Positions 1 through 64,000 of a stretch of DNA of 64,000 bases are shown here, piece after piece; the first letter of the stretch is position 1; each line of letters starts with the position of its first letter. A model generated the notes under the pieces. The model was not told where the DNA came from and ran no database searches. It worked only from the letters and a program-made list of their open reading frames with translations. Source of the stretch: Lapillicoccus jejuensis. GTDB lineage: Bacteria > Actinomycetota > Actinomycetes > Actinomycetales > Dermatophilaceae. The stretch spans positions 1,426,001-1,490,000 of the forward strand of contig NZ_VFMN01000001.1 of assembly GCF_006715055.1 (NCBI RefSeq), in the 5' to 3' direction. A program made the translations under genes and the position numbers.

Positions 1-2
1 CG

Positions 3-491
3 CGCGGCGCCGGCCTCCAGATCGGCGAGAGCGGCGGCGTCCTCGTCGACGCGCAGGGCCGCAGCAGCGACGCCTCGATCTTCGCCGTCGGCGACATCGC
101 CGAGGCGGAGACGCCGGCGCTCGGCGACGGCGAGCGCGTGCGCACCGAGCACTGGGCGACGGCCAACGACCGACCGGAGGCGACGGCCGCCGCCATCGTC
201 GGGAAGGACGACGCCTTCGACAAGCTGCCGTTCTTCTACTCCGACCAGTACGACCTGGGGCTGGAGTACAGCGGGCACGGCTCGAAGGACGACGAGGTCG
301 TCGTGCGCGGGTCGCTCGAGAAGGGCGAGTTCGTGGCGTTCTGGCTCGACAAGACGGGCCGGGTGCGCGCCGGGATGAACGTCAACGTCTGGGACGTGCA
401 GGACGACATCCAGAAGGTCATCGCCTCCGGCAAGGCCGTCGACAAGGCCGAGCTCGCCGACGAGGAGACGGAGATCGGGTCGCTCGCCTGA
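3..491 (+). CDS. FAD-dependent ferredoxin/rubredoxin-type reductase, C-terminal part
   Basis: This is the end of a pyridine-nucleotide-disulfide-type flavoprotein that moves electrons from NAD(P)H to a small iron-sulfur partner in the cytoplasm. The frame is open from base 3, so the FAD and NAD domains lie before the window; 162 residues are visible. The FAD-closing motif FAVGDIAE is at visible residues 27-34. It is followed by HWATANDR, typical of ferredoxin reductases, and then by the small C-terminal reductase domain (FYSDQYDLGLEY, VAFWLD, MNVNVWD). An in-frame GTG at 138 is internal because homology clearly continues upstream of it. The exact electron partner cannot be told from this fragment. 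Confidence 0.85.
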   Translation, partial: RGAGLQIGESGGVLVDAQGRSSDASIFAVGDIAEAETPALGDGERVRTEHWATANDRPEATAAAIVGKDDAFDKLPFFYSDQYDLGLEYSGHGSKDDEVVVRGSLEKGEFVAFWLDKTGRVRAGMNVNVWDVQDDIQKVIASGKAVDKAELADEETEIGSLA

Positions 492-514
492 GCCGCCTTC
501 CCGAGAGCCCGGGC

Positions 515-573
515 TGTCGGGTCACGTGTCGTCGATCCGGTAGATAGTTCCGTGATCAAACCGTGACCCGACA
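515..573. promoter_or_regulatory. 12-bp inverted repeat upstream of lipoprotein gene
   Basis: TGTCGGGTCACG at 515-526 is repeated as its exact reverse complement at 562-573, with a 35-bp spacer that is AT-richer than its surroundings. It lies between the end of the reductase gene and the lipoprotein gene. No T-run follows it, so a classic terminator is less likely than an operator pair or a structured leader. Known riboswitch cores were not recognised. Confidence 0.4.
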
Positions 574-681
574 ACCGGCAACTTCGCCCCGCCCGCGAGC
601 GACCTGTTGTCGACCGGATCGAGGAGGGGACGTCCCTCCTGGACGGGGGGCCGACCACAGGTCGGGGAGCAGGGGTTCGTC

Positions 682-1530
682 ATGGTCGGCAAGGGTGCGG
701 GGATCGTCGGGCGCGAGGGTGTGCGGCGGGGCGTGACCGGTAGCGGGTGGGCGCGTCTCGCGGCGGCCCTCGCCCTCGGGGTCGTCGGGGTGGGGGCCGT
801 GGGCGGGCTGTCGGCCTGCTCCTCGAGTGCCTCGGCGAAGCCCGCGGCGCAGAGCACCCCGCTCACGTCCGCCATCACGTCGTCGGCCACCACCTCGGCC
901 ACCACCTCGGCCACCACCACCGCGTCGGCCACCTCGGCGACCTCGTCGGCCACCGCGAAGGCCACGACGACCACCGCGAAGGCGACCGCCCCGGCGACGG
1001 TCGTCCCCACGCGGAGCGCCAGCACGTCGTCCCGGCCGGCCACGCTCGACCCCGCGCTCGTCGGCCAGTGGAACGTCCACGACGCGTCGCTGACCATCCA
1101 CGCCGACGGCACCGGCACGATGTCCGCGCACGGCTGCACCGCGGGGCCGGGCGGGCAGCAGGTCTGCGACCTGCTCAGCACGGTCCGGGTGACGCCGATG
1201 GGGTCGGGGGCGCGCCTGACGGTGACCGGAACCCGGGCGTACCTCAGCACCGGGACCCCCGGGCAGACCGCCCAGCTCGTGCCGGTGCCGAGCTGGGTCG
1301 ACGCGAGCGGGCTGTACGCCGCGGTGGGTGACTACTCCGTCCTCGAGCCCTTCACGGCGGCGACCTGGCCCTACGCCACGCCGCTCACCTCGTCGGACCA
1401 GCGGGCGGTCTACAGCTGGCGCTCGGCCCACCGCGGTGGCTCGCTCGGCGACCCGAAGAACGTCCTGGCCCGCCAGTGCCACGAGGGTCTGCCGGTGAGC
1501 GCGCAGGTCCGCACCTACTGCGGCGGCTGA
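682..1530 (+). CDS. Putative secreted lipoprotein with Ser/Thr/Ala-rich linker
   Basis: Predicted 282-residue exported lipoprotein of unknown function. The ATG at 682 is preferred because GGGGAGCAGGGG precedes it and it yields a proper signal: basic residues, a hydrophobic run (AAALALGVVGVGAVGGLSAC) and a lipobox ending in the acceptor Cys near residue 39. After the Cys comes a low-complexity linker built on Thr-Thr-Ser-Ala repeats (roughly residues 55-120), which usually spans the cell wall. The C-terminal 150 residues look like a compact domain with beta strands (VGQWNVHDASLTIHADG) and paired cysteines. The gene converges on the aminotransferase gene with a 16-bp gap. No family was recognised. 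Confidence 0.75.
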   Translation: MVGKGAGIVGREGVRRGVTGSGWARLAAALALGVVGVGAVGGLSACSSSASAKPAAQSTPLTSAITSSATTSATTSATTTASATSATSSATAKATTTTAKATAPATVVPTRSASTSSRPATLDPALVGQWNVHDASLTIHADGTGTMSAHGCTAGPGGQQVCDLLSTVRVTPMGSGARLTVTGTRAYLSTGTPGQTAQLVPVPSWVDASGLYAAVGDYSVLEPFTAATWPYATPLTSSDQRAVYSWRSAHRGGSLGDPKNVLARQCHEGLPVSAQVRTYCGG

Positions 1531-1546
1531 CTCCTCGCTGGTGGGC

Positions 1547-2752
1547 TCAGCCGCGGCGGGCGACGGCGCGCCCGATCCGGGTCAGCGCCTCGTCGAGCAG
1601 CGGCGCGGTCGTCGCGTAGTTGAGCCGCGCGAAGCGGTGCGCCGGGGCCCCGAAGGGCACGCCGTCGTTGAGCGCGACCCGGGCCTCGCGCAGCAGCCAG
1701 GCGGCCGGCTCCTCGTCGAGCCCCAACCCGGTGAGGTCGAGCCAGGCCAGGTACGTCGCCTCGTTGGTCCGGTGCTCCACCCCGGGCCACGAGGCGACGG
1801 CCTCGGCGACCAGCAGCCGGTTCGCGTCGAGCCGCTCGCGCACCTGGGCCATCCACGGCCCGCCGTCCTCGTAGGCGGCGACGTTCGCGGCGATCCCCAG
1901 CGTGCCGACGCCGATGAGCTTCTCGTGCGGCAACCGGGAGAATGCTTCCTGGTCATCGTCGTTGCTCGTCACGAGCTGGGCGCAGGTCAGACCGGGCACG
2001 TTCCACGCCTTCGAGGCCGAGACCACCGTGACGGTGTGCCGCGCGGTGGCCGCGGACAGGGCGGCGTACGGCAGGTGGCGTCCCTCGAGGACGAGGGGCG
2101 CGTGGATCTCGTCCGAGACCACCCGCGCCCCGTGCCGCTCGACGACGTCGGCGAGACCGAGCAGCTCCTCGCGGGTGTGGACGTGGCCGAGCGGGTTGTG
2201 CGGCTGGCACAGGATCACCGTGCGGGCGCCGGCGGCCAGCGCGGCGTCGATCCCGGGCAGGTCGAGCGACCACGGCGCGCCGGCGCCGTCGCCGGCCCGC
2301 ACCATCGGGACCGGCACGTGGTCCAGCCCCCGCAGGTGCACGACGTCGAAGAACGGCATGTACGCCGGGGTGGGGATGACGACCGGCGCGTCGGCGCACA
2401 CCGTCTCGAGCGCGAGACCCACGCCCTTGACGACGTTCGGCACGAGGACGATCCGGGCCGGGTCGAGGGCCCACCCGTGCTCGCGCTCGTACCAGCCGGC
2501 GAGGGCGTCGGCGACACCCGACCGCTGCGCGTCGAGGGGGTAGCCGAGGCTCTCGCGGTCGAGGGCCCGCCGTACGGCGTCGAGCACGACCGGTGCCGTC
2601 GGGAAGTCCATCTCCGCCACCCACAAGGGGATGACGTCCGCCGGGTAGCGCGACCACTTGGCCGTCCCCCGGGCCCGCAGGTCGTCCGCGGTGAGGGCGT
2701 CGAGGTCGACGACCCCCGTGGTGGAGGCAGGGGTCGGGGCGGCAGCGGTCAC
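1547..2752 (-). CDS. PLP-dependent aminotransferase, MalY/PatB cystathionine beta-lyase type
   Basis: Cytoplasmic fold-type I PLP enzyme of 401 residues, the usual length for MalY/PatB C-S lyases, which cleave cystathionine or cysteine conjugates to a thiol, pyruvate and ammonia. The N-terminal signature KWSRYPADVIPLWVAEMDF (residues 32-50) is diagnostic of this subgroup. Further motifs are HNPLG near residue 185, the PLP-contacting Asp of DEIHA at 214, and the Schiff-base lysine in SASKAWN at 248. A plain aminotransferase role cannot be excluded by sequence alone. The IS110 transposase gene lies 109 bp upstream on the same strand, so the native promoter may have been displaced and element transcription could read in. 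Confidence 0.9.
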   Translation of the reverse strand: MTAAAPTPASTTGVVDLDALTADDLRARGTAKWSRYPADVIPLWVAEMDFPTAPVVLDAVRRALDRESLGYPLDAQRSGVADALAGWYEREHGWALDPARIVLVPNVVKGVGLALETVCADAPVVIPTPAYMPFFDVVHLRGLDHVPVPMVRAGDGAGAPWSLDLPGIDAALAAGARTVILCQPHNPLGHVHTREELLGLADVVERHGARVVSDEIHAPLVLEGRHLPYAALSAATARHTVTVVSASKAWNVPGLTCAQLVTSNDDDQEAFSRLPHEKLIGVGTLGIAANVAAYEDGGPWMAQVRERLDANRLLVAEAVASWPGVEHRTNEATYLAWLDLTGLGLDEEPAAWLLREARVALNDGVPFGAPAHRFARLNYATTAPLLDEALTRIGRAVARRG

Positions 2753-2849
2753 CCGCTCATCCTGCCGCGAGGGGCTCCCCCTCGCGGGGCCGACGCCGCC
2801 GGCGTCGCCGGTCCAGCAGGTGCCTCCCGCAGAGGCGTCGTGGGGGATG

Positions 2850-4103
2850 CTCCTATGGATGTCAAATGGTCTGTAGGGCCGGCGACGGCTGAAGTCGTGG
2901 GTTGAGGACGTAGTAGATCTCCCGGGCGATGAGGCGCTTGAGGCAGCGGATGATGTCCTTCTTGCTCAGGCCTTGCTCGGTTCGGCGGTGCATGTAGGCC
3001 TGGGTGCGAGGGTCCCATCTCAGCCGGCACAGCACGACCCGGTACAGGGCGGCGTTGGCCTGACGGTCCCCTCCCCGGTTCAGGCGGTGGCGGTGGGTCC
3101 GCCCGGACGAGGCGGGGATCGGCGCGACGCCGCACAGCATCGCGAACGCGGCTTCGGAGTGGACCCGGTCGCTGTTCTCTCCGGCGGTGACCAGCAGCTG
3201 ACCGGCCACGTCGGCGCCGACGCCGTTCAACGCGACGAGCTGGGGGTTGATCGCGGCCACGAGGGGGTCGATGACCGCGTCGAGGTCGGTGATCTCCTCA
3301 CTGAGGGCGTGGTGGCGGCGGGCCAAGGCCCGCAGCGCAGTCTTGGTGGCCTGCTCGGGGTCACCGACCCGGGTCAGGTCCGGGCGCAGCCCGGCGCACG
3401 CTGCCAGCAGCTGCCGCGTCGGCAGGCCCCGCAGTCGCGCGCGTAGCGGCTCGGCCGCGGTCACGATGAGGGTCTTGATCCGTCGCTGGCAGTCCGCGCG
3501 CTGGTCGATCGCGCTGCGCCGGGCCACGCGCAGGTTCCGCAGCGCCTCGACCCGCCCGTCGCGCACCTTCGGGACCCCGGTGCGGGTGCGCGCTAACGCG
3601 GCCAGGGCCGCGGCTTCGGCGTCGAGCGGGTCGGACTTGCCGGCGCTGCGGCGCGCCCGCCGGTCGGGACGGTCGATCTCGAGCAGCTGCACCTGTTCGG
3701 CCCGCAGGTGGCGGGTTAGGCCGGCGCCGTACGCGCCGGTGCCCTCGACCCCAACCACCACCACCGTCCCGAACGACCGCAGCCACGCCAGCAGCGCCGC
3801 GTACCCGCCCGGGTCGGCCGGGAACGTGGCATGCCCGAGCAGCCGCCCGACCGGGTCGAGCGCGGCCGCCGTGTGGGTGTCAAGGTGGGTGTCCACCCCA
3901 CCAACCACCTGACCGGGCTCGCGCTGCTGGTCCAGCTGCGGATCCGGATCCGCCTGCTGGTCTCGCCGATGGTTTGTCGTGGTGCCGCGTGCGATGGTGG
4001 TCATCGCCGTCCTCTCTCACTCTCGAACGGTGGGTGGGCGGCATGCACCATCCGAACGAGTGGACAAGACAGTGATGGGTGCCTGCTGGCACAGGCTCCT
4101 ATG
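2850..4103 (-). mobile_element. IS110-family insertion sequence
   Basis: One transposase gene is bracketed by the 9-bp direct repeat GCTCCTATG (2849-2857 and 4095-4103). On the transposase strand both copies read as ATAGGAGC preceded by GACCTC or GACATCC, so the similarity extends beyond the 9 bp. IS110 elements lack terminal inverted repeats and recombine at a short shared core, which fits. The left boundary is uncertain: if the motif at 4095 is internal, the element could extend to about 4190. No other copy of the element occurs in this window. Confidence 0.6.
2862..4004 (-). CDS. IS110 family transposase (DEDD recombinase)
   Basis: Full-length 380-residue DEDD recombinase that moves the element through an RNA-guided, circular-intermediate pathway. 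The RuvC-like N-terminal domain holds D38 (GVDTH), E87 (VEGTG), D125 and D128 (KSDPLDAEA). The C-terminal transposase_20 domain (LNGVGADVAGQ, LCGVAPIPASSG, NRGGDRQANAALY) carries the candidate nucleophile Ser300 or Ser301. The ATG at 4004 has GAGAGAGGA upstream. The first 30 residues are polar and Gln/Arg-rich and look like an extension of the usual start. No frameshift or stop is present, so it may be active. Confidence 0.95.
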   Translation of the reverse strand: MTTIARGTTTNHRRDQQADPDPQLDQQREPGQVVGGVDTHLDTHTAAALDPVGRLLGHATFPADPGGYAALLAWLRSFGTVVVVGVEGTGAYGAGLTRHLRAEQVQLLEIDRPDRRARRSAGKSDPLDAEAAALAALARTRTGVPKVRDGRVEALRNLRVARRSAIDQRADCQRRIKTLIVTAAEPLRARLRGLPTRQLLAACAGLRPDLTRVGDPEQATKTALRALARRHHALSEEITDLDAVIDPLVAAINPQLVALNGVGADVAGQLLVTAGENSDRVHSEAAFAMLCGVAPIPASSGRTHRHRLNRGGDRQANAALYRVVLCRLRWDPRTQAYMHRRTEQGLSKKDIIRCLKRLIAREIYYVLNPRLQPSPALQTI

Positions 4104-4190
4104 AGGTCACAACCCTCGGACGATGAGTGCCGTGAGACCCCGCGCCGGGACCGACCGACAGATCCCGTTGAAGACCTCAAGTCAGTCAGG
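4005..4190 (-). ncRNA. Candidate IS110 bridge-RNA region
   Basis: The non-coding stretch upstream of the transposase start is where IS110-group elements encode the bridge RNA that pairs with donor and target DNA. It holds a perfect 5-bp hairpin (GCCTG-6-CAGGC, 4081-4096) next to the ATAGGAGC motif that is also found beside the other end of the element (2850-2857). This arrangement, a stem followed by a loop carrying end-like sequence, is what a donor-binding loop would look like. Boundaries are guesses and no covariance model was run. Confidence 0.3.
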
Positions 4191-4238
4191 CGGCGAGTCA
4201 GGACGACCCGGCGCGGGGGCCCGCACCCATCATCACTG

Positions 4239-5204
4239 TCAGGCGGGGGCCGGGGTGGTGAGCGTGCGGGTGAACGTGCGCCGGTAGTCCAGCGGGGGGA
4301 CGCCGACCTCGCGGGCGAAGTGGTGGCGCAGCAGGGCGGCGCTGCCGAAGCCGGCCCGGGTCGCGACGGTCTCGACGGGCAGGTCGCTCGCCTCGAGCAG
4401 CTCGCGCGCGTAGTGGATCCGCTGCGACAGCAGCCACTTCGCGGGGGTCGTCCCGCTCTCGGCGACGAAGCGGCGGGCGAAGGTGCGCTCGCTCATCGAG
4501 GCGCGCCGGGCCAGCTCGCGCACCGGCTGGTCCTCGGCCAGGTGCTCGCGCATCCAGTGCATGACCGGCTCCAGGCTGTCCGCGGAGCAGGCCGGGACGG
4601 GCAGGTCGACGTACTGCCGCTGGCCGCCGTCGCGCTGCGGCGGGACGACCATCCGCCGCGCGATGGTCGAGGCGATCGCCGCGCCGCGGTGCTTGCGCAC
4701 GAGGTGCAGGCAGGCGTCGATGCCGGCGGCGGTGCCCGCGCTGGTGACGACGTCGCCGTCGTCGACGAAGAGGACGTCCCGGTCGACCCGCAGGGCCGGG
4801 TACGTCGCCGCGAGCTCGTCGCAGTGCACCCAGTGGGCGGTCACCCGGCGGCCGTCGAGCAGGCCGGCGGCGGCGAGCGGGAAGACGCCCGTGCAGACGG
4901 AGGCGATGATCGCGCCGGCAGCGTGCGCCGCGCGGATGGCGTCGAGGAACGTCTCGTCGAACTCGCGCAGACCGGTGGCGCCGACGACGACGAGGTCAGC
5001 CCCCGCGAGCCCGTCGAGGCCGTGCGGGACGGTGAGGGTCAGGCCGCCGAGCAGGTCGACCTGCGGCTGCGCGGCGCAGACCCGGAAGTCGACGGCGGGG
5101 ACGCCGTACGGCGTGCGGTCGACGCCGAACACCTCGGTGACGAGGGCGAACTCGAAGGCCGCCGACTGCGCCGGCAGCAGGAGGGCGACGGTGTCGAGGG
5201 CCAC
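4239..5204 (-). CDS. GlxA/AdpA-like transcriptional regulator (DJ-1/PfpI plus AraC HTH)
   Basis: A 321-residue cytoplasmic regulator with an N-terminal DJ-1/PfpI amidotransferase-like domain (about 1-200) and a C-terminal AraC-type double helix-turn-helix (about 220-315; MSERTFARRF then VATRAGFGSAALLRHHF). The DJ-1 nucleophile-elbow cysteine is at 104 in ASVCTGVFPLA. The GTG at 5204 is chosen because homology starts at its VALDTVALLLP; the frame stays open further upstream without meaningful sequence. It is transcribed away from the small membrane-protein gene at 5298. The shared 93-bp region holds two palindromes and an AdpA-like site, suggesting autoregulation. The target pathway is unknown. 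Confidence 0.9.
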   Translation of the reverse strand: MALDTVALLLPAQSAAFEFALVTEVFGVDRTPYGVPAVDFRVCAAQPQVDLLGGLTLTVPHGLDGLAGADLVVVGATGLREFDETFLDAIRAAHAAGAIIASVCTGVFPLAAAGLLDGRRVTAHWVHCDELAATYPALRVDRDVLFVDDGDVVTSAGTAAGIDACLHLVRKHRGAAIASTIARRMVVPPQRDGGQRQYVDLPVPACSADSLEPVMHWMREHLAEDQPVRELARRASMSERTFARRFVAESGTTPAKWLLSQRIHYARELLEASDLPVETVATRAGFGSAALLRHHFAREVGVPPLDYRRTFTRTLTTPAPA

Positions 5205-5215
5205 CGGCCCAGTCT

Positions 5216-5270
5216 GCCACGCAGGTGGCGGGATCTTGACGTCAGCCGTCGTTCCTGCCACTCGTGGCAG
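5216..5270. promoter_or_regulatory. Palindromic operator candidates of the GlxA-like regulator
   Basis: CTGCCAC-TC-GTGGCAG (5255-5270) is a perfect 16-bp palindrome. A second copy of the half-sites, GCCAC-4-GTGGC, lies at 5216-5229. Overlapping the second copy, TGGCGGGATC (5226-5235) fits every position of the AdpA consensus TGGCSNGWWY described in Streptomyces. Both lie in the divergent region between the regulator start (5204) and the small gene at 5298. Confidence 0.5.
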
Positions 5271-5297
5271 CGGATCGACGGGCGCAGGATTCCTGCC

Positions 5298-5522
5298 ATG
5301 GAACTCCTGACGACCCTCTCCGCCCTGCTGTTCTTCGTCGGCTTCGTCGCCTGGGTCTCGGCGACCCTCGAGCGCCACCAGCGCGAGCACGGGGGCCTCG
5401 CCTGGTTCGAGGCGCTGGCCCGCCGGATGCCCTACGGCCTCGAGCACGAGGCGGACCGCGACGGCCAGCGCCTCGCCGACGACCTGCGCGCGGCCTCGCA
5501 GCGGGACGCCGGGACGCCGTGA
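5298..5522 (+). CDS. Small single-pass membrane protein of unknown function
   Basis: A 74-residue protein with one N-terminal transmembrane helix (LSALLFFVGFVAWVSATL, residues 6-23) followed by a charged cytoplasmic-looking tail rich in Arg, Glu and Asp. The ATG at 5298 gives the helix at the very N-terminus. It sits 24 bp before the App1 phosphatase gene on the same strand and is divergent from the GlxA-like regulator, so it could be a regulatory target. No family was recognised. Confidence 0.6.
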   Translation: MELLTTLSALLFFVGFVAWVSATLERHQREHGGLAWFEALARRMPYGLEHEADRDGQRLADDLRAASQRDAGTP

Positions 5523-5546
5523 GGGGGATGGCCTAGGTTTGTCCGC

Positions 5547-6668
5547 ATGGCCCGCCCGCACGCCGCCGCGATCGTGGAGGACGCGTGGCACCGCCAGGTG
5601 GACCGGGCCCTGCGCCGACGGCACTGGACCAACCGTGTCATCGGGCACGTCGGCTACGGCTCGTCCGACTTCGTGCGCGTCTTCGCTCGCGTCGTGCTGA
5701 GCCGACCCAAGGACCCGCCGCCGGACGACGGGCTGCGCGAGGACGAGCCCGACAAGAAGGCGGAGAAGAAGGCCGGCGACAAGACGTACGGCGGCCTGCG
5801 GTCGCTCGACGGGCGGCGCCGCGGGTGGCGGGTGTTCTTCACCGCGCCGGCGATGGACGTCCCCGTCACCGTCACCGTCGGCGATCACCGCGCGCACGGG
5901 CGCAGCGACCGCAGCGGGCACGTCGACCTCACCTTCCGCGGGACCGGGCTCGACGCCGGCTGGCACTCGGCGACGGTCGAGGCCCAGAACTCCGAGCCCG
6001 TGCAGGTGCCGATCTTCGTCGTCGGCGACGACGTGACCTTCGGGATCGTCAGCGACATCGACGACACCGTCATCTCGACGTCCCTGCCGCGCATGTTCCT
6101 CGCCGCCTACAACACCTTCGTCAAGCACGAGGGCACGCGGCGGGTCGTGCCCGGGATGGCCCCGCTCTACCGGGCCCTGCTGGCCGAGCACCCCGGGGCC
6201 CCGACGGTCTACGTCTCGACGGGGGCGTGGAACACCGCGCCGCCGCTGACCCGGTTCCTCAAGAACCACGGCTACCCGATGGGGCCCCTGCTGCTCACCG
6301 ACTGGGGCCCGACGAACACCGGCTGGTTCCGCAGCGGTCGCCAGCACAAGCGCGCCTGCCTCGACCGGCTGGCCCGCGACTTCCCGCACATCCGGTGGGT
6401 CCTCGTCGGCGACGACGGGCAGCACGACCTCGAGGTCTACAGCGACTTCTCCGAGGCCAGGCCGGAGTGCATCGAGGCGGTCGCCATCCGGCAGCTGACC
6501 CCGACCGAGCAGATGCTGTCGCACGGCATCCCGGTGCCGACCGACGAGCTGACCCGCAACCCGCGCACCCCGCGGGAGATCCCGATCTACTACGCGCCGG
6601 ACGGCTTCGGCCTGCTGCGCATCCTGCGGCAGGCCGGGAAGGTGTCCGAGGCGGCCGAGCCCGGCTGA
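5547..6668 (+). CDS. App1-family phosphatase (DUF2183)
   Basis: A 373-residue member of the App1 family, HAD-like phosphatases named after the yeast actin-patch phosphatidate phosphatase; bacterial members have unproven substrates. The catalytic DIDDT is at residues 170-174 (FGIVSDIDDTV), followed by VYVSTGAWN, the basic HK of RQHKRA and LVGDDGQHD, which supply the remaining HAD motifs. An N-terminal beta-rich region (about 80-160) precedes the catalytic domain. A charged Lys/Glu segment lies near residues 65-80. There is no signal peptide, so it is probably cytoplasmic. It follows the small membrane gene by 24 bp. Confidence 0.88.
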   Translation: MARPHAAAIVEDAWHRQVDRALRRRHWTNRVIGHVGYGSSDFVRVFARVVLSRPKDPPPDDGLREDEPDKKAEKKAGDKTYGGLRSLDGRRRGWRVFFTAPAMDVPVTVTVGDHRAHGRSDRSGHVDLTFRGTGLDAGWHSATVEAQNSEPVQVPIFVVGDDVTFGIVSDIDDTVISTSLPRMFLAAYNTFVKHEGTRRVVPGMAPLYRALLAEHPGAPTVYVSTGAWNTAPPLTRFLKNHGYPMGPLLLTDWGPTNTGWFRSGRQHKRACLDRLARDFPHIRWVLVGDDGQHDLEVYSDFSEARPECIEAVAIRQLTPTEQMLSHGIPVPTDELTRNPRTPREIPIYYAPDGFGLLRILRQAGKVSEAAEPG

Positions 6669-6734
6669 CGCCGGCCCTCGACCCGGTCCGCCGACCTGCT
6701 GCGGGTGTCGGTGGCGCCTGACAGGATGGCCGGC

Positions 6735-7595
6735 ATGCCGGAGCTGCCCGAGGTCCAGGCGCTGGTCGACTTCCTGGCCGAGCGCACCGCCGGCCTGGCC
6801 GTGGCCTCGCTCGACCTGGCCAGCTTCTCCGTGCTCAAGACGTTCGACCCGCCGCCGTCGGCGCTGGCGGGGGCCCCGATCGACGGGGTGCACCGGTACG
6901 GCAAGTTCCTCGACCTCGACGTCGACGGCACGCACCTGGTCTTCCACCTGGCCCGGGCCGGCTGGCTGCGCTGGTCCGACGAGCTCCCGCAGACGGTGCT
7001 GCGGCCCGGCAAGTCGCCCATCGCCTTCCGGCTGCGGCTGTCGGACGGGTCCGGGTTCGACGTCACCGAGGCGGGGACGAAGAAGTCGCTGGCGGCCTAC
7101 ATCGTGCGGGACGTGGCCGACGTGCCCCGGATCGCGAGCCTCGGGCCCGACCCGATGGCCGACGACTTCTCGCTCGAGCGGTTCGCCGCGATGCTCGAGG
7201 GCCGCCGCACCCAGATCAAGGGCCTGCTGCGCGACCAGGAGTTCCTCGCCGGCATCGGCAACGCCTACTCCGACGAGATCCTCCACGTCGCGCGGATGTC
7301 GCCCTTCGCCCTCGCCGCCACGCTCAAGCCCGCCGACGTCGAGCGGCTGTACGACGCGATGCGCGACACCCTGCGCGGCGCCGTCGTCGCCGCGTCGGGC
7401 AAGCCGGCCAAGGAGCTCAAGGACGCCAAGCGCGAGGGGATGCGGGTGCACGGCCGCACCGGCCAGCCGTGCCCCGACTGCGGCGACACCGTCCGCGAGG
7501 TGTCCTTCGCCGACTCCTCCCTGCAGTACTGCGCCACCTGCCAGACCGGCGGCAAGCCGCTGGCCGACCGCCGGATGAGCCGGCTGCTGAAGTAG
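6735..7595 (+). CDS. Fpg/Nei family DNA glycosylase/AP lyase
   Basis: Base-excision repair enzyme that removes oxidised bases and nicks abasic sites. The start at 6735 is fixed by chemistry: the mature protein must begin with Pro2-Glu3, and this ATG gives MPELPEVQ, whereas the in-frame start 30 bp upstream would bury the catalytic proline. Length is 286 residues, normal for the family. A helix-two-turn-helix region (KGLLRDQEFLAGIGNAYSDEIL) and a C-terminal zinc finger (CPDC ... CATC) are intact. The usual finger end is replaced by a Lys/Arg tail. Whether it is closer to Fpg or Nei is not clear; actinobacteria carry several paralogues. Confidence 0.92.
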   Translation: MPELPEVQALVDFLAERTAGLAVASLDLASFSVLKTFDPPPSALAGAPIDGVHRYGKFLDLDVDGTHLVFHLARAGWLRWSDELPQTVLRPGKSPIAFRLRLSDGSGFDVTEAGTKKSLAAYIVRDVADVPRIASLGPDPMADDFSLERFAAMLEGRRTQIKGLLRDQEFLAGIGNAYSDEILHVARMSPFALAATLKPADVERLYDAMRDTLRGAVVAASGKPAKELKDAKREGMRVHGRTGQPCPDCGDTVREVSFADSSLQYCATCQTGGKPLADRRMSRLLK

Positions 7596-7637
7596 CCCCG
7601 TCGGCGAGTGGGGCTCGCCCCACTACGCTCGTCCCCG

Positions 7638-8303
7638 ATGGAGACGAGCCTGTGGGACCGGTCCGCGGACGAGCTGCTCACGCGGACGGCGTCGGCCGAC
7701 CCGACCCCCGGTGGTGGCTCCGTCGCCGCCCTCACGGGCGCGCTGGGCACCGGGCTCGTGCTCATGGCGCTCGCGGTGACCGCGCGCCGGCGCGACCTCG
7801 AGGACGCGCAGCGGTCGCGGCTCGCGGACCTTGCCGCCCGCGGCGAGGCGCTGCTGACGCGGGTGCGGGCGGGGGCCGACCAGGACGTGGCGGACTTCGA
7901 GGCCCTCATGGCGGCGTACGGCCGACCCCGTGACGACGACGAGCAGCGCGCGGCCCGGTCGGCCGCGATCCGCACGGCCACCGTCGCGGCGACCCGCAGC
8001 CCGCTCGGGCTGGCCGAGGCGCTCGCTGACGTCGTCGACCTCGCGGCCCAGGCCGAGGGCGCCGTCCACGCGGGGATCCGCTCGGACGCGCTCGCCGGTG
8101 GGGACGTCGCCCGCGGCGCCGCATGGGCGGCGATCCGCACGGCCGACGTCAACCTCGCCGCCCTGGAGAGGGCCGGCGCCGACGAGACCACCGAGCTGGT
8201 GACCCGACGGGACGCCGTACGGCGGCGTCTGGAGACCCCCGGGACGCACGATCCCCACCAGCAACAGCACCAGGACCAGCGAAAGCAAGGAGACCCGGCG
8301 TGA
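7638..8303 (+). CDS. Methenyltetrahydrofolate cyclohydrolase (cyclodeaminase/FchA type)
   Basis: A 221-residue stand-alone version of the C-terminal domain of formiminotransferase-cyclodeaminase. Such free-standing proteins act as methenyl-THF cyclohydrolase (FchA), interconverting methenyl- and 10-formyl-THF, or as formimino-THF cyclodeaminase. The signature PTPGGGSVAALTGALG is near residues 23-38; the rest is helical with AQAEGAVHAGI and AAIRTADVNL typical of the fold. The Gln/His-rich C-terminal tail is unusual. Its stop overlaps the GTG of the next gene, an MTD1-like dehydrogenase that lacks the cyclohydrolase lysine, so this protein probably supplies that missing step. Confidence 0.85.
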   Translation: METSLWDRSADELLTRTASADPTPGGGSVAALTGALGTGLVLMALAVTARRRDLEDAQRSRLADLAARGEALLTRVRAGADQDVADFEALMAAYGRPRDDDEQRAARSAAIRTATVAATRSPLGLAEALADVVDLAAQAEGAVHAGIRSDALAGGDVARGAAWAAIRTADVNLAALERAGADETTELVTRRDAVRRRLETPGTHDPHQQQHQDQRKQGDPA

Positions 8304-9202
8304 GCGCGCTCGTCGTCGACCCCGCCGAGGTGGCGGCCCGGTTCCGGGCCGAGGTGCGCGACGAGGTGGCCGCGGTGACGCGGCGGCACGGGGCGACGCC
8401 CCGGATCGTCGGGCTGCTCAGCCAGGGCGCGGGCCCGGCCCGGACCTATGCCCAGTGGGCGGCCCGCGGCGCGGCCGACGTCGGCATCGACTTCGTCCTG
8501 CGCGAGGTCGAGCCGGGCGCGGCGGGCGACGCCGTCCGGGAGGCCAACGCCGACCCCGGAGTGCACGGGATCTTCTGCTACTACCCCCTCGCCGACACCG
8601 ACGAGGACCCGTGGCTGCGCGAGCTCGTCGACCCGCGCAAGGACGTCGAGGGGATGCACTCGTTCTGGAGCCGGATGCTCTACGAGAACCGGCGCGTCCT
8701 CGACGGCGGCCGTCGCGCGATCCTGCCGTGCACGCCGCTGGCCATCCTCAAGCTGCTCGACGACGCCGGGCTGCGCCGCTCCGGTGAGCGCGCCCCGCTC
8801 GAGGGCGTCACCGCCTGCGTCATCAACCGCAGCGACGTCGTCGGCCGGCCGCTCGCGGCGATGCTCGCCAACGACGGCGCCGAGGTCGTCTCGCTCGACC
8901 TGGACGGCACCGTCGTCTTCGAGCCCGCCATCGGCCGGCACGCGCACGCCGTCCGCGACAGCGACGAGACCCGGGCGCGCGCGCTGGCCCGTGCCGACGT
9001 CGTCGTCACCGGGGTGCCGTCGCGCGACTTCCCGCTCGTCACCGCCGACGAGATCCGCGACGGGGCGATCTGCGTGAACTTCTCGCAGTTCAGGAACTTC
9101 GACGAGTCGGTGCTGGAGAAGGCGTCGGCGTTCATCCCCCGCGTCGGGCCGATGACGGTGACGATGGCGATGCGCAACCTCGTGCGGCTCGCCGCCTTCT
9201 AG
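8300..9202 (+). CDS. Methylenetetrahydrofolate dehydrogenase, MTD1-like, apparently cyclohydrolase-deficient
   Basis: A 300-residue FolD-fold protein that oxidises methylene-THF to methenyl-THF. The GTG at 8300 overlaps the upstream stop (GTGA). Tyr50 aligns with the FolD active-site tyrosine (ARTYAQWA), but the position of the cyclohydrolase lysine (Lys54 of E. coli FolD) is Ala54. The segment YYPLADTDEDPWLRELVDP followed by RKDVEG resembles yeast MTD1, the NAD-specific monofunctional dehydrogenase, rather than bifunctional FolD. The Rossmann region reads CVINRSDVVGRPLA, then VVVTGVPS. Cofactor choice and loss of cyclohydrolase activity are inferred from these residues and from coupling to the cyclohydrolase gene. 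Confidence 0.85.
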   Translation: MSALVVDPAEVAARFRAEVRDEVAAVTRRHGATPRIVGLLSQGAGPARTYAQWAARGAADVGIDFVLREVEPGAAGDAVREANADPGVHGIFCYYPLADTDEDPWLRELVDPRKDVEGMHSFWSRMLYENRRVLDGGRRAILPCTPLAILKLLDDAGLRRSGERAPLEGVTACVINRSDVVGRPLAAMLANDGAEVVSLDLDGTVVFEPAIGRHAHAVRDSDETRARALARADVVVTGVPSRDFPLVTADEIRDGAICVNFSQFRNFDESVLEKASAFIPRVGPMTVTMAMRNLVRLAAF

Positions 9203-9204
9203 CT

Positions 9205-9272
9205 CCGGACACGGGCAACCCCACGTCCGCCCGGTGCTCCGGCGCCCAGGACGTGGGGTTCCCTGTGTCCGG
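9205..9272. terminator. Long hairpin terminator between convergent genes (palindromic element copy A)
   Basis: Two 24-nt arms (9205-9228 and 9249-9272) are complementary at 22 of 24 positions around a 20-nt loop. The core is AACCCCACGTCC pairing with GGACGTGGGGTT. It fills the gap between the stops at 9202 and 9276. The same arms, with the same spacing, recur at 53605-53672. Confidence 0.8.
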
Positions 9273-9275
9273 AGG

Positions 9276-11018
9276 TCAGGTGGTGAGGGTCGCCAGCCAG
9301 GCGTGCACGAGCGGCACGGCCGCGGCCCCCTCGCCCGACGCGGCGGCGACCCGCTTCATCGAGTCCACCCGGATGTCGCCGGCGGCGAAGATCCCCGGCA
9401 CCGTCGTCTCGAGCGCCGCCGGCGGGACGCCCTCGCGCCACCGCTCGGGCGGCACGTCGCGGCCGGTGACGACGAAGCCGCGGGCGTCGCGGGCGACCTC
9501 GTCGGGCAGGTAGTCCGCGCAGGGCTCGGCGCCGAGCAGCAGCACGAGCCCGGAGGTCTCGACCCGCTCCTCGTGCCCGTCGGCGTCGCGCAGGGTCAGG
9601 CCCTGCAGCCAGCCCTCGCCGTCGGCGCCGACGACCTGGGTGCGGGGGCGCACCTCGATCCGCGGGTTCGCGGTGACCTCGCGGACCAGGTAGTCCGACA
9701 TCGTCTCGGCCAGCCCGTCGCGCCGGACGACGATCGTCACCTGCTTGGCGAACCGCGACAGGTGCACCGCGGCCTGTCCGGCGGAGTTGCCCCCGCCGAC
9801 GACGTGGACGGAGCGGCCGGTGAGGTACGGCGCGAGCGTCGTCGCGGCGCCGTACGTCACCCCGAGGCCCACCATGGACTCCACCGAGTCGACGTCGAGC
9901 CGCCGGTACGCCGCCCCGCTGGCCACGACGACCGCGCGGGCGCGGATCCGGGACCCGCCGGGCGTCCCGTCGTCGACGACGACGGTGTGCGGCTCGCCGT
10001 GGACGGCCGCCGTCTCCACCGCGCTGACCGGCATGCCGACGAAGAACCGCGCCCCGAAGCGCAGGGCCTGCATGCGGGCGCGCTGGGCCAGCCGCATCCC
10101 CGAGATGCCGCGGGGGAAGCCGAGGTAGTTGCGGATCATCGAGCTCGTGCCGGCCTGGCCGCCGATGGCCTCGGACTCGAGGACGACGGTGGCCAGGCCC
10201 TCGGACGCGCCGTACACCGCGGCGGCGATCCCGGCCGGGCCGGAGCCGATGACGAGGAGGTCGGCGACGAAGCCGTCCTCGAGGTCGGACGGGCGGCCGT
10301 ACATCACCGCGCCGAGCTGGGCGAGCGTCGGGGCGGCGAGCACCTGCTCGGGCTGGACCTCGCCGCGCTCCCCGCGCCGCCCGACACCGGGAGCGTTGCG
10401 CACCAACGGGAACGGCGCGCCCGGTCCGGCGGCGGCGACGACGGCGCGACCCACCTCGGAGTCGGCGGCGTACTTGCGGCTGGGGATCCCCATCCGCTGG
10501 AAGTAGTCGAGGATCTGCGAGACCTGCGCGGTCTTGCGGTCGAAGACCACCTGCACGCCCTCGGTGCCGAGCGCGCCGGTCGACCAGGCCCAGTCCGAGA
10601 GCACCTCGACGACGGCGGTGTGGAACTCCTCGTCGCGCGGGCCGGTCGGGATGCCGAGCCAGGTGTCGAGCCGTCCCTCGGCCGACGCCTCCCGCAGCCG
10701 GGGCAGGCTGGCGCTGTAGCGGGCCGGGGCGAGCAGGGCGATCCGCCGCGCGGTGGCGGTGACGTCGTGGACGGTGTCGAGCGCCCCGATGCCGTCCCCG
10801 TCGGGCAGCTCGGTCTCGGCGGCGACGAGCGCGATGCCGCGCCCGTCGAGGGTCAGCTCGCGGGCGGTGTCGAGCAGCGCGTCGACGCCGTCGGTGAGGA
10901 CGACGTCGTAGTCGTGCGCGTACCGCGAGGTGAAGGCCTCCTCGACGGCGTCGCGCTGGTCGGGACCGGCGGCGAGGAGGACGACGGGGCGGGTCGGGTC
11001 GGGCTGGTTCTCCACCAC
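9276..11018 (-). CDS. Thioredoxin reductase-like flavoprotein with N-terminal receiver-like domain, no redox cysteines
   Basis: A 580-residue NAD(P)H-binding flavoprotein. Residues about 1-235 form an N-terminal region that begins like a response-regulator receiver ([19 protein letters not shown], then [10 protein letters not shown]). Residues from about 250 are the reductase: FAD loop GSGPAG at 258-263, NADPH loop VVGGGNSAG, and the closing FAAGDIR. At the place of the thioredoxin reductase CxxC it reads TYGAATT, so it cannot reduce thioredoxin by the normal route. Relatives are annotated as fused response regulator/thioredoxin reductase. The start is one of two adjacent GTG codons (11018 or 11015). 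It lies 20 bp downstream of another flavoprotein gene, probably one operon. Confidence 0.85.
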
Positions 11019-11038
11019 GACGCTCGAGCCTAGTCGCG

Positions 11039-12016
11039 TCAGCCCGCGAGCAGGGCGCGCGCGAGGTCGACGCCCGAGCGCCACGCGCTCTCCACCCGCG
11101 GCGTGCCGCCACCGGCCCACTGGTCGCCGGCCAGCCCGATCGTCCCCCCGTCGGTGCTCGAGAGGTGGTACGTCGTCTCGTGCGTCCCCTGCGGCTTGGC
11201 CATCCCCCAGCGCATGGCGTGGGTCCACTCCGGCTCACCCAGGTCGAGCAGGCGGCGCAGTGCGGCGACCACCGGCGGTACGGCGCCCAGCGGGTCACCG
11301 TCCGCCTCGGCGAGGACCCGGGCGGCGAGCTGCGGGCTCGAGTGCGCGACGAGGACCGGCGCGCCGTCCCCGCGACGCGACCCGTCGTCGGCGACGAAGA
11401 CGACGTCCGGGTCGTCGTTGACGAAGGCGCAGCGCAGGTCCCAGGTGCGCTCCGGCCAGCCCGTCGCGACGGCGACGGTCGGGTCGTTCTCGACGACACC
11501 GATCTCGGCGAGCAGGTCGGGGGCGAGCCGGGCGGCCTGGGGGTCGGGCATGGCGAGGACGACTGCGTCCGCGTCGCCGCGGACCTCCCGCAGGTCGTCG
11601 ACCGGGGCGCCGAGGTCGACGTGCAGCCCGGCGGCGACCGGGTCGCCGAGGACGTCGCGGACGAGGCTGCGCAGACCGCCCGGGGCGGCCCACCGCACGG
11701 GGCCCTCCTTGCGGGTGAGACCGTCCGGGCCGAGCACCTCGGTGCCGTCGACCCACGGCGTCGCCAGGCCGCGTCGCTCCCAGTCGCGCAGCAGCGCCCC
11801 GAACTCGTCGTCCTTGCTCGTGACGAACCCCGGGCCCAGGTCGACGCGGCGGCCGTGGACCTCAGGCGAGGCCATCCGCCCGCCGGGAGCGCGGCCGCGC
11901 TCGACGAGCCGGACCCGGGCGCCGCCGTCGACGAGGGTCCGGGCGCAGGCGGCCCCGGAGAGCCCGGCTCCCACGACGACGACGGACAGGGGGTGGTGCG
12001 GATCAGAAGGGGTCAC
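11039..12016 (-). CDS. FAD-dependent amine-oxidase/renalase-like oxidoreductase
   Basis: A 325-residue FAD protein with the dinucleotide loop [16 protein letters not shown] at residues 12-27, then [12 protein letters not shown], the second FAD motif of amine-oxidase and renalase-like enzymes. Late motifs MRWGMAKPQ and [10 protein letters not shown] resemble renalase-type NAD(P)H-handling flavoproteins. The GTG at 12016 places the Rossmann loop at the N-terminus as expected. No transmembrane segment is seen. It is the first gene of a two-gene minus-strand unit with the thioredoxin-reductase-like protein and is divergent from the rhodanese gene at 12071. The natural substrate is unknown. Confidence 0.82.
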
Positions 12017-12070
12017 CGGAGCGCCGTACCCGTTCGGGCGTCGGGAGTCCCGCGGTGGCAGGATCGGCCC

Positions 12071-12397
12071 ATGGCCATCCCGCAGACCTCCGTCACCGAC
12101 CTGCCCGACGACGCCGTGCTCCTCGACGTGCGTGAGCAGGACGAGTGGGACGCGGGGCACGCGCCCGGCGCCGTCCACATCCCGCTCGGCGACCTGCCGG
12201 CCCGCGTCGGCGAGCTGCCGCAGGTCGACGGCCCGCTGGCGGTGACCTGCAAGGCGGGCGGCCGGTCCGCCCGCGCGGTCGCGTGGCTCTCGCAGCAGGG
12301 GTACGACGTCGTCAACGTCGACGGCGGCATGGGCGCCTGGTCGGCGGCCGGCAAGCCGATGGAGTCGGCGTCCGGCGAGACCCCGCGGGTGAAGTGA
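12071..12397 (+). CDS. Single-domain rhodanese-like protein
   Basis: A 108-residue cytoplasmic rhodanese domain: LLDVREQDEWDAGHAPGAVHIPLG, then the active-site loop CKAGGRSARA with Cys near residue 59, then the closing GGMGAWSAAG. Such proteins carry sulfane sulfur on the cysteine and pass it to acceptors. The acidic and Gly-containing loop is intact, so it should be active. Its stop is 4 bp before the pyridoxal kinase gene, so the two are probably co-transcribed. No functional link between sulfur transfer and B6 salvage is claimed. Confidence 0.9.
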   Translation: MAIPQTSVTDLPDDAVLLDVREQDEWDAGHAPGAVHIPLGDLPARVGELPQVDGPLAVTCKAGGRSARAVAWLSQQGYDVVNVDGGMGAWSAAGKPMESASGETPRVK

Positions 12398-12401
12398 CGC
12401 G

Positions 12402-13250
12402 ATGAAGGTCCTGTCGATCCAGTCGCACGTCGCCTACGGGCACGCGGGCAACTCGGCCGCCGTCTTCCCGCTCCAGCGGCTCGGCGTCGAGGTCTACCCG
12501 GTGCTCACGGTCACCTTCTCCAACCACACGGGGTACGGCGCCGTCCGCGGCCCGGTCGTCGCGCCGGACGACGTCCGCGAGGTGCTGCTGGGGGTCGAGG
12601 AGCGCGGGGCGTTCTCGACGATCGACGCGGTGCTGTCCGGCTACCAGGGCGCCGAGACGATCGGCGAGGTCGTCCTCGACGCGGTCGGCCGGGTCAAGGC
12701 GGCCAACCCGTCGGCGGTCTACTGCTGCGACCCCGTCCTCGGTGACGTCGGTCGCGGGTTCTACGTGCGGCCCGGCATCCCGGAGTACATGCGCGACCAC
12801 GTCGTCCCCGCCGCCGACGTCGTCACCCCGAACCAGTTCGAGCTCGAGTTCCTCACCGGCAGCGAGCTGCCCACCCGCGCGGCGCTGCTCGACGCGATCG
12901 GCCGACTGCGGGAGCAGGGCCCGCGCACCGTCCTCGTGACGAGCGTGCAGAACGCCGACACCGCCGAGGGCACCATCGAGATGGTCTGCGTCAGCGACGA
13001 GGGCGCGTGGTCGGTCGCGACGCCGATGCTCGACATGGTCGTGCGCGGCGGCGGCGACGCCACCGCCGCGATCTTCCTCGCGCACCTCCTGCGCGACGGC
13101 GCCCGCACCGCCCTCTCGCGCACCGCCGCCTCGATGTACGCCGTCCTCCAGGCCACTCACGACGCCGGCGGCGGCGAGATGCGCCTCGTCGAGAACCAGG
13201 ACGCCATCGCGCGCCCGGACGAGCGGTTCGCCCTCACCGACCTCGCGTGA
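12402..13250 (+). CDS. pdxY: Pyridoxal kinase PdxY
   Basis: A 282-residue ribokinase-fold enzyme that phosphorylates pyridoxal to PLP in vitamin B6 salvage. Seen are the N-terminal IQSHVAYGHAGN, the substrate-binding FSNHTGYG (about residues 40-47), the internal CDPVLGD and the ATP/anion-hole region GGGDATAAIF near 207-216. In the last motif the usual GTGD is GGGD, with the catalytic Asp kept. Length matches PdxY of Proteobacteria and Actinobacteria. The stop overlaps the GTG of the next gene (GTGA). Confidence 0.93.
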   Translation: MKVLSIQSHVAYGHAGNSAAVFPLQRLGVEVYPVLTVTFSNHTGYGAVRGPVVAPDDVREVLLGVEERGAFSTIDAVLSGYQGAETIGEVVLDAVGRVKAANPSAVYCCDPVLGDVGRGFYVRPGIPEYMRDHVVPAADVVTPNQFELEFLTGSELPTRAALLDAIGRLREQGPRTVLVTSVQNADTAEGTIEMVCVSDEGAWSVATPMLDMVVRGGGDATAAIFLAHLLRDGARTALSRTAASMYAVLQATHDAGGGEMRLVENQDAIARPDERFALTDLA

Positions 13251-13858
13251 CCGACCCCGCCCTGAGGGGCCGGCCCACCGACTGCGAGGTCGATGCCCTG
13301 CTCGAGCGGGTCGTCGACCGGGTCGGCCGCGACCGGTTCGACGCGGCCGTCGAGTGGGCGTGGCGGACCGCGGAGGGGTCGGGGCGCGCGGAGACCCCGG
13401 AGGACGTCGTCCCGACGTGGCCGGACGACGTTCGCGAAGTGCCGCACGACGTGGCCGACGTGCTGTTCCCCGATCCGACCGACGACACCGACCCGCTGCG
13501 GGGACAGGACGACGTCACCCGGTTACGCGTGCTGCTCGCGGCGTACCGGCGGATGCCGACCTACGCGCTGCTCATGACCGCGCCAGCGGTGCGCAGCGAC
13601 GAGGTGCTCGCCGTGTGGGACGACGCCGTACGGGCTCTGCTCGACGACCCGGACCCGCGGTTGGCCGACCTGATGAGCTACCACCTGTGGTCCGGCGACC
13701 TCGACGACCCCGACCAGATCGAACGGGCGTGGGACGCCGTGACGCAGGGTATCGAGGACGCCCCGTTGCGGCGGGTGCGGCTGCTCGAGATCGACGAGCC
13801 CGTGCCGTGGCGGCTCAAGCGCGTGCTGTACGGCGAGCACCCGCGCGACACGCCCTAG
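13247..13858 (+). CDS. Conserved-looking hypothetical protein, acidic and helical
   Basis: A 203-residue acidic soluble protein of no recognised family. The GTG at 13247 overlaps the pdxY stop, arguing for translational coupling and for a real gene. The sequence is predicted helical and rich in Asp, with DDVTRLRVLLAAYRRMP in the middle and WDAVTQGIEDAPLRRVRLLEIDEP near the end. It contains an in-frame TTA leucine codon at 13523-13525, rare in DNA this rich in GC; in Streptomyces such codons mark genes of late expression or foreign origin. It precedes an AAA ATPase and another unknown gene on the same strand. Confidence 0.7.
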   Translation: MTDPALRGRPTDCEVDALLERVVDRVGRDRFDAAVEWAWRTAEGSGRAETPEDVVPTWPDDVREVPHDVADVLFPDPTDDTDPLRGQDDVTRLRVLLAAYRRMPTYALLMTAPAVRSDEVLAVWDDAVRALLDDPDPRLADLMSYHLWSGDLDDPDQIERAWDAVTQGIEDAPLRRVRLLEIDEPVPWRLKRVLYGEHPRDTP

Positions 13859-13911
13859 CCGTCTCTGCCGTCCTATCGGGTCCGCACTAGACGGCGCCAT
13901 ACGCTGCGATC

Positions 13912-15156
13912 GTGGACCCGATCCGGAACCCGTACGCCCCCGGCGCGGGTCAGCGCCCGCCCGAGCTGGCCGGCCGCGACGCGCAGCTCGACCAGTTCGA
14001 CGTGACCCTCGAACGGGTTGCGCGGGGACGACCCGAGCGGTCGGTCGTGCTGACCGGGCTGCGCGGGGTCGGGAAGACGGTGCTGCTCAACGCGATGCGC
14101 TCGCAGGCGGTCCGGGCCGGCTGGGGGACGGGGAAGCTGGAGGCGCGTCCGGACCAGTCGCTGCGGCGACCGCTCGCGGCGGCGCTGCACGTCGCCGTAC
14201 GGGAGCTGGGGCACCCCGACCGGGACCAGGCCGACGAGGTACTGGGGACGGTCAAGGCGTTCGCGCTGCGTGACCAGCCCGCGGCGAAGCTGCGGGACCG
14301 GTGGAGATCCGGGATCGACGTCCCGGCGACGAGCGGTCGCGCCGACTCCGGTGACGTCGAGATCGACCTCGTCGAGCTGCTCACCGACGTCGGCGGGCTC
14401 GCGGCGGACCGGGGTAAGGGCATCGGGATCTTCGTCGACGAGATGCAGGACCTCGGGCCGGCCGACGTCTCCGCGGTGTGCGCGGCCTGCCACGAGATCA
14501 GCCAGGCGGGCTTGCCCGTCCTCGTCGTCGGCGCGGGCCTGCCGCACCTGCCCGCGGTGCTGAGCGCCAGCAAGTCCTACAGCGAGCGTCTCTTCCGGTA
14601 CTCCCGGGTCGACCGGCTCGACCGCGAGTCGGCCGACCGTGCGCTCGTCGCGCCCGCCGCGGAGGAAGACGCCGAGTTCACCCCCGAGGCGCTGCAGGCG
14701 ATGTACGACGTCACCGCCGGCTACCCGTACTTCGTCCAGGCCTACGGCAAGGTCGTCTGGGATGTCGCGGCCCGGACGCCGGTGACCGCCGACGACGTGC
14801 GGGTCGCCGCCCCGGAGGCCGAGGCCGAGCTCGCCGTCGGGTTCTTCGGGTCGCGGCTCGAGCGCGCCACCCCGGCCGAGCGGGAGTACCTGCGGGCGAT
14901 GGCCGACGTGGCGGTCGAGCCCGATGGCGCGACCGAGGAGAACGCCGACGTCGTGGGCCCCGCCGCGGCGGAGCAGGACTCGGTCCTCACGTCCGCCGTC
15001 GCGGCGCACCTGGATCGCAAGCCGCAGTCACTGTCCCCCGCGCGGGACGCGCTGCTGAAGAAGGGGCTGATCTACTCCGGCGAACGTGGTCGGATCGCGT
15101 TCACCGTGCCGCACTTCGGCCGGTACCTGCGCAGCGCGGCTGACGGGCCGGCGTGA
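13912..15156 (+). CDS. AAA-type ATP-binding protein with C-terminal winged-helix-like region
   Basis: A 414-residue P-loop ATPase. The Walker A TGLRGVGKTVLLNA is at residues 48-61 and the Walker B IGIFVDEMQDLG near 177-188. A sensor-like stretch ends in VLVVGAGLPHLP. The C-terminal third (YLRAMADVA ... SLSPARDALLKKGLIYSGERGRIAFTVPHFGRYL) looks like a winged-helix DNA- or partner-binding domain, giving an AAA_16/archaeal-ATPase-like layout. The GTG at 13912 starts just upstream of the conserved NPYAPG segment. It is flanked by two unknown genes on the same strand (54 bp and 4 bp away). The role is unknown; regulatory or defence functions are both possible. Confidence 0.8.
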   Translation: MDPIRNPYAPGAGQRPPELAGRDAQLDQFDVTLERVARGRPERSVVLTGLRGVGKTVLLNAMRSQAVRAGWGTGKLEARPDQSLRRPLAAALHVAVRELGHPDRDQADEVLGTVKAFALRDQPAAKLRDRWRSGIDVPATSGRADSGDVEIDLVELLTDVGGLAADRGKGIGIFVDEMQDLGPADVSAVCAACHEISQAGLPVLVVGAGLPHLPAVLSASKSYSERLFRYSRVDRLDRESADRALVAPAAEEDAEFTPEALQAMYDVTAGYPYFVQAYGKVVWDVAARTPVTADDVRVAAPEAEAELAVGFFGSRLERATPAEREYLRAMADVAVEPDGATEENADVVGPAAAEQDSVLTSAVAAHLDRKPQSLSPARDALLKKGLIYSGERGRIAFTVPHFGRYLRSAADGPA

Positions 15157-15160
15157 GAAC

Positions 15161-15670
15161 GTGCCTGACGAAGTCCTACGGCCCTGGTACTCGATCCCCA
15201 TCGGCTACAGCATCTACTGCCCGCAGCACGTCCCGAGATGGGCCGCCTACATGGAGCGGTGCGCCGTCCGTGAGGCGTTCCAACAGAACAGTCCCGAGTA
15301 CGGCGCCTGGGTGGCTGAGCACGTGCCGGTCGTCGACGTCTCCATGGTGCTCAAGATCCTGCCGGTGGCGGAGGGCCGCCGATCGAGCCGCCGGACAGCT
15401 ACGGGAGTCTCGTTCACGATCACGCAGCCACTCGCCTCGTATCTTGCGGACCCGTCGCACGCCGGGATGGGGCGGTGTGCAGACAGCGACGCGGCGGTCT
15501 TCGACGCCCTCATGATCAGCCGCTGGCGCATCCCCGCACCGCCGCCGCTCGACCTTCCTCCTGCAGAGGACGCGCCGAGCTGGACTCGGCTCGGACGCTT
15601 GCTGATCGGCGGCGAGGAACCACACCACGTGATCGACCTCTGGCGGCGGGGTGAGCTGCCGGAGTCCTGA
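15161..15670 (+). CDS. Hypothetical protein downstream of AAA ATPase
   Basis: A 169-residue protein with no recognised family. The GTG at 15161 lies 4 bp after the ATPase stop. An in-frame start further upstream would overlap the ATPase deeply and is less likely. The sequence is rich in aromatic residues at the start (PWYSIPIGYSIYCPQHVP) and ends in a Pro-rich hinge and the charged tail HHVIDLWRRGELPES. Base composition at third positions is less extreme than in the neighbours, as for recently acquired or weakly expressed genes. It probably works with the ATPase, but nothing in the sequence says how. Confidence 0.6.
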   Translation: MPDEVLRPWYSIPIGYSIYCPQHVPRWAAYMERCAVREAFQQNSPEYGAWVAEHVPVVDVSMVLKILPVAEGRRSSRRTATGVSFTITQPLASYLADPSHAGMGRCADSDAAVFDALMISRWRIPAPPPLDLPPAEDAPSWTRLGRLLIGGEEPHHVIDLWRRGELPES

Positions 15671-15769
15671 GCCCCCTCGTACCGGCTCCGAACTCGGCAC
15701 GCGACAGGTGCGACCGGCGCGCATGCCATCGCCGTTCGCGAGCAGATCGCGGCGTTGTCACGTCCCCGC

Positions 15770-17497
15770 TCAGGTGCGCGTCGGTGGTGTCGGTGGTGGG
15801 GCGTGCCAGGTGACGCCGGTGGGGGTGATGGGTGCGTGCAGGTCGTGGGTGTGGACGTGGGTGTGGTGGCGTCGGCAGAGCAGAGCGGCGTTGCTGCGGT
15901 CGGTGGTGCCGCCGCGCGACCACCACTGGACGTGGTGGACGTCGCACCAGGTGGCGGGGACGGTGCAGCCGGGGTAGGTGCAGTGCTTGTCCCGTCGCCA
16001 CACGATGAGGCGTTGGGCGGGGGTGAAGAGCCGCTTGGTGCGGCCGAGGTCGAGGACCTGTCCGTTGGTGCCGAGGATGGCGGGGATGATCCCGGCCTCG
16101 CAGGCGAGGCGGCGCACGGTCGCGGGGGAGAGGACCTCCCCGGTGGAGGTGATGCCGGCGCGGTCGAGGGCGCCGACCAGGGCGTCGAGGTCGATGGTGA
16201 CGAGCAGCTGGGTCTTGTCCCCGAGTCCGGGCCGCGGCCCGAACGCCGCCCCAGCACCCGCGCCAGCACCCGCCCCAGCACCAGCCTCAGCCTTCGGGTC
16301 AGCCGTGGTGTCGTCATCCCGCGAAGAGCCGGTCGAGCCGCCGGTCGAGCCGCCGGTCGAGCCGCCGGTCGAGCCGCCGCCGGGGACGCCGGGGTCTTCG
16401 CCGCCGGCGGCGACGGCGCGGTTGACGAGGTCGAGCAGGGCGTCGGCGCGCCGCGTCGCGGGTGAGCGGGGGTCGCTCATCTCACCCGGTTCCAGGGTGC
16501 CGTCCTGCAGCCGCCGCGGCGCGGACAGCGCGGAGACGGCGGCGTCGACGATCGCGGCGCCCTCGGGGTCCAGGGTCAGCTTGTACGAGGCGAGGCCGGT
16601 GGCGGAGGCGCCGCCGTCGATGCGGGTGAACGCCCGCGCCTGCCGGGCGCGGCGTTCGTCGTCCTCGAGGTCCTTCGCCGGTTTGACCACGGCGGCGGCT
16701 TCGCGCAGGTGTCGGGCCAGCCGCTTCGCGTCCACGCCCCGAGAGGACCCCGGAGCCTCGGTCTCACGCGCATCCGTGGAGCCGTCTGGTCGGACGTCGG
16801 GCAGGACGTCGGAGGCGCCGACGACGAGCCCGGTCACCCACGTCGTCAGGTCGTCTTCGTCGGCGACCGGTTGGATCTGCTGGGCGAACCGCACGATCTG
16901 CGCGGCCCGCCCGACCGGCAGCGCGGTGGAGAAGACCGCCTCCCGCACGACGTCCGCACCGGGCACGCGGTCCCGCGACGCGCCCCCGAGCTGTCCTGTG
17001 TCGGCGAGGACGGTGGTGGCCCTCGCCACCGTGACCGCGGCGGCGACGGTGTTGACCTCCGGCAGCGGCGCCCGTGCCCCCAGGGCCTGACGGGTGTAGT
17101 CCGCCACCGAGAACCCCGCCTCGGACGCCAAGCCCCGCGAGAGCACCTCACCGAGCAGGACCTGCTCGAGGACCTCCAACCGTGCCCGCGCCTCCCCGAC
17201 GTCCGCGAACGCGGCGAGGACCTGACCGGTCGACAGCCGGTACCCCTGCGACGTCGGCGTCGGTTCCGCCGCCGCCCGCAGGTGCGCCACCGCCACGGCG
17301 GTCGCGTCGGTCAGCAGCCGCTCAGCTCCGAGGTCACCCCGATCTTCAGGGGCGATGCCGTCACGCTGCTTCCCGAACCCCGCCGACCACTGCTCCGGCT
17401 CACCCAGGACGTCCCCGACCCGACGCCACGACCCCGCACCAGCGGACGCGGCAGCGGCGTCCGCCGCACCGCGCTCCGGGGTCAGGTCCTCGTCCAT
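15770..17497 (-). CDS. DUF222 and HNH endonuclease domain protein (13E12-repeat type)
   Basis: A 575-residue protein of the DUF222-HNH family, found in many copies in actinobacteria and related to the mycobacterial 13E12 repeat proteins. DUF222 spans about residues 90-330. A Gly-Ser-Thr linker (four GGST repeats) and an Ala-Gly run follow (about 375-420). The HNH domain is C-terminal: CTYPGCTVPATWCDVHH, WWSRGG, NAALLCRRHH, with all zinc cysteines and catalytic histidines present. The ATG at 17497 is followed by an acidic N-terminus. The family is suspected to be mobile or host-defence related, but substrates are unproven. The 12-bp repeats coding GGST are prone to length variation. Confidence 0.9.
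   Translation of the reverse strand: MDEDLTPERGAADAAAASAGAGSWRRVGDVLGEPEQWSAGFGKQRDGIAPEDRGDLGAERLLTDATAVAVAHLRAAAEPTPTSQGYRLSTGQVLAAFADVGEARARLEVLEQVLLGEVLSRGLASEAGFSVADYTRQALGARAPLPEVNTVAAAVTVARATTVLADTGQLGGASRDRVPGADVVREAVFSTALPVGRAAQIVRFAQQIQPVADEDDLTTWVTGLVVGASDVLPDVRPDGSTDARETEAPGSSRGVDAKRLARHLREAAAVVKPAKDLEDDERRARQARAFTRIDGGASATGLASYKLTLDPEGAAIVDAAVSALSAPRRLQDGTLEPGEMSDPRSPATRRADALLDLVNRAVAAGGEDPGVPGGGSTGGSTGGSTGGSTGSSRDDDTTADPKAEAGAGAGAGAGAGAAFGPRPGLGDKTQLLVTIDLDALVGALDRAGITSTGEVLSPATVRRLACEAGIIPAILGTNGQVLDLGRTKRLFTPAQRLIVWRRDKHCTYPGCTVPATWCDVHHVQWWSRGGTTDRSNAALLCRRHHTHVHTHDLHAPITPTGVTWHAPPPTPPTRT
16338..16386. repeat. 12-bp tandem repeat inside the DUF222-HNH gene
   Basis: Four near-perfect copies of GAGCCGCCGGTC run head to tail and encode the GGST repeats of the inter-domain linker. 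The copy number is likely to vary between strains. Confidence 0.8.
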
Positions 17498-17609
17498 GTC
17501 CCTACGCTAGAACCGACCACCGACAGCCCAAGCCGGCTGTTGCGCGCCAATCCCGGTGTTGCACAGCCGGATTCGCGACACAGAACAATTCGGACGTCTC
17601 GTCACCCTG

Positions 17610-17622
17610 GCGGATCATCCGC
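17610..17622. promoter_or_regulatory. Small palindrome in the DUF222-HNH upstream region
   Basis: GCGGAT-C-ATCCGC is a perfect 6-bp inverted repeat in the 149-bp gap between the DUF222-HNH start (17497) and the end of the diguanylate cyclase gene (17647). TTGTCA adjoins it on the minus strand and could be a -35 box. An operator role is a guess. Confidence 0.25.
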
Positions 17623-17646
17623 TTGACAAAACCGTAGGAGCCTCTG

Positions 17647-19908
17647 TCAGGCGACGGAGGATGAGCGACCCGCCGGCACGTCGAGCACCAGCCGGTCCTT
17701 GCCGAGCCGCTTGGCCCGGTACATCGCGGCGTCCGCGCGGCCGACCAGCTGCTCCGGGGTCGTCGTCGCGTCCGCCCGGGCGATGCCGACGCTCATCGAC
17801 ACGGTCACCTCGTGACCGTCCCACCGCACCGGTCGGGACACGGCTCGCGCCAGGCGACCCGCGAGGCGGGAGACCTCGTCGTCGGTCCCGATCTCCTCGC
17901 ACAGCACGAGGAACTCGTCACCACCGAGCCGGCCGACGGTGTCGACCGTCCGCACTGTCGCGCTGAGCCGGCGGGCGACCTCGACGAGGACCCGGTCGCC
18001 GGCGGCGTGACCGTAGGTGTCGTTGACGTCCTTGAAGCCGTCCAGGTCGCAGAAGAGCGCGTAGACGGCGCCGTCGCCCCGTCGCTGGCCGCGTGAGACC
18101 GCGGCACGGATCCGCTCGGACAGCAGGGTCCGGTTGGGCAGGTCGGTGAGGGCGTCGTACAGCGCCTGGTGGGTGAGCCGCCGCTCGGCCTCGCGCCGCA
18201 GGCTCACGTCCTCCGCCTGCAGCAGCAGGCAGTGGCCGAGCTCGGGGTCGGGCAGGTCGGTGACCGTGAGCAGGCACCACACCGTGCGGCCGTCGTGCGT
18301 ACGCAGCTCGCGCTCGGCCGTCACCGCGTGACCGGGTTCGCGGTGCGCCAGGTCGACCAGACCGCGGACGACGTCGCGGTCACCCGGGGCGAGCAGCTCG
18401 TCGACGGTCTCGGCCGCCGCGACGCCCTGGGCGCTGAGCCCGAGGACGGTGGCTACCGCCGAGTTCGCCTGGACGACCCGCCCCTCCAGCGTGAAGAGGA
18501 CGAGCGCCGCCGGGTCGGACTCGAAGATCGCCCGCGAGCGCGTCTCGCTGGCCAGCAGCGCAGCCTGCTGCGCCCGGGCCGCGGTGATGTCGTTCATGGC
18601 GACGACGGCGCCGAGCAGGTGCCCGTCCTCGTCGACCATCGACCGGCCGGAGCACTCCACCCGGGTCGCGGGCCGGTCCGCAGGGCTGATGACGATCTCG
18701 ACGTCGTCGACCGTGCCGTCGCGCAGGGCCCGCAGCAGCGGCACCCGGTCGGGGACGAGGACGGTCGTGCCGTCGTCCTCGAACAGGGCGAAGGACGTGC
18801 CGAAGCTGTCGGGGTCCTGCGCACCCGCGTCGTCGACGCCCATCCCGTGCCACGCCTGGGTGGCCCGGTTGAAGACGGTCAGCCGGCCCCTCTCGTCGCA
18901 CGCGACGATGCCGACGTCGATGCTGTCGAGCACGGCGTCGGTGAAGATCTGCCGGCGCCGCAGCTCCTCGTGGGCGGCGGTCAGCCGCTGCTCCGCGAGG
19001 ACCTGGTCGGTGATGTCGGTGACGGTCGCGATGAGCCGGTCCTCGACGCCGTCGTACGCACCGGGGCCGAGCACCCGCGCGACCCCGACGAGCACGGGCA
19101 GCGACCCGCCGTCGGACTGCCGGTAGCGGCGCCGCGCGAAGTAGGACAGGCGGCCGTCGAGGGTGCCCAGGTCCGCCTCCTGGCGGGCGCGCTCCTCGTC
19201 GTCCGCCAGCAGGTCCGCGGAGAGCGTCCCCAGCAGCTCGTGCCGCTCGTACCCGAGCATCCGGCAGAGGGTGGTGTTGACGTCGACGAAGGTGCCGTCG
19301 GGCAGGCACTCGGCCAGCCCGATGGGCGAGTGGTCGAAGAGCACCCGGATCCGGCGCTCCGAGCGCGCCACCGACTCGGCCGCCTCTCGCAGGTCGGCCT
19401 CGACCTGCTCGCGGACCTCGGCCTCGCGGGTGAGCAGGGCGGCCTGACGACGCAGCACCAGCTGGCCCGAGGCCTGGCGCCCGAGCATCCACAGCTGGTC
19501 GAGCTGAGCCTCGGTGAGGTGCCCCGGCCGCGGGTCCATGACGCAGAGGGTGCCGACGACCTCGTCCTCGACGACGAGGGGCACCCCCGCGTACGAGCGG
19601 ACGTACGGCGCCCCGGCGACCACCGCCCCGTCGGCGAACCGGGGGTCGAGCCGCGCGTCCTCGACGAGCAGGGGAGTCTCGTGCGCGACGACCCAGGCGC
19701 AGAAGGTGCCGTCCTTCGCCGTCTCGGAGGCGTCGAGCCCGCGGTGGGACTTGAAGAGCAGCCGGTCGCCGTCGACGAGGGTGACGAGCGAGATCTGCGC
19801 GTCGCAGAGCATCGCAGCGAGCCCGGTGAGGTCGTCGAAGTCCCGCTCCGGCGCCGCGTCCGGTCGGCCGGTGAGGGCGCAGGCCGACGTCACCACCACC
19901 TCGCTCAT
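17647..19908 (-). CDS. GAF-PAS-GGDEF diguanylate cyclase
   Basis: A 753-residue soluble sensor enzyme making cyclic di-GMP from two GTP. Order: N-terminal GAF domain (about 20-165), three PAS domains (about 185-300, 315-435 and 445-570) and a C-terminal GGDEF domain (about 580-745). The active site is canonical: GGDEF at 662-666, DLDGFKDVND and GHAAGD for metal and guanine. The inhibitory RxxD (RTVD) sits exactly five residues before GGDEF, so product feedback is likely. No EAL domain or membrane helix is present. A strong AAAGGGAGG ribosome site precedes the ATG at 19908. The signal is unknown; oxygen, redox or small ligands are typical for GAF-PAS. Confidence 0.93.
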   Translation of the reverse strand: MSEVVVTSACALTGRPDAAPERDFDDLTGLAAMLCDAQISLVTLVDGDRLLFKSHRGLDASETAKDGTFCAWVVAHETPLLVEDARLDPRFADGAVVAGAPYVRSYAGVPLVVEDEVVGTLCVMDPRPGHLTEAQLDQLWMLGRQASGQLVLRRQAALLTREAEVREQVEADLREAAESVARSERRIRVLFDHSPIGLAECLPDGTFVDVNTTLCRMLGYERHELLGTLSADLLADDEERARQEADLGTLDGRLSYFARRRYRQSDGGSLPVLVGVARVLGPGAYDGVEDRLIATVTDITDQVLAEQRLTAAHEELRRRQIFTDAVLDSIDVGIVACDERGRLTVFNRATQAWHGMGVDDAGAQDPDSFGTSFALFEDDGTTVLVPDRVPLLRALRDGTVDDVEIVISPADRPATRVECSGRSMVDEDGHLLGAVVAMNDITAARAQQAALLASETRSRAIFESDPAALVLFTLEGRVVQANSAVATVLGLSAQGVAAAETVDELLAPGDRDVVRGLVDLAHREPGHAVTAERELRTHDGRTVWCLLTVTDLPDPELGHCLLLQAEDVSLRREAERRLTHQALYDALTDLPNRTLLSERIRAAVSRGQRRGDGAVYALFCDLDGFKDVNDTYGHAAGDRVLVEVARRLSATVRTVDTVGRLGGDEFLVLCEEIGTDDEVSRLAGRLARAVSRPVRWDGHEVTVSMSVGIARADATTTPEQLVGRADAAMYRAKRLGKDRLVLDVPAGRSSSVA

Positions 19909-20022
19909 CCGGCCTCCCTTTGTCGACGGGCGGCGGATCCCACCGTCGGGAGAGCTCGCCCGTGCGCACCATCGGCCGGGGGTGGTCCCGTCTGAGGGTT
20001 CCCGTGTGAGCGTTTCCGCGCG

Positions 20023-20250
20023 CTACCCGCCCGTCCCGGTGACGTCGAGCAGCACCTTGCTCGCGACCGACCGGTCCCCGGCGAAGTCGAAGGCCTCCCG
20101 GGCCCGGTCGACGCCGACGACGTGCGGGACGACCGGCGCCACCGGTCGGCCGTCGGCCAGGAGCCGCAGCGCGTCGTCCAGCTCGTGGTCGAACCGGAAC
20201 GCGCCGCGCCGCTCGATCTCGCGGGTCACGAGAAGGTTGCCGGAGAAGGC
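20023..20250 (-). pseudogene. Remnant of a zinc-type dehydrogenase (L-idonate 5-dehydrogenase-like), C-terminal end only
   Basis: The minus strand encodes FSGNLLVTREIERRGAFRF, then DDALRLLADGRPVAPVV, DRAREAFDFA and SVASKVLLDVTG, which read as the last 70 residues of a medium-chain zinc alcohol dehydrogenase of the L-idonate/sorbitol type. The stop is intact, but no nucleotide-binding or catalytic domain exists upstream. The homologous sequence runs out within about 15 bp of the start of the hen1 gene at 20262. It looks like a host gene cut by arrival of the hen1-pnkp pair, or by a deletion at its edge. No own start is convincing. Confidence 0.65.
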
Positions 20251-20261
20251 ACGATGACCTC

Positions 20262-21728
20262 GTGCTGCTCACCCTCACCGCGACCGCCTCGCCGGGCCTG
20301 CCCGACGCGTCCGACCTGGGCTACCTGCTGCACAAGCACCCCGAGCGCGTCCAGCAGCTCGACTCCTCGGTCGGTCTCGCGCACGTGCTCTACCCGGAGG
20401 TCTCGCGCGAGCGGTGCACCGTGCTGCTGCTGCTCGAGGTCGACCCGGTCGGGCTGGTGCGCGGCACCCGGTTCGCCGTCGACGGCTTCGCGCTCGGCCA
20501 GTACGTCAACGACCGCCCGTACGCCGCCTCGTCGCTGCTCGCCGTCGCCCTGGGCCGGGTCTTCCGCACCGCCGTCGCCGGGCGGTGCGCCGCGCGCCCC
20601 GAGCTGGTCGACGTCCCCCTCGACCTCGAGGTCCACGTCCCCGCGCTGCCCGCCCGGGTGGGGAGTGGGACAGCCGGTGGCGCGGGCGGCGCGGACCTCG
20701 TCCGGCGCCTCTTCGGGCCGCTCGGCTGGGAGGTCGAGGCGCGCGAGGTGCCGCTCGACGACGAGCACCCGGAGTGGGGCGGGTCGCCGTACGTCGACCT
20801 GCGGCTGCACGGCACCCACCGGCTCGCCGACGCGCTCGGCCACCTCGTCGTCCTGCTGCCCGTCCTCGACGGGTCGAAGCACTACTGGGTGAGCAGCGAC
20901 GAGGTCGACAAGCTCGTGCGCACCGGCGGAGGCTGGCTGGCCACCCACCCGGACCGCGACCTGGTGATGCACCGCTACCTGGCCCGGCAGCGTTCGCTGG
21001 TCCGCGAGGCCACCGCCCGGCTCGACGCGCTCGACGACACCCCGGAGCCGGACGTCGTGGACGCCGACGCCGATGCCGACGCCAGAGGACCCGAGGCACC
21101 CCTCGCGGTCCAGCGCCGCGACGCCGTCGCCGCCACCCTGCGCCGGCTCGGCGCCCGCTCGGTCGTCGACCTCGGCTGCGGCGAGGGCGCCCTGCTCTCC
21201 GTGTTGCTCGACGACCCGGCCGTCACCCGGGTCGTCGGCGTCGACGCCTCGGTCACCGTGCTGCAGCGGGCGGCCACGCGACTCCGGCTGGACCGGATGC
21301 CCGACCGCCGCCGCGAGCGCCTGGAGCTGCGGCAGTCGTCGGCGACGTACCGCGACCCCGCCCTCGCCGGCGCGGACGCCGTCGTCCTCATGGAGGTCGT
21401 CGAGCATGTCGACCCCGAGCGGCTGCCCGAGCTGGCCCGGTCCGTGCTCGCGCACGCGCGGCCGGCCCACGTCGTCCTCACGACCCCGAACGCCGAGTAC
21501 AACGTGCTCTACCCGGCGCTGCCCGCCGGCGCGGTGCGCCACCCCGACCACCGGTTCGAGTGGACCCGGGCCGAGCTGGCCGCGTTTCTCGAGGACGTCG
21601 GGGCCACGTACGGCTACGCGGTGGAGGTCACGGGCGTCGGCCCGCAGGACGCGACGTACGGCGCCCCGACCCAGCTCGCCGTCCTCACCCGCCTCGACGT
21701 GCCGCCCGACCAGGAGGTGTCCGCATGA
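20262..21728 (+). CDS. hen1: 3' terminal RNA ribose 2'-O-methyltransferase Hen1
   Basis: Bacterial Hen1 adds a methyl group to the 2'-OH of the 3' end of cut RNA before Pnkp re-seals it, protecting repaired tRNA from a second ribotoxin hit. The 488-residue protein has the N-terminal Pnkp-ligase-activating domain (about 1-245), an acidic linker and the C-terminal methyltransferase (about 285-475). The SAM loop is VVDLGCGEGALL, and the metal-binding set lies in LMEVVEHVDPERL and HPDHRFEW. GTG 20262 is the start. Its stop overlaps the pnkp ATG (ATGA), as in other Hen1/Pnkp cassettes. Confidence 0.95.
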   Translation: MLLTLTATASPGLPDASDLGYLLHKHPERVQQLDSSVGLAHVLYPEVSRERCTVLLLLEVDPVGLVRGTRFAVDGFALGQYVNDRPYAASSLLAVALGRVFRTAVAGRCAARPELVDVPLDLEVHVPALPARVGSGTAGGAGGADLVRRLFGPLGWEVEAREVPLDDEHPEWGGSPYVDLRLHGTHRLADALGHLVVLLPVLDGSKHYWVSSDEVDKLVRTGGGWLATHPDRDLVMHRYLARQRSLVREATARLDALDDTPEPDVVDADADADARGPEAPLAVQRRDAVAATLRRLGARSVVDLGCGEGALLSVLLDDPAVTRVVGVDASVTVLQRAATRLRLDRMPDRRRERLELRQSSATYRDPALAGADAVVLMEVVEHVDPERLPELARSVLAHARPAHVVLTTPNAEYNVLYPALPAGAVRHPDHRFEWTRAELAAFLEDVGATYGYAVEVTGVGPQDATYGAPTQLAVLTRLDVPPDQEVSA

Positions 21729-24295
21729 CCGACACCCCGCGCACCCCTGTCGTCACCGTCCCCGAGCTGTCGCTCGTCGCGCTCGTCGGCGCGTCGGGCA
21801 GCGGCAAGTCGACCTTCGCCGCCCGCCACTTCGCGCCGTACGAGGTCGTCTCGAGCGACGCCTGCCGCGGGATGGTGTCGAACGACGAGGACGACCAGTC
21901 GGCCTCGGCCGACGCCTTCGGGCTGCTCGGCGAGATCGTCGCGCGGCGGCTGCGCCGCGGGTTGCTCACCGTCGTCGACGCCACCAACGTCACCCGCGAC
22001 TCGCGCGCGCAGCTGGTCGCGCTGGCCCGCGCGCACGACGTGCTGCCCGTCGCCGTCGTCCTCGACGTGCCGGTGTCCGTCGCCGCCGAGCGACAGGCCG
22101 CGCGGCCCGGCCGCGGGATCGACCGGCGCGTCGTGCAGCGCCACCACGACCAGCTGCGCCGCTCCCTGCGCGGGCTCGAGCGCGAGGGGTTCCGCGTCGT
22201 CCACGTCCTGCACGGCGTCGACGAGGTCGACGCGGCGACGGTGGTCCGCGAACGGCTGCGGGGCGACCGGCGCGACGACCACGGCCCCTTCGACGTCGTC
22301 GGCGACGTGCACGGCTGCCTGCCCGAGCTGCTCACCCTCCTCGACCGCCTCGGGTACGACGTCGTCCGCGACGACGCGGGTCGCGCGGTCGACGCGGTGC
22401 ACCCGCAGGGCCGTCGCGTCGTGTTCCTCGGCGACCTCGTCGACCGCGGGCCCGACTCGCCGGGCGTCCTGCGCCTGGCCATGGGGATGCACGCGGCCGG
22501 GCACGCCCTCGCCGTCCCGGGCAACCACGAGCACAAGCTCGTCCGCGCGCTCGACGGTCGGGAGGTCACCGTCAGCCACGGCCTGGAGACGACGCTCACC
22601 CAGCTGGAGGGCGAGAGCGAGGAGTTCCGGGGCGCCGTCCGGGCGTGGTGCCACGACCTCGTCTCGCACCTCGTCCTCGACGACGGCCGGCTCGTCGTCG
22701 CGCACGCCGGCCTCAAGCAGGAGTACCAGGGGCGCGCGTCGGGCCGGGTGCGCTCGTTCGCCCTCTACGGCGACACGACCGGCGAGACCGACGAGTTCGG
22801 CCTGCCGGTGCGCTACCCGTGGGCGCAGGACTACCGCGGGTCGGCGACGGTGCTCTACGGGCACACGCCGACACCGCGCGTCGAGTGGGTCAACGACACG
22901 GCGTGCCTCGACACCGGCTGCGTCTTCGGCGGTCACCTCACCGCCCTGCGCTACCCCGAGCGCGAGCTCGTCCAGGTGCCGGCGGAGCGCGTGCACTACG
23001 AGCCGGCGCGGCCTTTCCCGACGGCCGGCTCGCCGATCGACGCCGGTCGTGGCGCAGGAGACCTCTTCCTGGACGACGTCCTCGGACGTCGCTCGGTCGA
23101 GACCGGCCACCACGGTCGCATCACCGTCCGCGAGGAGCAGGCGGCCGCCGCCCTCGAGGTGATGAGCCGCTTCGCCCTGCCGCCGCGCTGGCTGCCGTAC
23201 CTGCCGCCGACGATGTCGCCGGTCGCGACGTCGAGCGAGACGGGACTGCTGGAGCACCCCGCCCAGGCCTTCTCGGCGTACGACGACGCCGGCGTCGCCA
23301 CGGTGGTCGGCGAGGAGAAGCACATGGGCTCGCGCGCGGTCGTCGTCCTCGCCCGCGACGAGGAGGTGGCCACGGAACGGTTCGCCGCCCTCGCTGGGGA
23401 GACCGGGGCGCTCTACTCCCGCACCGGGCGCGCGCTGCTCGACCGTCCGCTCACCGAGGCGCTGCTGGCACGGCTGCGCTCGGCCGTCACCGCCACGGGG
23501 CTGTGGGACGAGCTCGGCACCGGCTGGCTGGTCCTCGACGCCGAGCTGCTCCCGTGGTCGCTCAAGGCGGGTCCGCTCCTGCGGCAGCAGTACGCCGCCG
23601 TCGGGGCGGCCGCCGGCGCCTCCCTGCCCGCCGCCGTCGCGGCGCTCGAGCAGGCGGCGGCGCGGGGGCTCGACGTCGACGGGCTGCTGGCCCGCACCCG
23701 GGGCCGGGTCGACGACGCGGAGGCGTACGTGGCCTCGTACCGGCGCTACGTCCGGCCCACCGACGGTCTGGACGGGGTCGAGCTGGCGCCGTTCCAGGTC
23801 CTTGCCTGGGACGGTGGTCTCGGGAGCGAGCGCGACCACCTCTGGCACCTCGACGTGGCGGACCGGCTGGCCGCGGCGGACCCCGTCCTCGTGCGCCCGA
23901 CGCGTCGCGTCGTCGTCGACCTCGCCGACGAGGCCTCGCGCGCGGCCGGGGTGCGGTGGTGGGAGGAGCTCACCGCCGCCGGAGGCGAGGGGATGGTCGT
24001 CAAGCCGGTCGCGAACCTCGTCCGCGGCCCGAAGGGGCTCGTCCAGCCCGGCCTCAAGGTGCGCGGCCGCGAGTACCTGCGGATCATCTACGGCCCGGAG
24101 TACACCCGGCCGGAGCACCTCGAGCGGCTGCGCGACCGGCAGCTCGGCCACAAGCGGTCGCTGGCGCTGCGCGAGTACGCCCTCGGCCTGGAGTCGCTGC
24201 AGCGGCTCGTCGACGGCGCGCCGCTGTGGCGGGTGCACGAGCCGGTCTTCGCCGTCCTCGCCCTCGAGTCGGACCCGGTCGACCCGCGGCTCTAG
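21725..24295 (+). CDS. pnkp: Polynucleotide kinase-phosphatase-ligase Pnkp (RNA repair)
   Basis: An 856-residue trifunctional RNA end-healing and sealing enzyme. The N-terminal 5'-kinase has P-loop GASGSGKST at residues 22-30. The central metallophosphoesterase has GDVHG at 193-197, then GDLVDRGP and GNHEHK, and removes 2',3'-cyclic phosphate. The C-terminal adenylyltransferase ligase has the nucleotidyl lysine at 532 (EEKHMGSR) and a late EGMVVKP motif. This ligase needs Hen1 for full sealing, and hen1 is directly coupled upstream. The stop lies 1 bp from the stop of the convergent membrane gene. Likely substrates are tRNAs cut by ribotoxins. Confidence 0.95.
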   Translation: MTDTPRTPVVTVPELSLVALVGASGSGKSTFAARHFAPYEVVSSDACRGMVSNDEDDQSASADAFGLLGEIVARRLRRGLLTVVDATNVTRDSRAQLVALARAHDVLPVAVVLDVPVSVAAERQAARPGRGIDRRVVQRHHDQLRRSLRGLEREGFRVVHVLHGVDEVDAATVVRERLRGDRRDDHGPFDVVGDVHGCLPELLTLLDRLGYDVVRDDAGRAVDAVHPQGRRVVFLGDLVDRGPDSPGVLRLAMGMHAAGHALAVPGNHEHKLVRALDGREVTVSHGLETTLTQLEGESEEFRGAVRAWCHDLVSHLVLDDGRLVVAHAGLKQEYQGRASGRVRSFALYGDTTGETDEFGLPVRYPWAQDYRGSATVLYGHTPTPRVEWVNDTACLDTGCVFGGHLTALRYPERELVQVPAERVHYEPARPFPTAGSPIDAGRGAGDLFLDDVLGRRSVETGHHGRITVREEQAAAALEVMSRFALPPRWLPYLPPTMSPVATSSETGLLEHPAQAFSAYDDAGVATVVGEEKHMGSRAVVVLARDEEVATERFAALAGETGALYSRTGRALLDRPLTEALLARLRSAVTATGLWDELGTGWLVLDAELLPWSLKAGPLLRQQYAAVGAAAGASLPAAVAALEQAAARGLDVDGLLARTRGRVDDAEAYVASYRRYVRPTDGLDGVELAPFQVLAWDGGLGSERDHLWHLDVADRLAAADPVLVRPTRRVVVDLADEASRAAGVRWWEELTAAGGEGMVVKPVANLVRGPKGLVQPGLKVRGREYLRIIYGPEYTRPEHLERLRDRQLGHKRSLALREYALGLESLQRLVDGAPLWRVHEPVFAVLALESDPVDPRL

Positions 24296-24296
24296 G

Positions 24297-24737
24297 TCAC
24301 GCGGCCTCGTCGGGACGCACCGCGACGTCCGCCACCACGGGGGCGACGGGGGCGACGACGGGTGCGACGACGGGTGCGACGACGGGTGCGACGACGGTGC
24401 GGGCCAGGACGGTCGGCTCCGGGGCGACGGGGCGTCGTCCGCGCAGGACGTCGGCCACCGAGCGCACGCCGCACAGCGGGACCTCGAGGACGGCCAGGCC
24501 GAGCACGAGGACGAGCGTCGCGAGCGCGTTGACCGCGACGACGTCGCGGCCGGGCAGCACGAAGGAGGCGACGAGCAGGACGAGCGCGAGCAGCGTCGCG
24601 GCGAGGACCGGCATCAGCCCGTACGACGCGTCGCGGCGTCGCAGGCTGCCGACGACCCGCACCAGCCACGCGGCGAGCGTGGCGGCCGGGAGCAGGAACC
24701 ACGTGAGCGCCTCGGCCCCTCCCGCGAACTGACCCAT
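24297..24737 (-). CDS. Small multi-pass membrane protein with tandem-repeat tail
   Basis: A 146-residue protein with about three predicted transmembrane helices (LTWFLLPAATLAAWLV, PVLAATLLALVLLVASFV, ALATLVLVLGLAVLEV) and a cytoplasmic or periplasmic tail made of repeated VVAP units. The ATG at 24737 is preferred to one 63 bp upstream because it puts the first helix at the N-terminus. The tail repeat is encoded by 12-bp tandem copies (24355-24396). No family was recognised. Confidence 0.6.
   Translation of the reverse strand: MGQFAGGAEALTWFLLPAATLAAWLVRVVGSLRRRDASYGLMPVLAATLLALVLLVASFVLPGRDVVAVNALATLVLVLGLAVLEVPLCGVRSVADVLRGRRPVAPEPTVLARTVVAPVVAPVVAPVVAPVAPVVADVAVRPDEAA
24355..24396. repeat. 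12-bp tandem repeat coding VVAP units
   Basis: Head-to-tail copies of GACGACGGGTGC, about three and a half units, lie inside the C-terminal coding region of the small membrane protein. They preserve frame and probably vary in number. Confidence 0.75.
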
Positions 24738-24815
24738 GCCCCCAGTCTCCCGGGCGGTCCCGCACCGCGTCTCGGCGGACGGGACGCGGGTGCGGGGCAC
24801 GCGGGACGTGAGCGG

Positions 24816-25382
24816 TCAGTCGACGAGGAAGTGCTCCAGGTCCGCGACGATGCGGTCCGAGAGCCGCTCGAGCAGCGCGATCTCGTCGGCGCTGAACTCA
24901 CGCGGCTCGTAGCCGAGCGTGCAGCAGGCGCCGAGCACGTGCCCGGAGGACGTGATGAGGGGGGCGCCGGCGTAGCTGCGCACGCCGTCGAGCAGGACGA
25001 GGGGGTTCGTCCTCTGGACCTCGTCGACCGTCGCGTCCGGGACGACGTACGGCGCCCTGGTGCGCACCGTCGTCGCGCAGAACGACCACTCGATCGGGGT
25101 GCCGGCGGCCTCGCCCATCCAGGAGCCGTCGAGGCCCCGCTGGCCGGCGAAGTACTGCGCGCCGTCGAGGACGATGCTCACCGCGCCGATGGGCAGACCG
25201 AACAGGTCGGCGGCCTCGCCGGCGTACCGGTCGAGGACGGCGGCCAGCTCCGGCGACTCGACGTCGTAGCGGGCCACCGCGAGCAGGCGGTCGACGTCGC
25301 CCACCGGGTCCTGCGCGGGATCCGCACCCGGGTCGATCACGTCGGTGGTGGTGTCCGTGCCAGCGCCCATGGGGAGGGTCAT
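24816..25382 (-). CDS. GAF-domain protein
   Basis: A 188-residue single GAF domain: LGLPIGAVSIVLDGAQYF-like core, the SFCATTVRTRAPYVVPDAT stretch and SYAGAPLITSSGHVLGACCTLGYEPREF, closely like the N-terminal GAF domain of the GGDEF protein at 17.6 kb. It has no output domain, so it may sense a ligand and act by contact. AGGAGCG lies 5 bp before the ATG at 25382. It is last in a minus-strand set with the chemoreceptor (27415) and a 102-residue protein, 10 bp after the latter, which suggests a signalling operon. Confidence 0.8.
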   Translation of the reverse strand: MTLPMGAGTDTTTDVIDPGADPAQDPVGDVDRLLAVARYDVESPELAAVLDRYAGEAADLFGLPIGAVSIVLDGAQYFAGQRGLDGSWMGEAAGTPIEWSFCATTVRTRAPYVVPDATVDEVQRTNPLVLLDGVRSYAGAPLITSSGHVLGACCTLGYEPREFSADEIALLERLSDRIVADLEHFLVD

Positions 25383-25392
25383 GGTGTCGCTC

Positions 25393-25701
25393 CTATCGTC
25401 CGAGTTGGGTGAGCTTGCGAGCGGCCGTGGCGCGGATGCGCCACGACATGGCCAGGACGCGGCACAGGCTGCCCTGCGCCGCGACCTGGGTGAGGAGGCT
25501 GTCGAGCTGGGCGTCGTCGAGGACGCTGACGGTGGTCGGCACGCCGACCCGTGCGCAGACCTCGGCCCAGACGAGCTCGAAGTCGTCGGCGGGCAGGGTC
25601 GCCTCGAGACCGTCGCGCACGTCCGTGACGGTCGGGGGGACGGCAGCGTGGTGGCCGGCCGGGGGGCGGGTGGCCAGGCGGGTGGAACCTGGGTGGGTCA
25701 T
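25393..25701 (-). CDS. Small protein in chemoreceptor operon
   Basis: A 102-residue protein with an acidic centre (DVRDGLEATLPADDFELVWAE) and a basic amphipathic end (MSWRIRATAARKLTQ). The ATG at 25701 has AGGAGCGAGG 10 bp upstream. It lies between the chemoreceptor and the GAF gene on the same strand. No family was recognised; size and position would fit an adaptor, but that is speculation. Confidence 0.6.
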   Translation of the reverse strand: MTHPGSTRLATRPPAGHHAAVPPTVTDVRDGLEATLPADDFELVWAEVCARVGVPTTVSVLDDAQLDSLLTQVAAQGSLCRVLAMSWRIRATAARKLTQLGR

Positions 25702-25825
25702 GGGTGGTGGTCCTCGCTCCTGTGTGGTGGCGGTCGGTGGGCGGCACCCGGTGGGGTGACGCCGGTGTGAGGACGGCAGGTGGGTGCCGGTGGGGCAGCT
25801 CGTGGGGGTGGTGCGGGGATCCGGC

Positions 25826-27415
25826 TCAGGTGATCTTGAACTGGACGATGAGCGCGTTGAGGCTGCTCGAGAGCTCGGCGAGCTCGGCGATGGTCTCGGA
25901 GGAGGCGCCGACACCGGTCGACGTGGCGCCGACCGCGCGGGCCACGGCGGCGACGTCCTCGGTGATGGCCCCGGCGTTGCCGGCCACCTCCGCGGCCGAC
26001 CGGGTGATCTCCGTCGTCGTCGCGTTCTGCTCCTCGACGGCGGCGGCGATCGCTCCCTGGATCTCGCTGATCTCCTCGATGAGGGCGCTGATCTCCGCCA
26101 TCGACTCGACGGCCACGCCGGTGTCGGTCTGGATGGCGGCGACCTTGGCGGAGATGTCGCTCGTCGCGCCGGCGGTCTGCTGGGCCAGGGCCTTGACCTC
26201 GTTGGCGACGACGGCGAAGCCCTTGCCGGCCTCGCCCGCGCGGGCGGCCTCGATGGTGGCGTTGAGCGCGAGGAGGTTGGTCTGCTCGGCGATGGCGTTG
26301 ATGAGCCGGACCACACCGTCGATCTCCGAGGAGGAGGCGGCGAGGCGTCGTACCCGCTCGGCGATCTCGGCGGTCCGCTCGCGGCCGCCGGAGGCCACCC
26401 CGGCCGCGTGCGAGGCGTTGCGCGCGATCTCGCTGATCGAGGCGCCCATCTGGTTGGCGCCCGAGGCGACCGAGGTGATGTGGGTGGCGACCTGGTCGGC
26501 CGAGGCGGCCGCCGACCGCGCGGTCGCCGCCGTGGCGTCCGCGTTCGTCGCGGTGTCGTGGGTGATGGCCCGCAGCGCCTCGGAGGCCGCCAGGAGGGCG
26601 ACGATCGACTGCTCGAAGGCGACCATGACGCCCTGGATGCGGCCGATGAAGAAGTTGAACGCCCGGCCGAGGGCGCCGATCTCGTCCGACCGGGTCTCGT
26701 CGACCCGGGCCGTGAGGTCCCCCTCGCCCGTCGCGATGTCGTCCATCCGGGCGGCGAGCCGGTCCAGCGGGACCAGCACGGTGCGCGCGAAGAGCGCCCC
26801 GAGGACGAGCAGCCCGAGGACGATGACGACGGCGACCGCGATCGCCGTCGTGCGCATCAGCCGCTGCTTCTCGGTGAGGTCGGCCACCACGGCGGCGAGG
26901 TGCTCGTCGGCCGCGGTGCGGGCGGCGTCCAGGTCGTCCATGAGGCGGTTGGAGACCTCCTCGTTGCTGACCGTGATGAGCTTCGCGGCCGTGGCGACGT
27001 CGCCGGCCTGCTGGGCGACGCGGGCGCGGCGCGCGAAGTCCTCGTACGCCTGGAAGTCGCGCTGCACCGCGTCGAGCCCGGCCGCCTCGGACGGCGGGGC
27101 GAGCCGACGCGCCTCCGCGAGGTCGACCCCGAAGGCCTTGACCCCCTCGAGCCCCTGCGCGTACGTCGCCTCGACGAGCCGCGTGTTGCTCGGCGCCGTC
27201 GCCGCGACGAGGACGTACATGTTGTTCTGGTCGTCGTAGAGGTACCAGTCGGTGACGAGACCGCGGACCGCCCCCTGGTAGGCGGCGGCGTCGCTCTGGA
27301 ACCGCTCGAGACTGGTGGCCGAGCTGGAGGCGTCGGCGATGACGAGGGCCTCGCCCGCGATCGTCACCACGGCGAGCACCCCGAAGGCCATCGCCGCCTT
27401 GCGGAACAGGTTCAC
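25826..27415 (-). CDS. Methyl-accepting chemotaxis protein
   Basis: A 529-residue chemoreceptor. The first transmembrane helix ([17 protein letters not shown]) is at about residues 10-27. An extracytoplasmic helical-bundle sensor domain follows (about 30-190). A second helix ([21 protein letters not shown], written here as one helix near 195-215) precedes a HAMP domain ([20 protein letters not shown]) and a long signalling coiled coil. The coil carries the hairpin tip [20 protein letters not shown], which docks CheA and CheW. GTG 27415 has AGAGGTGG upstream. No che or flagellar gene is in the window, so partners are encoded elsewhere. A FliA-type promoter lies at 27501-27527. Confidence 0.92.
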
Positions 27416-27772
27416 CGCGATCCACCTCTGTCGTGGCCCGTGACACCCGGTCACCTCGAGCCGGGCTCGGCTCACCGAGAGTGATGCGCCGCACTGCGTA
27501 CTATCGGCAGCGCGAGTAGTACCTGAGGGAAAACGACTGCGAAAACGTCTTCGCACACGCCGGTGGTCGACACCGAGCCCTTGTTGCCACCTGTCCGATA
27601 AGTCGAACTTGCGCAGATGTTCCCGAATCTGCACACGTTCGCTATCGTCGATCTGTCGTCGGACGGATGACCCCACCCTCCTCCCGCCGACCTCGTGCGT
27701 GACCCCCGTCGCGACGCCCCGGCAGCTCCCTCCCGTGCCGGGCCCGCCGTCGAGGGACACCCACCGGCACGA
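27416..27772 (-). other. Long leader and promoter region of the chemoreceptor operon
   Basis: A 441-bp stretch lies between the chemoreceptor start and the next gene end. Apart from the FliA-type promoter (27501-27527) and the terminator (27773-27803), no gene is seen. The part from about 27495 to 27660 is clearly less GC-rich than the rest of the window, as expected for a regulated promoter region. Confidence 0.5.
27501..27527 (-). promoter_or_regulatory. FliA-type (sigma-28) promoter of the chemoreceptor gene
   Basis: On the minus strand CTCA is followed after exactly 15 bp by GCCGATAG. This fits the flagellar sigma pattern (GCCGATAA -10 region) and the CTCA-N15-17-GCCGA form remembered for motile actinomycetes. 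Transcription would start near 27495, about 80 bp before the GTG. Confidence 0.6.
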
Positions 27773-27803
27773 CGAAGGGCCCGGTCGTCGACCGGGCCCT
27801 TCG
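27773..27803 (-). terminator. Perfect 15-bp hairpin terminator
   Basis: CGAAGGGCCCGGTCG and its exact reverse complement are separated by one base. It lies 54 bp downstream of the end of the lipoprotein gene on the minus strand. Confidence 0.8.
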
Positions 27804-27856
27804 GACGTCCAGCGGTGGATCGGTGCGCGGGGTGTCCCGACGGCCCGCCGCCGCGC

Positions 27857-28462
27857 TCACCGTCGGCAGTCGCCCGTGCCGTCCCCCGGGCGGCACAGCG
27901 TGATGCCGACCGGGACCGTCACCGTGCGTTCCGCCCCGTCGGCGTCCCGGTAGTGGACGGTGAAGCTCGTCGCCGCGTGGGAGCCGGACGGGGTACCGGT
28001 CACCTCCCAGGCGAGCCAGCTCATCGTCGTCGGTGTCTGGTCCGCCGGGTCCCGGCAGGGTGTCGTCACCACCTTGCCGCCGCTCCTGGCCTCGACGTCG
28101 GCGAGGCGACCGGTCCGGCTCAGGGGGATGTCCGACTGCGGCCCGGGAGTGCCGAGGAGGGTTCCGAAGGCGGTGACCGGCAACGGCGAGCCGTCGCCCC
28201 CGTTCGCCGTCACGGCCGTGAGGGTGACCCCTGTCCCGCCGGAGACGCAGGCGGCGATACCCGACGCGACCACCGGCTGACCGTCCTTGATGTCGTGGAC
28301 CGTCATGGACGACGCGTCCCGGGCGACGATGGTCAGCTCCGAGGACGGGGCCGGGCTCGACGCGACGTCGCACCCCGAGCAGGCCCACACGAGGAGCGCG
28401 CCCAGGACGACGACGAGACGCTGCCTCGCGGTGGCACGCGAGAGGTCGGGCGCCGTGGTCAT
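27857..28462 (-). CDS. Putative secreted lipoprotein or exported protein
   Basis: A 201-residue protein with an N-terminal signal (RQRLVVVLGALLVWACSGC, about residues 13-31) and cysteines suitable for lipid attachment, although the lipobox is not perfect. The rest is beta-rich and polar, with a further Cys pair (TTPCRD, ITLCRPG). ATG 28462 is taken because the signal follows directly. It lies just downstream of tRNA-Leu on the same strand. Function is unknown. Confidence 0.65.
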   Translation of the reverse strand: MTTAPDLSRATARQRLVVVLGALLVWACSGCDVASSPAPSSELTIVARDASSMTVHDIKDGQPVVASGIAACVSGGTGVTLTAVTANGGDGSPLPVTAFGTLLGTPGPQSDIPLSRTGRLADVEARSGGKVVTTPCRDPADQTPTTMSWLAWEVTGTPSGSHAATSFTVHYRDADGAERTVTVPVGITLCRPGDGTGDCRR

Positions 28463-28548
28463 GTGGTGCCCCCCGTTCGAGCCGGTCCGGAGGGCGCCGT
28501 ACTGCGCCTCGGGACCCTCAAGGAGCCGGGGACGATACCTGGAGTGTG

Positions 28549-28631
28549 TGCGCGAGGGGGGATTTGAACCCCCACGTCCTTGCGGACACTGGCACCTGAA
28601 GCCAGCGCGTCTGCCGTTCCGCCACTCGCGC
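28549..28631 (-). tRNA. tRNA-Leu (anticodon CAG)
   Basis: Class II tRNA of 83 nt read on the minus strand: acceptor GCGCGAG/CTCGCGC with discriminator A; anticodon stem CTGGC/GCCAG around loop TTCAGGT, so the anticodon is CAG; a long variable arm; and T arm GGGGGTTCAAATCCCCC. CCA is not encoded. It marks the border of the conserved fhaA-pknB island, as in mycobacteria. Confidence 0.95.
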
Positions 28632-28796
28632 GAGTGTGGGCCCAAGTGTGCCCGGTCACCGGTCGGATCACCAAACCAGCCCACCCGACCGTGGCATGAG
28701 GTGGCCTTGAGGTCGACCCCGTTACGATGACCCGACCGTGACAGCGACGTGACAGCGGGTCACGCCGAGGACGGTGAGAGCGCAGGAGGGGTGGCG

Positions 28797-29630
28797 GTGG
28801 GACTGTTCGACCGGGTCGAGCGCGGCCTCGAGCGCGCCGTCAACGGTGCCTTCGCCAAGGCCTTCAAGTCCGAGGTGCAGCCGGTCGAGCTCGCCTCGGC
28901 GATCCGCCGGGCCATGGACGACCGCGCCGCCGTCATGGGCCACGGCCGCACGATGGTGCCCAACCTCTACGCCATCGAGCTCTCGCCGAGCGACTACGAC
29001 CACCTCAGCGAGTTCGAGGACGCGCTGGAGGACGAGCTCGTCGCCGCCGCGCAGGAGCACGCCGACACCCAGCGCTACCAGCCCGCCGGCCCGATCCGGG
29101 TGCAGCTGTCCGAGGGCACCGACCTCGAGACCGGCGTCTTCCGGATCCGCCCCGGCTCCAGCCGCCGCCCCGCGGGCGGCGCCCCCGAGGGCGGTCGCGA
29201 GGCGGCCCGCGAGCCCGCGCGCCCCGCCGCCCGTCCCGCCGCGTCGCCGTACGAGCGCGGGTCCGAGCGCGAGCCGGAGCAGCGGTACGACGCCCCGCGC
29301 CCCGCGGCGCCCGTGCCGGTGGGCCACAACCCGGCCGACCGGCCGTGGCTGACCATCGACGGCGAGCGCTACCCCCTCGTCGGCGCGCTGACCGTCATCG
29401 GCCGCGACGAGGTGGCCGACATCATCCTCGACGACCCGGGCGTCTCGCGGCGGCACTGCGAGGTCCGGGTCAGCACCGACGGACCCCACCTGGTCACGTC
29501 GGTGCGCGACCTCGGCTCGACGAACGGCACCTTCGTCAACGGCGAGCGCGTGACGACCCAGCGGCTGCGCGACGGCGACCAGCTGACCGTGGGCCGGACC
29601 CAGGCGGTCTTCCGCCCCGGCAAGCGGTGA
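28797..29630 (+). CDS. fhaA: FhaA, DUF3662 and FHA domain protein
   Basis: A 277-residue cytoplasmic phosphothreonine reader that in mycobacteria binds phosphorylated MviN/pseudokinase and restrains peptidoglycan synthesis. The DUF3662 domain is N-terminal (GLFDRVERGLERAVNGAFAKAF, about 1-115) and the FHA domain C-terminal (about 190-275; VIGRDEVADI, GVSRRHCEV, LGSTNGTFVNGE). A Pro/Arg/Ala-rich linker separates them. Of three nearby in-frame GTG codons, 28797 is chosen: AGGAGG ends 7 bp before it, whereas the GTG at 28791 is too close. It is first in the fhaA-fhaB-pstP-rodA-pbpA-pknA-pknB set. Confidence 0.93.
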   Translation: MGLFDRVERGLERAVNGAFAKAFKSEVQPVELASAIRRAMDDRAAVMGHGRTMVPNLYAIELSPSDYDHLSEFEDALEDELVAAAQEHADTQRYQPAGPIRVQLSEGTDLETGVFRIRPGSSRRPAGGAPEGGREAAREPARPAARPAASPYERGSEREPEQRYDAPRPAAPVPVGHNPADRPWLTIDGERYPLVGALTVIGRDEVADIILDDPGVSRRHCEVRVSTDGPHLVTSVRDLGSTNGTFVNGERVTTQRLRDGDQLTVGRTQAVFRPGKR

Positions 29631-29661
29631 CGCCCCGCGTGACCGGGACTGCGAGCCGCCC

Positions 29662-30198
29662 GTGAGCGAGCTCACCCTCACCCTGCTGCGGCTGGGGCTG
29701 CTCGTGCTGCTCTGGCTCTTCGTCTTCGGGGTCGCCTCCGTGCTGCGCAGCGACCTCTACGGCACCCGGGTCAGCCGGCGCGTGCTGCCCTCGCGGGGCG
29801 GCCGGTCGGCGGACCCGGCGCCGTCGCGCGCCGAGGCCCGCCCCGAGCCGCGCCCCGAGCGCAAGCCCGAGGCGCGCAAGGAGAAGTCCGAGCGCCGCGG
29901 TCCGCGGCTGCCCACCCAGCTCGTCGTCACCGAGGGCCAGCTGGCGGGGACGTCGCTGCCGCTGGGTCGCAGCGGGGTCCTGGTCGGCCGGGCCCCCGAG
30001 TGCACCCTCGTGCTCGACGACGAGTTCGCCTCGGGCCGGCACGCCCGCATCTTCCCGCGCCCCGAGGGATGGTTCGTCGAGGACCTCGGCTCGCGCAACG
30101 GCACCTTCCTCGGCGGCTCCGCGGTGACCGGGGCCGTGCCCGTCACCGTCGGCAGCGTCCTGCGGATCGGGCGGACGACGATCGAGCTGCGCGGCTGA
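29662..30198 (+). CDS. fhaB: FhaB/FipA-like membrane-anchored FHA protein
   Basis: A 178-residue protein with one N-terminal transmembrane helix (LRLGLLVLLWLFVFGVASVL), a charged Glu/Arg/Pro linker and a C-terminal FHA domain (about 95-177; LVGRAPECTLVLDD, SGRHARIF, LGSRNGTFLGG). FipA/FhaB of mycobacteria is a PknB substrate that links FtsZ and FtsQ under stress. GTG 29662 is the start. It is 31 bp after fhaA and 4 bp before pstP, in the conserved order. Confidence 0.92.
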   Translation: MSELTLTLLRLGLLVLLWLFVFGVASVLRSDLYGTRVSRRVLPSRGGRSADPAPSRAEARPEPRPERKPEARKEKSERRGPRLPTQLVVTEGQLAGTSLPLGRSGVLVGRAPECTLVLDDEFASGRHARIFPRPEGWFVEDLGSRNGTFLGGSAVTGAVPVTVGSVLRIGRTTIELRG

Positions 30199-30202
30199 GA
30201 CC

Positions 30203-31597
30203 ATGGCCCTCGCCCTGCGCTACGCCGCCCGCTCCGACCTCGGTCTGGGACCCAAGTCCCGCAACGAGGACTCGGGCTACGCCGGCCCGCACCTGCTCGT
30301 CCTCGCCGACGGGATGGGGGGTCACGCCGCGGGCGACGTCGCCAGCTCGATGATCGTCGGCCACCTCGCCCCGCTCGACGGCGAGAGCATCCGGGCCGAC
30401 GCGGCGATGCCGCGGCTGGAGACGGCGATCCGCGAGGCCAACGCCCAGCTCCGCTCGGCGATGCGCGAGGACCCGGACCTGGCCGGGATGGGCTCGACGG
30501 CGATCGCCATGCTGCGCTCGGGCAACAAGCTCGTCATGGCCCACATCGGCGACTCGCGGGCGTTCCTCCTGCGCGAGGGCGTCCTCACGCAGATCACCAA
30601 GGACCACTCCTTCGTCCAGCAGCTCTTGGACGACGAGCGGATCACGCCCGAGGAGGCGGTCGACCACCCGCAGCGCTCGCTCGTCACGCGGGTGATGACC
30701 GGCCAGCCCGAGGACGAGCCGGACCTGTCCGTCCGGGAGCTCAAGCCCGGTGACCGCTACCTGCTGTGCTCCGACGGCCTGAGCGACTTCGTCCGCGGCG
30801 AGGTCGTCCAGGAGATCCTCACCGAGGCGCGCACCGCCGAGGAGGCGGCCGAGCGGTGCATCGCGGTCGCCCTCAAGGCGCACGCGCGCGACAACGTCAC
30901 CGTCGTCGTCGCCGACGTCGTCGACCTCGACACCACCTCCGCCCCGACGACGGTGCCGCAGGTCGTGGGCGCGGCCGCGGAGCGGGACCGCGAGGGGCGT
31001 CGTACGCGCGCCCTGCGGGTCTCCCCCGCCGAGAAGGCCGCCGCGCTCACCCGTACGGCGACCCGCGGCGAGGACGCCGACGACGCCGAGGACGACGGCC
31101 CGCGCCTGGCCGAGACGAGCCGCGGACAACGGGCCCGGTGGCGCGCCCTCGCCGTCGGGCTGGTCGTCCTCGTCGCGCTCGCGGGGGCCGGCTGGGCGGG
31201 GTGGACGTGGACCCAGCGCCAGCTCTTCATCGGCCCCGACGACGGGTACGTCGCCGTCTACCGCGGCGTCTCGCAGGACCTCGGCCCGCTGCACCTCTCG
31301 CACGTCGCGCAGCGCTCGGACATCGCGCTGACCGACCTGCCGGTCCACATCCGCGACCTCGTCGTCGGCCGCATCGTCGTCGCCGACGAGGCCGAGGCGA
31401 CGTCGCGGCTCGGCGTCCTGCAGGCGGCCGCGACGAGCTGCCGGCTCCAGGCCGCGACGGGCGTCCCCTGCGGCGGGCTGCCCACCACCACGCCGTCGGC
31501 GACCCCGTCCACGAGCACGTCCTCGGCCACCCGCACCGCGACGGCGTCCCCGTCCGTCTCCGCCACCACCCCCACCCCGGCGAGGACGACCCCGTGA
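30203..31597 (+). CDS. pstP: PstP, PP2C-family Ser/Thr phosphatase
   Basis: A 464-residue membrane phosphatase that reverses PknA/PknB phosphorylation. The PP2C domain (about 1-235) has the metal motifs NEDSGYAG, LADGMGGHAAGD, GDSRAFLL, LCSDGLSDFV and DNVTVVVADV. A single transmembrane helix (ALAVGLVVLVALAGAGWAGW) lies near 312-331. The extracellular part is about 110 residues and ends in a Thr/Ser/Pro tail. It overlaps rodA by GTGA. Confidence 0.95.
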   Translation: MALALRYAARSDLGLGPKSRNEDSGYAGPHLLVLADGMGGHAAGDVASSMIVGHLAPLDGESIRADAAMPRLETAIREANAQLRSAMREDPDLAGMGSTAIAMLRSGNKLVMAHIGDSRAFLLREGVLTQITKDHSFVQQLLDDERITPEEAVDHPQRSLVTRVMTGQPEDEPDLSVRELKPGDRYLLCSDGLSDFVRGEVVQEILTEARTAEEAAERCIAVALKAHARDNVTVVVADVVDLDTTSAPTTVPQVVGAAAERDREGRRTRALRVSPAEKAAALTRTATRGEDADDAEDDGPRLAETSRGQRARWRALAVGLVVLVALAGAGWAGWTWTQRQLFIGPDDGYVAVYRGVSQDLGPLHLSHVAQRSDIALTDLPVHIRDLVVGRIVVADEAEATSRLGVLQAAATSCRLQAATGVPCGGLPTTTPSATPSTSTSSATRTATASPSVSATTPTPARTTP

Positions 31598-32991
31598 CCA
31601 CGACCGTCGCCACCCTCGTGCCGCGCACCCGCCGCAACGTCGAGCTGCTCCTGCTCCTCGTCGCGGTCGGGCTCGTCCTGCTCGCGTGGGTCAACGTCGA
31701 CCTCGGCGTCCGCGAGACGGTGCCCGCACAGCTGCTCACCGTCGGCGGCGGCCTGCTCGGCCTGAGCCTCGCGTTCCACCTCGTCATCCGGTGGAAGGCG
31801 TCGTACGCCGACCCGGTGCTGCTGCCGATCGCCACGCTGCTCAACGGGTTCGGCCTGGTGATGATCCACCGGATCGACCTCGCCGGCGGTCGCGACGGCC
31901 TGGACAGCAACGCGGGCAAGCAGCTGGTGTGGACGGCGCTGTCGGTCGTCATCGCCGCCACCGTCGTCGTCGTGCTGCGCGACCACCGGCTGCTCCAGCG
32001 CAAGACGTTCACGGCGATGGCCCTCGGGCTCGTCCTGCTCCTGCTGCCGCTGGTCCCCTTCCTGGGCACGGAGATCTACGGCTCGCGGATCTGGATCCGC
32101 CTGGGCCCGCTGAGCTTCCAGCCGGGCGAGATCGCCAAGCTGACGATCACCGTGTTCTTCGCCGGCTACCTCGTCCAGGCGCGTGACGTGCTCTCGCTGG
32201 CCGGACGCAAGGTCCTCGGCTTCACGTTCCCCCGGATGCGCGACCTCGGTCCCATCCTCGTCGCCTGGGTCGTCTCGATCCTCGTCCTCGTGGCCGAGAA
32301 GGACCTCGGCTCCTCGCTGCTGTTCTTCGGCCTCTTCGTCGGGATGCTCTACATCGCGACCGAGCGCACGAGCTGGGTCGTCCTCGGGCTGCTGATGTTC
32401 GCCGGCAGCGCCTACGTCGCCTACCTGCTCTTCGGCCACGTGCAGGAGCGGGTCATGCTGTGGCTCGACCCGTTCTCGGCGTCGTCGCTGGCCGTGTCCG
32501 ACCAGATCGCCAAGGGCCTCATGGGGATGGCGGCGGGCGGGCTGTTCGGCACCGGGCTCGGCCAGGGCCGCCCCTGGCTCGTCGCCTTCGCCGACAGCGA
32601 CTTCATCTTCCCCAGCTTCGGCGAGGAGCTCGGCCTGTTCGGCGTCTTCGCCCTGCTGGCCCTCTACGCGATCTTCGTCGAGCGGGGTCTGCGGACGGCG
32701 CTCGGCGTGCGCGACGGCTTCGGCAAGCTGCTCGCCTTCGGCCTGTCCTTCTCGGTGGCCCTGCAGTGCTTCGTCGTCATCGGCGGCGTCACCCGGGTCA
32801 TCCCGCTCACCGGCCTGACGACGCCGTTCATGTCGCAGGGCGGCTCCTCGCTGCTGGCCAACTGGACCCTCATGGCGCTGCTGCTGCGCATCTCCGACCA
32901 GGCCCGCCGACCCGTCCCCGAGGCCAAGCCGCTGCCGCGGGACGAGCCGGGTCGGGTCGGCGAAAACACCGAGGTGGTGAGGGTGCGATGA
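31594..32991 (+). CDS. rodA: RodA, SEDS-family peptidoglycan glycosyltransferase
   Basis: A 465-residue polytopic SEDS protein that polymerises lipid II for lateral or polar wall growth with its cognate class B PBP. Typical segments are GSRIWIRLGPLSFQPGEIAKL, EKDLGSSLLFFG, the large loop with SDQIAKGLMGMA, GTGLGQG and DSDFIFPSFGEELG, and TGLTTPFMSQGGSSL. About ten transmembrane helices are predicted, more than in the shortest RodA forms. It is coupled to pstP (GTGA) and to pbpA (ATGA), so this is the RodA/PbpA pair, not FtsW. Confidence 0.94.
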   Translation: MTTTVATLVPRTRRNVELLLLLVAVGLVLLAWVNVDLGVRETVPAQLLTVGGGLLGLSLAFHLVIRWKASYADPVLLPIATLLNGFGLVMIHRIDLAGGRDGLDSNAGKQLVWTALSVVIAATVVVVLRDHRLLQRKTFTAMALGLVLLLLPLVPFLGTEIYGSRIWIRLGPLSFQPGEIAKLTITVFFAGYLVQARDVLSLAGRKVLGFTFPRMRDLGPILVAWVVSILVLVAEKDLGSSLLFFGLFVGMLYIATERTSWVVLGLLMFAGSAYVAYLLFGHVQERVMLWLDPFSASSLAVSDQIAKGLMGMAAGGLFGTGLGQGRPWLVAFADSDFIFPSFGEELGLFGVFALLALYAIFVERGLRTALGVRDGFGKLLAFGLSFSVALQCFVVIGGVTRVIPLTGLTTPFMSQGGSSLLANWTLMALLLRISDQARRPVPEAKPLPRDEPGRVGENTEVVRVR

Positions 32992-34451
32992 ACACGCCGC
33001 TGCGCCGGATCTCGCGCTTCGTCGCGCTGCTCTTCGCCGCCCTGCTCGTCTCCTCGACGGTCATCCAGTTCGTCCAGGCCCCCTCGATCGACGCGCGCCC
33101 GGGCAACACCCGCACCACCCTCGACAGCTACTCGCGCGACCGCGGCAGCATCATCGTCGGTGACACCCCGATCGCCCGCAGCGTCGCGACGCCGCGCGAC
33201 CAGATCGCCTACCAGCGCACCTACCCCGACGCGAAGCTCTACTCGCAGGTCACCGGTTACTTCTCGGTGGTGTACGGCGCCGGCGGCGGCCTCGAGGGGT
33301 CGGCCGACGACCTGCTCGCCGGCACCGCCGACCAGCTCTTCTACCGTCGCGTCACCGACGTCCTCACGGGGCGCCAGGTCAGCGGCGCGAGCCTGCGCCT
33401 CACCATCGACGCCAAGGCGCAGGAGGCCGCCGACCAGGCGCTGGGCGACCAGCGCGGCGCCGTCGTCGCGCTGGACCCGCGCACCGGCGCCATCCTCGCG
33501 ATGGTCTCCCACCCGCAGTACGACCCCAACCAGCTCGCCAGCCACGACGGGGGCACCCAGCAGAAGGCGTGGACGCAGGACAACTCGGCGGCGTCGTACC
33601 AGCCGATCGTCAACCGCGCGATCGGCGGCAACCTCTACCCGCCGGGCTCGGTCTTCAAGATCGTCACCGCGGCCGCCGCCCTCGAGAACGGCGTCGTCAC
33701 CCCGCAGACCCAGATCCCCGCGCCCGCCCGCCTCGACCTCCCGCAGACCAGCGTCGGGCTGCCCAACGAGAACGGCCAGGCCTGCGGCGCGAACGACCGC
33801 ACGACCCTCCAGCACGCCCTCGAGATCTCGTGCAACACGGCGATGGGCTACCTCGGGATGCAGCTGGGCGCGGACCGGCTGGGCGCCGAGGCCGAGAAGT
33901 TCGGCTTCGGCCAGACCCTGCGGGTGCCCACCCGGGTCTCGCCGAGCGCCTTCCCGACCGACCTCGACCAGGCCCAGACCGCCCGTGCCGCCATCGGCCA
34001 GGAGAGCGTGCGCGTCACGCCGCTGCAGGTCGCCATGGTCGCCGCGGCGGTGGCGAACAAGGGCGTCGTCATGAAGCCCTACCTGGTCCAGGACGTGCTC
34101 GCCTCGGACCTGTCGACGATCGACGAGGCGCAGCCGGAGCAGCTCGGGCAGGCGATGTCCGAGCAGACGGCCGCCACCCTGACCCAGATGCTCATCGGCG
34201 TCGTGCAGCAGGGCACGGGCACGCCCGCCCAGATCCCCGGCGTGCAGGTGGCCGGCAAGACGGGTACGGCGGAGCAGGGCAACGGCAAGCCCCCGCACGC
34301 GTGGTTCACCGCGTTCGCTCCCGCGAACGACCCCAAGGTGGCCGTGGCCGTGGTGGTGGAGGACGGCGGCAACGCCGGCAGCGAGGCGGCAGGCGGGCGC
34401 AACGCCGGCCCGGTCGCGAAGGCAGTGATAGAGGCGGTGCTCAACCGATGA
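32988..34451 (+). CDS. pbpA: PbpA, class B penicillin-binding protein (transpeptidase)
   Basis: A 487-residue single-pass membrane transpeptidase that cross-links peptidoglycan with RodA. The N-terminal anchor is VALLFAALLVSSTVIQFV. A dimerisation domain follows, then the transpeptidase domain: nucleophile Ser221 and Lys224 in PPGSVFKI, SCN motif at about 281-283 (SCNTAMG), and KTGTA near 425. Length matches mycobacterial PbpA. Start and stop overlap rodA and pknA (ATGA at both ends), indicating tight translational coupling. Confidence 0.95.
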   Translation: MNTPLRRISRFVALLFAALLVSSTVIQFVQAPSIDARPGNTRTTLDSYSRDRGSIIVGDTPIARSVATPRDQIAYQRTYPDAKLYSQVTGYFSVVYGAGGGLEGSADDLLAGTADQLFYRRVTDVLTGRQVSGASLRLTIDAKAQEAADQALGDQRGAVVALDPRTGAILAMVSHPQYDPNQLASHDGGTQQKAWTQDNSAASYQPIVNRAIGGNLYPPGSVFKIVTAAAALENGVVTPQTQIPAPARLDLPQTSVGLPNENGQACGANDRTTLQHALEISCNTAMGYLGMQLGADRLGAEAEKFGFGQTLRVPTRVSPSAFPTDLDQAQTARAAIGQESVRVTPLQVAMVAAAVANKGVVMKPYLVQDVLASDLSTIDEAQPEQLGQAMSEQTAATLTQMLIGVVQQGTGTPAQIPGVQVAGKTGTAEQGNGKPPHAWFTAFAPANDPKVAVAVVVEDGGNAGSEAAGGRNAGPVAKAVIEAVLNR

Positions 34452-36073
34452 ACCCCAGTCCCGGTCTGACCCTCGGGTCGCGCTACACCCTCACCGAGCG
34501 GATCGCCGCCGGGGGCATGGGGGAGGTGTGGAAGGCCCGCGACTCGCGCCTGGAGCGAGAGGTCGCCGTCAAGGTGATGCGTCCGTCGGCGGCCGACGAG
34601 CAGGAGTTCGTCGACCGCTTCCGCGACGAGGCCCGGCACACCGCGGCGCTGTCGCACCCCAACATCGCCACGGTCTACGACTACGGCGAGGACGACGGCA
34701 ACGCCTTCCTCGTCATGGAGCTGGTGGACGGGCTGCCGCTGAGCAAGCTCATCGCGCGCGGGGCGATGCACCCCGACCGGGCCCGCTCGATCATGGGCCA
34801 GGCCGCGCTGGCGCTGGCCGCCGCCCACGACCAGGGCGTCGTGCACCGCGACGTCAAGCCGGCCAACATCCTCGTCACCCCCGAGGGCCGGGTGAAGCTC
34901 ACCGACTTCGGCATCGCGAGCGCCGGCGACGGCTCGACGCACACCAAGACCGGCGAGGTCCTCGGCACGCCGCACTACCTCGCGCCGGAGCAGGCGACGG
35001 GCAAGGGCGCGACGGGCGCGAGCGACCTCTACGCGCTCGGCATCGTCGCGCACGAGATGCTCACCGGCCGCAAGCCGTTCGAGGGCACCTCGGCCGTGGC
35101 CACGGCCCTCATGCAGGTCAACGACCCTCCGCCTCCGCTGCCGCCGGGCACCCCGCCCGACCTGCTCGCGGCGATCGACCGCTGCCTCGACAAGGACCCG
35201 GCCGGCAGGCCGGAGTCCGCCGCGGCCCTCGCCGCCTCGCTCGGCGTCGCCGTCGGCGGCTTCGCCGACGCGGGCCCGGCGACCGCCGTCATCCACACCG
35301 GCTGGACCGACCCGGAGGGCACGGCCGTCGTCCCCGGGCCGGCCCCCGCCTCGGGCACCACCGTGCTGCCCGCCGGGGCCGCGGCCGCCGGCGGCGCCGC
35401 CCTCGGGTACGGCGCGGGCTACGCCGCCCGCTCGCCCCAGGACTCCCTCTTCGCGCAGGAGGGGTTCGCGGGCGGCGACGTCCCGACGAGCCGCGCCGTG
35501 CGCCAGGACCCGGAGGAGCCGCGGCGCTCGCGGGCCTGGCTGTGGGTCATCCCGGTCGTCGTGGCCGTCGCGGCCATCGCGTTCCTCGTCTGGGAGTTCA
35601 ACCGCACGAGCACCCCGACGCCGACCGCGACGTCGACCGCGCCCGCGGTGACGCAGACGAGCACCGCACCCCCGTCGACCACCTCGACGACGAGCACGAC
35701 GACGACCACGAGCACCACGACCACCGCGACGACCGCCTCGCCGCCCCCCACCGCGGCCGTCATCGACGCGGGGAAGTACGTCGGCAAACCGGAGCAGGAC
35801 GTCGTCGCCGCGCTCAACCAGCTCGGCTTCACCAACGTGCGCACCGACAACCGGGTGCCGAGCGACACCGCGGCCGGGACGGTCATCGACATCCAGCCCC
35901 GCGGCAACGTCGCCTTCAACAACCCCGTCCAGCTGACCATCTCCAGCGGTCCGGCCCCGACCAGCACGACGACGACGACGACGTCGGCGCCGACCACGAC
36001 CGCGACGACTCCGCCACCGAGCGGGGCCGCCCCCGCCGCGGCGCAGACCACGGCCACGTCGACGGCGGGCTGA
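34448..36073 (+). CDS. pknA: PknA-like Ser/Thr kinase with one PASTA-like extracellular domain
   Basis: A 541-residue transmembrane kinase in the pknA position. The kinase domain (about 10-270) is complete: GGMGEVW, VAVKVM, HRDVKPANIL, DFGIAS, APEQ. A juxtamembrane linker and one helix (LWVIPVVVAVAAIAFLVW, about 368-385) follow. Outside the cell a Thr/Ser/Pro-rich spacer leads to about 60 residues (YVGKPEQDVVAALNQLGF to VQLTISSG) that read as a single PASTA domain, then a second low-complexity tail. Mycobacterial PknA lacks PASTA domains, so this form may sense muropeptides directly. Confidence 0.92.
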   Translation: MNPSPGLTLGSRYTLTERIAAGGMGEVWKARDSRLEREVAVKVMRPSAADEQEFVDRFRDEARHTAALSHPNIATVYDYGEDDGNAFLVMELVDGLPLSKLIARGAMHPDRARSIMGQAALALAAAHDQGVVHRDVKPANILVTPEGRVKLTDFGIASAGDGSTHTKTGEVLGTPHYLAPEQATGKGATGASDLYALGIVAHEMLTGRKPFEGTSAVATALMQVNDPPPPLPPGTPPDLLAAIDRCLDKDPAGRPESAAALAASLGVAVGGFADAGPATAVIHTGWTDPEGTAVVPGPAPASGTTVLPAGAAAAGGAALGYGAGYAARSPQDSLFAQEGFAGGDVPTSRAVRQDPEEPRRSRAWLWVIPVVVAVAAIAFLVWEFNRTSTPTPTATSTAPAVTQTSTAPPSTTSTTSTTTTTSTTTTATTASPPPTAAVIDAGKYVGKPEQDVVAALNQLGFTNVRTDNRVPSDTAAGTVIDIQPRGNVAFNNPVQLTISSGPAPTSTTTTTTSAPTTTATTPPPSGAAPAAAQTTATSTAG

Positions 36074-36128
36074 CGGGGCCGGAGCGGGCCGTGGACGGGC
36101 GTCGCCGCAGCCGGGCGGGAGGGTGCCG

Positions 36129-38039
36129 ATGAGCACCCCCCGCCTGCTGGGCGGACGCTACGAGGTCCACGAGCTGATCGGCCGCGGCGGGATGGCGCAG
36201 GTCCACCGGGGCGTCGACACCCGGCTCGAGCGGCCCGTCGCCGTCAAGGTGCTGCGTTCCGACCTCGCTCGCGACCCGACCTTCCTGGCCCGTTTCCGCC
36301 GCGAGGCGCAGGCCGCCGCAGGCCTCAACCACCCGGCCGTCGTGGCGATCTACGACTCCGGCGAGGACGTGGACGAGGCGCTCGGGGTGCTCGACGCGTC
36401 GGTGGTGCCCTACATCGTCATGGAGGTCGTCGAGGGCGAGACGCTGCGCGAGCGGCTGCGGCGGACCGGTCCGCTCGAGCCGGCCGAGGCGGCCCGGGTC
36501 ACCGAGGGGGTGCTGTCCGCGCTGGCGGCGGCGCACCGCAGCGGCATCGTCCACCGCGACGTCAAGCCGGCCAACGTCATGCTCACCGACGGGGGCCAGG
36601 TCAAGGTCATGGACTTCGGCATCGCCCGGGCCCTGGCCGACTCGGCGGCGACGATGACCCAGACCCAGGCCGTCGTCGGGACGGCGCAGTACCTCTCGCC
36701 CGAGCAGGCGCAGGGCCAGCACGTCGACGCGCGCAGCGACCTGTACTCGACCGGGTGCCTGCTCTACGAGCTGCTCACCGGACGACCGCCGTTCCGCGGC
36801 GACTCCCCGGTGGCCGTCGCGTTCCAGCACGTCACCGAGCCGCCGCAGCCCCCGTCGACCCACCGGGCGGGCATCGATCGCCCCTTCGACGAGGTGACGG
36901 TGCACGCGCTGGCCAAGGACCGCGAGCGCCGCTACCCCTCCGCCGAGCAGTTCCGGGCCGACCTCGTCGCCGCCCGCACCGGACGACCCGTGAGCGAGGC
37001 CGCCACCCGGTCGCTGTCGGCCGCGGCCCCTGGCACCCGTCCGACCCCCGGCACGACGGACGTCGCGACGGCGGTCGTGCGCCCGGTCCACCACGGGGGA
37101 GCGCCGGGCGCCGACCCGTACGGGGCCCGCCCCGCCCCGGGTCCGGGTGCACCTGCCGGGGACACGGCGCTGCTCGACCGGGACCGGGTCGTGGGCCGCC
37201 GCGAGCCCGACCGGCCGCGCCGGCGCCGCTCCGGGACGGCGGTCGTGCTCACCCTCGTGGCGGTGCTCGCGCTGGTCGTCGGCCTCGTCGCGGCCCGCGA
37301 GCTGCTCGGCCCCGGCGGGTCGGTCACCGTCCCGACCGTGGCCGGGCTCGAGATCGGCCCGGCGCAGGCCGCCGTCACGGCCCGCGGTCTGCTCGTCCAG
37401 GTCGCCGAGGTCACCGACCCGTCGGTCGCGCCGGGACGGGTCGTCCGGTCGGCGCCGGGGGCCGGGACGTCGGTGCCGAGCGGCTCGAGCGTGCGGCTCG
37501 ACGTCTCGACCGGACCCGGGCAGGTGGCCGTGCCCCAGGTCGCGGGTCGCACCCAGGAGGAGGCGACGAGCGCCCTCGCGGCGGTCGGGCTGAGCGTCAC
37601 GACGATCCGGCAGGTCGACGTCGCCGACCAGCCCGCCGGCCGCGTCGTCGCCACCGAGCCGTCCGTCGGCAGCGTCGTCGCCCCCACCCAGGGCATCACC
37701 CTCGACGTCGCGACCGGGAAGGTCCCGGTGCCCGACGTCGTCGGGCGCCACTACTCGGTGGCGCAGTCGACCCTCGGGCAGCAGGGGCTGAAGGTCGTCG
37801 TGCAGGAGGTCGACAGCGACCAGCTCGAGGGGACGGTGCTGTCCCAGGACCCGCCCGCCTCGAGCGTCGTCGACGTCGGGTCGAGGGTGACGCTGCGGAT
37901 CGCGCGGCGGCAGGCCGCGACGCCCACCCCCACCCCGACGGCGACGCCCACCGCCACCTCGGCCCCCACCCCGACGCCCAGCGCCACCCCGACGCCCACG
38001 CCCACGCCGGACCCGACGAGGACCAAGCGCAGGCCCTGA
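36129..38039 (+). CDS. pknB: PknB, PASTA-domain Ser/Thr kinase
   Basis: A 636-residue receptor kinase controlling growth and division. The kinase domain (about 10-275) has GRGGMAQVHRG, VAVKVLR, HRDVKPANVML, DFGIARAL with a Thr-rich activation loop, and SPEQ. One transmembrane helix (TAVVLTLVAVLALVVGLVAA) lies near 372-391. Three PASTA repeats follow, each starting VTVPTVAG, VAVPQVAG or VPVPDVVG; mycobacterial PknB has four. The tail is Thr/Pro-rich. ATG 36129 is chosen over GTG 36123 since GGGAGGG ends 7 bp before it. Its stop is 3 bp from the stop of the convergent amidotransferase gene. Confidence 0.95.
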   Translation: MSTPRLLGGRYEVHELIGRGGMAQVHRGVDTRLERPVAVKVLRSDLARDPTFLARFRREAQAAAGLNHPAVVAIYDSGEDVDEALGVLDASVVPYIVMEVVEGETLRERLRRTGPLEPAEAARVTEGVLSALAAAHRSGIVHRDVKPANVMLTDGGQVKVMDFGIARALADSAATMTQTQAVVGTAQYLSPEQAQGQHVDARSDLYSTGCLLYELLTGRPPFRGDSPVAVAFQHVTEPPQPPSTHRAGIDRPFDEVTVHALAKDRERRYPSAEQFRADLVAARTGRPVSEAATRSLSAAAPGTRPTPGTTDVATAVVRPVHHGGAPGADPYGARPAPGPGAPAGDTALLDRDRVVGRREPDRPRRRRSGTAVVLTLVAVLALVVGLVAARELLGPGGSVTVPTVAGLEIGPAQAAVTARGLLVQVAEVTDPSVAPGRVVRSAPGAGTSVPSGSSVRLDVSTGPGQVAVPQVAGRTQEEATSALAAVGLSVTTIRQVDVADQPAGRVVATEPSVGSVVAPTQGITLDVATGKVPVPDVVGRHYSVAQSTLGQQGLKVVVQEVDSDQLEGTVLSQDPPASSVVDVGSRVTLRIARRQAATPTPTPTATPTATSAPTPTPSATPTPTPTPDPTRTKRRP

Positions 38040-38042
38040 CGG

Positions 38043-38717
38043 TCAGCCGGCGACGAGCCGGGCCACCGCCTCGGCGTCGTGGACCAGGGGGCTGAGCCCC
38101 TCGGCGCGCCGTACGGCGTCGGTGACCCCGCACACCTGCAGCCAGTTGGCGAGCAGCCGGTGCCCGCCCTGGGTGAGGACGCTCTCCGGGTGGAACTGCA
38201 CGCCGTGCAGCGGCAGGCTCGCGTGCCGGACGGCCATGACGATGCCGGTGTCGGTGCGACCCGTGGCGAGCAGCTCGGCGGGCAGCGTCGGGGGGTCGAT
38301 GGTCAGCGAGTGGTAGCGCGTCGCCGTGAACGGCGTCGGCAGCCCGGCGAGGATCCCGGTGCCGTCGTGGTGGACCTGGGAGGTCTTGCCGTGCAGCAGC
38401 TCCGGGGCCCGGCCGACGGTCGCCCCCATGACGACGCCGAGGGCCTGGTGCCCGAGGCAGACTCCGAGCATCGGCTGCTCGCGCTCCGCGCAGGCCTCGA
38501 TCATCGCCATCGAGACCCCGGCCCCCTCGGGGGTGCCGGGCCCGGGCGAGACGAGGACGCCGTCGTACCCCTCGCCGTCGGCGGCGGACAGGGCGTCGTT
38601 GCGCACGACGTCGCACTCGGCGCCGAGCTGCTGCAGGTAGCCGACGATGGTGAACACGAAGCTGTCGTAGTTGTCGACGACGAGGATCCGCGGCGCGGTG
38701 GTGACGGGCTCGCTCAC
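38043..38717 (-). CDS. trpG: Glutamine amidotransferase subunit of anthranilate/aminodeoxychorismate synthase
   Basis: A 224-residue class I amidotransferase that gives ammonia from glutamine to chorismate in tryptophan or folate synthesis. The catalytic triad is present: Cys in LGVCLGHQALG (about residue 90) and His/Glu in VQFHPESV (about 190). DNYDSFVFT and SPGPGTPEGAG are also conserved. It corresponds to the gene beside pknB in mycobacteria (called trpG or pabA there). No partner synthase is nearby, so trpG versus pabA cannot be decided. The GTG start overlaps the stop of the upstream membrane-protein gene. Confidence 0.9.
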   Translation of the reverse strand: MSEPVTTAPRILVVDNYDSFVFTIVGYLQQLGAECDVVRNDALSAADGEGYDGVLVSPGPGTPEGAGVSMAMIEACAEREQPMLGVCLGHQALGVVMGATVGRAPELLHGKTSQVHHDGTGILAGLPTPFTATRYHSLTIDPPTLPAELLATGRTDTGIVMAVRHASLPLHGVQFHPESVLTQGGHRLLANWLQVCGVTDAVRRAEGLSPLVHDAEAVARLVAG

Positions 38718-38929
38718 GGTGCTCCTGGGCTGGTCGTGCCGGTGGTGGTGCCGGTGGTGGTGCTGCTGCTGGGCGGGTCGATCGTCACCTGGCCGCCGGG
38801 CAGGTGCGGGGCGAGCGCGGGGAAGACCCACAGGAAGAGTACGGCGACCACCAGGAGCGCCAGGACGAGGCACTGGGCCGACTTGGCCCGGCGGCCACCG
38901 GGGAGCCGGCGCCACAGCGCGGCGTACAC
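38714..38929 (-). CDS. Small single-pass membrane protein between sortase and amidotransferase genes
   Basis: A 71-residue protein with one helix (CLVLALLVVAVLFLWVFPAL, about 20-39) after a basic N-terminus, and a Thr/Ser/Gly-rich exterior tail. The GTG at 38929 lies 1 bp after the sortase stop, and its stop overlaps the next start (GTGA). Coupling on both sides supports a real gene. A small protein at this place is common in actinobacteria; its function is unknown. Confidence 0.7.
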   Translation of the reverse strand: MYAALWRRLPGGRRAKSAQCLVLALLVVAVLFLWVFPALAPHLPGGQVTIDPPSSSTTTGTTTGTTSPGAP

Positions 38930-38930
38930 C

Positions 38931-39683
38931 TCAGGCCGCCGTACGGGGATCGGCGAGCAGGCCGGACGGCAGGCCCTCGCCGCGCGGGACCATCCGCTCG
39001 AAGCGGGAGAACACGACGTAGCGCATCGACGAGCCGTAGCGCGGGTTGCACGAGGTGAGGGTGAACCAGCGCTCGCTCGGCTGCTCACCCGGCCGCTCGG
39101 GCACCGGGTCGAGCACGTCGACGGCGGTGGGGGCGACGATCTCGCTGCGGACGGCGCGGTAGACGTACCACCCCGCGCGGGTCTCGATGACGAGCACGTC
39201 GCCCGGGCGGATCGCGTCGATGTCGATGAGCGGGTTGCCGTGGCCGGCCCGGTGCCCGGCGATCGCGAGATTGCCGACCTCGCCCGGCAGCGCGGTCCCC
39301 GGGTAGTGACCGAGGCCGTCGGCGAGGACGTCGAGCCCGACGCCCTCGAGGACGGGCTTGGCCCAGGTCGGGCCGCCGAGGCGGGGGACGCGCAGCACCC
39401 CCCAGGCCCGGCCGGTGGCCAGGTCGGTGGGGGTCGGTGCGGAGGGCGCGGTGCCGCCCGGGGTGCTCCCGGGGGCGGCGGCGAAACCGCGCTCGAGCGC
39501 CTGGACGGTCCCGGCCTGGGCCCGGCCGTCGACGACCGCGGTGAACGCCAGCTGCCACACGACGAAGAGCAGGACGACGACGCCCGCGGTGAGCAGCAGC
39601 TCGCCCGCCACCCCGGCGACGACGAGGGCGGGGGACGGGCGGGGTCGCTCCGGTGGGGCGGCCGGGTCCGGTGGGGCGGTCAT
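38931..39683 (-). CDS. Class E sortase
   Basis: A 250-residue membrane-anchored transpeptidase that attaches surface proteins to the cell wall; class E enzymes favour LAxTG-type motifs. It has an N-terminal helix (LVVAGVAGELLLTAGVVVLLFVVWQLAF), then the sortase barrel. Catalytic His is in AGHRAGHG, Cys in FTLTSCNPRYG and Arg in SSMRYVVF. The start ATG at 39683 overlaps the upstream DUF881 stop. No LAxTG substrate was noticed in this window. Confidence 0.92.
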   Translation of the reverse strand: MTAPPDPAAPPERPRPSPALVVAGVAGELLLTAGVVVLLFVVWQLAFTAVVDGRAQAGTVQALERGFAAAPGSTPGGTAPSAPTPTDLATGRAWGVLRVPRLGGPTWAKPVLEGVGLDVLADGLGHYPGTALPGEVGNLAIAGHRAGHGNPLIDIDAIRPGDVLVIETRAGWYVYRAVRSEIVAPTAVDVLDPVPERPGEQPSERWFTLTSCNPRYGSSMRYVVFSRFERMVPRGEGLPSGLLADPRTAA

Positions 39684-40468
39684 CGCCCGACCGAGGCCTC
39701 GCTCCGCGGCACGGTGAGAGCGTAGGCCGGGAACGTCGCGTCCTGGGAGTCGGTGACGGTGTAGCCGAGCCCGACCGCGGCGACCCACTCGCGGTAGACC
39801 ATGACCGCCGGGTCGCGGTCGAGCGACGCGCGCAGCGCGTCGACCGGGCCGATGGCCGAGATGACGTACGGCGGCGAGTAGACCCGGCCGGCGAGGATGA
39901 GCGTGTTGCCGACGCACCGGACGGCGGTCGTCGCCGCGACCCGTTGGCCCTGGATGGTCATCGCCTCCGCACCGCCGCGCCACAGCGCGTTGACGACGCC
40001 CTGGACGTCCTGCTGGTGGACGACGATGTCGTCCGGCCCGTACGGCGCCGGCAGCGAGTCCGCCGTGCGGTGCGCGTCGTCGAGGGTGACGGTGAGGGCC
40101 GGACCGTGGACCGCGGTGGCCGCCGCCTGCGGCGCGGCGGCCGACGCCGCGGCGGTGAGCTCGCGGACCTGCGCGGAGCCGGGCGCGGCGGCGGCGGTCA
40201 GCCGGTCCACCTCGGCCTGCGCCGCGGCCACCTGTTCCTGGCGCTGCTCGACCTGGCGGCTGGCCTGCCGCACCAGCCCGGGCAGGTCCTGGCCGGTCGA
40301 GCGCAGCTCGGTGCCGCGAGCGGTCTGGAAGCTCGTCGCGAAGAGGACGCCGGCGCCGGCGGCGACGAGCGGGACGAGGACGCGCCAGGCCGAGGGGCGC
40401 GGACGCCGGGGGCGGCCCGGATCGTGCTGGGGGTTGTCCCCACCCGGCTCGGCCACGGTCACCTCCAT
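39680..40468 (-). CDS. DUF881 family protein
   Basis: A 262-residue membrane-anchored protein of the DUF881 family, usual in actinobacteria near crgA and in division-linked clusters. One N-terminal helix (VLVPLVAAGAGVLFATSF), a coiled-coil segment (RQASRQVEQRQEQVAAAQAEVDRL, shown as one continuous helix about 65-90) and the conserved domain with GPDDIVVHQQDVQGVVNALW and GQRVAATTAVRCVGNTL follow. ATG 40468 or the GTG six bases later could start it. It is divergent from crgA. Confidence 0.88.
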   Translation of the reverse strand: MEVTVAEPGGDNPQHDPGRPRRPRPSAWRVLVPLVAAGAGVLFATSFQTARGTELRSTGQDLPGLVRQASRQVEQRQEQVAAAQAEVDRLTAAAAPGSAQVRELTAAASAAAPQAAATAVHGPALTVTLDDAHRTADSLPAPYGPDDIVVHQQDVQGVVNALWRGGAEAMTIQGQRVAATTAVRCVGNTLILAGRVYSPPYVISAIGPVDALRASLDRDPAVMVYREWVAAVGLGYTVTDSQDATFPAYALTVPRSEASVGR

Positions 40469-40574
40469 CGTCGTCCCTTAGGCTACGGGCATCCGTGCGG
40501 GCCGGCCCGGCTCGCCCCGTCTCCACCCGTGGCGCCGACGACCGTCGACCGCGGGCCGCCCGAAGGAGCCCGAA

Positions 40575-41090
40575 GTGCCCGAGTCCACCGGCCGCCCCAC
40601 GTCCGACGGGTCGAACGGGTCCGACGTCACGGGCGCCGAGGAGCTCGAGGCCACCGGGTCCACCGGGTCCACCGGGTCCACCGAGATCACGGAGACCACG
40701 GAGACCGGCTCGACGACCGCCCCGGACGCCGCGGCGACTCCCGCGAGCGCTCCGGAGAGCGCGTCGAAGAGCGCCCCGAAGAGCGCCCCGAAGAGCGCCC
40801 CGAAGAGCGCGCGGGCCACCGGGCCCGTCGTGCCGCCCAAGGCCAAGGCCAAGGCGAAGGTGGCGACCGCCGAGACCCGGGCCGCGACGGCGCGCGCTCG
40901 GGCCGCCGCCCCCAACCCCGAGTGGTGGGTGCCGGTCTTCGTCACCCTGCTGGTCCTGGGGCTGGCCTGGATCGTCGTCTTCTACATCTCGCAGGGGGCC
41001 TGGCCCGTCGCCGCGTTCGGCTACGGGAACCTCCTCGCCGGCTTCGTCCTGCTCATCGCGGGCTTCGCCATGTCGATGCGCTGGCGCTGA
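40575..41090 (+). CDS. crgA: CrgA-like cell division protein with long N-terminal extension
   Basis: CrgA recruits division proteins to the septum in mycobacteria and streptomycetes. The C-terminal 65 residues match: NPEWWVPVFVTLLVLGLAWIVVFYISQG, a second helix (AFGYGNLLAGFVLLIAGFA) and MSMRWR, giving two transmembrane passes. Classical CrgA is 85-95 residues; here 171, because of about 100 residues of low-complexity sequence with GSTGST and SAPK repeats ahead of the helices. No better internal start is evident, and coding bias continues to 40575, so the extension is probably real. Confidence 0.9.
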   Translation: MPESTGRPTSDGSNGSDVTGAEELEATGSTGSTGSTEITETTETGSTTAPDAAATPASAPESASKSAPKSAPKSAPKSARATGPVVPPKAKAKAKVATAETRAATARARAAAPNPEWWVPVFVTLLVLGLAWIVVFYISQGAWPVAAFGYGNLLAGFVLLIAGFAMSMRWR

Positions 41091-41113
41091 TCCTCCCCAG
41101 GGTCCCGCGCCGG

Positions 41114-41194
41114 TCGTCCACAGCCCCCGGCGGTCGTCCCCGAGTTATCCACAGGGATGTCCCCACCCTGGGGAGAATCACACCGGTGTGATTC
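41114..41194. promoter_or_regulatory. DnaA box and 20-bp palindrome between crgA and rhomboid gene
   Basis: TTATCCACA (41145-41153) is a perfect DnaA box, and TCGTCCACA (41114-41122) is one base from the actinobacterial form. GAATCACACC-GGTGTGATTC (41175-41194) is a perfect palindrome at the end of the same 119-bp gap and may terminate the convergent crgA and rhomboid transcripts or bind a dimeric regulator. Confidence 0.5.
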
Positions 41195-41209
41195 CCGGGG
41201 GTGGGCGGC

Positions 41210-42091
41210 TCAGACCAGGCCGGCGGAGGCGTACACGCCGACGTACGCCCCGACGAGGACCAGCCCGAGGCCGGCGAGCGCGGGCCACACCCAGCGTTGC
41301 CGCGCGGCCGGGCGCAGCGCCGTGAGCAGGGCGGCGGCGACGACCCCGGTGACCGCCCCGCCGAGGTGCGCCTGCCAGGCGATGCCGTGCAGGATCAGCG
41401 GCAGCGCCACGTTGAGCATGATGACGAACCCGACGCCCGCGGTGGCCCGGCCCAGGTGCCGGTTGAGGATGACGAGCGCGAGGAAGACGCCGCTGATCGC
41501 GCCCGAGGCCCCGACCGCGGCGGTGTACCAGGCGGCGACCTGCGCCTGGCTCGCGTCGATCCCGGGGGCGGGCGTGAGCAGGAGCAGCCCCAGCGAGCCA
41601 CCGAAGGCGCTCAGCGCGTAGACGGCGACGAAGCGCGCCCGGCCGAGCAACGACTCGACGTACGGGCCGATGAACCACAGGCTGAGCATGTTGGTGCCCA
41701 GGTGCAACAGGTTGACGTGCAGGAACGCGCTGGTGAGCGTGCGCCACGGCTCCGCGGCGCCGTACGCCGGGACGAAGTCGAGCTGCTCGGTGATCGCGGG
41801 GCGCGCGGTCTGCAGGAGGTACCCGAGGACGCACAGGGCGATGATCGTCATCGTCACGAGGGGGCGTCCGTCGGACGCGGCGCGGCCACCGAGCACGGTG
41901 ACGGTCGGGCGGCTCTCGCGGGCCTGCTCCCGGACGCAGTCGACGCACTGGAACCCCACGGCGGCCGGGCGCTGGCACTCCCAGCAGGCCGGGCGGCCGC
42001 AGCGCTGGCACCGGGTGCGGCTCTCGCGGTCCGGGTGGCGCGGGCAGACCGGGACGGTCGTCTCCTGCGGGGGCAGCGGCTGCTGGGTCAT
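41210..42091 (-). CDS. Rhomboid family intramembrane serine protease with N-terminal zinc-binding region
   Basis: A 293-residue polytopic protease that cleaves single-pass membrane proteins. The catalytic Ser is in GASGAISGVFLAL (about residue 200), and the early transmembrane region has FLHVNLLHLGTNMLSLW. The catalytic His is expected in the last helices (GIAWQAHLGGAVTG). The N-terminal 60 residues hold Cys/His pairs (CPRHPDRESRTRCQRCG, CWECQRP, CVDC) forming a B-box-like zinc motif, common in actinobacterial rhomboids. It lies between ppiA and crgA as in mycobacteria. Confidence 0.92.
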   Translation of the reverse strand: MTQQPLPPQETTVPVCPRHPDRESRTRCQRCGRPACWECQRPAAVGFQCVDCVREQARESRPTVTVLGGRAASDGRPLVTMTIIALCVLGYLLQTARPAITEQLDFVPAYGAAEPWRTLTSAFLHVNLLHLGTNMLSLWFIGPYVESLLGRARFVAVYALSAFGGSLGLLLLTPAPGIDASQAQVAAWYTAAVGASGAISGVFLALVILNRHLGRATAGVGFVIMLNVALPLILHGIAWQAHLGGAVTGVVAAALLTALRPAARQRWVWPALAGLGLVLVGAYVGVYASAGLV

Positions 42092-42160
42092 GCGCTCGGC
42101 TCGGCCTTCGGGTCGGGTTCGCGTCGCTCGGTCACCTGCTCCAACGAGCGGCGACGACGG

Positions 42161-42200
42161 CGGGTGCCGCAGGACGCCGTACGACGTCCCGCGGCACCCG
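42161..42200 (-). terminator. Hairpin terminator downstream of ppiA
   Basis: CGGGTGCCGC and GCGGCACCCG face each other with a further partly paired inner stem, in the 147-bp gap after the ppiA stop. Confidence 0.7.
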
Positions 42201-42238
42201 ACGTGGTCGTGCGAGCGGTGGTGCTGGGGGGGTGCGGC

Positions 42239-42757
42239 TCAGTCCTCGACGGTGACGCGCTCGATGACGACGTCCTCGCGGGGGCGGTCGTCGCGGTCGG
42301 TGTCGACCTTGGCGATCTTGTCGACGACGTCGCGGCTGGCCTGGTCGGAGACCTCGCCGAAGATCGTGTGCTTGCCGTTGAGGTAGCCCGGGGTCGAGAC
42401 GGTGATGAAGAACTGCGACCCGTTGGTGCCCTTGCCGCCGCGCTTGCCGGCGTTGGCCATGGCCAGCAGGTAGGGGCGGTCGAACTGCTTGTCGGGGTGC
42501 GGCTCGTCGTCGAACGTGTAGCCGGGGCCACCGAAGCCCTTCCCGAGCGGGTCGCCGCCCTGGATCATGAAGCCGTCGATGATCCGGTGGAAGATCAGGC
42601 CGTCGAAGAACGGGGTCGGGTTGGTCCGGCCGGCGTCGTCCTTGTACTCCCTGGTGCCGGTGGCGAGGCCGACGAAGCTCTCGACCGTCTTCGGCGCCTC
42701 GTTCGGGAACAGCTCGACGTGGATGTCACCGTGGTTGGTGTGCAGCGTTGCCTTCAT
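42239..42757 (-). CDS. ppiA: Cyclophilin-type peptidyl-prolyl isomerase PpiA
   Basis: A 172-residue cytoplasmic cyclophilin that speeds cis-trans proline isomerisation. Active-site residues are in FHRIIDGFMIQGGD (Arg, Phe, Gln), the NGSQFFITV strand and the HTIFGEV stretch (His). ATG 42757 is preferred to the start 9 bp upstream, as family members begin MKATLHTNHGDI. No signal peptide is present. Its place between gyrase and crgA is conserved. Confidence 0.95.
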   Translation of the reverse strand: MKATLHTNHGDIHVELFPNEAPKTVESFVGLATGTREYKDDAGRTNPTPFFDGLIFHRIIDGFMIQGGDPLGKGFGGPGYTFDDEPHPDKQFDRPYLLAMANAGKRGGKGTNGSQFFITVSTPGYLNGKHTIFGEVSDQASRDVVDKIAKVDTDRDDRPREDVVIERVTVED

Positions 42758-42789
42758 ACGGACCATCCTGTCACGGGCGGGTGACACCG

Positions 42790-42830
42790 TCGGGGGCGTC
42801 CTCGGGGGCGTCCTCGGGGGCGTCGTGGGG
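42790..42830. repeat. 12-bp tandem repeat upstream of ppiA
   Basis: Three copies of CGGGGGCGTCCT-like units lie between the ppiA start and the end of the kinase gene. They may influence the ppiA promoter by copy number. Confidence 0.6.
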
Positions 42831-42832
42831 GA

Positions 42833-44164
42833 TCAGCCCTTCCCCTTGCCGCCGTGCCTGCCGCCCTTCCCGCCGCCGTTGTTCCCTCCACCGTTGTCGT
42901 TCCCGGGGCCCCCGTTCCCGGGGCCGCCGTTCCCGGGGCCGCTGCCCTGACCCGTGCCGGTTCCCCCACCGACCGTCGTCGTGGCCGCGGGAGCAGCCGT
43001 CGTCGAGGGGGCGGACGTGGTCGCCGTGGTCGCCGGGGTCGCCGGCGTGGTCCGTGTCGTCGTCGGCGGGACGCTCGCCGGGGCCGTCGGCCCCGGTCGG
43101 GTGAGCAGCGTGGCGCCGAGCACGACGGCGAGCACGAGTCCGACCAGGGCGAGCAGGAGACCCGCACGGCGCCGCGGTCGCACCGGCCGGCCCGCCGGGG
43201 CCGGACGAGCGGCCGGGGTGGTCGCGTCGAGGGTCCGGGTCTGCGGGTCGAGCGTCCGCGTCACGGGCACGCCCGGCTCGTTCAGGTCCACCGGCTTGCC
43301 CGGGTCGATCAGGGCGGGGAGGGGCGCCGTACGGGCTCCGGGGTCGAGGCGCGCGACCTGCTGCGACGTCGGGCGCCGGACCGGGTCGCTGGAGGTCATC
43401 GCCGTGAGCAGCGCCCGCAGCGGCTGCGGCAGCCCCGCCGGGACGGCCGGCGGCCGGGCGAGGCGGGCCGCGGCCGACTCGAGCGCGGGTCCGGGGTAGG
43501 CGACCTCGCCGCTCGCCGCCTCGAGCAGGACCAGCCCGAGCGAGTACACGTCGGACGGCGGACCGACCGCGCCGCCGCGGGCCTGCTCCGGGGAGAGGTA
43601 GGCCGCGGTGCCGAGGACCGTCCCGGTCGCGGTGAGCCGGGCGGCGTCGACGATCCGGGCGATGCCGAAGTCGGTGAGGCGGGCGTCGGGCGCCGTACCG
43701 GGCTCGAGCGGGGCCGCGAGCAGGACGTTGGCGGGCTTGAGGTCGCGGTGCACCATCCCGCGGTCGTGGATGTGCGAGAGCGCCGACCCCAGCTGGGTGG
43801 CGAGGCCCCGGACCTGGTCCGGGGTGAGCGGCCCGCCGTCGCGCAGCTGCGCGGCGAGGCTGGGGCCGGGGACGAGCTCCATGACGAGGTACGACGGCTC
43901 GCCCGTCAGGTCGGCGTCGTGCAGGGTCACCAGGTGCGGGTGCGAGACGCTGGCGAGCAGCAGGGCCTCGTCCTCTCGGGCCGCACCGGTGCCGAGGCCG
44001 GCGGCGAGCACCTTGACGGCGACCTCGCGGCGCAGCACCTCGTCCGTGGCGGCGTGGACGGTGGCCGTGCCCCCGCGCCCCAGGAGGCGGCCCACCCGGT
44101 AGCGACCGCCGAGCACGTCGCCCTCGCCGACGTCGCGGCGAGGACGGGGGGTCGTGGGGTCCAT
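42833..44164 (-). CDS. Transmembrane Ser/Thr protein kinase (third kinase of the window)
   Basis: A 443-residue Hanks-type kinase. The kinase domain (about 15-275) has GRGGTATVHAATDE, VAVKVLAAG, HRDLKPANVLL, DFGIARIV and SPEQARGG. One helix (LLLALVGLVLAVVLGATLL) lies near 335-355. The outside part is a Thr/Pro stretch followed by an extreme Gly/Asn tail ending in Lys, with no PASTA domain. ATG 44164 is chosen because the conserved part follows directly. It is divergent from the LEA-like gene at 44293. The substrate is unknown. Confidence 0.9.
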   Translation of the reverse strand: MDPTTPRPRRDVGEGDVLGGRYRVGRLLGRGGTATVHAATDEVLRREVAVKVLAAGLGTGAAREDEALLLASVSHPHLVTLHDADLTGEPSYLVMELVPGPSLAAQLRDGGPLTPDQVRGLATQLGSALSHIHDRGMVHRDLKPANVLLAAPLEPGTAPDARLTDFGIARIVDAARLTATGTVLGTAAYLSPEQARGGAVGPPSDVYSLGLVLLEAASGEVAYPGPALESAAARLARPPAVPAGLPQPLRALLTAMTSSDPVRRPTSQQVARLDPGARTAPLPALIDPGKPVDLNEPGVPVTRTLDPQTRTLDATTPAARPAPAGRPVRPRRRAGLLLALVGLVLAVVLGATLLTRPGPTAPASVPPTTTRTTPATPATTATTSAPSTTAAPAATTTVGGGTGTGQGSGPGNGGPGNGGPGNDNGGGNNGGGKGGRHGGKGKG

Positions 44165-44292
44165 CGCGCCAGTCTGCCGGGACGCCGGGGCCGCGTCCGG
44201 TCGGGCCGGGTGACGGGTCGTGGGGAAACAGGGCAGGATGGGTAGGGACGATCCAGGCCGTCCCGTCCCGGGTGGCATGCCAAGGAGGACAC

Positions 44293-45222
44293 GTGTTCCG
44301 CATGAAGAAGGAGCCCACCGCCACGGAGCGGTTGGCCGAGCTGCGCGACAAGGCCGCCCCGCTGGCCGAGACGGCCGTCGACGCCGCGCGCACCTACGCG
44401 CCGATCGCCAAGGAGCGGGCCACCGCCGCCGCCGAGTGGGCCCAGCCTCGGCTCGGGCACGCGATCGAGGTGGCCGAGCCCTACGCCAAGAAGGCCCGGC
44501 AGAAGGCGCAGCCGCTCGTCGACTCCGCGGTCGACTCCGTCGCCCCCAAGGTGCAGGGCGCGGTGGACAACCTCGCGCCGCGGGTCGACTCGACGCGCGA
44601 CCACATCGTCGACGACTGGCTGCCGAAGCTGTCGGCCGCCGTCAGCGCGGTCGTCGCGGCGTCGGAGGCGGCCCGTGACAAGGCCGAGGACGTCTACGAG
44701 GGCGTCGCCGACAAGGCGACCGACGCGTACGGCACGGCCAGCGAGGTCGGCGGCCGTGCCCCGGGCGCGCTGTCGGTGCTCAAGGGCGACGCGGTCGCCA
44801 AGCCGCGCGGCCGCAAGCGCAAGGTCGCCCTCGTGCTCGCCGTCCTGGCGGCGGCCGGAGCCGGCATCTCGTACCTGCTCAACCGCAAGCCCAAGGACGA
44901 CCCGTGGGCGACGCCGGTGTCCGACTCGTCCTGGAGCTCGTCGAGCTCCAACGGCTCGGTGTCCGACCTGCGCTCCAAGGCCGCCGACGCCGCCGGTGCG
45001 GCCAAGGACAAGGCCTCCGACGTCGCGGACAAGGCCAAGGACGCGGTGTCCGACGCCACCGACGCGGTGAAGGACAAGGCCTCCGACGCTGCGGACAAGG
45101 CCAAGGACGCGGCGTCGGACGCCAAGGACGGAGCCAAGGACGCCACGTCGGACGCCCAGCACAAGGCCTCCGACGCGGCCGACCACGCCAAGGACGCGGC
45201 CGAGGACGCCACCAAGCGCTGA
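44293..45222 (+). CDS. LEA-like 11-residue-repeat protein with one transmembrane helix
   Basis: A 309-residue Ala/Lys/Asp-rich protein. Residues 1-175 are amphipathic helix rich in AxxKA patterns. A helix (VALVLAVLAAAGAGISYLL, about 178-196) is flanked by a basic PRGRKRK. The C-terminal 80 residues are 11-residue repeats such as KDKASDVADKAKDA and SDAADKAKDAASDAK, as in group 3 LEA desiccation proteins and apolipoprotein-like helices. GTG 44293 follows AAGGAGG by 4 bp; ATG 44302 is the alternative. It probably binds membranes or protects them in stress; this is inferred from the repeat type. Confidence 0.75.
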   Translation: MFRMKKEPTATERLAELRDKAAPLAETAVDAARTYAPIAKERATAAAEWAQPRLGHAIEVAEPYAKKARQKAQPLVDSAVDSVAPKVQGAVDNLAPRVDSTRDHIVDDWLPKLSAAVSAVVAASEAARDKAEDVYEGVADKATDAYGTASEVGGRAPGALSVLKGDAVAKPRGRKRKVALVLAVLAAAGAGISYLLNRKPKDDPWATPVSDSSWSSSSSNGSVSDLRSKAADAAGAAKDKASDVADKAKDAVSDATDAVKDKASDAADKAKDAASDAKDGAKDATSDAQHKASDAADHAKDAAEDATKR

Positions 45223-45236
45223 CCCCCCCTCCCGCT

Positions 45237-45273
45237 CACGACGCCCCGGTGCCCTCGGCACCGGGGCGTCGTG
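45237..45273. terminator. Perfect 17-bp hairpin between convergent genes
   Basis: CACGACGCCCCGGTGCC is followed by a CTC loop and its exact complement, filling the gap between stops at 45222 and 45277. It should work in both directions. Confidence 0.85.
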
Positions 45274-45276
45274 CGG

Positions 45277-45762
45277 TCACCGCCACCCACCCCCATGACG
45301 CCGTACGGCGTCGACGAGGGCCAGCTCGTCCGGTGAGGGCGGCTGGAACAGGTCCCAGGCCCGGGCCAGCCCGTCCTCCGTCACGGGGTGGTCGCCGGGG
45401 CGGGACGCCGCCAGACGATCGGCGAGCCGGCGTCGCAGGACGTCGTACGGCATGTCGAACACGTGCAGCTCCACGCGGGCACCGCACGCCCGCGCGTCCT
45501 CGAGCTTCTCGGCGCGCTCGGGCGCGGTCCACAGCCCGTCCTCGAGGATGACGTCGACCCCGTGGCGCAGCAGGGTGAGCGCGTGCTCGTAGAGCCGCCG
45601 TTGCAGCCGCTCGTGCAGCTCGGTGTCGTCGTGGCCGCGACCCAGCGCCCCCTGCCACTCGTCGGTGCACAGCCGCACGCCCAGGCCCTGCGCCTCGAGG
45701 CGGGTGGCCAGGGTCGTCTTGCCGGCGCCCGGCAGGCCGCAGAAGAGCGTCAGCGTCGTCAC
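45277..45762 (-). CDS. P-loop kinase-like ATPase (AAA_33/zeta-toxin-like fold)
   Basis: A 161-residue cytoplasmic protein with Walker A FCGLPGAGKTTLATRLE near residues 7-23. An acidic TDEWQGAL follows, then VILEDGLWTAPERAEKL, and a lid-like basic RRRLADRLAASRPGD. This layout is that of small nucleotide, sugar or RNA kinases related to the kinase domain of Pnkp. GTG 45762 is the start. No antitoxin partner is adjacent, so a toxin role is unlikely. The substrate is unknown. Confidence 0.75.
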   Translation of the reverse strand: MTTLTLFCGLPGAGKTTLATRLEAQGLGVRLCTDEWQGALGRGHDDTELHERLQRRLYEHALTLLRHGVDVILEDGLWTAPERAEKLEDARACGARVELHVFDMPYDVLRRRLADRLAASRPGDHPVTEDGLARAWDLFQPPSPDELALVDAVRRHGGGWR

Positions 45763-45911
45763 CCCCACACTCTGGTCCCGCTGCGGCCCACGCGCCCGGC
45801 ACCCACGCGGGACCAACCGCTGTCGGTGGTCGCTGGCAGGGTCCTGCTCACGACCCGTGGAGCCGGCTCCGGTGTCATCGAGCGATCGACGCGACGACGA
45901 AGGAGTGCGGG

Positions 45912-46475
45912 ATGGACACGAGTGAGGCGATGCGGTTGGCCGACGGGCTGGTGGCGCGGCACGGCCTGGCCGGGTGGTCGGTGGAGTTCGACACCGCCGT
46001 GACGAGGGCGGGGGCGTGCCACTTCGCGCTGCGCCGCATCACCCTCAGCGCCCCCCTGGTGCGGCTCTACAGCCGCGACCAGGTGCAGGAGGTGGTGCTG
46101 CACGAGATCGCGCACGCGCTGGCCGGCGCCGACGCGGGTCACGGTCCGCGGTGGCGCCGGCTGGCGCGGGAGCTGGGGGCCACCGGTCGGCGGTGCGTCG
46201 ACCCGTCGGCCCCCCAGGTGGAGGGGGCCTGGGTCGGCACGTGCCCGGCGGGTCACCGCAGCACCCGGCACCGGCGCCCCGTCCGCGTCGTCAGCTGCGC
46301 CGTCTGCTCACCGCGGTTCGACCTGGCGCACCTCGTGGAGTGGACGCACCACGGGGCTCCGGCGTCGGCCCACCCGCGGTACGCCGCCGAGCTGCTGGCG
46401 CTGGGGGTGCTGGCCGCCGACCGGCTCCCGGTCGACGTGCGCACCGTACGACGTCCTCGCGCGGGCGCCCGGTGA
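45912..46475 (+). CDS. SprT-like zinc metalloprotein
   Basis: A 187-residue protein with the gluzincin motif HEIAHALAGADAGHGPRW (HExxH plus a third His) and a C-terminal Cys/His set (TCPAGH ... SCAVC) resembling the zinc ribbon of SprT/Spartan-like proteins. Eukaryotic relatives cut DNA-protein crosslinks; bacterial ones are uncharacterised. ATG 45912 has AGGAGTG upstream. It is convergent with the aquaporin gene across a hairpin terminator. Confidence 0.85.
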   Translation: MDTSEAMRLADGLVARHGLAGWSVEFDTAVTRAGACHFALRRITLSAPLVRLYSRDQVQEVVLHEIAHALAGADAGHGPRWRRLARELGATGRRCVDPSAPQVEGAWVGTCPAGHRSTRHRRPVRVVSCAVCSPRFDLAHLVEWTHHGAPASAHPRYAAELLALGVLAADRLPVDVRTVRRPRAGAR

Positions 46476-46513
46476 CCTGCTCCCCAGGGTCCCGCTGCTC
46501 GGCGCGGACGGCG

Positions 46514-46548
46514 ACGGCCGGGCGGGGGCACGCACCCCGCCCGGCCGT
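46514..46548. terminator. Hairpin between SprT-like and aquaporin genes
   Basis: ACGGCCGGGCGGGG and CCCCGCCCGGCCGT pair perfectly around a 7-nt loop in the gap between convergent stops. Confidence 0.8.
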
Positions 46549-46564
46549 GGGCCGTTCACCTCGG

Positions 46565-47335
46565 TCAGGCGGCGGCGACCCGCTCCTGCCGGCCCGCGAC
46601 GACCGGGTGGAGCAGGCCCGCGACGACGGCGCCGACGACCGGGGCCACGATGAAGACCCACAGCTGGCTGAGCGCGGCACCGCCGGCGAAGAGCGCGGGG
46701 GCGATGGAGCGGGCCGGGTTCACCGAGGTGTTGCTCACCGGGATCGACACCAGGTGGATGACGGTCAGGGTCAGGCCGATGGCGAGCGGGGCGAAGCCCT
46801 GCGGCGCCCGCAGGTCCGTGGTGCCGAGGATGACGAGCACGAAGACGGCAGTGAGGACGGCCTCCGTGACGAGGACGGCGGTCAGGCCGTAGCCCTGGGG
46901 CGAGTGGTCGCCGTAGCCGTTGGTGGCGAACCCGGTCGAGGCGTCGAAGCCGGGACGGCCCGAGGCGACGGCGTAGAGCACGCCGGCGCCCGCGACGGCC
47001 CCCACCAGCTGGGCGACGACGTAGGCGGGGACGTCCTTCCAGGGCAGCCGCCCGGCGGTGGCGAGGCCGATGCTCACGGCGGGGTTGAAGTGGCCGCCGG
47101 AGACGTGGCCGACGCCGTAGGCCATCGTCGTCACGGCGAGGCCGAAGGCGAGCGCGACGCCGACGTAGCCGACGCCGACGAAGAGCGGGCTGCCGCCGGC
47201 GTCCTTGGCCGTGGCGGTCGCGGCGAGGACGGCGGTGCCGCAGCCGGCCAGCACGAGCCAGAAGGTGCCGAGGACCTCGGCGGCGATGCGGCGACCGAGG
47301 GTCGGCACCGCTGGGGTGGGGGTGGTGTCGGACAC
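46565..47335 (-). CDS. aqpZ: Aquaporin Z-type water channel
   Basis: A 256-residue MIP-family channel with six transmembrane helices and both NPA half-helices: [12 protein letters not shown] and [12 protein letters not shown], the second with the Arg of the selectivity filter. The loop and filter residues (small size, no Asp after NPA) suit a water-specific channel rather than a glycerol facilitator. It lies downstream of the Asp23/CsbD cluster on the same strand but behind a terminator, so it is likely a separate unit of the same stress region. Confidence 0.93.
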
Positions 47336-47453
47336 GGGGGATCACAACCTTTCGTGTCGCCGGTCGGGTCGGGGGTGACGGTGGGCGACGGGGGACGAGG
47401 ACGGGGGTCGGTGCTCTACGGGCTCCGCGGGTCGGGGGACGCGGGCCCGGGCG

Positions 47454-47489
47454 CACGACGGGCCGGGCCCGAAGGCCCAGCCCGTCGTG
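47454..47489 (-). terminator. Hairpin terminator after the CsbD-type gene
   Basis: CACGACGGGC and GCCCGTCGTG enclose an inner GGGCC/GGCCC stem. It lies 29 bp downstream of the csbD stop on the minus strand. Confidence 0.75.
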
Positions 47490-47517
47490 GGGTGCGGCGT
47501 GTCGCCGCAGGAGGTGG

Positions 47518-47691
47518 TCAGCCCTTGAAGACGTCCTTGACGTCCTCGCCGGTCTGCTTGGCGTCGGCCCTGGTCTGCTCGGCCTTGCCCTCCGCCTCGA
47601 GGCGCTCGTTGTCGGTCAGCTTGCCGACCGTCTCCTTGGCCTTGCCGGCCGCCTCGTCGACGGCGTTCTTGGCCTTGTCCATGAGACCCAT
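47518..47691 (-). CDS. CsbD-family stress protein
   Basis: A 57-residue hydrophilic helical protein of the CsbD family, general-stress proteins controlled by alternative sigma factors in Bacillus. Seen is MDKAKNAVDEAAGKAKETVG followed by KLTDNERLEAEGKAEQ, the family core. AGAAGGAG precedes the ATG at 47691. It ends the minus-strand Asp23 cluster, suggesting stress induction with it. Confidence 0.9.
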   Translation of the reverse strand: MGLMDKAKNAVDEAAGKAKETVGKLTDNERLEAEGKAEQTRADAKQTGEDVKDVFKG

Positions 47692-47774
47692 GGTGGTGCT
47701 CCTTCTCTCGTGGTGTGGGGGGACGGGTGGTGCTGTGGAACGGGTGGTGCGCTGGTGCTGTGCGGGGTGGGGTG

Positions 47775-48377
47775 TCACTCCACCCGGTGGTGGGTGACCT
47801 GCTCCTCGCGGCGGGCGACCCGCAGCTGCACGCGGTAGGTCAGGTCCTGGCGGCCGACCATCCGCACGAGCTTCTCGGCGGACGCCCGGGCCACCGGGGT
47901 GACGGCGGCGAGGTCGGCGCCCTGCTCGAGGACGGGCTCGAGGACGGCCACCATCTGGCCGCGGTCGAGGACGACCTTGGAGCGGCAGGACCGCACGTCG
48001 TCGCGGGCCGCCGTGATCTCGTCGGCGGCGGCCGCGGCCGCGGCACCGGCGTCCACGCGCAGCGCGCCCTGGGCGCCGGACCCGGGGAGGGTCAGCGTGC
48101 CGACGCGGCCACCGGTGAGGTGGCGCACCAGCCAGATGAGGGCGACGAGGGCGAGGGCGACGCCGATGGCGCCGGCCGCCCACGGCCACCACGACGCCCC
48201 GACCGTGGAGGTCATCCACGGGAAGGAGACCTGCGTGGCCGTGAAGCGGAACGGGTCCTTGGCCAGGTAGCCCTGGTGCCAGGCGAAGACGAAGGCGCCT
48301 CCGGCGACGAGCGCGAGGCCGGCGAGCAGGGTGACGACGCGGTCGAGCGCGACGACCCCACGGGGGGTGCTGGCCAT
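47775..48377 (-). CDS. AmaP-like/DUF6286 membrane protein, copy 2
   Basis: A 200-residue protein with two N-terminal transmembrane helices (VVTLLAGLALVAGGAFVFAW and WWPWAAGAIGVALALVALIW) and a soluble alpha/beta domain. It has the layout of AmaP, the membrane anchor of Asp23 in Staphylococcus, and of actinobacterial DUF6286 proteins. It is similar in organisation to the gene just upstream (1 bp gap), suggesting a tandem duplication with strong divergence. Confidence 0.75.
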   Translation of the reverse strand: MASTPRGVVALDRVVTLLAGLALVAGGAFVFAWHQGYLAKDPFRFTATQVSFPWMTSTVGASWWPWAAGAIGVALALVALIWLVRHLTGGRVGTLTLPGSGAQGALRVDAGAAAAAAADEITAARDDVRSCRSKVVLDRGQMVAVLEPVLEQGADLAAVTPVARASAEKLVRMVGRQDLTYRVQLRVARREEQVTHHRVE

Positions 48378-48378
48378 C

Positions 48379-48951
48379 TCAGTCCTCCTTCGGTGACGAC
48401 GTGACGACGCGGGTGCGGATGCTGGGGGTCGGACGCAGTGCCGCGAGCCGGTGGGTGACGGCCCGGTCGACCTCGGCGGTGACGCCGTTGGTGTCGGTCG
48501 CGACCGTGCGGGCGGTGACCCGCAGGGCGCGCCGGCCCGAGACGTCCGCCCGGGCGGCGACGACGGAGGTCGACTCGTGCGCCGCGTTGGCGACGAGGCG
48601 GGCGGCGTCGCTCCGGCCGATGTGGACGCCGGGCTCCTCGGCGGCCCAGTGGGTCGCCTTGCGCGGCTTGAGGGCCGCGACGATCAGGACGAGCCCGATC
48701 ACGACGGCGACGGGGCCGGCCCAGAGCATCCACGGGCTGCTGGCGGAGATGAGCTCGGCCTTGTCGGCGAACCAGCGCAGCCACGGGGTGCCGGTGACGG
48801 CACCGGCGGCCAGCAGGGCGTCGCGCAGGAAGACGACGCCGACGCCGAGGAGCACGAGGGCCAGCAGGACACCGGTGACCACGGTGGCCGGCGCCGCGGC
48901 GGGGGCCTTGGCCGGCGCCGGGGTGACGTCGGAGGTGGGGATGGTGCTCAC
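48379..48951 (-). CDS. AmaP-like/DUF6286 membrane protein, copy 1
   Basis: A 190-residue protein with two helices (VVTGVLLALVLLGVGVVFL and WMLWAGPVAVVIGLVLIVAAL) followed by a domain with DAARLVANAAHESTSVVAAR and RALRVTARTVATDTNG. This is the expected anchor for the Asp23-type proteins encoded upstream. The ATG at 48951 overlaps the stop of the Asp23 gene (ATGA). Confidence 0.78.
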   Translation of the reverse strand: MSTIPTSDVTPAPAKAPAAAPATVVTGVLLALVLLGVGVVFLRDALLAAGAVTGTPWLRWFADKAELISASSPWMLWAGPVAVVIGLVLIVAALKPRKATHWAAEEPGVHIGRSDAARLVANAAHESTSVVAARADVSGRRALRVTARTVATDTNGVTAEVDRAVTHRLAALRPTPSIRTRVVTSSPKED

Positions 48952-49367
48952 AGGAGGTTCCTCCTCTCGGGCTGGTGGTGGCGGCCGAACAGTCCGCCGT
49001 CCTCGTCACCGGTCGGGTCCTGGACCACCGAGGTGACCTGGACGTCGACGGTGTCCACGTCGAGACCGGTGAGGCGGCGCACCGTCTCGGCGACGTGCTC
49101 GCGCACCTCGGCGGCGACGGCGTACAGCGGCCGGTCCCACGAGGTGGCCACGTGGAGGGTGAGTCGGGCGTGGGTGGAGGTGAGGGTCACCTCGACCCGC
49201 GGCAGGCTGCGGCTGAGCGGGTTCAGGGGTGAGGACGTCCGCAGGACCGACGCGACCTCGAGGGCCGCCTTGCGGGCGATCGTCTCGACGACCTGGTCCT
49301 TGATGACCAGGCGACCGCGCTGGGCCGGTTCCGGCAGAGTCGTCGTGCCCCGCTGGGCCTCAGACAT
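48948..49367 (-). CDS. Asp23/Gls24 family envelope stress protein, copy C
   Basis: A 139-residue cytoplasmic Asp23-type protein: GRLVIKDQVVETIARKAALEV, then VEVTLTSTHARLTLHVATSW and AAEVREHVAETVRRLTGLDV. Asp23 proteins polymerise below the membrane through AmaP and their loss induces cell-wall stress genes. It overlaps the DUF2273-like gene upstream by 8 bp and the AmaP-like gene downstream. Confidence 0.85.
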   Translation of the reverse strand: MSEAQRGTTTLPEPAQRGRLVIKDQVVETIARKAALEVASVLRTSSPLNPLSRSLPRVEVTLTSTHARLTLHVATSWDRPLYAVAAEVREHVAETVRRLTGLDVDTVDVQVTSVVQDPTGDEDGGLFGRHHQPERRNLL

Positions 49368-49563
49368 TGCCTCGGCTGCCGCGGCGCGGGAGCAGGTCCT
49401 CGACGCTCTCGGAGAGGCTGCCGTTGCCGCCGTCGAGGTAGTGACCGAGGACGAGGCCCACGGCGCCGAGGACGATGGCGATGAGGAAGCCGAGGAAGCC
49501 GCCGGCAGCAGCGGCCACGGCGAGCAGGAGGCCGACGAACAGGCCCTTGGTGCTGTTGCTCAT
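49360..49563 (-). CDS. Small DUF2273-like membrane protein
   Basis: A 67-residue protein with a hydrophobic hairpin (LFVGLLLAVAAAAGGFLGFL and IAIVLGAVGLVLGHYL) and a charged tail. DUF2273 proteins are regular members of asp23-amaP operons. It overlaps the next gene by 8 bp. Confidence 0.8.
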   Translation of the reverse strand: MSNSTKGLFVGLLLAVAAAAGGFLGFLIAIVLGAVGLVLGHYLDGGNGSLSESVEDLLPRRGSRGNV

Positions 49564-49589
49564 GACGAGATCTCCTTGTTCAGGGGGGT

Positions 49590-49979
49590 TCAGTGGGACG
49601 TGGGGGACGAGGAGGTGGTGTCCGACACCGTGTCGTGCGCGACGTCGCCCGGCAGGACGACGTCGTCGACCGTGACGTGGACCGGACGACCCGCGACCGG
49701 CTCGAGGCGGGCGGCGACGGCCTCCGCGGTGGCGCGGACGGGCTCGTCGTACAGGACGCTGACGTGGATCTCCACGTGGTCGTCCTCGACGCGCACCCCC
49801 GCGACCTTGCGGCCGGGCAGGTACGTCGCGACCTCCCCGAAGACGCCGCCGTGCAGGTCGGCGACACCGGGGACGGCGCGGGTCAGGTCGGCGAGGCGGT
49901 CGGCGAGCTCGGGCTCCCCGGCCGGCTCGGCGGACACGGCGTCCGTCGAACCGGCAGGACCCGGGAGTCCGCTGCTCAC
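49590..49979 (-). CDS. Asp23/Gls24-like protein, copy B
   Basis: A 129-residue protein with the Asp23-like fold: LTRAVPGVADLHGGVFGEVATYLPG, KVAGVRVEDDHVEIHVSVLYD, AEAVAARLEPVAGRPVHVTV. It has acidic ends and no membrane helix. Its start overlaps the upstream Asp23 stop (ATGA). It is probably one of three paralogues of one assembly. Confidence 0.75.
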   Translation of the reverse strand: MSSGLPGPAGSTDAVSAEPAGEPELADRLADLTRAVPGVADLHGGVFGEVATYLPGRKVAGVRVEDDHVEIHVSVLYDEPVRATAEAVAARLEPVAGRPVHVTVDDVVLPGDVAHDTVSDTTSSSPTSH

Positions 49980-50482
49980 TGGACGCGGCGCTCGGCCGGC
50001 TCGTCGTCCTTGCTCAGCTCGCGGGCGGCGGCGGTGGCCGGGGCGTCGTCGTCCTCGATGTGCACGTCGGACACGGCGATGTTGACCTCGGTGACCTGCA
50101 GGCCGGTCATCCGCTCGACGGAGGCGATGACGTTGCGGCGGATGCCGGAGGCCAGGTCGGCGATACCGACGCCGTACTCGGCGATGATCGTCAGGTCCAC
50201 CGCGGCCTGCTTCTCGCCCACCTCGACCGAGACACCCTGGGAGAGGTTGGTCGAGCCGACCGGGATGCGCTCGCGCAGCAGGCCCACGGCGCGCTGGACG
50301 TTGCCGCCCAGGTCGTAGACCCCGTCGACCTCGCGGGTGGCGATGCCGGCGATCTTCGACACGACGGTGTCGGCGATCGTGGTCTTGCCCTTCTCACCGG
50401 AGGTCTGGGCCACGGTGGTCGAGCCCGTGGTGTGGGTGGTCGCCGGGGTGGTCGGCGCGGTGGTCTTGGTGGTGTCGCTCAT
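49976..50482 (-). CDS. Asp23/Gls24 family envelope stress protein, copy A
   Basis: A 168-residue Asp23 protein, best match of the three: KTTIADTVVSKIAGIATREV, DLGG, VEVGEKQAAVDLTIIAEYGV, then IADLASGIRRNVIASVERMTG. The Thr-rich N-terminus is an extension. The ATG at 50482 starts the minus-strand cluster, which runs through two more Asp23 genes, DUF2273, two AmaP-like genes and CsbD. It is divergent from the sigma factor gene at 50573, a natural place for sigma control. Confidence 0.9.
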   Translation of the reverse strand: MSDTTKTTAPTTPATTHTTGSTTVAQTSGEKGKTTIADTVVSKIAGIATREVDGVYDLGGNVQRAVGLLRERIPVGSTNLSQGVSVEVGEKQAAVDLTIIAEYGVGIADLASGIRRNVIASVERMTGLQVTEVNIAVSDVHIEDDDAPATAAARELSKDDEPAERRVQ

Positions 50483-50572
50483 GGTGTCTTCTTTCCCTTC
50501 GGTCACTGACTTGTCACCTGGTTAGTCGCGACGACGGGGGCGGACCTCACGCCGATCTCCTAGTTTCGTGGT

Positions 50573-51274
50573 GTGAACAGAGTCACGGCAGGTCCGCGTG
50601 ACGGCCTCGCCTCCCCGCTCGTCCCGTCGGCGAGCGTCGGCGGGTACGCGGACGGCGGCGCCCTCGGCGGCGCCGCGGCGACCCCGCTGCAGGACCCGCC
50701 GACGGTCGCGCCCCGGCCCGCGCTCGAGCCACGGTCGTGGTCGACGGCGAGCGACGACTCGCTGCGGCGCGCTGCGGCGTTCGGTGACCTCGAGGCCTTC
50801 CACGAGATCGTCGGCCGGCACGGTCCTGCCATGTACCGCTACGCGCAGCGCACCGTGAGCGACCGCGGCGACGCCGAGGAGGCCGTCCAGGACGCCTTCG
50901 TCGCGGCGTGGCAGACGCTGCCGGACTTCCGGGGCGACTCGTCGCTGCGGACGTGGCTGTTCACCATCACCCGGCGCAAGGCGATCGACCTGCTGCGCAA
51001 ACGTCGCCCGGTCCCCGTCGGGGACGACATGATGACCGAGCTCGTCCGGTCCGACGAGCAGGACGACGCGGGGTCCGGTTTCCTGGACGCGCTCGAGGTG
51101 GCGCTGGCCAAGCTGCCCGAGACCCAACGGTCGGTCTGGTTGCTGCGGGAGGTGGAACAGCTGAGCTACGCCGAGATCGCGTCCGTGCTGCGCAGCACCG
51201 AGACCGTCGTGCGCGGACAGCTGTCCCGGGCCCGCGCGAACCTCCAGGCCCAGCTGCGGGCGTGGAAGCCGTGA
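50573..51274 (+). CDS. ECF-type sigma-70 family factor
   Basis: A 233-residue alternative sigma factor. Region 2 (about 60-140) has the core-binding and -10 motifs LEAFHEIVGRHG, DAEEAVQDAFVAAWQ and FRGDSSLRTWLFTITRRKA. Region 4 (about 175-225) has LPETQRSVWLLREVEQLSYAEIA as a helix-turn-helix for the -35. A 55-residue Pro/Ala-rich N-terminal extension is unusual. GTG 50573 is the only sensible start near the divergent promoter. The stop overlaps the GTG of an Asp23-like gene where an anti-sigma gene often sits. Confidence 0.92.
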   Translation: MNRVTAGPRDGLASPLVPSASVGGYADGGALGGAAATPLQDPPTVAPRPALEPRSWSTASDDSLRRAAAFGDLEAFHEIVGRHGPAMYRYAQRTVSDRGDAEEAVQDAFVAAWQTLPDFRGDSSLRTWLFTITRRKAIDLLRKRRPVPVGDDMMTELVRSDEQDDAGSGFLDALEVALAKLPETQRSVWLLREVEQLSYAEIASVLRSTETVVRGQLSRARANLQAQLRAWKP

Positions 51275-51762
51275 ACCCCGTGTCCGAGGAGCCGTCCGTG
51301 CCCTATGCGTCCTCCGGGGCGGCGCCGGCCGAGCCCGACTTCCTCTCCGGTGCCGCCCAGCGGCTGCGGGAGAGCCCGGTCGACGGGTGGACCGACATCT
51401 CCGCCGCGATCCAGCGCCGCCTGAAGACGGTCCGCCGTCGCAGTCGACCCATCCGGGCGGTCACCGAGTCCGGTCGCACGATGTTCGTCGCCGACCGGGT
51501 CATCCTGTCGCGCCTGCGCGAGGCGGTCGCCGAGATCGAGGACTGCGAGCTGGACTCCGTGTCGCTCGTCGGTGAGGACGACACGTGCACCGGTGCGGCC
51601 ATCGACGTCGTCAGCCGCTACGGCCACGACTACCAGGAGCTCGCCGACCGGGTCCGTTCGGTGGCGTACGACGTCTTCCGCGAGCTGCTCGGCCCCACCG
51701 AGCCGGCCTTCGGCATCGAGGGGGTCGACGTCACCGTCAAGGACCTGACCGACGAGGGGTGA
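51271..51762 (+). CDS. Asp23-like partner of the sigma factor
   Basis: A 163-residue soluble protein, coupled to the sigma gene by GTGA. The C-terminal 110 residues (VTESGRTMFVADRVILSRLREAV, then ATGAA-like core and SVAYDVFRELLGP, IEGVDVTVKDL) share the Asp23 layout with the cluster across the divergent promoter. It lacks the zinc motif and transmembrane helix of common anti-sigma factors. A role linking Asp23 state to sigma activity is a hypothesis from position and family only. Confidence 0.75.
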   Translation: MNPVSEEPSVPYASSGAAPAEPDFLSGAAQRLRESPVDGWTDISAAIQRRLKTVRRRSRPIRAVTESGRTMFVADRVILSRLREAVAEIEDCELDSVSLVGEDDTCTGAAIDVVSRYGHDYQELADRVRSVAYDVFRELLGPTEPAFGIEGVDVTVKDLTDEG

Positions 51763-51772
51763 CGGTCGTCTC

Positions 51773-51790
51773 CCTCACGTTCGCGTGAGG
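51773..51790 (+). terminator. TTCG tetraloop hairpin
   Basis: CCTCACG-TTCG-CGTGAGG lies 10 bp after the Asp23-like stop; the stable tetraloop and 7-bp stem suit a terminator or RNA-stabilising end. Confidence 0.55.
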
Positions 51791-51873
51791 ATCGGGACCG
51801 ACGACACGTCGTACGGGGTGACACCGGCTCCGCCTCCGGGCGGCGCCTCCCGTTTCGTCGAGAGGACCTCACC

Positions 51874-51990
51874 ATGGCCCGCGCCAAGCGCACCGCGTTC
51901 ACCGCCCTCGGATGGGTGGCCTGGCAGCTGCTCGCCCGGGTCGGCGTGCCCGCCGCGAAGCGGAAGGTGCGCGAGCGGCGTCACCGCTGA
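51874..51990 (+). CDS. 38-residue basic amphipathic small protein
   Basis: Short gene ATG 51874 to TGA 51988-51990, with GAGAGGA upstream and a strong terminator just after it. The product has a basic start (MARAKRTAF), a hydrophobic middle (TALGWVAWQLLARVGVPA) and a very basic end (KRKVRERRHR), so it probably binds membranes. It follows the sigma/Asp23-like pair. No family was recognised. Confidence 0.6.
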   Translation: MARAKRTAFTALGWVAWQLLARVGVPAAKRKVRERRHR

Positions 51991-52005
51991 GGCGTCCGTG
52001 ACACG

Positions 52006-52050
52006 ACGACGCCCCGGGGCCGTTGCACCGCAACGGTCCCGGGGCGTCGT
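52006..52050. terminator. Strong 21-bp hairpin terminator
   Basis: Arms ACGACGCCCCGGG... (52006-52026) and 52030-52050 pair at 20 of 21 positions around a 3-nt loop, between convergent genes. Confidence 0.85.
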
Positions 52051-52073
52051 GTCGCCCGGGTGGGGCGCTCCGC

Positions 52074-52979
52074 TCAGAGGCGACCGAGGACCGCGAGGGT
52101 GCGGGCGGCCATGGCGGCCTCGCCCTGCGCGTTCGGGTGGATCGGGAAGGCGTTGACCGGACCGATGGCCGGCTCGATCCAGCGGGTGCCCTCGGGCTGG
52201 CAGGCGTCGTGGCCCATCGAGGCGTTCGTCATGTCGACGTAGACCGCGCCGGTCGCGAGGGCCGCGCGGCGCACGGCGTTGTTGAGGACGGCCTGCTGCT
52301 TGCCCAGCCACGGGACGTCGCCGAGCGCGATCGGCACGGAGGACAGGCACGCGGGGGAGCCGACCGCCGGGAGGATCGTCGGGTAGCCGACGATGACCAC
52401 CGTCGCGTTCGGCGCCTTCGCCCTGACCGCGGTGAGCGTCTTGACGAGGTTGGGGTAGGTCGTCGTGCGGATCGCGTTGACGAAGGTGTTGCCGAACTTC
52501 TGCTCGCACGGGTTGCCGGTCGGGTCGCTCGCCGCGACGCTGGCGCAGCCGAAGAACGAGGTGGCGAAGACGTCGCCGTCGTTGCCGCCGATCGTCATCG
52601 TCACCAGGCGGGTCTGCTTGGTGACCGCGTCGAGCTGCGGGGCGACCCCGGCCAGCTGCGAGGTGAAGAAGTCGGAGGTCTTCGCGCCGCTGCAGGTGAC
52701 GTCGGTGAACGACGACGCCCGGGTCGCGGTCGCGATGTCGTGGGCGAAGTTGAGCAGCGACCGGCTGCACGCGGCCGGCGCCCCCGGGACCTGCGGCATG
52801 ACGCCGGCGGCGGACGAGTAGCTGTCGCCCAGGGCGACGTACGGCTGGGTGCGCACCGAGGTCGCGCTCGCGGGCGACGGGGCGGAGGACGTGGGCCTCG
52901 CGTCGGCGGTGCCGGCGAGACCGATCGCCGACGTGGCGGCGATGAGGGTGGACAGGGCGATCCCAGCGGTACGACGCAT
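52074..52979 (-). CDS. Secreted SGNH/GDSL esterase or lipase
   Basis: A 301-residue exported hydrolase like Streptomyces secreted lipases. The signal peptide (MRRTAGIALSTLIAATSAIG ... ADA) is followed by a Ser/Pro/Thr spacer and the SGNH domain: Ser in VALGDSYSSAAG, Gly in the second block, Asn in TIGGNDGD, and Asp/His near the end with His in PIHPNAQG. Cysteine pairs (ACSRS, TCSG, GCASV, PCEQ) suggest disulfides outside the cell. ATG 52979 with GGAG 7 bp upstream is preferred to a TTG two codons earlier. Confidence 0.92.
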   Translation of the reverse strand: MRRTAGIALSTLIAATSAIGLAGTADARPTSSAPSPASATSVRTQPYVALGDSYSSAAGVMPQVPGAPAACSRSLLNFAHDIATATRASSFTDVTCSGAKTSDFFTSQLAGVAPQLDAVTKQTRLVTMTIGGNDGDVFATSFFGCASVAASDPTGNPCEQKFGNTFVNAIRTTTYPNLVKTLTAVRAKAPNATVVIVGYPTILPAVGSPACLSSVPIALGDVPWLGKQQAVLNNAVRRAALATGAVYVDMTNASMGHDACQPEGTRWIEPAIGPVNAFPIHPNAQGEAAMAARTLAVLGRL

Positions 52980-53173
52980 CGTCAACTCCGTTGTCGAGTA
53001 ATGGTTCCAGGGGGGAACCTATGCCGGGCGCAGTCCCTCCACAACGGTCTCGGCGAAACTCCCAGCCGATCTGTCTCAGGCGGGCTCGACGGGCAGGCGC
53101 AGGAGCGTGCGCAACCGGGACGGATCGGTCCGGCGCGGGTCGCGAGGCAGATCTCGTGGTGGTGGCCGGTGGG

Positions 53174-53246
53174 TGGAGCCAAGGGGACTCGAACCCCTAA
53201 CCCCCTGCTTGCAAAGCAGGTGCGCTACCAATTGCGCCATGGCCCC
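53174..53246 (-). tRNA. tRNA-Ala (anticodon TGC)
   Basis: A 73-nt minus-strand tRNA: acceptor GGGGCCA/TGGCTCC with the G3-U70 pair that identifies alanine tRNA, anticodon loop TTTGCAA and T arm GGGGTTCGAGTCCCC. CCA is not encoded. Confidence 0.97.
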
Positions 53247-53263
53247 TGGTGGGTGGTGCCTCC

Positions 53264-53395
53264 TCAGCCGCCCGAGCGCACGTCGTCGGTGGCCTCGGCC
53301 CAGAGGTCCTGCTCGGCCTTCTGGTCGCGCAGCTTCTTCTGGACGGCCAGGGCGCCGGCGGCGGTCGCGGCGAGCAGGACCAGTCTCTTCAGCAC
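53264..53395 (-). CDS. DLW-39 family small protein
   Basis: A 43-residue actinobacterial protein named for its conserved DLW: here KAEQDLWAEATDDV follows an N-terminal hydrophobic stretch (RLVLLAATAAGALAV). GTG 53395 has AGGAGG 5 bp upstream. It lies between tRNA-Ile and tRNA-Ala downstream of gyrA, its usual place. Function is unknown. Confidence 0.9.
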   Translation of the reverse strand: MLKRLVLLAATAAGALAVQKKLRDQKAEQDLWAEATDDVRSGG

Positions 53396-53441
53396 GGCGG
53401 CCTCCTGAGCTACGACGCACGGTCCGCCGGGGGGCGAGGGG

Positions 53442-53515
53442 TGGGCCTAGGAGGACTTGAACCTCCGACCTCTTCCTTATCAGGGAAGCGCTCTAACCGT
53501 CTGAGCTATAGGCCC
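53442..53515 (-). tRNA. tRNA-Ile (anticodon GAT)
   Basis: A 74-nt minus-strand tRNA: acceptor GGGCCTA/TAGGCCC with discriminator A, anticodon loop CTGATAA and T arm GGAGGTTCAAGTCCTCC. CCA is not encoded. Confidence 0.97.
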
Positions 53516-53604
53516 GTCGCCGATGGCGGTGGGCCTCGTGGACCCGACGCCCGAGACTACCGGACCGGGGGCGGGCCGACCAAAACGGTTGCCCCGCACC
53601 CCCA

Positions 53605-53672
53605 CCGGACACAGCGAACCCCACGTCCGGCCGCCGCGAGGCGGACCAGGACGTGGGGTTCCGTGTGCCCGG
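53605..53672. terminator. Long hairpin terminator (palindromic element copy B)
   Basis: Arms at 53605-53628 and 53649-53672 with a 20-nt loop, the same size, spacing and core (AACCCCACGTCC/GGACGTGGGGTT) as the element at 9205-9272. It ends the gyrB-gyrA-DUF3566 unit 8 bp after its stop. Confidence 0.8.
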
Positions 53673-53679
53673 ACGAGGG

Positions 53680-54255
53680 TCAGTCGTCGGTGAGCGTCAG
53701 CTGCAGGCCGCCGACGAGGGCGGCGCAGATGTTGTAGAGGAACGCGGCCAGCGTGGCGATCGCGGTCTGGAGGATGACGTTGATGACGCCGAAGACGACG
53801 GCGAGCGAGATGACCCGGCCGAAGCCGATGTAGTCCATCAGCTCGAAGCCGCTCGTGCTCGAGGTCAGCAGGTCCTTGATGATGCGGTCGACGTCGGAGA
53901 AGACGCCCATCCCGCTGAGCACCAGCCAGATGACCATGGTGACGACGACGCCGGCGATCGCGCCCGCGACGGCGAGCAGGAAGGACATCTTCATGACCGA
54001 CCACGGGTCGACGCGCGCGACGGCGAGCTTGACGCGGCGGGCGGTCGCGGGCGCCGTACGGCGTGGCGGCTGCGCCGGGCGGGTGGGCCGCGCCGCTCCG
54101 GCCGGGCGGCTCTGCGGCCGCTGGCCCTGGGGGCCGCCGGAGGCCCCGGTCGGCCGCTGGACGACGGGGGTGGACTGCGTCCGCGGGGACGTCGCCGTCC
54201 CCGACCCGCGCTGCCCGCCCGAGGGCGGGGTGCCGCCCTGGCCAGTCGTGCTCAC
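53680..54255 (-). CDS. DUF3566 membrane protein
   Basis: A 191-residue protein always found after gyrA in actinobacteria. The first 75 residues are Pro/Gly/Arg-rich and disordered. The domain has [19 protein letters not shown], a helix ([19 protein letters not shown]) and a second one ([19 protein letters not shown]). GTG 54255 overlaps the gyrA stop. Mycobacterial equivalents bind division or wall proteins; the precise role is open. Confidence 0.92.
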
Positions 54256-56954
54256 TGCGTGCCTCCGTCGCCCTCGTCCTGCTGGTCCGGCTCGTCGCCG
54301 TGCTGGTCAGACCCCGACGGTACGCCATCGACCTGCGTGGACGCCCCGTCCGCGGCCGCCGTGGACACTTCGGCAGTCCCGTCGGCGCCCTCCTCGTCGA
54401 GGCCCACCTCGGCCTCGACGGCGCGCTCGACGTTGCGGGCGACGGCGACGATCGCGTCGCCCTTGTCCGGCGTCGCGAACTTGACGCCCATCGTGTTGCG
54501 GGCGGTCCTGCGCACCTCGTCGACCCGGGAGCGGACGATCTTGCCGCGCTCCATGACGACCATGACCTCGTCGTCCTCGGCGACGGTGAGCGCGCCGACG
54601 ATGTCGCCGCCGCGGTCGGAGACCTGCGCGACCCGCACCCCGAGGCCCGCCCGGCCCTTGACCGGGTAGTCGCTCGCCTGGGTGCGCTTGGCCAGGCCGT
54701 TCTCGAAGACGACGAACAGGTCCGGGTCCTCGCCGGAGTGCACGACCGACATCGACAGCAGCTGGTCGTCCTCGCGGAACTTCATCCCGGTGACGCCGGA
54801 CGTGGCCCGGCCCATCGGGCGCAGCGCCTCGTCGGTCGCGTGGAAGCGCGAGGACTGGCCCTTGCGCGAGACGAGGATGAGGTCGTCCTCGCTCGAGGCG
54901 AGCGCCGCCCCGACGAGCTCGTCGCCGTCGCGCAGGTTGACCGCGATGAGACCCCCGCTGCGCGGGCTGTCGTACTCGGTCAGCCGCGTCTTCTTCACCA
55001 GGCCCGTCTTCGTCGCGAGGACGAGGTACGGCGCCTGGTCGTAGTCGCGGATGTCCAGCACCTGCGCGATCTGCTCGCCCGGCTGGAAGGCCAGCAGGTT
55101 CGCCACGTGCGAGCCCTTGGCGTCGCGCGCCGCCTCCGGCAGCTCGTAGGACTTGGCCCGGTAGACGCGGCCGAGGTTGGTGAAGAACAGCAGCCAGGCG
55201 TGGGTGGAGGTCGTGAAGAAGTGCTCGACGACGTCCTCGCCGCGCAGCTGCGCCCCCCGGACGCCCTTGCCGCCGCGCCGCTGCGAGCGGTAGGCGTCGA
55301 CCCGGGTGCGCTTGGCGTACCCGCCCCGGGTGATCGTCACGACGACGTCCTCCTCGGGGATGAGGTCCTCCATCGACATGTCGCCCTCGGACAGCTCGAT
55401 CCGGGTGCGCCGGTCGTCGCCGTACTTGTCCGAGATCTCCGCCAGCTCGGTGGAGACGATGTCGCGCTGCCGCTCGGGCTTGGCGAGGATGTCGTTGTAG
55501 TCGTCGATGTCGGCCTGGAGCTTGTCGTGCTCCTCGACGATCTTCTGCCGCTCGAGGGCCGCGAGGCGCCGCAGCTGCATGTCGAGGATCGCGCGGGCCT
55601 GGATCTCGTCGATCTCGAGCAGCGCCATGAGGCCCTCGCGGGCGACCTCGACGGTGTCGCTGCGGCGGATGAGCGCGATGACCTCGTCGAGCGCGTCGAG
55701 CGCCTTGAGGTAGCCGCGCAGGATGTGGATCTGCTCCTCGGCCTTGCGCAGCCGGTAGCGGGTGCGCCGCTCGATGACCTCGATCTGGTGGTCGACCCAC
55801 AGCCGGATGAACGCGTCGAGCGGCAGGGTGCGCGGCACCTCGTCGACGAGCGCGAGCATGTTGGCGCCGAAGTTCGTCTGGAGCGCGGTGTGCTTGTAGA
55901 GGTTGTTGAGGACGACCTTGGCGATGGCGTCGCGCTTGAGCACGATGACCAGGCGCTGGCCGGTGCGGCCCGAGGTCTCGTCGCGGATGTCCGCGATGCC
56001 GGCGAGCTTGCCGTCCTTGACCAGCTCGGCGATCCGCTGCGCGAGCGCGTCCGGGTTGACCTGGTAGGGCAGCTCGGTGACGACGAGGCACTGCCGGCCC
56101 TGGATCTCCTCGACCTCGACGACCGCGCGCATGATGATCGAGCCGCGGCCCGTGCGGTACGCGTCCTCGATCCCCTTGTGGCCCATGATGAGCGCGCCGG
56201 TGGGGAAGTCGGGGCCCTTGATGATCCCCAGCAGCGCCTCGAGCAGCTCCTCGCGGGTGGCCTCCGGGTGGGCGAGCGCCCACTGCGCCCCCGCCGCGAC
56301 CTCGCGCAGGTTGTGCGGCGGGATCTGGGTGGCCATGCCGACGGCGATGCCCGAGCTGCCGTTGACGAGCAGGTTGGGGAAGCGCGACGGCAGGACCGTC
56401 GGCTCCTGGGTCTTGCCGTCGTAGTTGTCGCGGAAGTCGACGGTCTCCTCGTGGATGTCGCGGACCATCTCCATGGCGATCTGCGCCATCCGGCACTCGG
56501 TGTACCGCGGCGCCGCGGCCCCGTCGTTGCCGCGCGAGCCGAAGTTGCCCTGCCCGTCGACGAGCGGGTAGCGCATCGTCCAGTCCTGGACGAGGCGCAC
56601 GAGGGTGTCGTAGATCGCCGTGTCGCCGTGCGGGTGGTACTGGCCCATGACGTCGCCGACGACGCGCGAGCACTTGTTGTAGCCGCGGTCGGGACGGTAG
56701 CCGCCGTCGTACATCGCGTAGATGACGCGTCGGTGCACCGGCTTGAGGCCGTCGCGCACGTCCGGCAGCGCGCGGCTGACGATGACCGCCATCGCGTAGT
56801 CGATGTACGACCGCTGCATCTCGGTGTTGAGGTCGATCGGCTCGACCCGGTCACCCGTCGTCAGGTGCACCGACTCGACGACGCCGTCGGTGGTGGGGAC
56901 GACGACCTCGGGGGTCTCGTCGTCGGGTCCGGTGGGCGGCTGCTCGTCGGTCAC
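54252..56954 (-). CDS. gyrA: DNA gyrase subunit A
   Basis: A 900-residue gyrase A that cuts and rejoins DNA for negative supercoiling with GyrB. The catalytic Tyr is in APRYTECR. The quinolone region reads [10 protein letters not shown], with Thr at the E. coli Ser83 position and Asp kept at position 87. The C-terminal DNA-wrapping domain has the GyrA box QRRGGKG. The acidic, Ser/Ala-rich tail after the last blade is longer than usual. GTG 56954 is the start, 46 bp after the gyrB stop. Confidence 0.97.
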
Positions 56955-57000
56955 TCAGATGTCCTTGCCTGTCACAGGAGGGGGTACGGGGCGCCGTACG

Positions 57001-60386
<3,386 letters not shown>

Positions 60387-60416
60387 GGTCCCAGCCTAGT
60401 CGGCGGCCGTCCGGGC

Positions 60417-61076
60417 TCAGCGGGTCAACGGGACGAAGACGAGGACCCCGGTCACGGCGCCGACGACCACTCCGACCGCCACGTGGCCGGGCGAGTGCCG
60501 GCCGGCCCGGACCCGCGCCCAGCCGACGAGCCCGACGAGGGCCGCCACCGGCACGGACGCCGGGGCCCCGAGCGTCGCGACGAGGACGACGCCGGACCCG
60601 GCCGCGACCCCGGCGTGGAACGACGCCTTGTACCAGTGGGAGACCAGCGTCATGACTGCCAGCCCGCCGAGCATCGACACCACGAGCGCGACGACGGGAC
60701 GCGGGGCGCCCGCCGCGGTGAGCACCGCGAGCCCGACGAGGACGCACCCGAGCGCGGCGAGCAGCGGGACCCGCCGCTCACCGCGGCGGACGACCTGCCG
60801 GTCGGAGACGACGCCGCGCCGCAGCAGCAGGGCGAGGACGCCGTACGGCGCCCCGACGCACAGGGACACGTCGAGCAGCGTCCACCCGAGCCCGGCGAGC
60901 ACCGAGCCCGAGGAGCGCAGGGCGACGACGAGGGTCGTCGCGAGGACGAGGACGGCCGGGTCGGCGAGCGTGCCGACGAGGTCCGCGACCCGCGAGGGCC
61001 GGGCGGCGTGCAGCCGCGCCACGTCGGGGTGCACGTCGGGGTGCACGTCGGGGTGCGGGTCGGGCGGGTCGGTCAC
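60417..61076 (-). CDS. PAP2-like polytopic membrane protein, degenerate active site
   Basis: A 219-residue protein with about six transmembrane helices. The order of motifs recalls PAP2 lipid phosphatases: HWYKASFHAGVA at the PSGH position and RVRAGRHSPGHVAVG at the SRxxxxxH position. The classical PSGH reads SFHAG, so activity is uncertain. The N-terminus has three HPDV repeats from a 12-bp tandem repeat. The start overlaps the stop of the DUF721 gene (GTGA). Confidence 0.65.
   Translation of the reverse strand: MTDPPDPHPDVHPDVHPDVARLHAARPSRVADLVGTLADPAVLVLATTLVVALRSSGSVLAGLGWTLLDVSLCVGAPYGVLALLLRRGVVSDRQVVRRGERRVPLLAALGCVLVGLAVLTAAGAPRPVVALVVSMLGGLAVMTLVSHWYKASFHAGVAAGSGVVLVATLGAPASVPVAALVGLVGWARVRAGRHSPGHVAVGVVVGAVTGVLVFVPLTR
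61021..61056. repeat. 12-bp tandem repeat coding HPDV
   Basis: Three copies of ACGTCGGGGTGC at the 5' end of the PAP2-like gene encode the N-terminal HPDV repeats. Confidence 0.8.
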
Positions 61077-61678
61077 CCGTAGGTGTCCCGCGGTCCGCGA
61101 CCGGGCGCGCGGCGCGGTCCCCGGCTCCAGCTCGGCGCGCTCGGCCCGTGCACCTGCAGCTCCGTGACCGTGCCCGCGCCCACCTCCTCGGCCAGCCGCC
61201 CGAGCAGGGTCGAGGACAGCAGCCGCAGCTGCGTCGCCCAGGCCGTCGAGTCGGCGCGCAGCACGAGGACGCCGTCGCGGAACTCGACGGGCGTGACGTG
61301 CGCGGCGACCTCGGGACCGACGATCTGCGGCCAGCGGCCGATGACCGCCCCGACGGCGACGTCGACCTGCCAGCCGCGGTCGCCGATGAGCCGGTCGAGC
61401 TGGTCGCCCAGCAGCGCCGGGTCCCGGCCGTCGCGGCCGGGGGAGGAGCGGGTCGCGTCGGGCACCCCGGGTCGGCGGCGGCGCAGCGGCCGCAGCCCCG
61501 GCCGGAGCCCCTTGGCGCGGGCGGCGGCCCGCGCCCGGGCCAGGGCCGCGGCGGCCGCTGCCGCGACGTCCCCCTCGGCGTCACCCTCCTCGCTCGGGGT
61601 CGGCTTCGAGGTCGGCTCCGAGGTCGGCTCCGAGGTCGCGCCGGGGTCGGCAGTCTCCTCGGGGTCGCTCTCGGTCAC
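61073..61678 (-). CDS. DUF721 protein, DciA-like helicase loader
   Basis: A 201-residue protein of the DUF721 family. DciA proteins load the replicative helicase DnaB in bacteria without DnaC. The domain is C-terminal (LGDQLDRLIGDRGWQVDVAVG, WPQIVGPEVAAHVTP, GVLVLRADSTAWATQLRLLS), preceded by a basic Arg/Pro segment and an acidic start. Its place after recF near the origin is conserved in actinobacteria. GTG 61678 is the start. Confidence 0.9.
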   Translation of the reverse strand: MTESDPEETADPGATSEPTSEPTSKPTPSEEGDAEGDVAAAAAAALARARAAARAKGLRPGLRPLRRRRPGVPDATRSSPGRDGRDPALLGDQLDRLIGDRGWQVDVAVGAVIGRWPQIVGPEVAAHVTPVEFRDGVLVLRADSTAWATQLRLLSSTLLGRLAEEVGAGTVTELQVHGPSAPSWSRGPRRAPGRGPRDTYG

Positions 61679-61709
61679 GGGCAGCAGCGTACGGCGGGTC
61701 GGTGACCGC

Positions 61710-62924
61710 TCAGGGACCCTCCGACCGGCTCACCTCACCGAGCACGACCTCGTACGTCGTCCCGCTGGCCTGCAGCGCGGCGGGGACGTCGGCGCCGACG
61801 GCGGCGGTGACGAGCACCTGCTCGCAGTCGGCGACGAGCTCGGCCAGGCGCTGGCGGCGGCCGGTGTCGAGCTCGGCGAACACGTCGTCGAGGACGAGGA
61901 CCGGGTCGTCACCGAGGTCGTGCCGCAGCAGCTGGTAGGCGGCCAGCTTGAGCGCGAGCGCGAAGGACCAGGACTCGCCGTGGCTGGCGTACCCCTTGGC
62001 CGGCAGCTCGCCGAGCGTGAGCACGAGGTCGTCGCGGTGCGGGCCGGCCAGCGTCGTCCCCCGCTCGACCTCGGCCGCGCGGCCCTCGAGCAGCGCCGCG
62101 GCCAGCAGCTCGCGCAGCTCCTCCCGCTCGGGCACCTCGCCGTCGGCGATCCGCGCGGCCGCGGCCTCGCCGAGGCCGGCCCGGTAGGTCAGGCGCGCCG
62201 CCCCCTGCCCGGCGCTCACGGCCTCGTACGCCGTCCCGAGGTGCGGGGCGAGGTCACGCAGCACCCGCAACCGCGCGTAGAGCAGCTGCGAGCCGACCTC
62301 GGACAGGTGCGTGTCCCACACGTCGAGGGTGTGCAGCGCCGAGGCGCGGGCGTCGTCGGGCTGCTCGCCGTCGGCCAGGGACCGCGACGGTCGGCGGGCC
62401 CCGCGGCGCAGGACCGGGGCGGCGGACTTGAGCAGGGCGTTGCGCTGCTTGAGCACCTTGTCGTAGTCCGAGCGCACCCCGGCCCAGCGCGGCTGACGCT
62501 GCACGAGCAGGTCGTCCACGAAGGCCCGGCGGCCGGCCGGGTCGCCCTTGACCAGGGCGAGGTCCTCGGGCGCGAAGAGCACGGTGCGCAGGGTTCCGAG
62601 CGCGTCCCGCGGGCGGGTGAGGGCGGCCTTGTTGAGCCGGGCGCGGTTGGCCCGACCGGGGTTGAGCTCGAGCTCGACGAGGGTCTCGCGGCCGTCGCGG
62701 ACGACGACGGCGCGCACGACGGCCTGGTCGGCGCCGAAGCGGACCAGCGGCTGGTCCGTCGCGACCCGGTGGCTGGACAGGGTCGCGACGTACCCGACGG
62801 CCTCGACGAGGTTGGTCTTGCCCTGGCCGTTGAGCCCGACGAAGGTCGTCACACCGGGGGTGAGGGCGACGTCGGCCAGCGGGTAGCTGCGGAAGTCGGC
62901 GACCTGCAGGTGGCGGACGTGCAC
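61710..62924 (-). CDS. recF: DNA replication and repair protein RecF
   Basis: A 404-residue SMC-like ATPase that helps RecR and RecO load RecA at gaps. Walker A is [16 protein letters not shown] near residues 28-43, a signature-like motif lies near [16 protein letters not shown], and Walker B is [12 protein letters not shown]. The D-loop follows. GTG 62924 is the start, 36 bp after gnd. It belongs to the dnaA-dnaN-gnd-recF origin set. Confidence 0.96.
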
Positions 62925-62960
62925 GTCAGCCGGTCCGACCGGCGCGCGGAGTCCCTGCGG

Positions 62961-63983
62961 TCACGCCTTCTTCGTGGCGCGCTTGGCCGTCGCGCGGCCG
63001 GTCGTGGCCTTGCGCGCCTGCTTGCCCTTGGTCTCGTGGGTGATGCCGGGGGTCGGGTCGGCGTCGCCGGCGTCGCCCTGGTTGCGCAGGCGCTCGCCGT
63101 CCTCGACGGTCATCACCGGGTGTCCGCCGAACTGCCCGCGCAGCGCCGCGACCATCTGCATGGTCGGGGAGATCTTCTGCCGCGAGGCGAACCGGGCGAA
63201 GAGGGAGGCCGAGATGACCGGCATCGGCACGTCGAGGTTGATGGCCTCCTCGACGGTCCACTTCCCCTCGCCGGAGTCGACGGTGTAGTCGGAGACGCCC
63301 TCGAGGGTCGGCTTCTCCTCGAGCGCGGCGACGGCGAGGTCGAGCAGCCAGGACCGCACGACGGTGCCGCGGCTCCACGCCTTGAAGGCGCCGGGGACGT
63401 CGGTGACGATGTCCTTCTTCTCGAGCAGCTCGTAGCCCTCGGCGTACGCCGCCATGAGGCCGTACTCGATGCCGTTGTGGACCATCTTCGTGTAGTGGCC
63501 CGCGCCGACCGCGCCGGCGTGGACGAAGCCCTCGTCGCGCGGGCCCTCGGGGCGGAGCGCGTCGAAGATCGGCATGGCCTTGTCGACCCAGCGCTTCTCG
63601 CCGCCGACCATGAGGCCGTAGCCGTTCTGCAGGCCCCAGATGCCGCCGGAGACGCCGCAGTCGACGTAGCCGATGCCCTGGGGCTTGAGCATCGCCGCGT
63701 GCTCGGCGTCGTCGGTGAACTTGCTGTTGCCGCCGTCGATGACCAGGTCGCCCTTGTCGAGCAGGTCGGCGAGCTTGGCGACGGTGTCCCGGGTGGGCTT
63801 GCCGGCGGGGACCATCACCCACACGACGCGCGGCGCCTCGAGCTTCTTGACCATCGCCGCGAGCGTCCGCACGTCGGCGACGTCGGGGTTGCGGTCGAAC
63901 CCGACGACCTCGTGCCCCGCGCGACGCAGCCGCTCGCGCATGTTGCCGCCCATCTTGCCGAGACCGATGAGACCGAGCTGCAT
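62961..63983 (-). CDS. gnd: 6-phosphogluconate dehydrogenase (decarboxylating), short type
   Basis: A 340-residue enzyme of the short 6PGDH type (about 300-340 residues instead of 470) that turns 6-phosphogluconate into ribulose 5-phosphate, giving NAD(P)H. The Rossmann loop GLIGLGKMGGNM is at residues 4-15. Substrate motifs DGGNSKFTDD, CGVSGGIWGLQNGYG and KMVHNGIEYG are intact. A C-terminal Lys/Ala/Thr tail of about 25 residues resembles histone-like tails and is unusual. The ATG at 63983 has AAAGG upstream. gnd between dnaN and recF is typical of actinobacteria. Confidence 0.95.
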   Translation of the reverse strand: MQLGLIGLGKMGGNMRERLRRAGHEVVGFDRNPDVADVRTLAAMVKKLEAPRVVWVMVPAGKPTRDTVAKLADLLDKGDLVIDGGNSKFTDDAEHAAMLKPQGIGYVDCGVSGGIWGLQNGYGLMVGGEKRWVDKAMPIFDALRPEGPRDEGFVHAGAVGAGHYTKMVHNGIEYGLMAAYAEGYELLEKKDIVTDVPGAFKAWSRGTVVRSWLLDLAVAALEEKPTLEGVSDYTVDSGEGKWTVEEAINLDVPMPVISASLFARFASRQKISPTMQMVAALRGQFGGHPVMTVEDGERLRNQGDAGDADPTPGITHETKGKQARKATTGRATAKRATKKA

Positions 63984-64000
63984 GGGAGGGAGCCTTTCGC

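Follow-up and report, generated by a model that had tools for sequence, protein, structure and literature searches.

An ECF sigma factor gene overlapping an Asp23-like gene opposite an Asp23-type cluster in Lapillicoccus jejuensis: a probable anti-sigma partner and a predicted common promoter

Organization of the locus

All ten genes of the initial annotation were found in place in the window (the whole 64,000-nucleotide stretch of DNA analysed), with seven on the minus strand facing a sigma factor gene, a gene for a 163-residue protein (X163) and a 38-residue open reading frame on the plus strand. The description of the minus-strand genes as an Asp23-type cluster with three Asp23 paralogues was borne out, two of the paralogues (Asp23a and Asp23c) scoring above the Pfam cut-off. 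The best conserved one, Asp23a (49976..50479; PF03780 E 1.2e-29), is followed by the divergent paralogue Asp23b (49590..49979; PF03780 20.2 bits, cut-off 28), a small DUF2273 membrane protein with a hydrophobic segment (49360..49563; PF10031 E 2.2e-4, 21.6 bits and thus below the cut-off of 25.4), Asp23c (48948..49367; PF03780 E 6e-12), an AmaP-like membrane protein with DUF6286 (48379..48951; PF19803 E 9.4e-15), an AmaP-like membrane anchor with two hydrophobic segments (47775..48377; NF033218 E 5e-7, below cut-off) and CsbD (47518..47691; PF05532 E 3.1e-18). Both AmaP-like proteins reach the AmaP model weakly (29.6 and 22.4 bits against a cut-off of 55). For Asp23a the ATG was taken as start, and a GTG upstream at 50506 is a possible alternative. 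The same gene arrangement was found again in many genera and is therefore beyond chance.

The 38-residue frame (51874..51990, plus strand) encodes a cationic protein of net charge +10 with no 19-residue segment above 1.6 on the Kyte-Doolittle scale; the open reading frame is present as annotated, and the label ‘membrane-binding' given to it is a guess. Relatives at the ends of X163 or CsbD operons were detected by phmmer in 4 of 20 loci (L024, L025, L026 and L027), plus one more by profile (L095). A long GC-rich hairpin 3′ of this gene (52000..52055, plus strand; z −4.97) and another 3′ of CsbD (47454..47489, minus strand; z −4.83 for 47425-47520) are probable terminators, none of 200 shuffles being as stable in either case. 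Both lack a T run, so a consensus terminator scan reported none at either end of the locus.

The ECF sigma factor

The sigma factor gene (50573..51274, plus strand) encodes region 2 (Sigma70_r2; 70.8 bits, E 8.6e-20) and region 4 (Sigma70_r4_2; 48.4 bits, E 7.5e-13), both over the Pfam cut-offs, and matches TIGR02937 at 99.2 bits (cut-off 42.9). Regions 2 and 4 are present without region 3, as in ECF (group 4) sigma factors. The C-terminal Trp found in all 33 aligned sigma factors of this lineage is present, and in the sigma tree the protein falls into a clade with Mycolicibacterium and Rhodococcus, those of Streptomyces forming a separate clade. The open frame has 233 codons, with the conserved part beginning at about residue 53. 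Its start is uncertain: GTG 50573, the sole in-frame start codon (of ATG, GTG and TTG) ahead of the sigma domain, falls within a CRP-like site (see below).

The Asp23-like partner X163

X163 (51271..51762, plus strand) is a soluble protein whose start codon shares the sequence GTGA with the stop codon of the sigma gene, which agrees with the initial annotation of an ECF sigma gene overlapping an Asp23-like gene. Two N-terminal helices are predicted (residues 23-34 and 40-55), followed by an Asp23-type alpha/beta domain (AlphaFold2 pLDDT 82). The label ‘Asp23-like' required profile-profile comparison, since hmmscan of X163 against Pfam at E≤1 gave no Asp23 match; for the same reason X163 is not filed as a member of PF03780. 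By profile-profile comparison X163 matched Asp23a (E 7.2e-9), Asp23c (4.2e-8) and Asp23b (1.7e-6), with 9.4e-8 in a repeat of the X163-Asp23 comparison (A2 versus A4), and matched neither of two AmaP profiles nor the sigma factor (0.096, 0.21 and 0.0073). PF03780 was matched by 8 of 17 X163 relatives at E≤0.1. A remote relationship of X163 to Asp23 is thus supported at the level of profiles.

The HxxxCxxC motif is absent from X163, whose only Cys and His residues noted are Cys 92, Cys 106 and His 119, and on this ground its identity as a zinc anti-sigma factor (ZAS) was rejected. No membrane segment was found in the sequence. A structure search with the model returned, with a best Z of 9.5, ferredoxin-like C-terminal domains of CDF transporters and domains that build rings in secretion systems, a likeness of common arrangement only. 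No Asp23 structure was among the matches listed, and an Asp23a model intended for fold comparison was dropped as too poor (pLDDT 57). X163 matched no plasmid or PHROG sequences; a single-sequence scan of genome contigs gave 40 pattern matches, with zero confirmed.

Pairing of sigma factor and X163 across genomes

Among the fetched loci, most of them retrieved by X163 similarity and 10 through Asp23a alone, an Asp23-domain frame follows 45 of 45 sigma frames, at −3 or −9. In a named survey of 80 loci chosen by sigma similarity only, 62 carried close relatives (sigma at least 150 bits), and 59 of these 62 have an adjacent Asp23-like gene, 55 identified by profile and four by a profile match elsewhere or by reading (L160, L161, L188 and L194); the three close loci lacking X163 are L162, L187 and L203. 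Below 150 bits, an Asp23-like partner was found in only 2 of 18 loci. The Asp23a gene is divergent from the pair in 55 of the 59 paired loci. The sigma tree places 84 of 85 paired sigma rows, together with three unpaired ones, in one supported clade (99/92).

X163 copies without a sigma gene occur beside Asp23 or CsbD genes (L036 and L092), so X163 may have further tasks. No sigma-X163 fusion was found among open reading frames of at least 100 residues in the collected loci. Sequence covariation computed over 100 sigma-X163 pairs (effective number 70) did not exceed its null. Of 200 within-clade permutations, 190 reached the top score under finer clustering and 107 under coarser; for the top-ten mean the corresponding numbers were 185 and 23. 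This result is taken as evidence neither for nor against contact. The initial proposal that an Asp23-domain protein, and not a zinc anti-sigma factor, would report envelope state to the sigma factor is partly supported, by the anti-sigma position of X163, its Asp23 kinship, the lack of HxxxCxxC and of a membrane segment, and co-occurrence with the sigma lineage across Actinomycetota.

A predicted common promoter and a CRP-like site

A two-block motif, CGTGMSGW-N15-CGWCYAA, precedes Asp23a in 27 of 30 training loci at a single fixed spacing, and on leave-one-out scoring exceeded all 200 shuffles in 25 of the 30. The predicted promoter of the Asp23 cluster here (GCGTGAGGT-N13-CGCGACTAA; 50522..50552, minus strand) scores 26.3 bits, the top motif score in the window, and lies 42 nt from the Asp23a ATG; left out of training it still scored 25.9 bits, whereas none of 200 shuffles exceeded 14.6. 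Held-out loci lend modest support to the predicted motif, at least 13 bits being reached in 24 of 62 sigma-linked versus 3 of 22 unlinked loci (Fisher p 0.035, computed over related sequences). The three unlinked positives are second loci of genomes in which the sigma-X163 pair occurs elsewhere, and none of the remaining 19 unlinked held-out loci reached 13 bits. The 38 sigma-linked loci below 13 bits include many from Streptomyces, Williamsia and others. The −10 block CGWCYAA differs from a TANNNT box. Autoregulation is usual for ECF systems; here the motif was not found upstream of the sigma gene itself, where L024 alone of the loci reached 13 bits, and sigma autoregulation is thus not seen.

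The second best score on both strands of the window (18.4 bits) belongs to the predicted promoter of the 38-residue gene (51783..51813, plus strand), 60 nt from its ATG. The motif was also found before a second Asp23a-CsbD operon of the same genome, which has no divergent sigma gene, and before a GlsB-like gene (22.5 bits, 42 nt from the ATG). Such sites were retained where a nearby start codon and a fitting gene were present, chosen by eye among 30 scored loci. At GlsB-type loci the motif occurs in 1 of 27 among 20 sigma-bearing genomes, namely the one of this genome, and in 0 of 30 among sigma-less genomes (30 genomes, 24 with a match), the next best score being 11.3. GlsB was therefore rejected as a conserved regulon member, and the link is regarded as particular to this species. 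Genome-wide pattern searches (34 matches at ≤1 mismatch versus 8 for the reversed pattern; 29 versus 5 for a looser pattern) were rejected as a regulon list, as too many chance matches fall inside coding sequence.

A CRP-like palindrome (TGTGAACAGAGTCACG; 50572..50587) with one mismatch to TGTGAN6TCACA lies 19 nt upstream of the Asp23-cluster promoter block. Such a site (≤2 mismatches, within 45 nt) was found in 22 of 27 loci, in many of them at a fixed distance from the block, which suggests a second input.

Proposed regulation of the Asp23 cluster

Sharing of the two-block promoter among the Asp23a loci, the 38-residue gene, the second Asp23a-CsbD operon and the GlsB-like gene points to the sigma factor as the driver of the neighbouring Asp23 cluster, and X163 is probably the anti-sigma factor of its cotranslated sigma. 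The reading we favour, and regard as reasonably probable, draws on features read directly from the sequences (gene order, overlap, remote X163-Asp23 kinship, lineage-wide pairing and shared promoter): an ECF sigma of the Asp23-linked lineage, restrained by X163, would drive the cluster through that promoter. The sigma would be translated together with X163, which would bind and inhibit it via the two N-terminal helices. Once freed, it would read CGTGMSGW-N15-CGWCYAA promoters and raise the Asp23/DUF2273/AmaP/CsbD cluster, the 38-residue gene, the second Asp23a-CsbD operon and probably the GlsB-like gene, with the CRP-like site feeding a second input to the promoter. The signal may be the condition of the Asp23-AmaP membrane layer. 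A sigma bound to an Asp23-like partner would, if real, offer a direct handle on what the Asp23 layer senses.

X163 might instead be a structural Asp23 paralogue or an activator within the Asp23-AmaP layer, with control of the sigma exerted chiefly at the level of transcription, for instance via the CRP-like site. The sigma-less X163 copies beside Asp23 or CsbD genes, the presence of a CRP-like palindrome at 22 of 27 divergent promoters and the lack of a sigma-X163 covariation signal all accord with such a role, yet the near-obligatory overlap with one sigma lineage and the helical part preceding the Asp23-type domain suit a sigma partner better, and we consider it unlikely. Still less probable, in our estimate, is that pair and cluster are neighbours by history and that the Asp23 genes are driven by some other regulator, for example a CRP-family protein acting with a different sigma. 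The fixed distance of the CRP-like site from the promoter block and the scores below 13 bits in 38 of the 62 held-out sigma-linked loci would fit that account; against it stand a −10 block unlike TANNNT, motif scores below 13 bits in all 19 unlinked loci left once the second loci of sigma-bearing genomes are set aside, and the occurrence of the motif at two places with no divergent sigma gene, the 38-residue gene and the second Asp23a operon.

Within the favoured reading of X163 as the restraint on the sigma, we raise tentatively, as a rather doubtful extension, that X163 partitions between the sigma and the Asp23-AmaP layer built by that same sigma, so that the cell would gauge the completeness of the layer. 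Enough free layer would take up X163 or keep it off the sigma, and damage or shortage would shift the balance. This would amount to partner switching in which the partner is built into a scaffold; we know of no other system with anti-sigma control of that kind.

Comparison with known systems

Like the genes of ZAS and class I anti-sigma partners, the X163 gene follows the sigma gene immediately and overlaps it; unlike those partners, X163 has an Asp23-like domain and neither HxxxCxxC nor a membrane segment. The class I anti-sigma domain is a four-helix ASD fold; in X163 only two N-terminal helices are predicted. According to the account of ECF286 and ECF292 in a 2022 review (PMC8999054, after Casas-Pastor et al. 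2021), both groups, with example members in Streptomyces rimosus and Mycolicibacterium cosmeticum, adjoin genes for soluble Asp23-family proteins that are predicted anti-sigma factors. Here too a soluble Asp23-like gene adjoins the sigma gene, with overlap and no membrane segment; putative membership of this sigma in ECF286/ECF292 is taken from its architecture and place in the tree rather than from group sequence models. The idea of an Asp23-type anti-sigma factor is thus sound yet not new, the prediction being given already in that account, to which the predicted promoter, regulon and CRP-like site are additions. No experimental test of the predicted pairing was found in the literature, and the predicted promoter makes the published idea testable across Rhodococcus, Nocardioides, Streptomyces and relatives.

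In Staphylococcus aureus, Asp23 is under SigB control, and to our knowledge no Asp23 protein serves there as a sigma partner. Asp23 proteins are described in PMC6954212 as belonging to the abundant proteins in many Gram-positive species, and their task as unclear; in S. aureus, Asp23 forms filaments and is encoded in one operon with its membrane anchor AmaP, and loss induces cell wall stress genes. The L. jejuensis locus likewise has Asp23 proteins and AmaP-like anchors in one operon and, unlike that of S. aureus, an ECF sigma gene that faces them and is paired with an Asp23-like gene.

Gene organization around the sigma factor

In the L. jejuensis genome (one contig, 4.58 Mb), the minus-strand Asp23 cluster extends from 50479 down to 47518 of the window and encodes, in order, Asp23a, Asp23b, DUF2273, Asp23c, an AmaP-like DUF6286 protein, a second AmaP-like protein and CsbD. 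Divergent from it, on the plus strand, are the genes of an ECF sigma factor (50573-51274) and of the 163-residue protein X163 (51271-51762), followed by a 38-residue ORF (51874-51990). The stop of sigma overlaps the start of X163 by four bases, GTGA. The arrangement described in the initial annotation, in which an Asp23/DUF2273/AmaP/CsbD cluster faces an overlapping sigma/Asp23-like pair, was confirmed. Among the usual start codons, the first part of the sigma frame (window 50573-50728) offers only GTG at 50573, which overlaps a CRP-like site, and its initial 50 residues are of low complexity and without conservation; the real start may therefore be an unusual codon further in.

GC-rich long hairpins were predicted by folding 3′ of both the 38-residue gene and CsbD. 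Outside these hairpins, look-alikes of an aquaporin-family protein (46565-47335) and of a secreted SGNH-type hydrolase (52074-52985) were recognized by eye, both apparently unrelated to the sigma-X163/Asp23 system. Genes for tRNA-Ala and tRNA-Ile (53172-53515) lie near the Asp23 cluster. A gene for a membrane protein (53680-54255) comes after them, and we take it to resemble the DUF3566 neighbour of gyrA.

X163 is a remote relative of Asp23

Searches of Pfam, NCBIfam and PHROG with X163 at E≤1 returned no relevant match (in Pfam only DUF7621, at 0.15), and PF03780 was matched by 8 of 17 X163 family members at E≤0.1 (best 0.0015). In profile–profile comparison, the X163 family matched Asp23a (7.2e-9), Asp23c (4.2e-8) and Asp23b (1.7e-6), whereas profiles of the two AmaP-like proteins (0.21 and 0.096) and of the sigma factor (0.0073) gave no match; a larger pair of X163 and Asp23 alignments led to the same outcome (9.4e-8). 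The AlphaFold2 model (mean pLDDT 82; only 69-74 in the blocks with the N-terminal helices) features helices at residues 23-34 and 40-55 ahead of an alpha/beta domain that begins at residue 60, and neither a membrane segment nor an HxxxCxxC motif was found in the sequence. Judged from these profiles and the predicted fold, X163 is a soluble remote Asp23 relative that carries an extra helical part at its front. The profile match and the missing HxxxCxxC bear out the earlier reading of an Asp23-like protein, not a zinc anti-sigma factor, at the anti-sigma place.

Pairing of the sigma factor with an Asp23-like partner

X163 matches were found in 18 of 149 genomes of the home family by single-sequence search and in 85 of 393 genomes class-wide by profile search, many of the latter being the Asp23a gene itself. 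Among the first 20 stretches around X163 or Asp23a hits, a sigma-X163 pair divergent from an Asp23 cluster was the usual order. Exceptions included a pair without the cluster (locus L029), a damaged cluster (L032), X163 without sigma (L036 of this genome, and L039, with a broken X163 frame) and a second Asp23a-CsbD locus (L043). At L036, a shorter second X163-like protein (G000:C1:1063967-1064236; L036:7842-8279), with no sigma gene, is encoded divergently to an Asp23b-like gene, and CsbD lies close by. Among f2 and f34 relatives, the pair closes the Asp23 operon in L149, L150 and L152, comes after it in L154 and faces it in L153 and L155. For all 45 sigma ORFs (E≤1e-15) in the loci examined, the ORF that comes next has its start at −3 or −9 and a match to an X163 or Asp23 profile, a count partly built in because most loci were fetched through X163 similarity; ten were reached via Asp23a alone (L131, L134, L141, L146, L149, L150, L152, L153, L154 and L155).

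A fairer survey was based on sigma similarity alone and covered 80 named loci, the best among 581, a few of them from genomes already sampled. Sigma scored at least 150 bits in 62 of these 80, and 55 of the 62 harbour a profile-confirmed Asp23-like partner, starting at −3 in 38, −9 in 14 and +2, +8 or +9 in three. Four further partners were recognized by a profile match on a missed-start ORF (L160, L161 and L188) or by reading (L194), and three loci have none (L162, L187 and L203); an Asp23a gene is faced by 55 of the 59 paired loci. Below 150 bits, a partner was found in 2 of 18. In L187 (Prescottella equi), a GAF-domain-like frame, seen by eye, follows sigma in place of the partner.

A tree built from 104 sigma sequences places 87 rows, all actinobacterial, in one clade (99/92). 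By our labelling 84 of these have a partner; the sigma factors of the three partnerless loci fall inside the clade. Nested within it are a clade of Streptomycetaceae, one made up mainly of Microbacteriaceae and one of 45 rows that includes Rhodococcus, Mycolicibacterium, Kribbella and the window's sigma. Outside the main clade, the L134 sigma (449-1072), of a different lineage, is directly followed by an Asp23-domain protein, perhaps an independent pairing. Its sister, L216, has an unconfirmed downstream ORF.

A predicted promoter and small regulon

Motif search in 30 divergent regions yielded, as the probable target of the sigma factor, a pair of blocks resembling GCGTGACGT and CGCGACTAA, separated by 13 nt in 27 of them (of the six runs, the best three reached scores of 522 to 545 and the others 417 to 442). 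On leave-one-out, 25 of 30 regions scored above all 200 shuffles, L038 and L079 were reached by two and one of their 200 shuffles, respectively, and L034, L090 and L093 failed. On both strands of the 64-kb window, the top two sites precede Asp23a (26.3 bits) and the 38-residue gene (18.4 bits), followed by scores of 14.2 and 13.2 bits. Elsewhere in the genome, a start codon lies 40 to 42 nt behind the motif at the second Asp23a-CsbD operon (19.6 bits) and at an 86-residue GlsB-like gene (22.5 bits; E 2.9e-4 against PF04226, under the cut-off); remaining matches are mostly within long open frames. Since the second Asp23a (G000:C1:3120133-3120465, L043) is 93% identical to that of the window, its promoter may be a copy carried along by duplication. 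Upstream of the sigma gene itself, the motif was found only in L024 (14.7 bits) among the loci scanned.

Among held-out loci, 24 of 62 sigma-linked versus 3 of 22 unlinked ones reached 13 bits (Fisher p 0.035, only a guide as these loci are related to each other). The three unlinked positives (L043, L088 and L092) come from genomes (G000, G426 and G221) that carry the pair elsewhere, and L133, whose operon ends in a sigma-like gene, scored 12.8 bits. Scores were low in many Streptomyces and Williamsia loci, where either the motif differs or the sigma-motif link fails.

A plausible regulator, already predicted

A soluble Asp23-family anti-sigma next to ECF286/ECF292 has been predicted (Casas-Pastor et al. 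2021, as related in the 2022 review PMC8999054), so the central idea of the initial annotation is not new, and the pairing is now seen in one more genome; the promoter motif and small regulon are the probable additions made here. No experimental study of such a pair was found in the literature searched, which covered few subscription journals. The regulator reading is plausible and in part supported: gene order, overlap, Asp23 kinship and promoter, all visible in the sequence, speak for it, and covariation of sigma and X163 gave no support. Binding, the sign of the effect, the signal and the reading of this promoter by this sigma factor are inferred. In the best reading, the N-terminal helices of X163 would bind sigma and keep it away from RNA polymerase; envelope disturbance, probably sensed via the Asp23-type domain and its relatives within the layer that AmaP anchors, would release it; and the freed sigma would raise the genes of that layer itself.

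Actinobacterial Crp/GlxR proteins bind the palindrome TGTGAN6TCACA. With up to two mismatches, it lies upstream of the block, at most 45 nt away, in 22 of 27 loci (versus 0.75% of single-base shuffles), a candidate second input to the Asp23 promoter, and L043 has such a site together with the same promoter blocks before its Asp23a-CsbD operon. The distance to the block is 8 or 9 nt in 18 loci; in the window and in L024, its nearest relative, it is 19 nt, longer by one helical turn.
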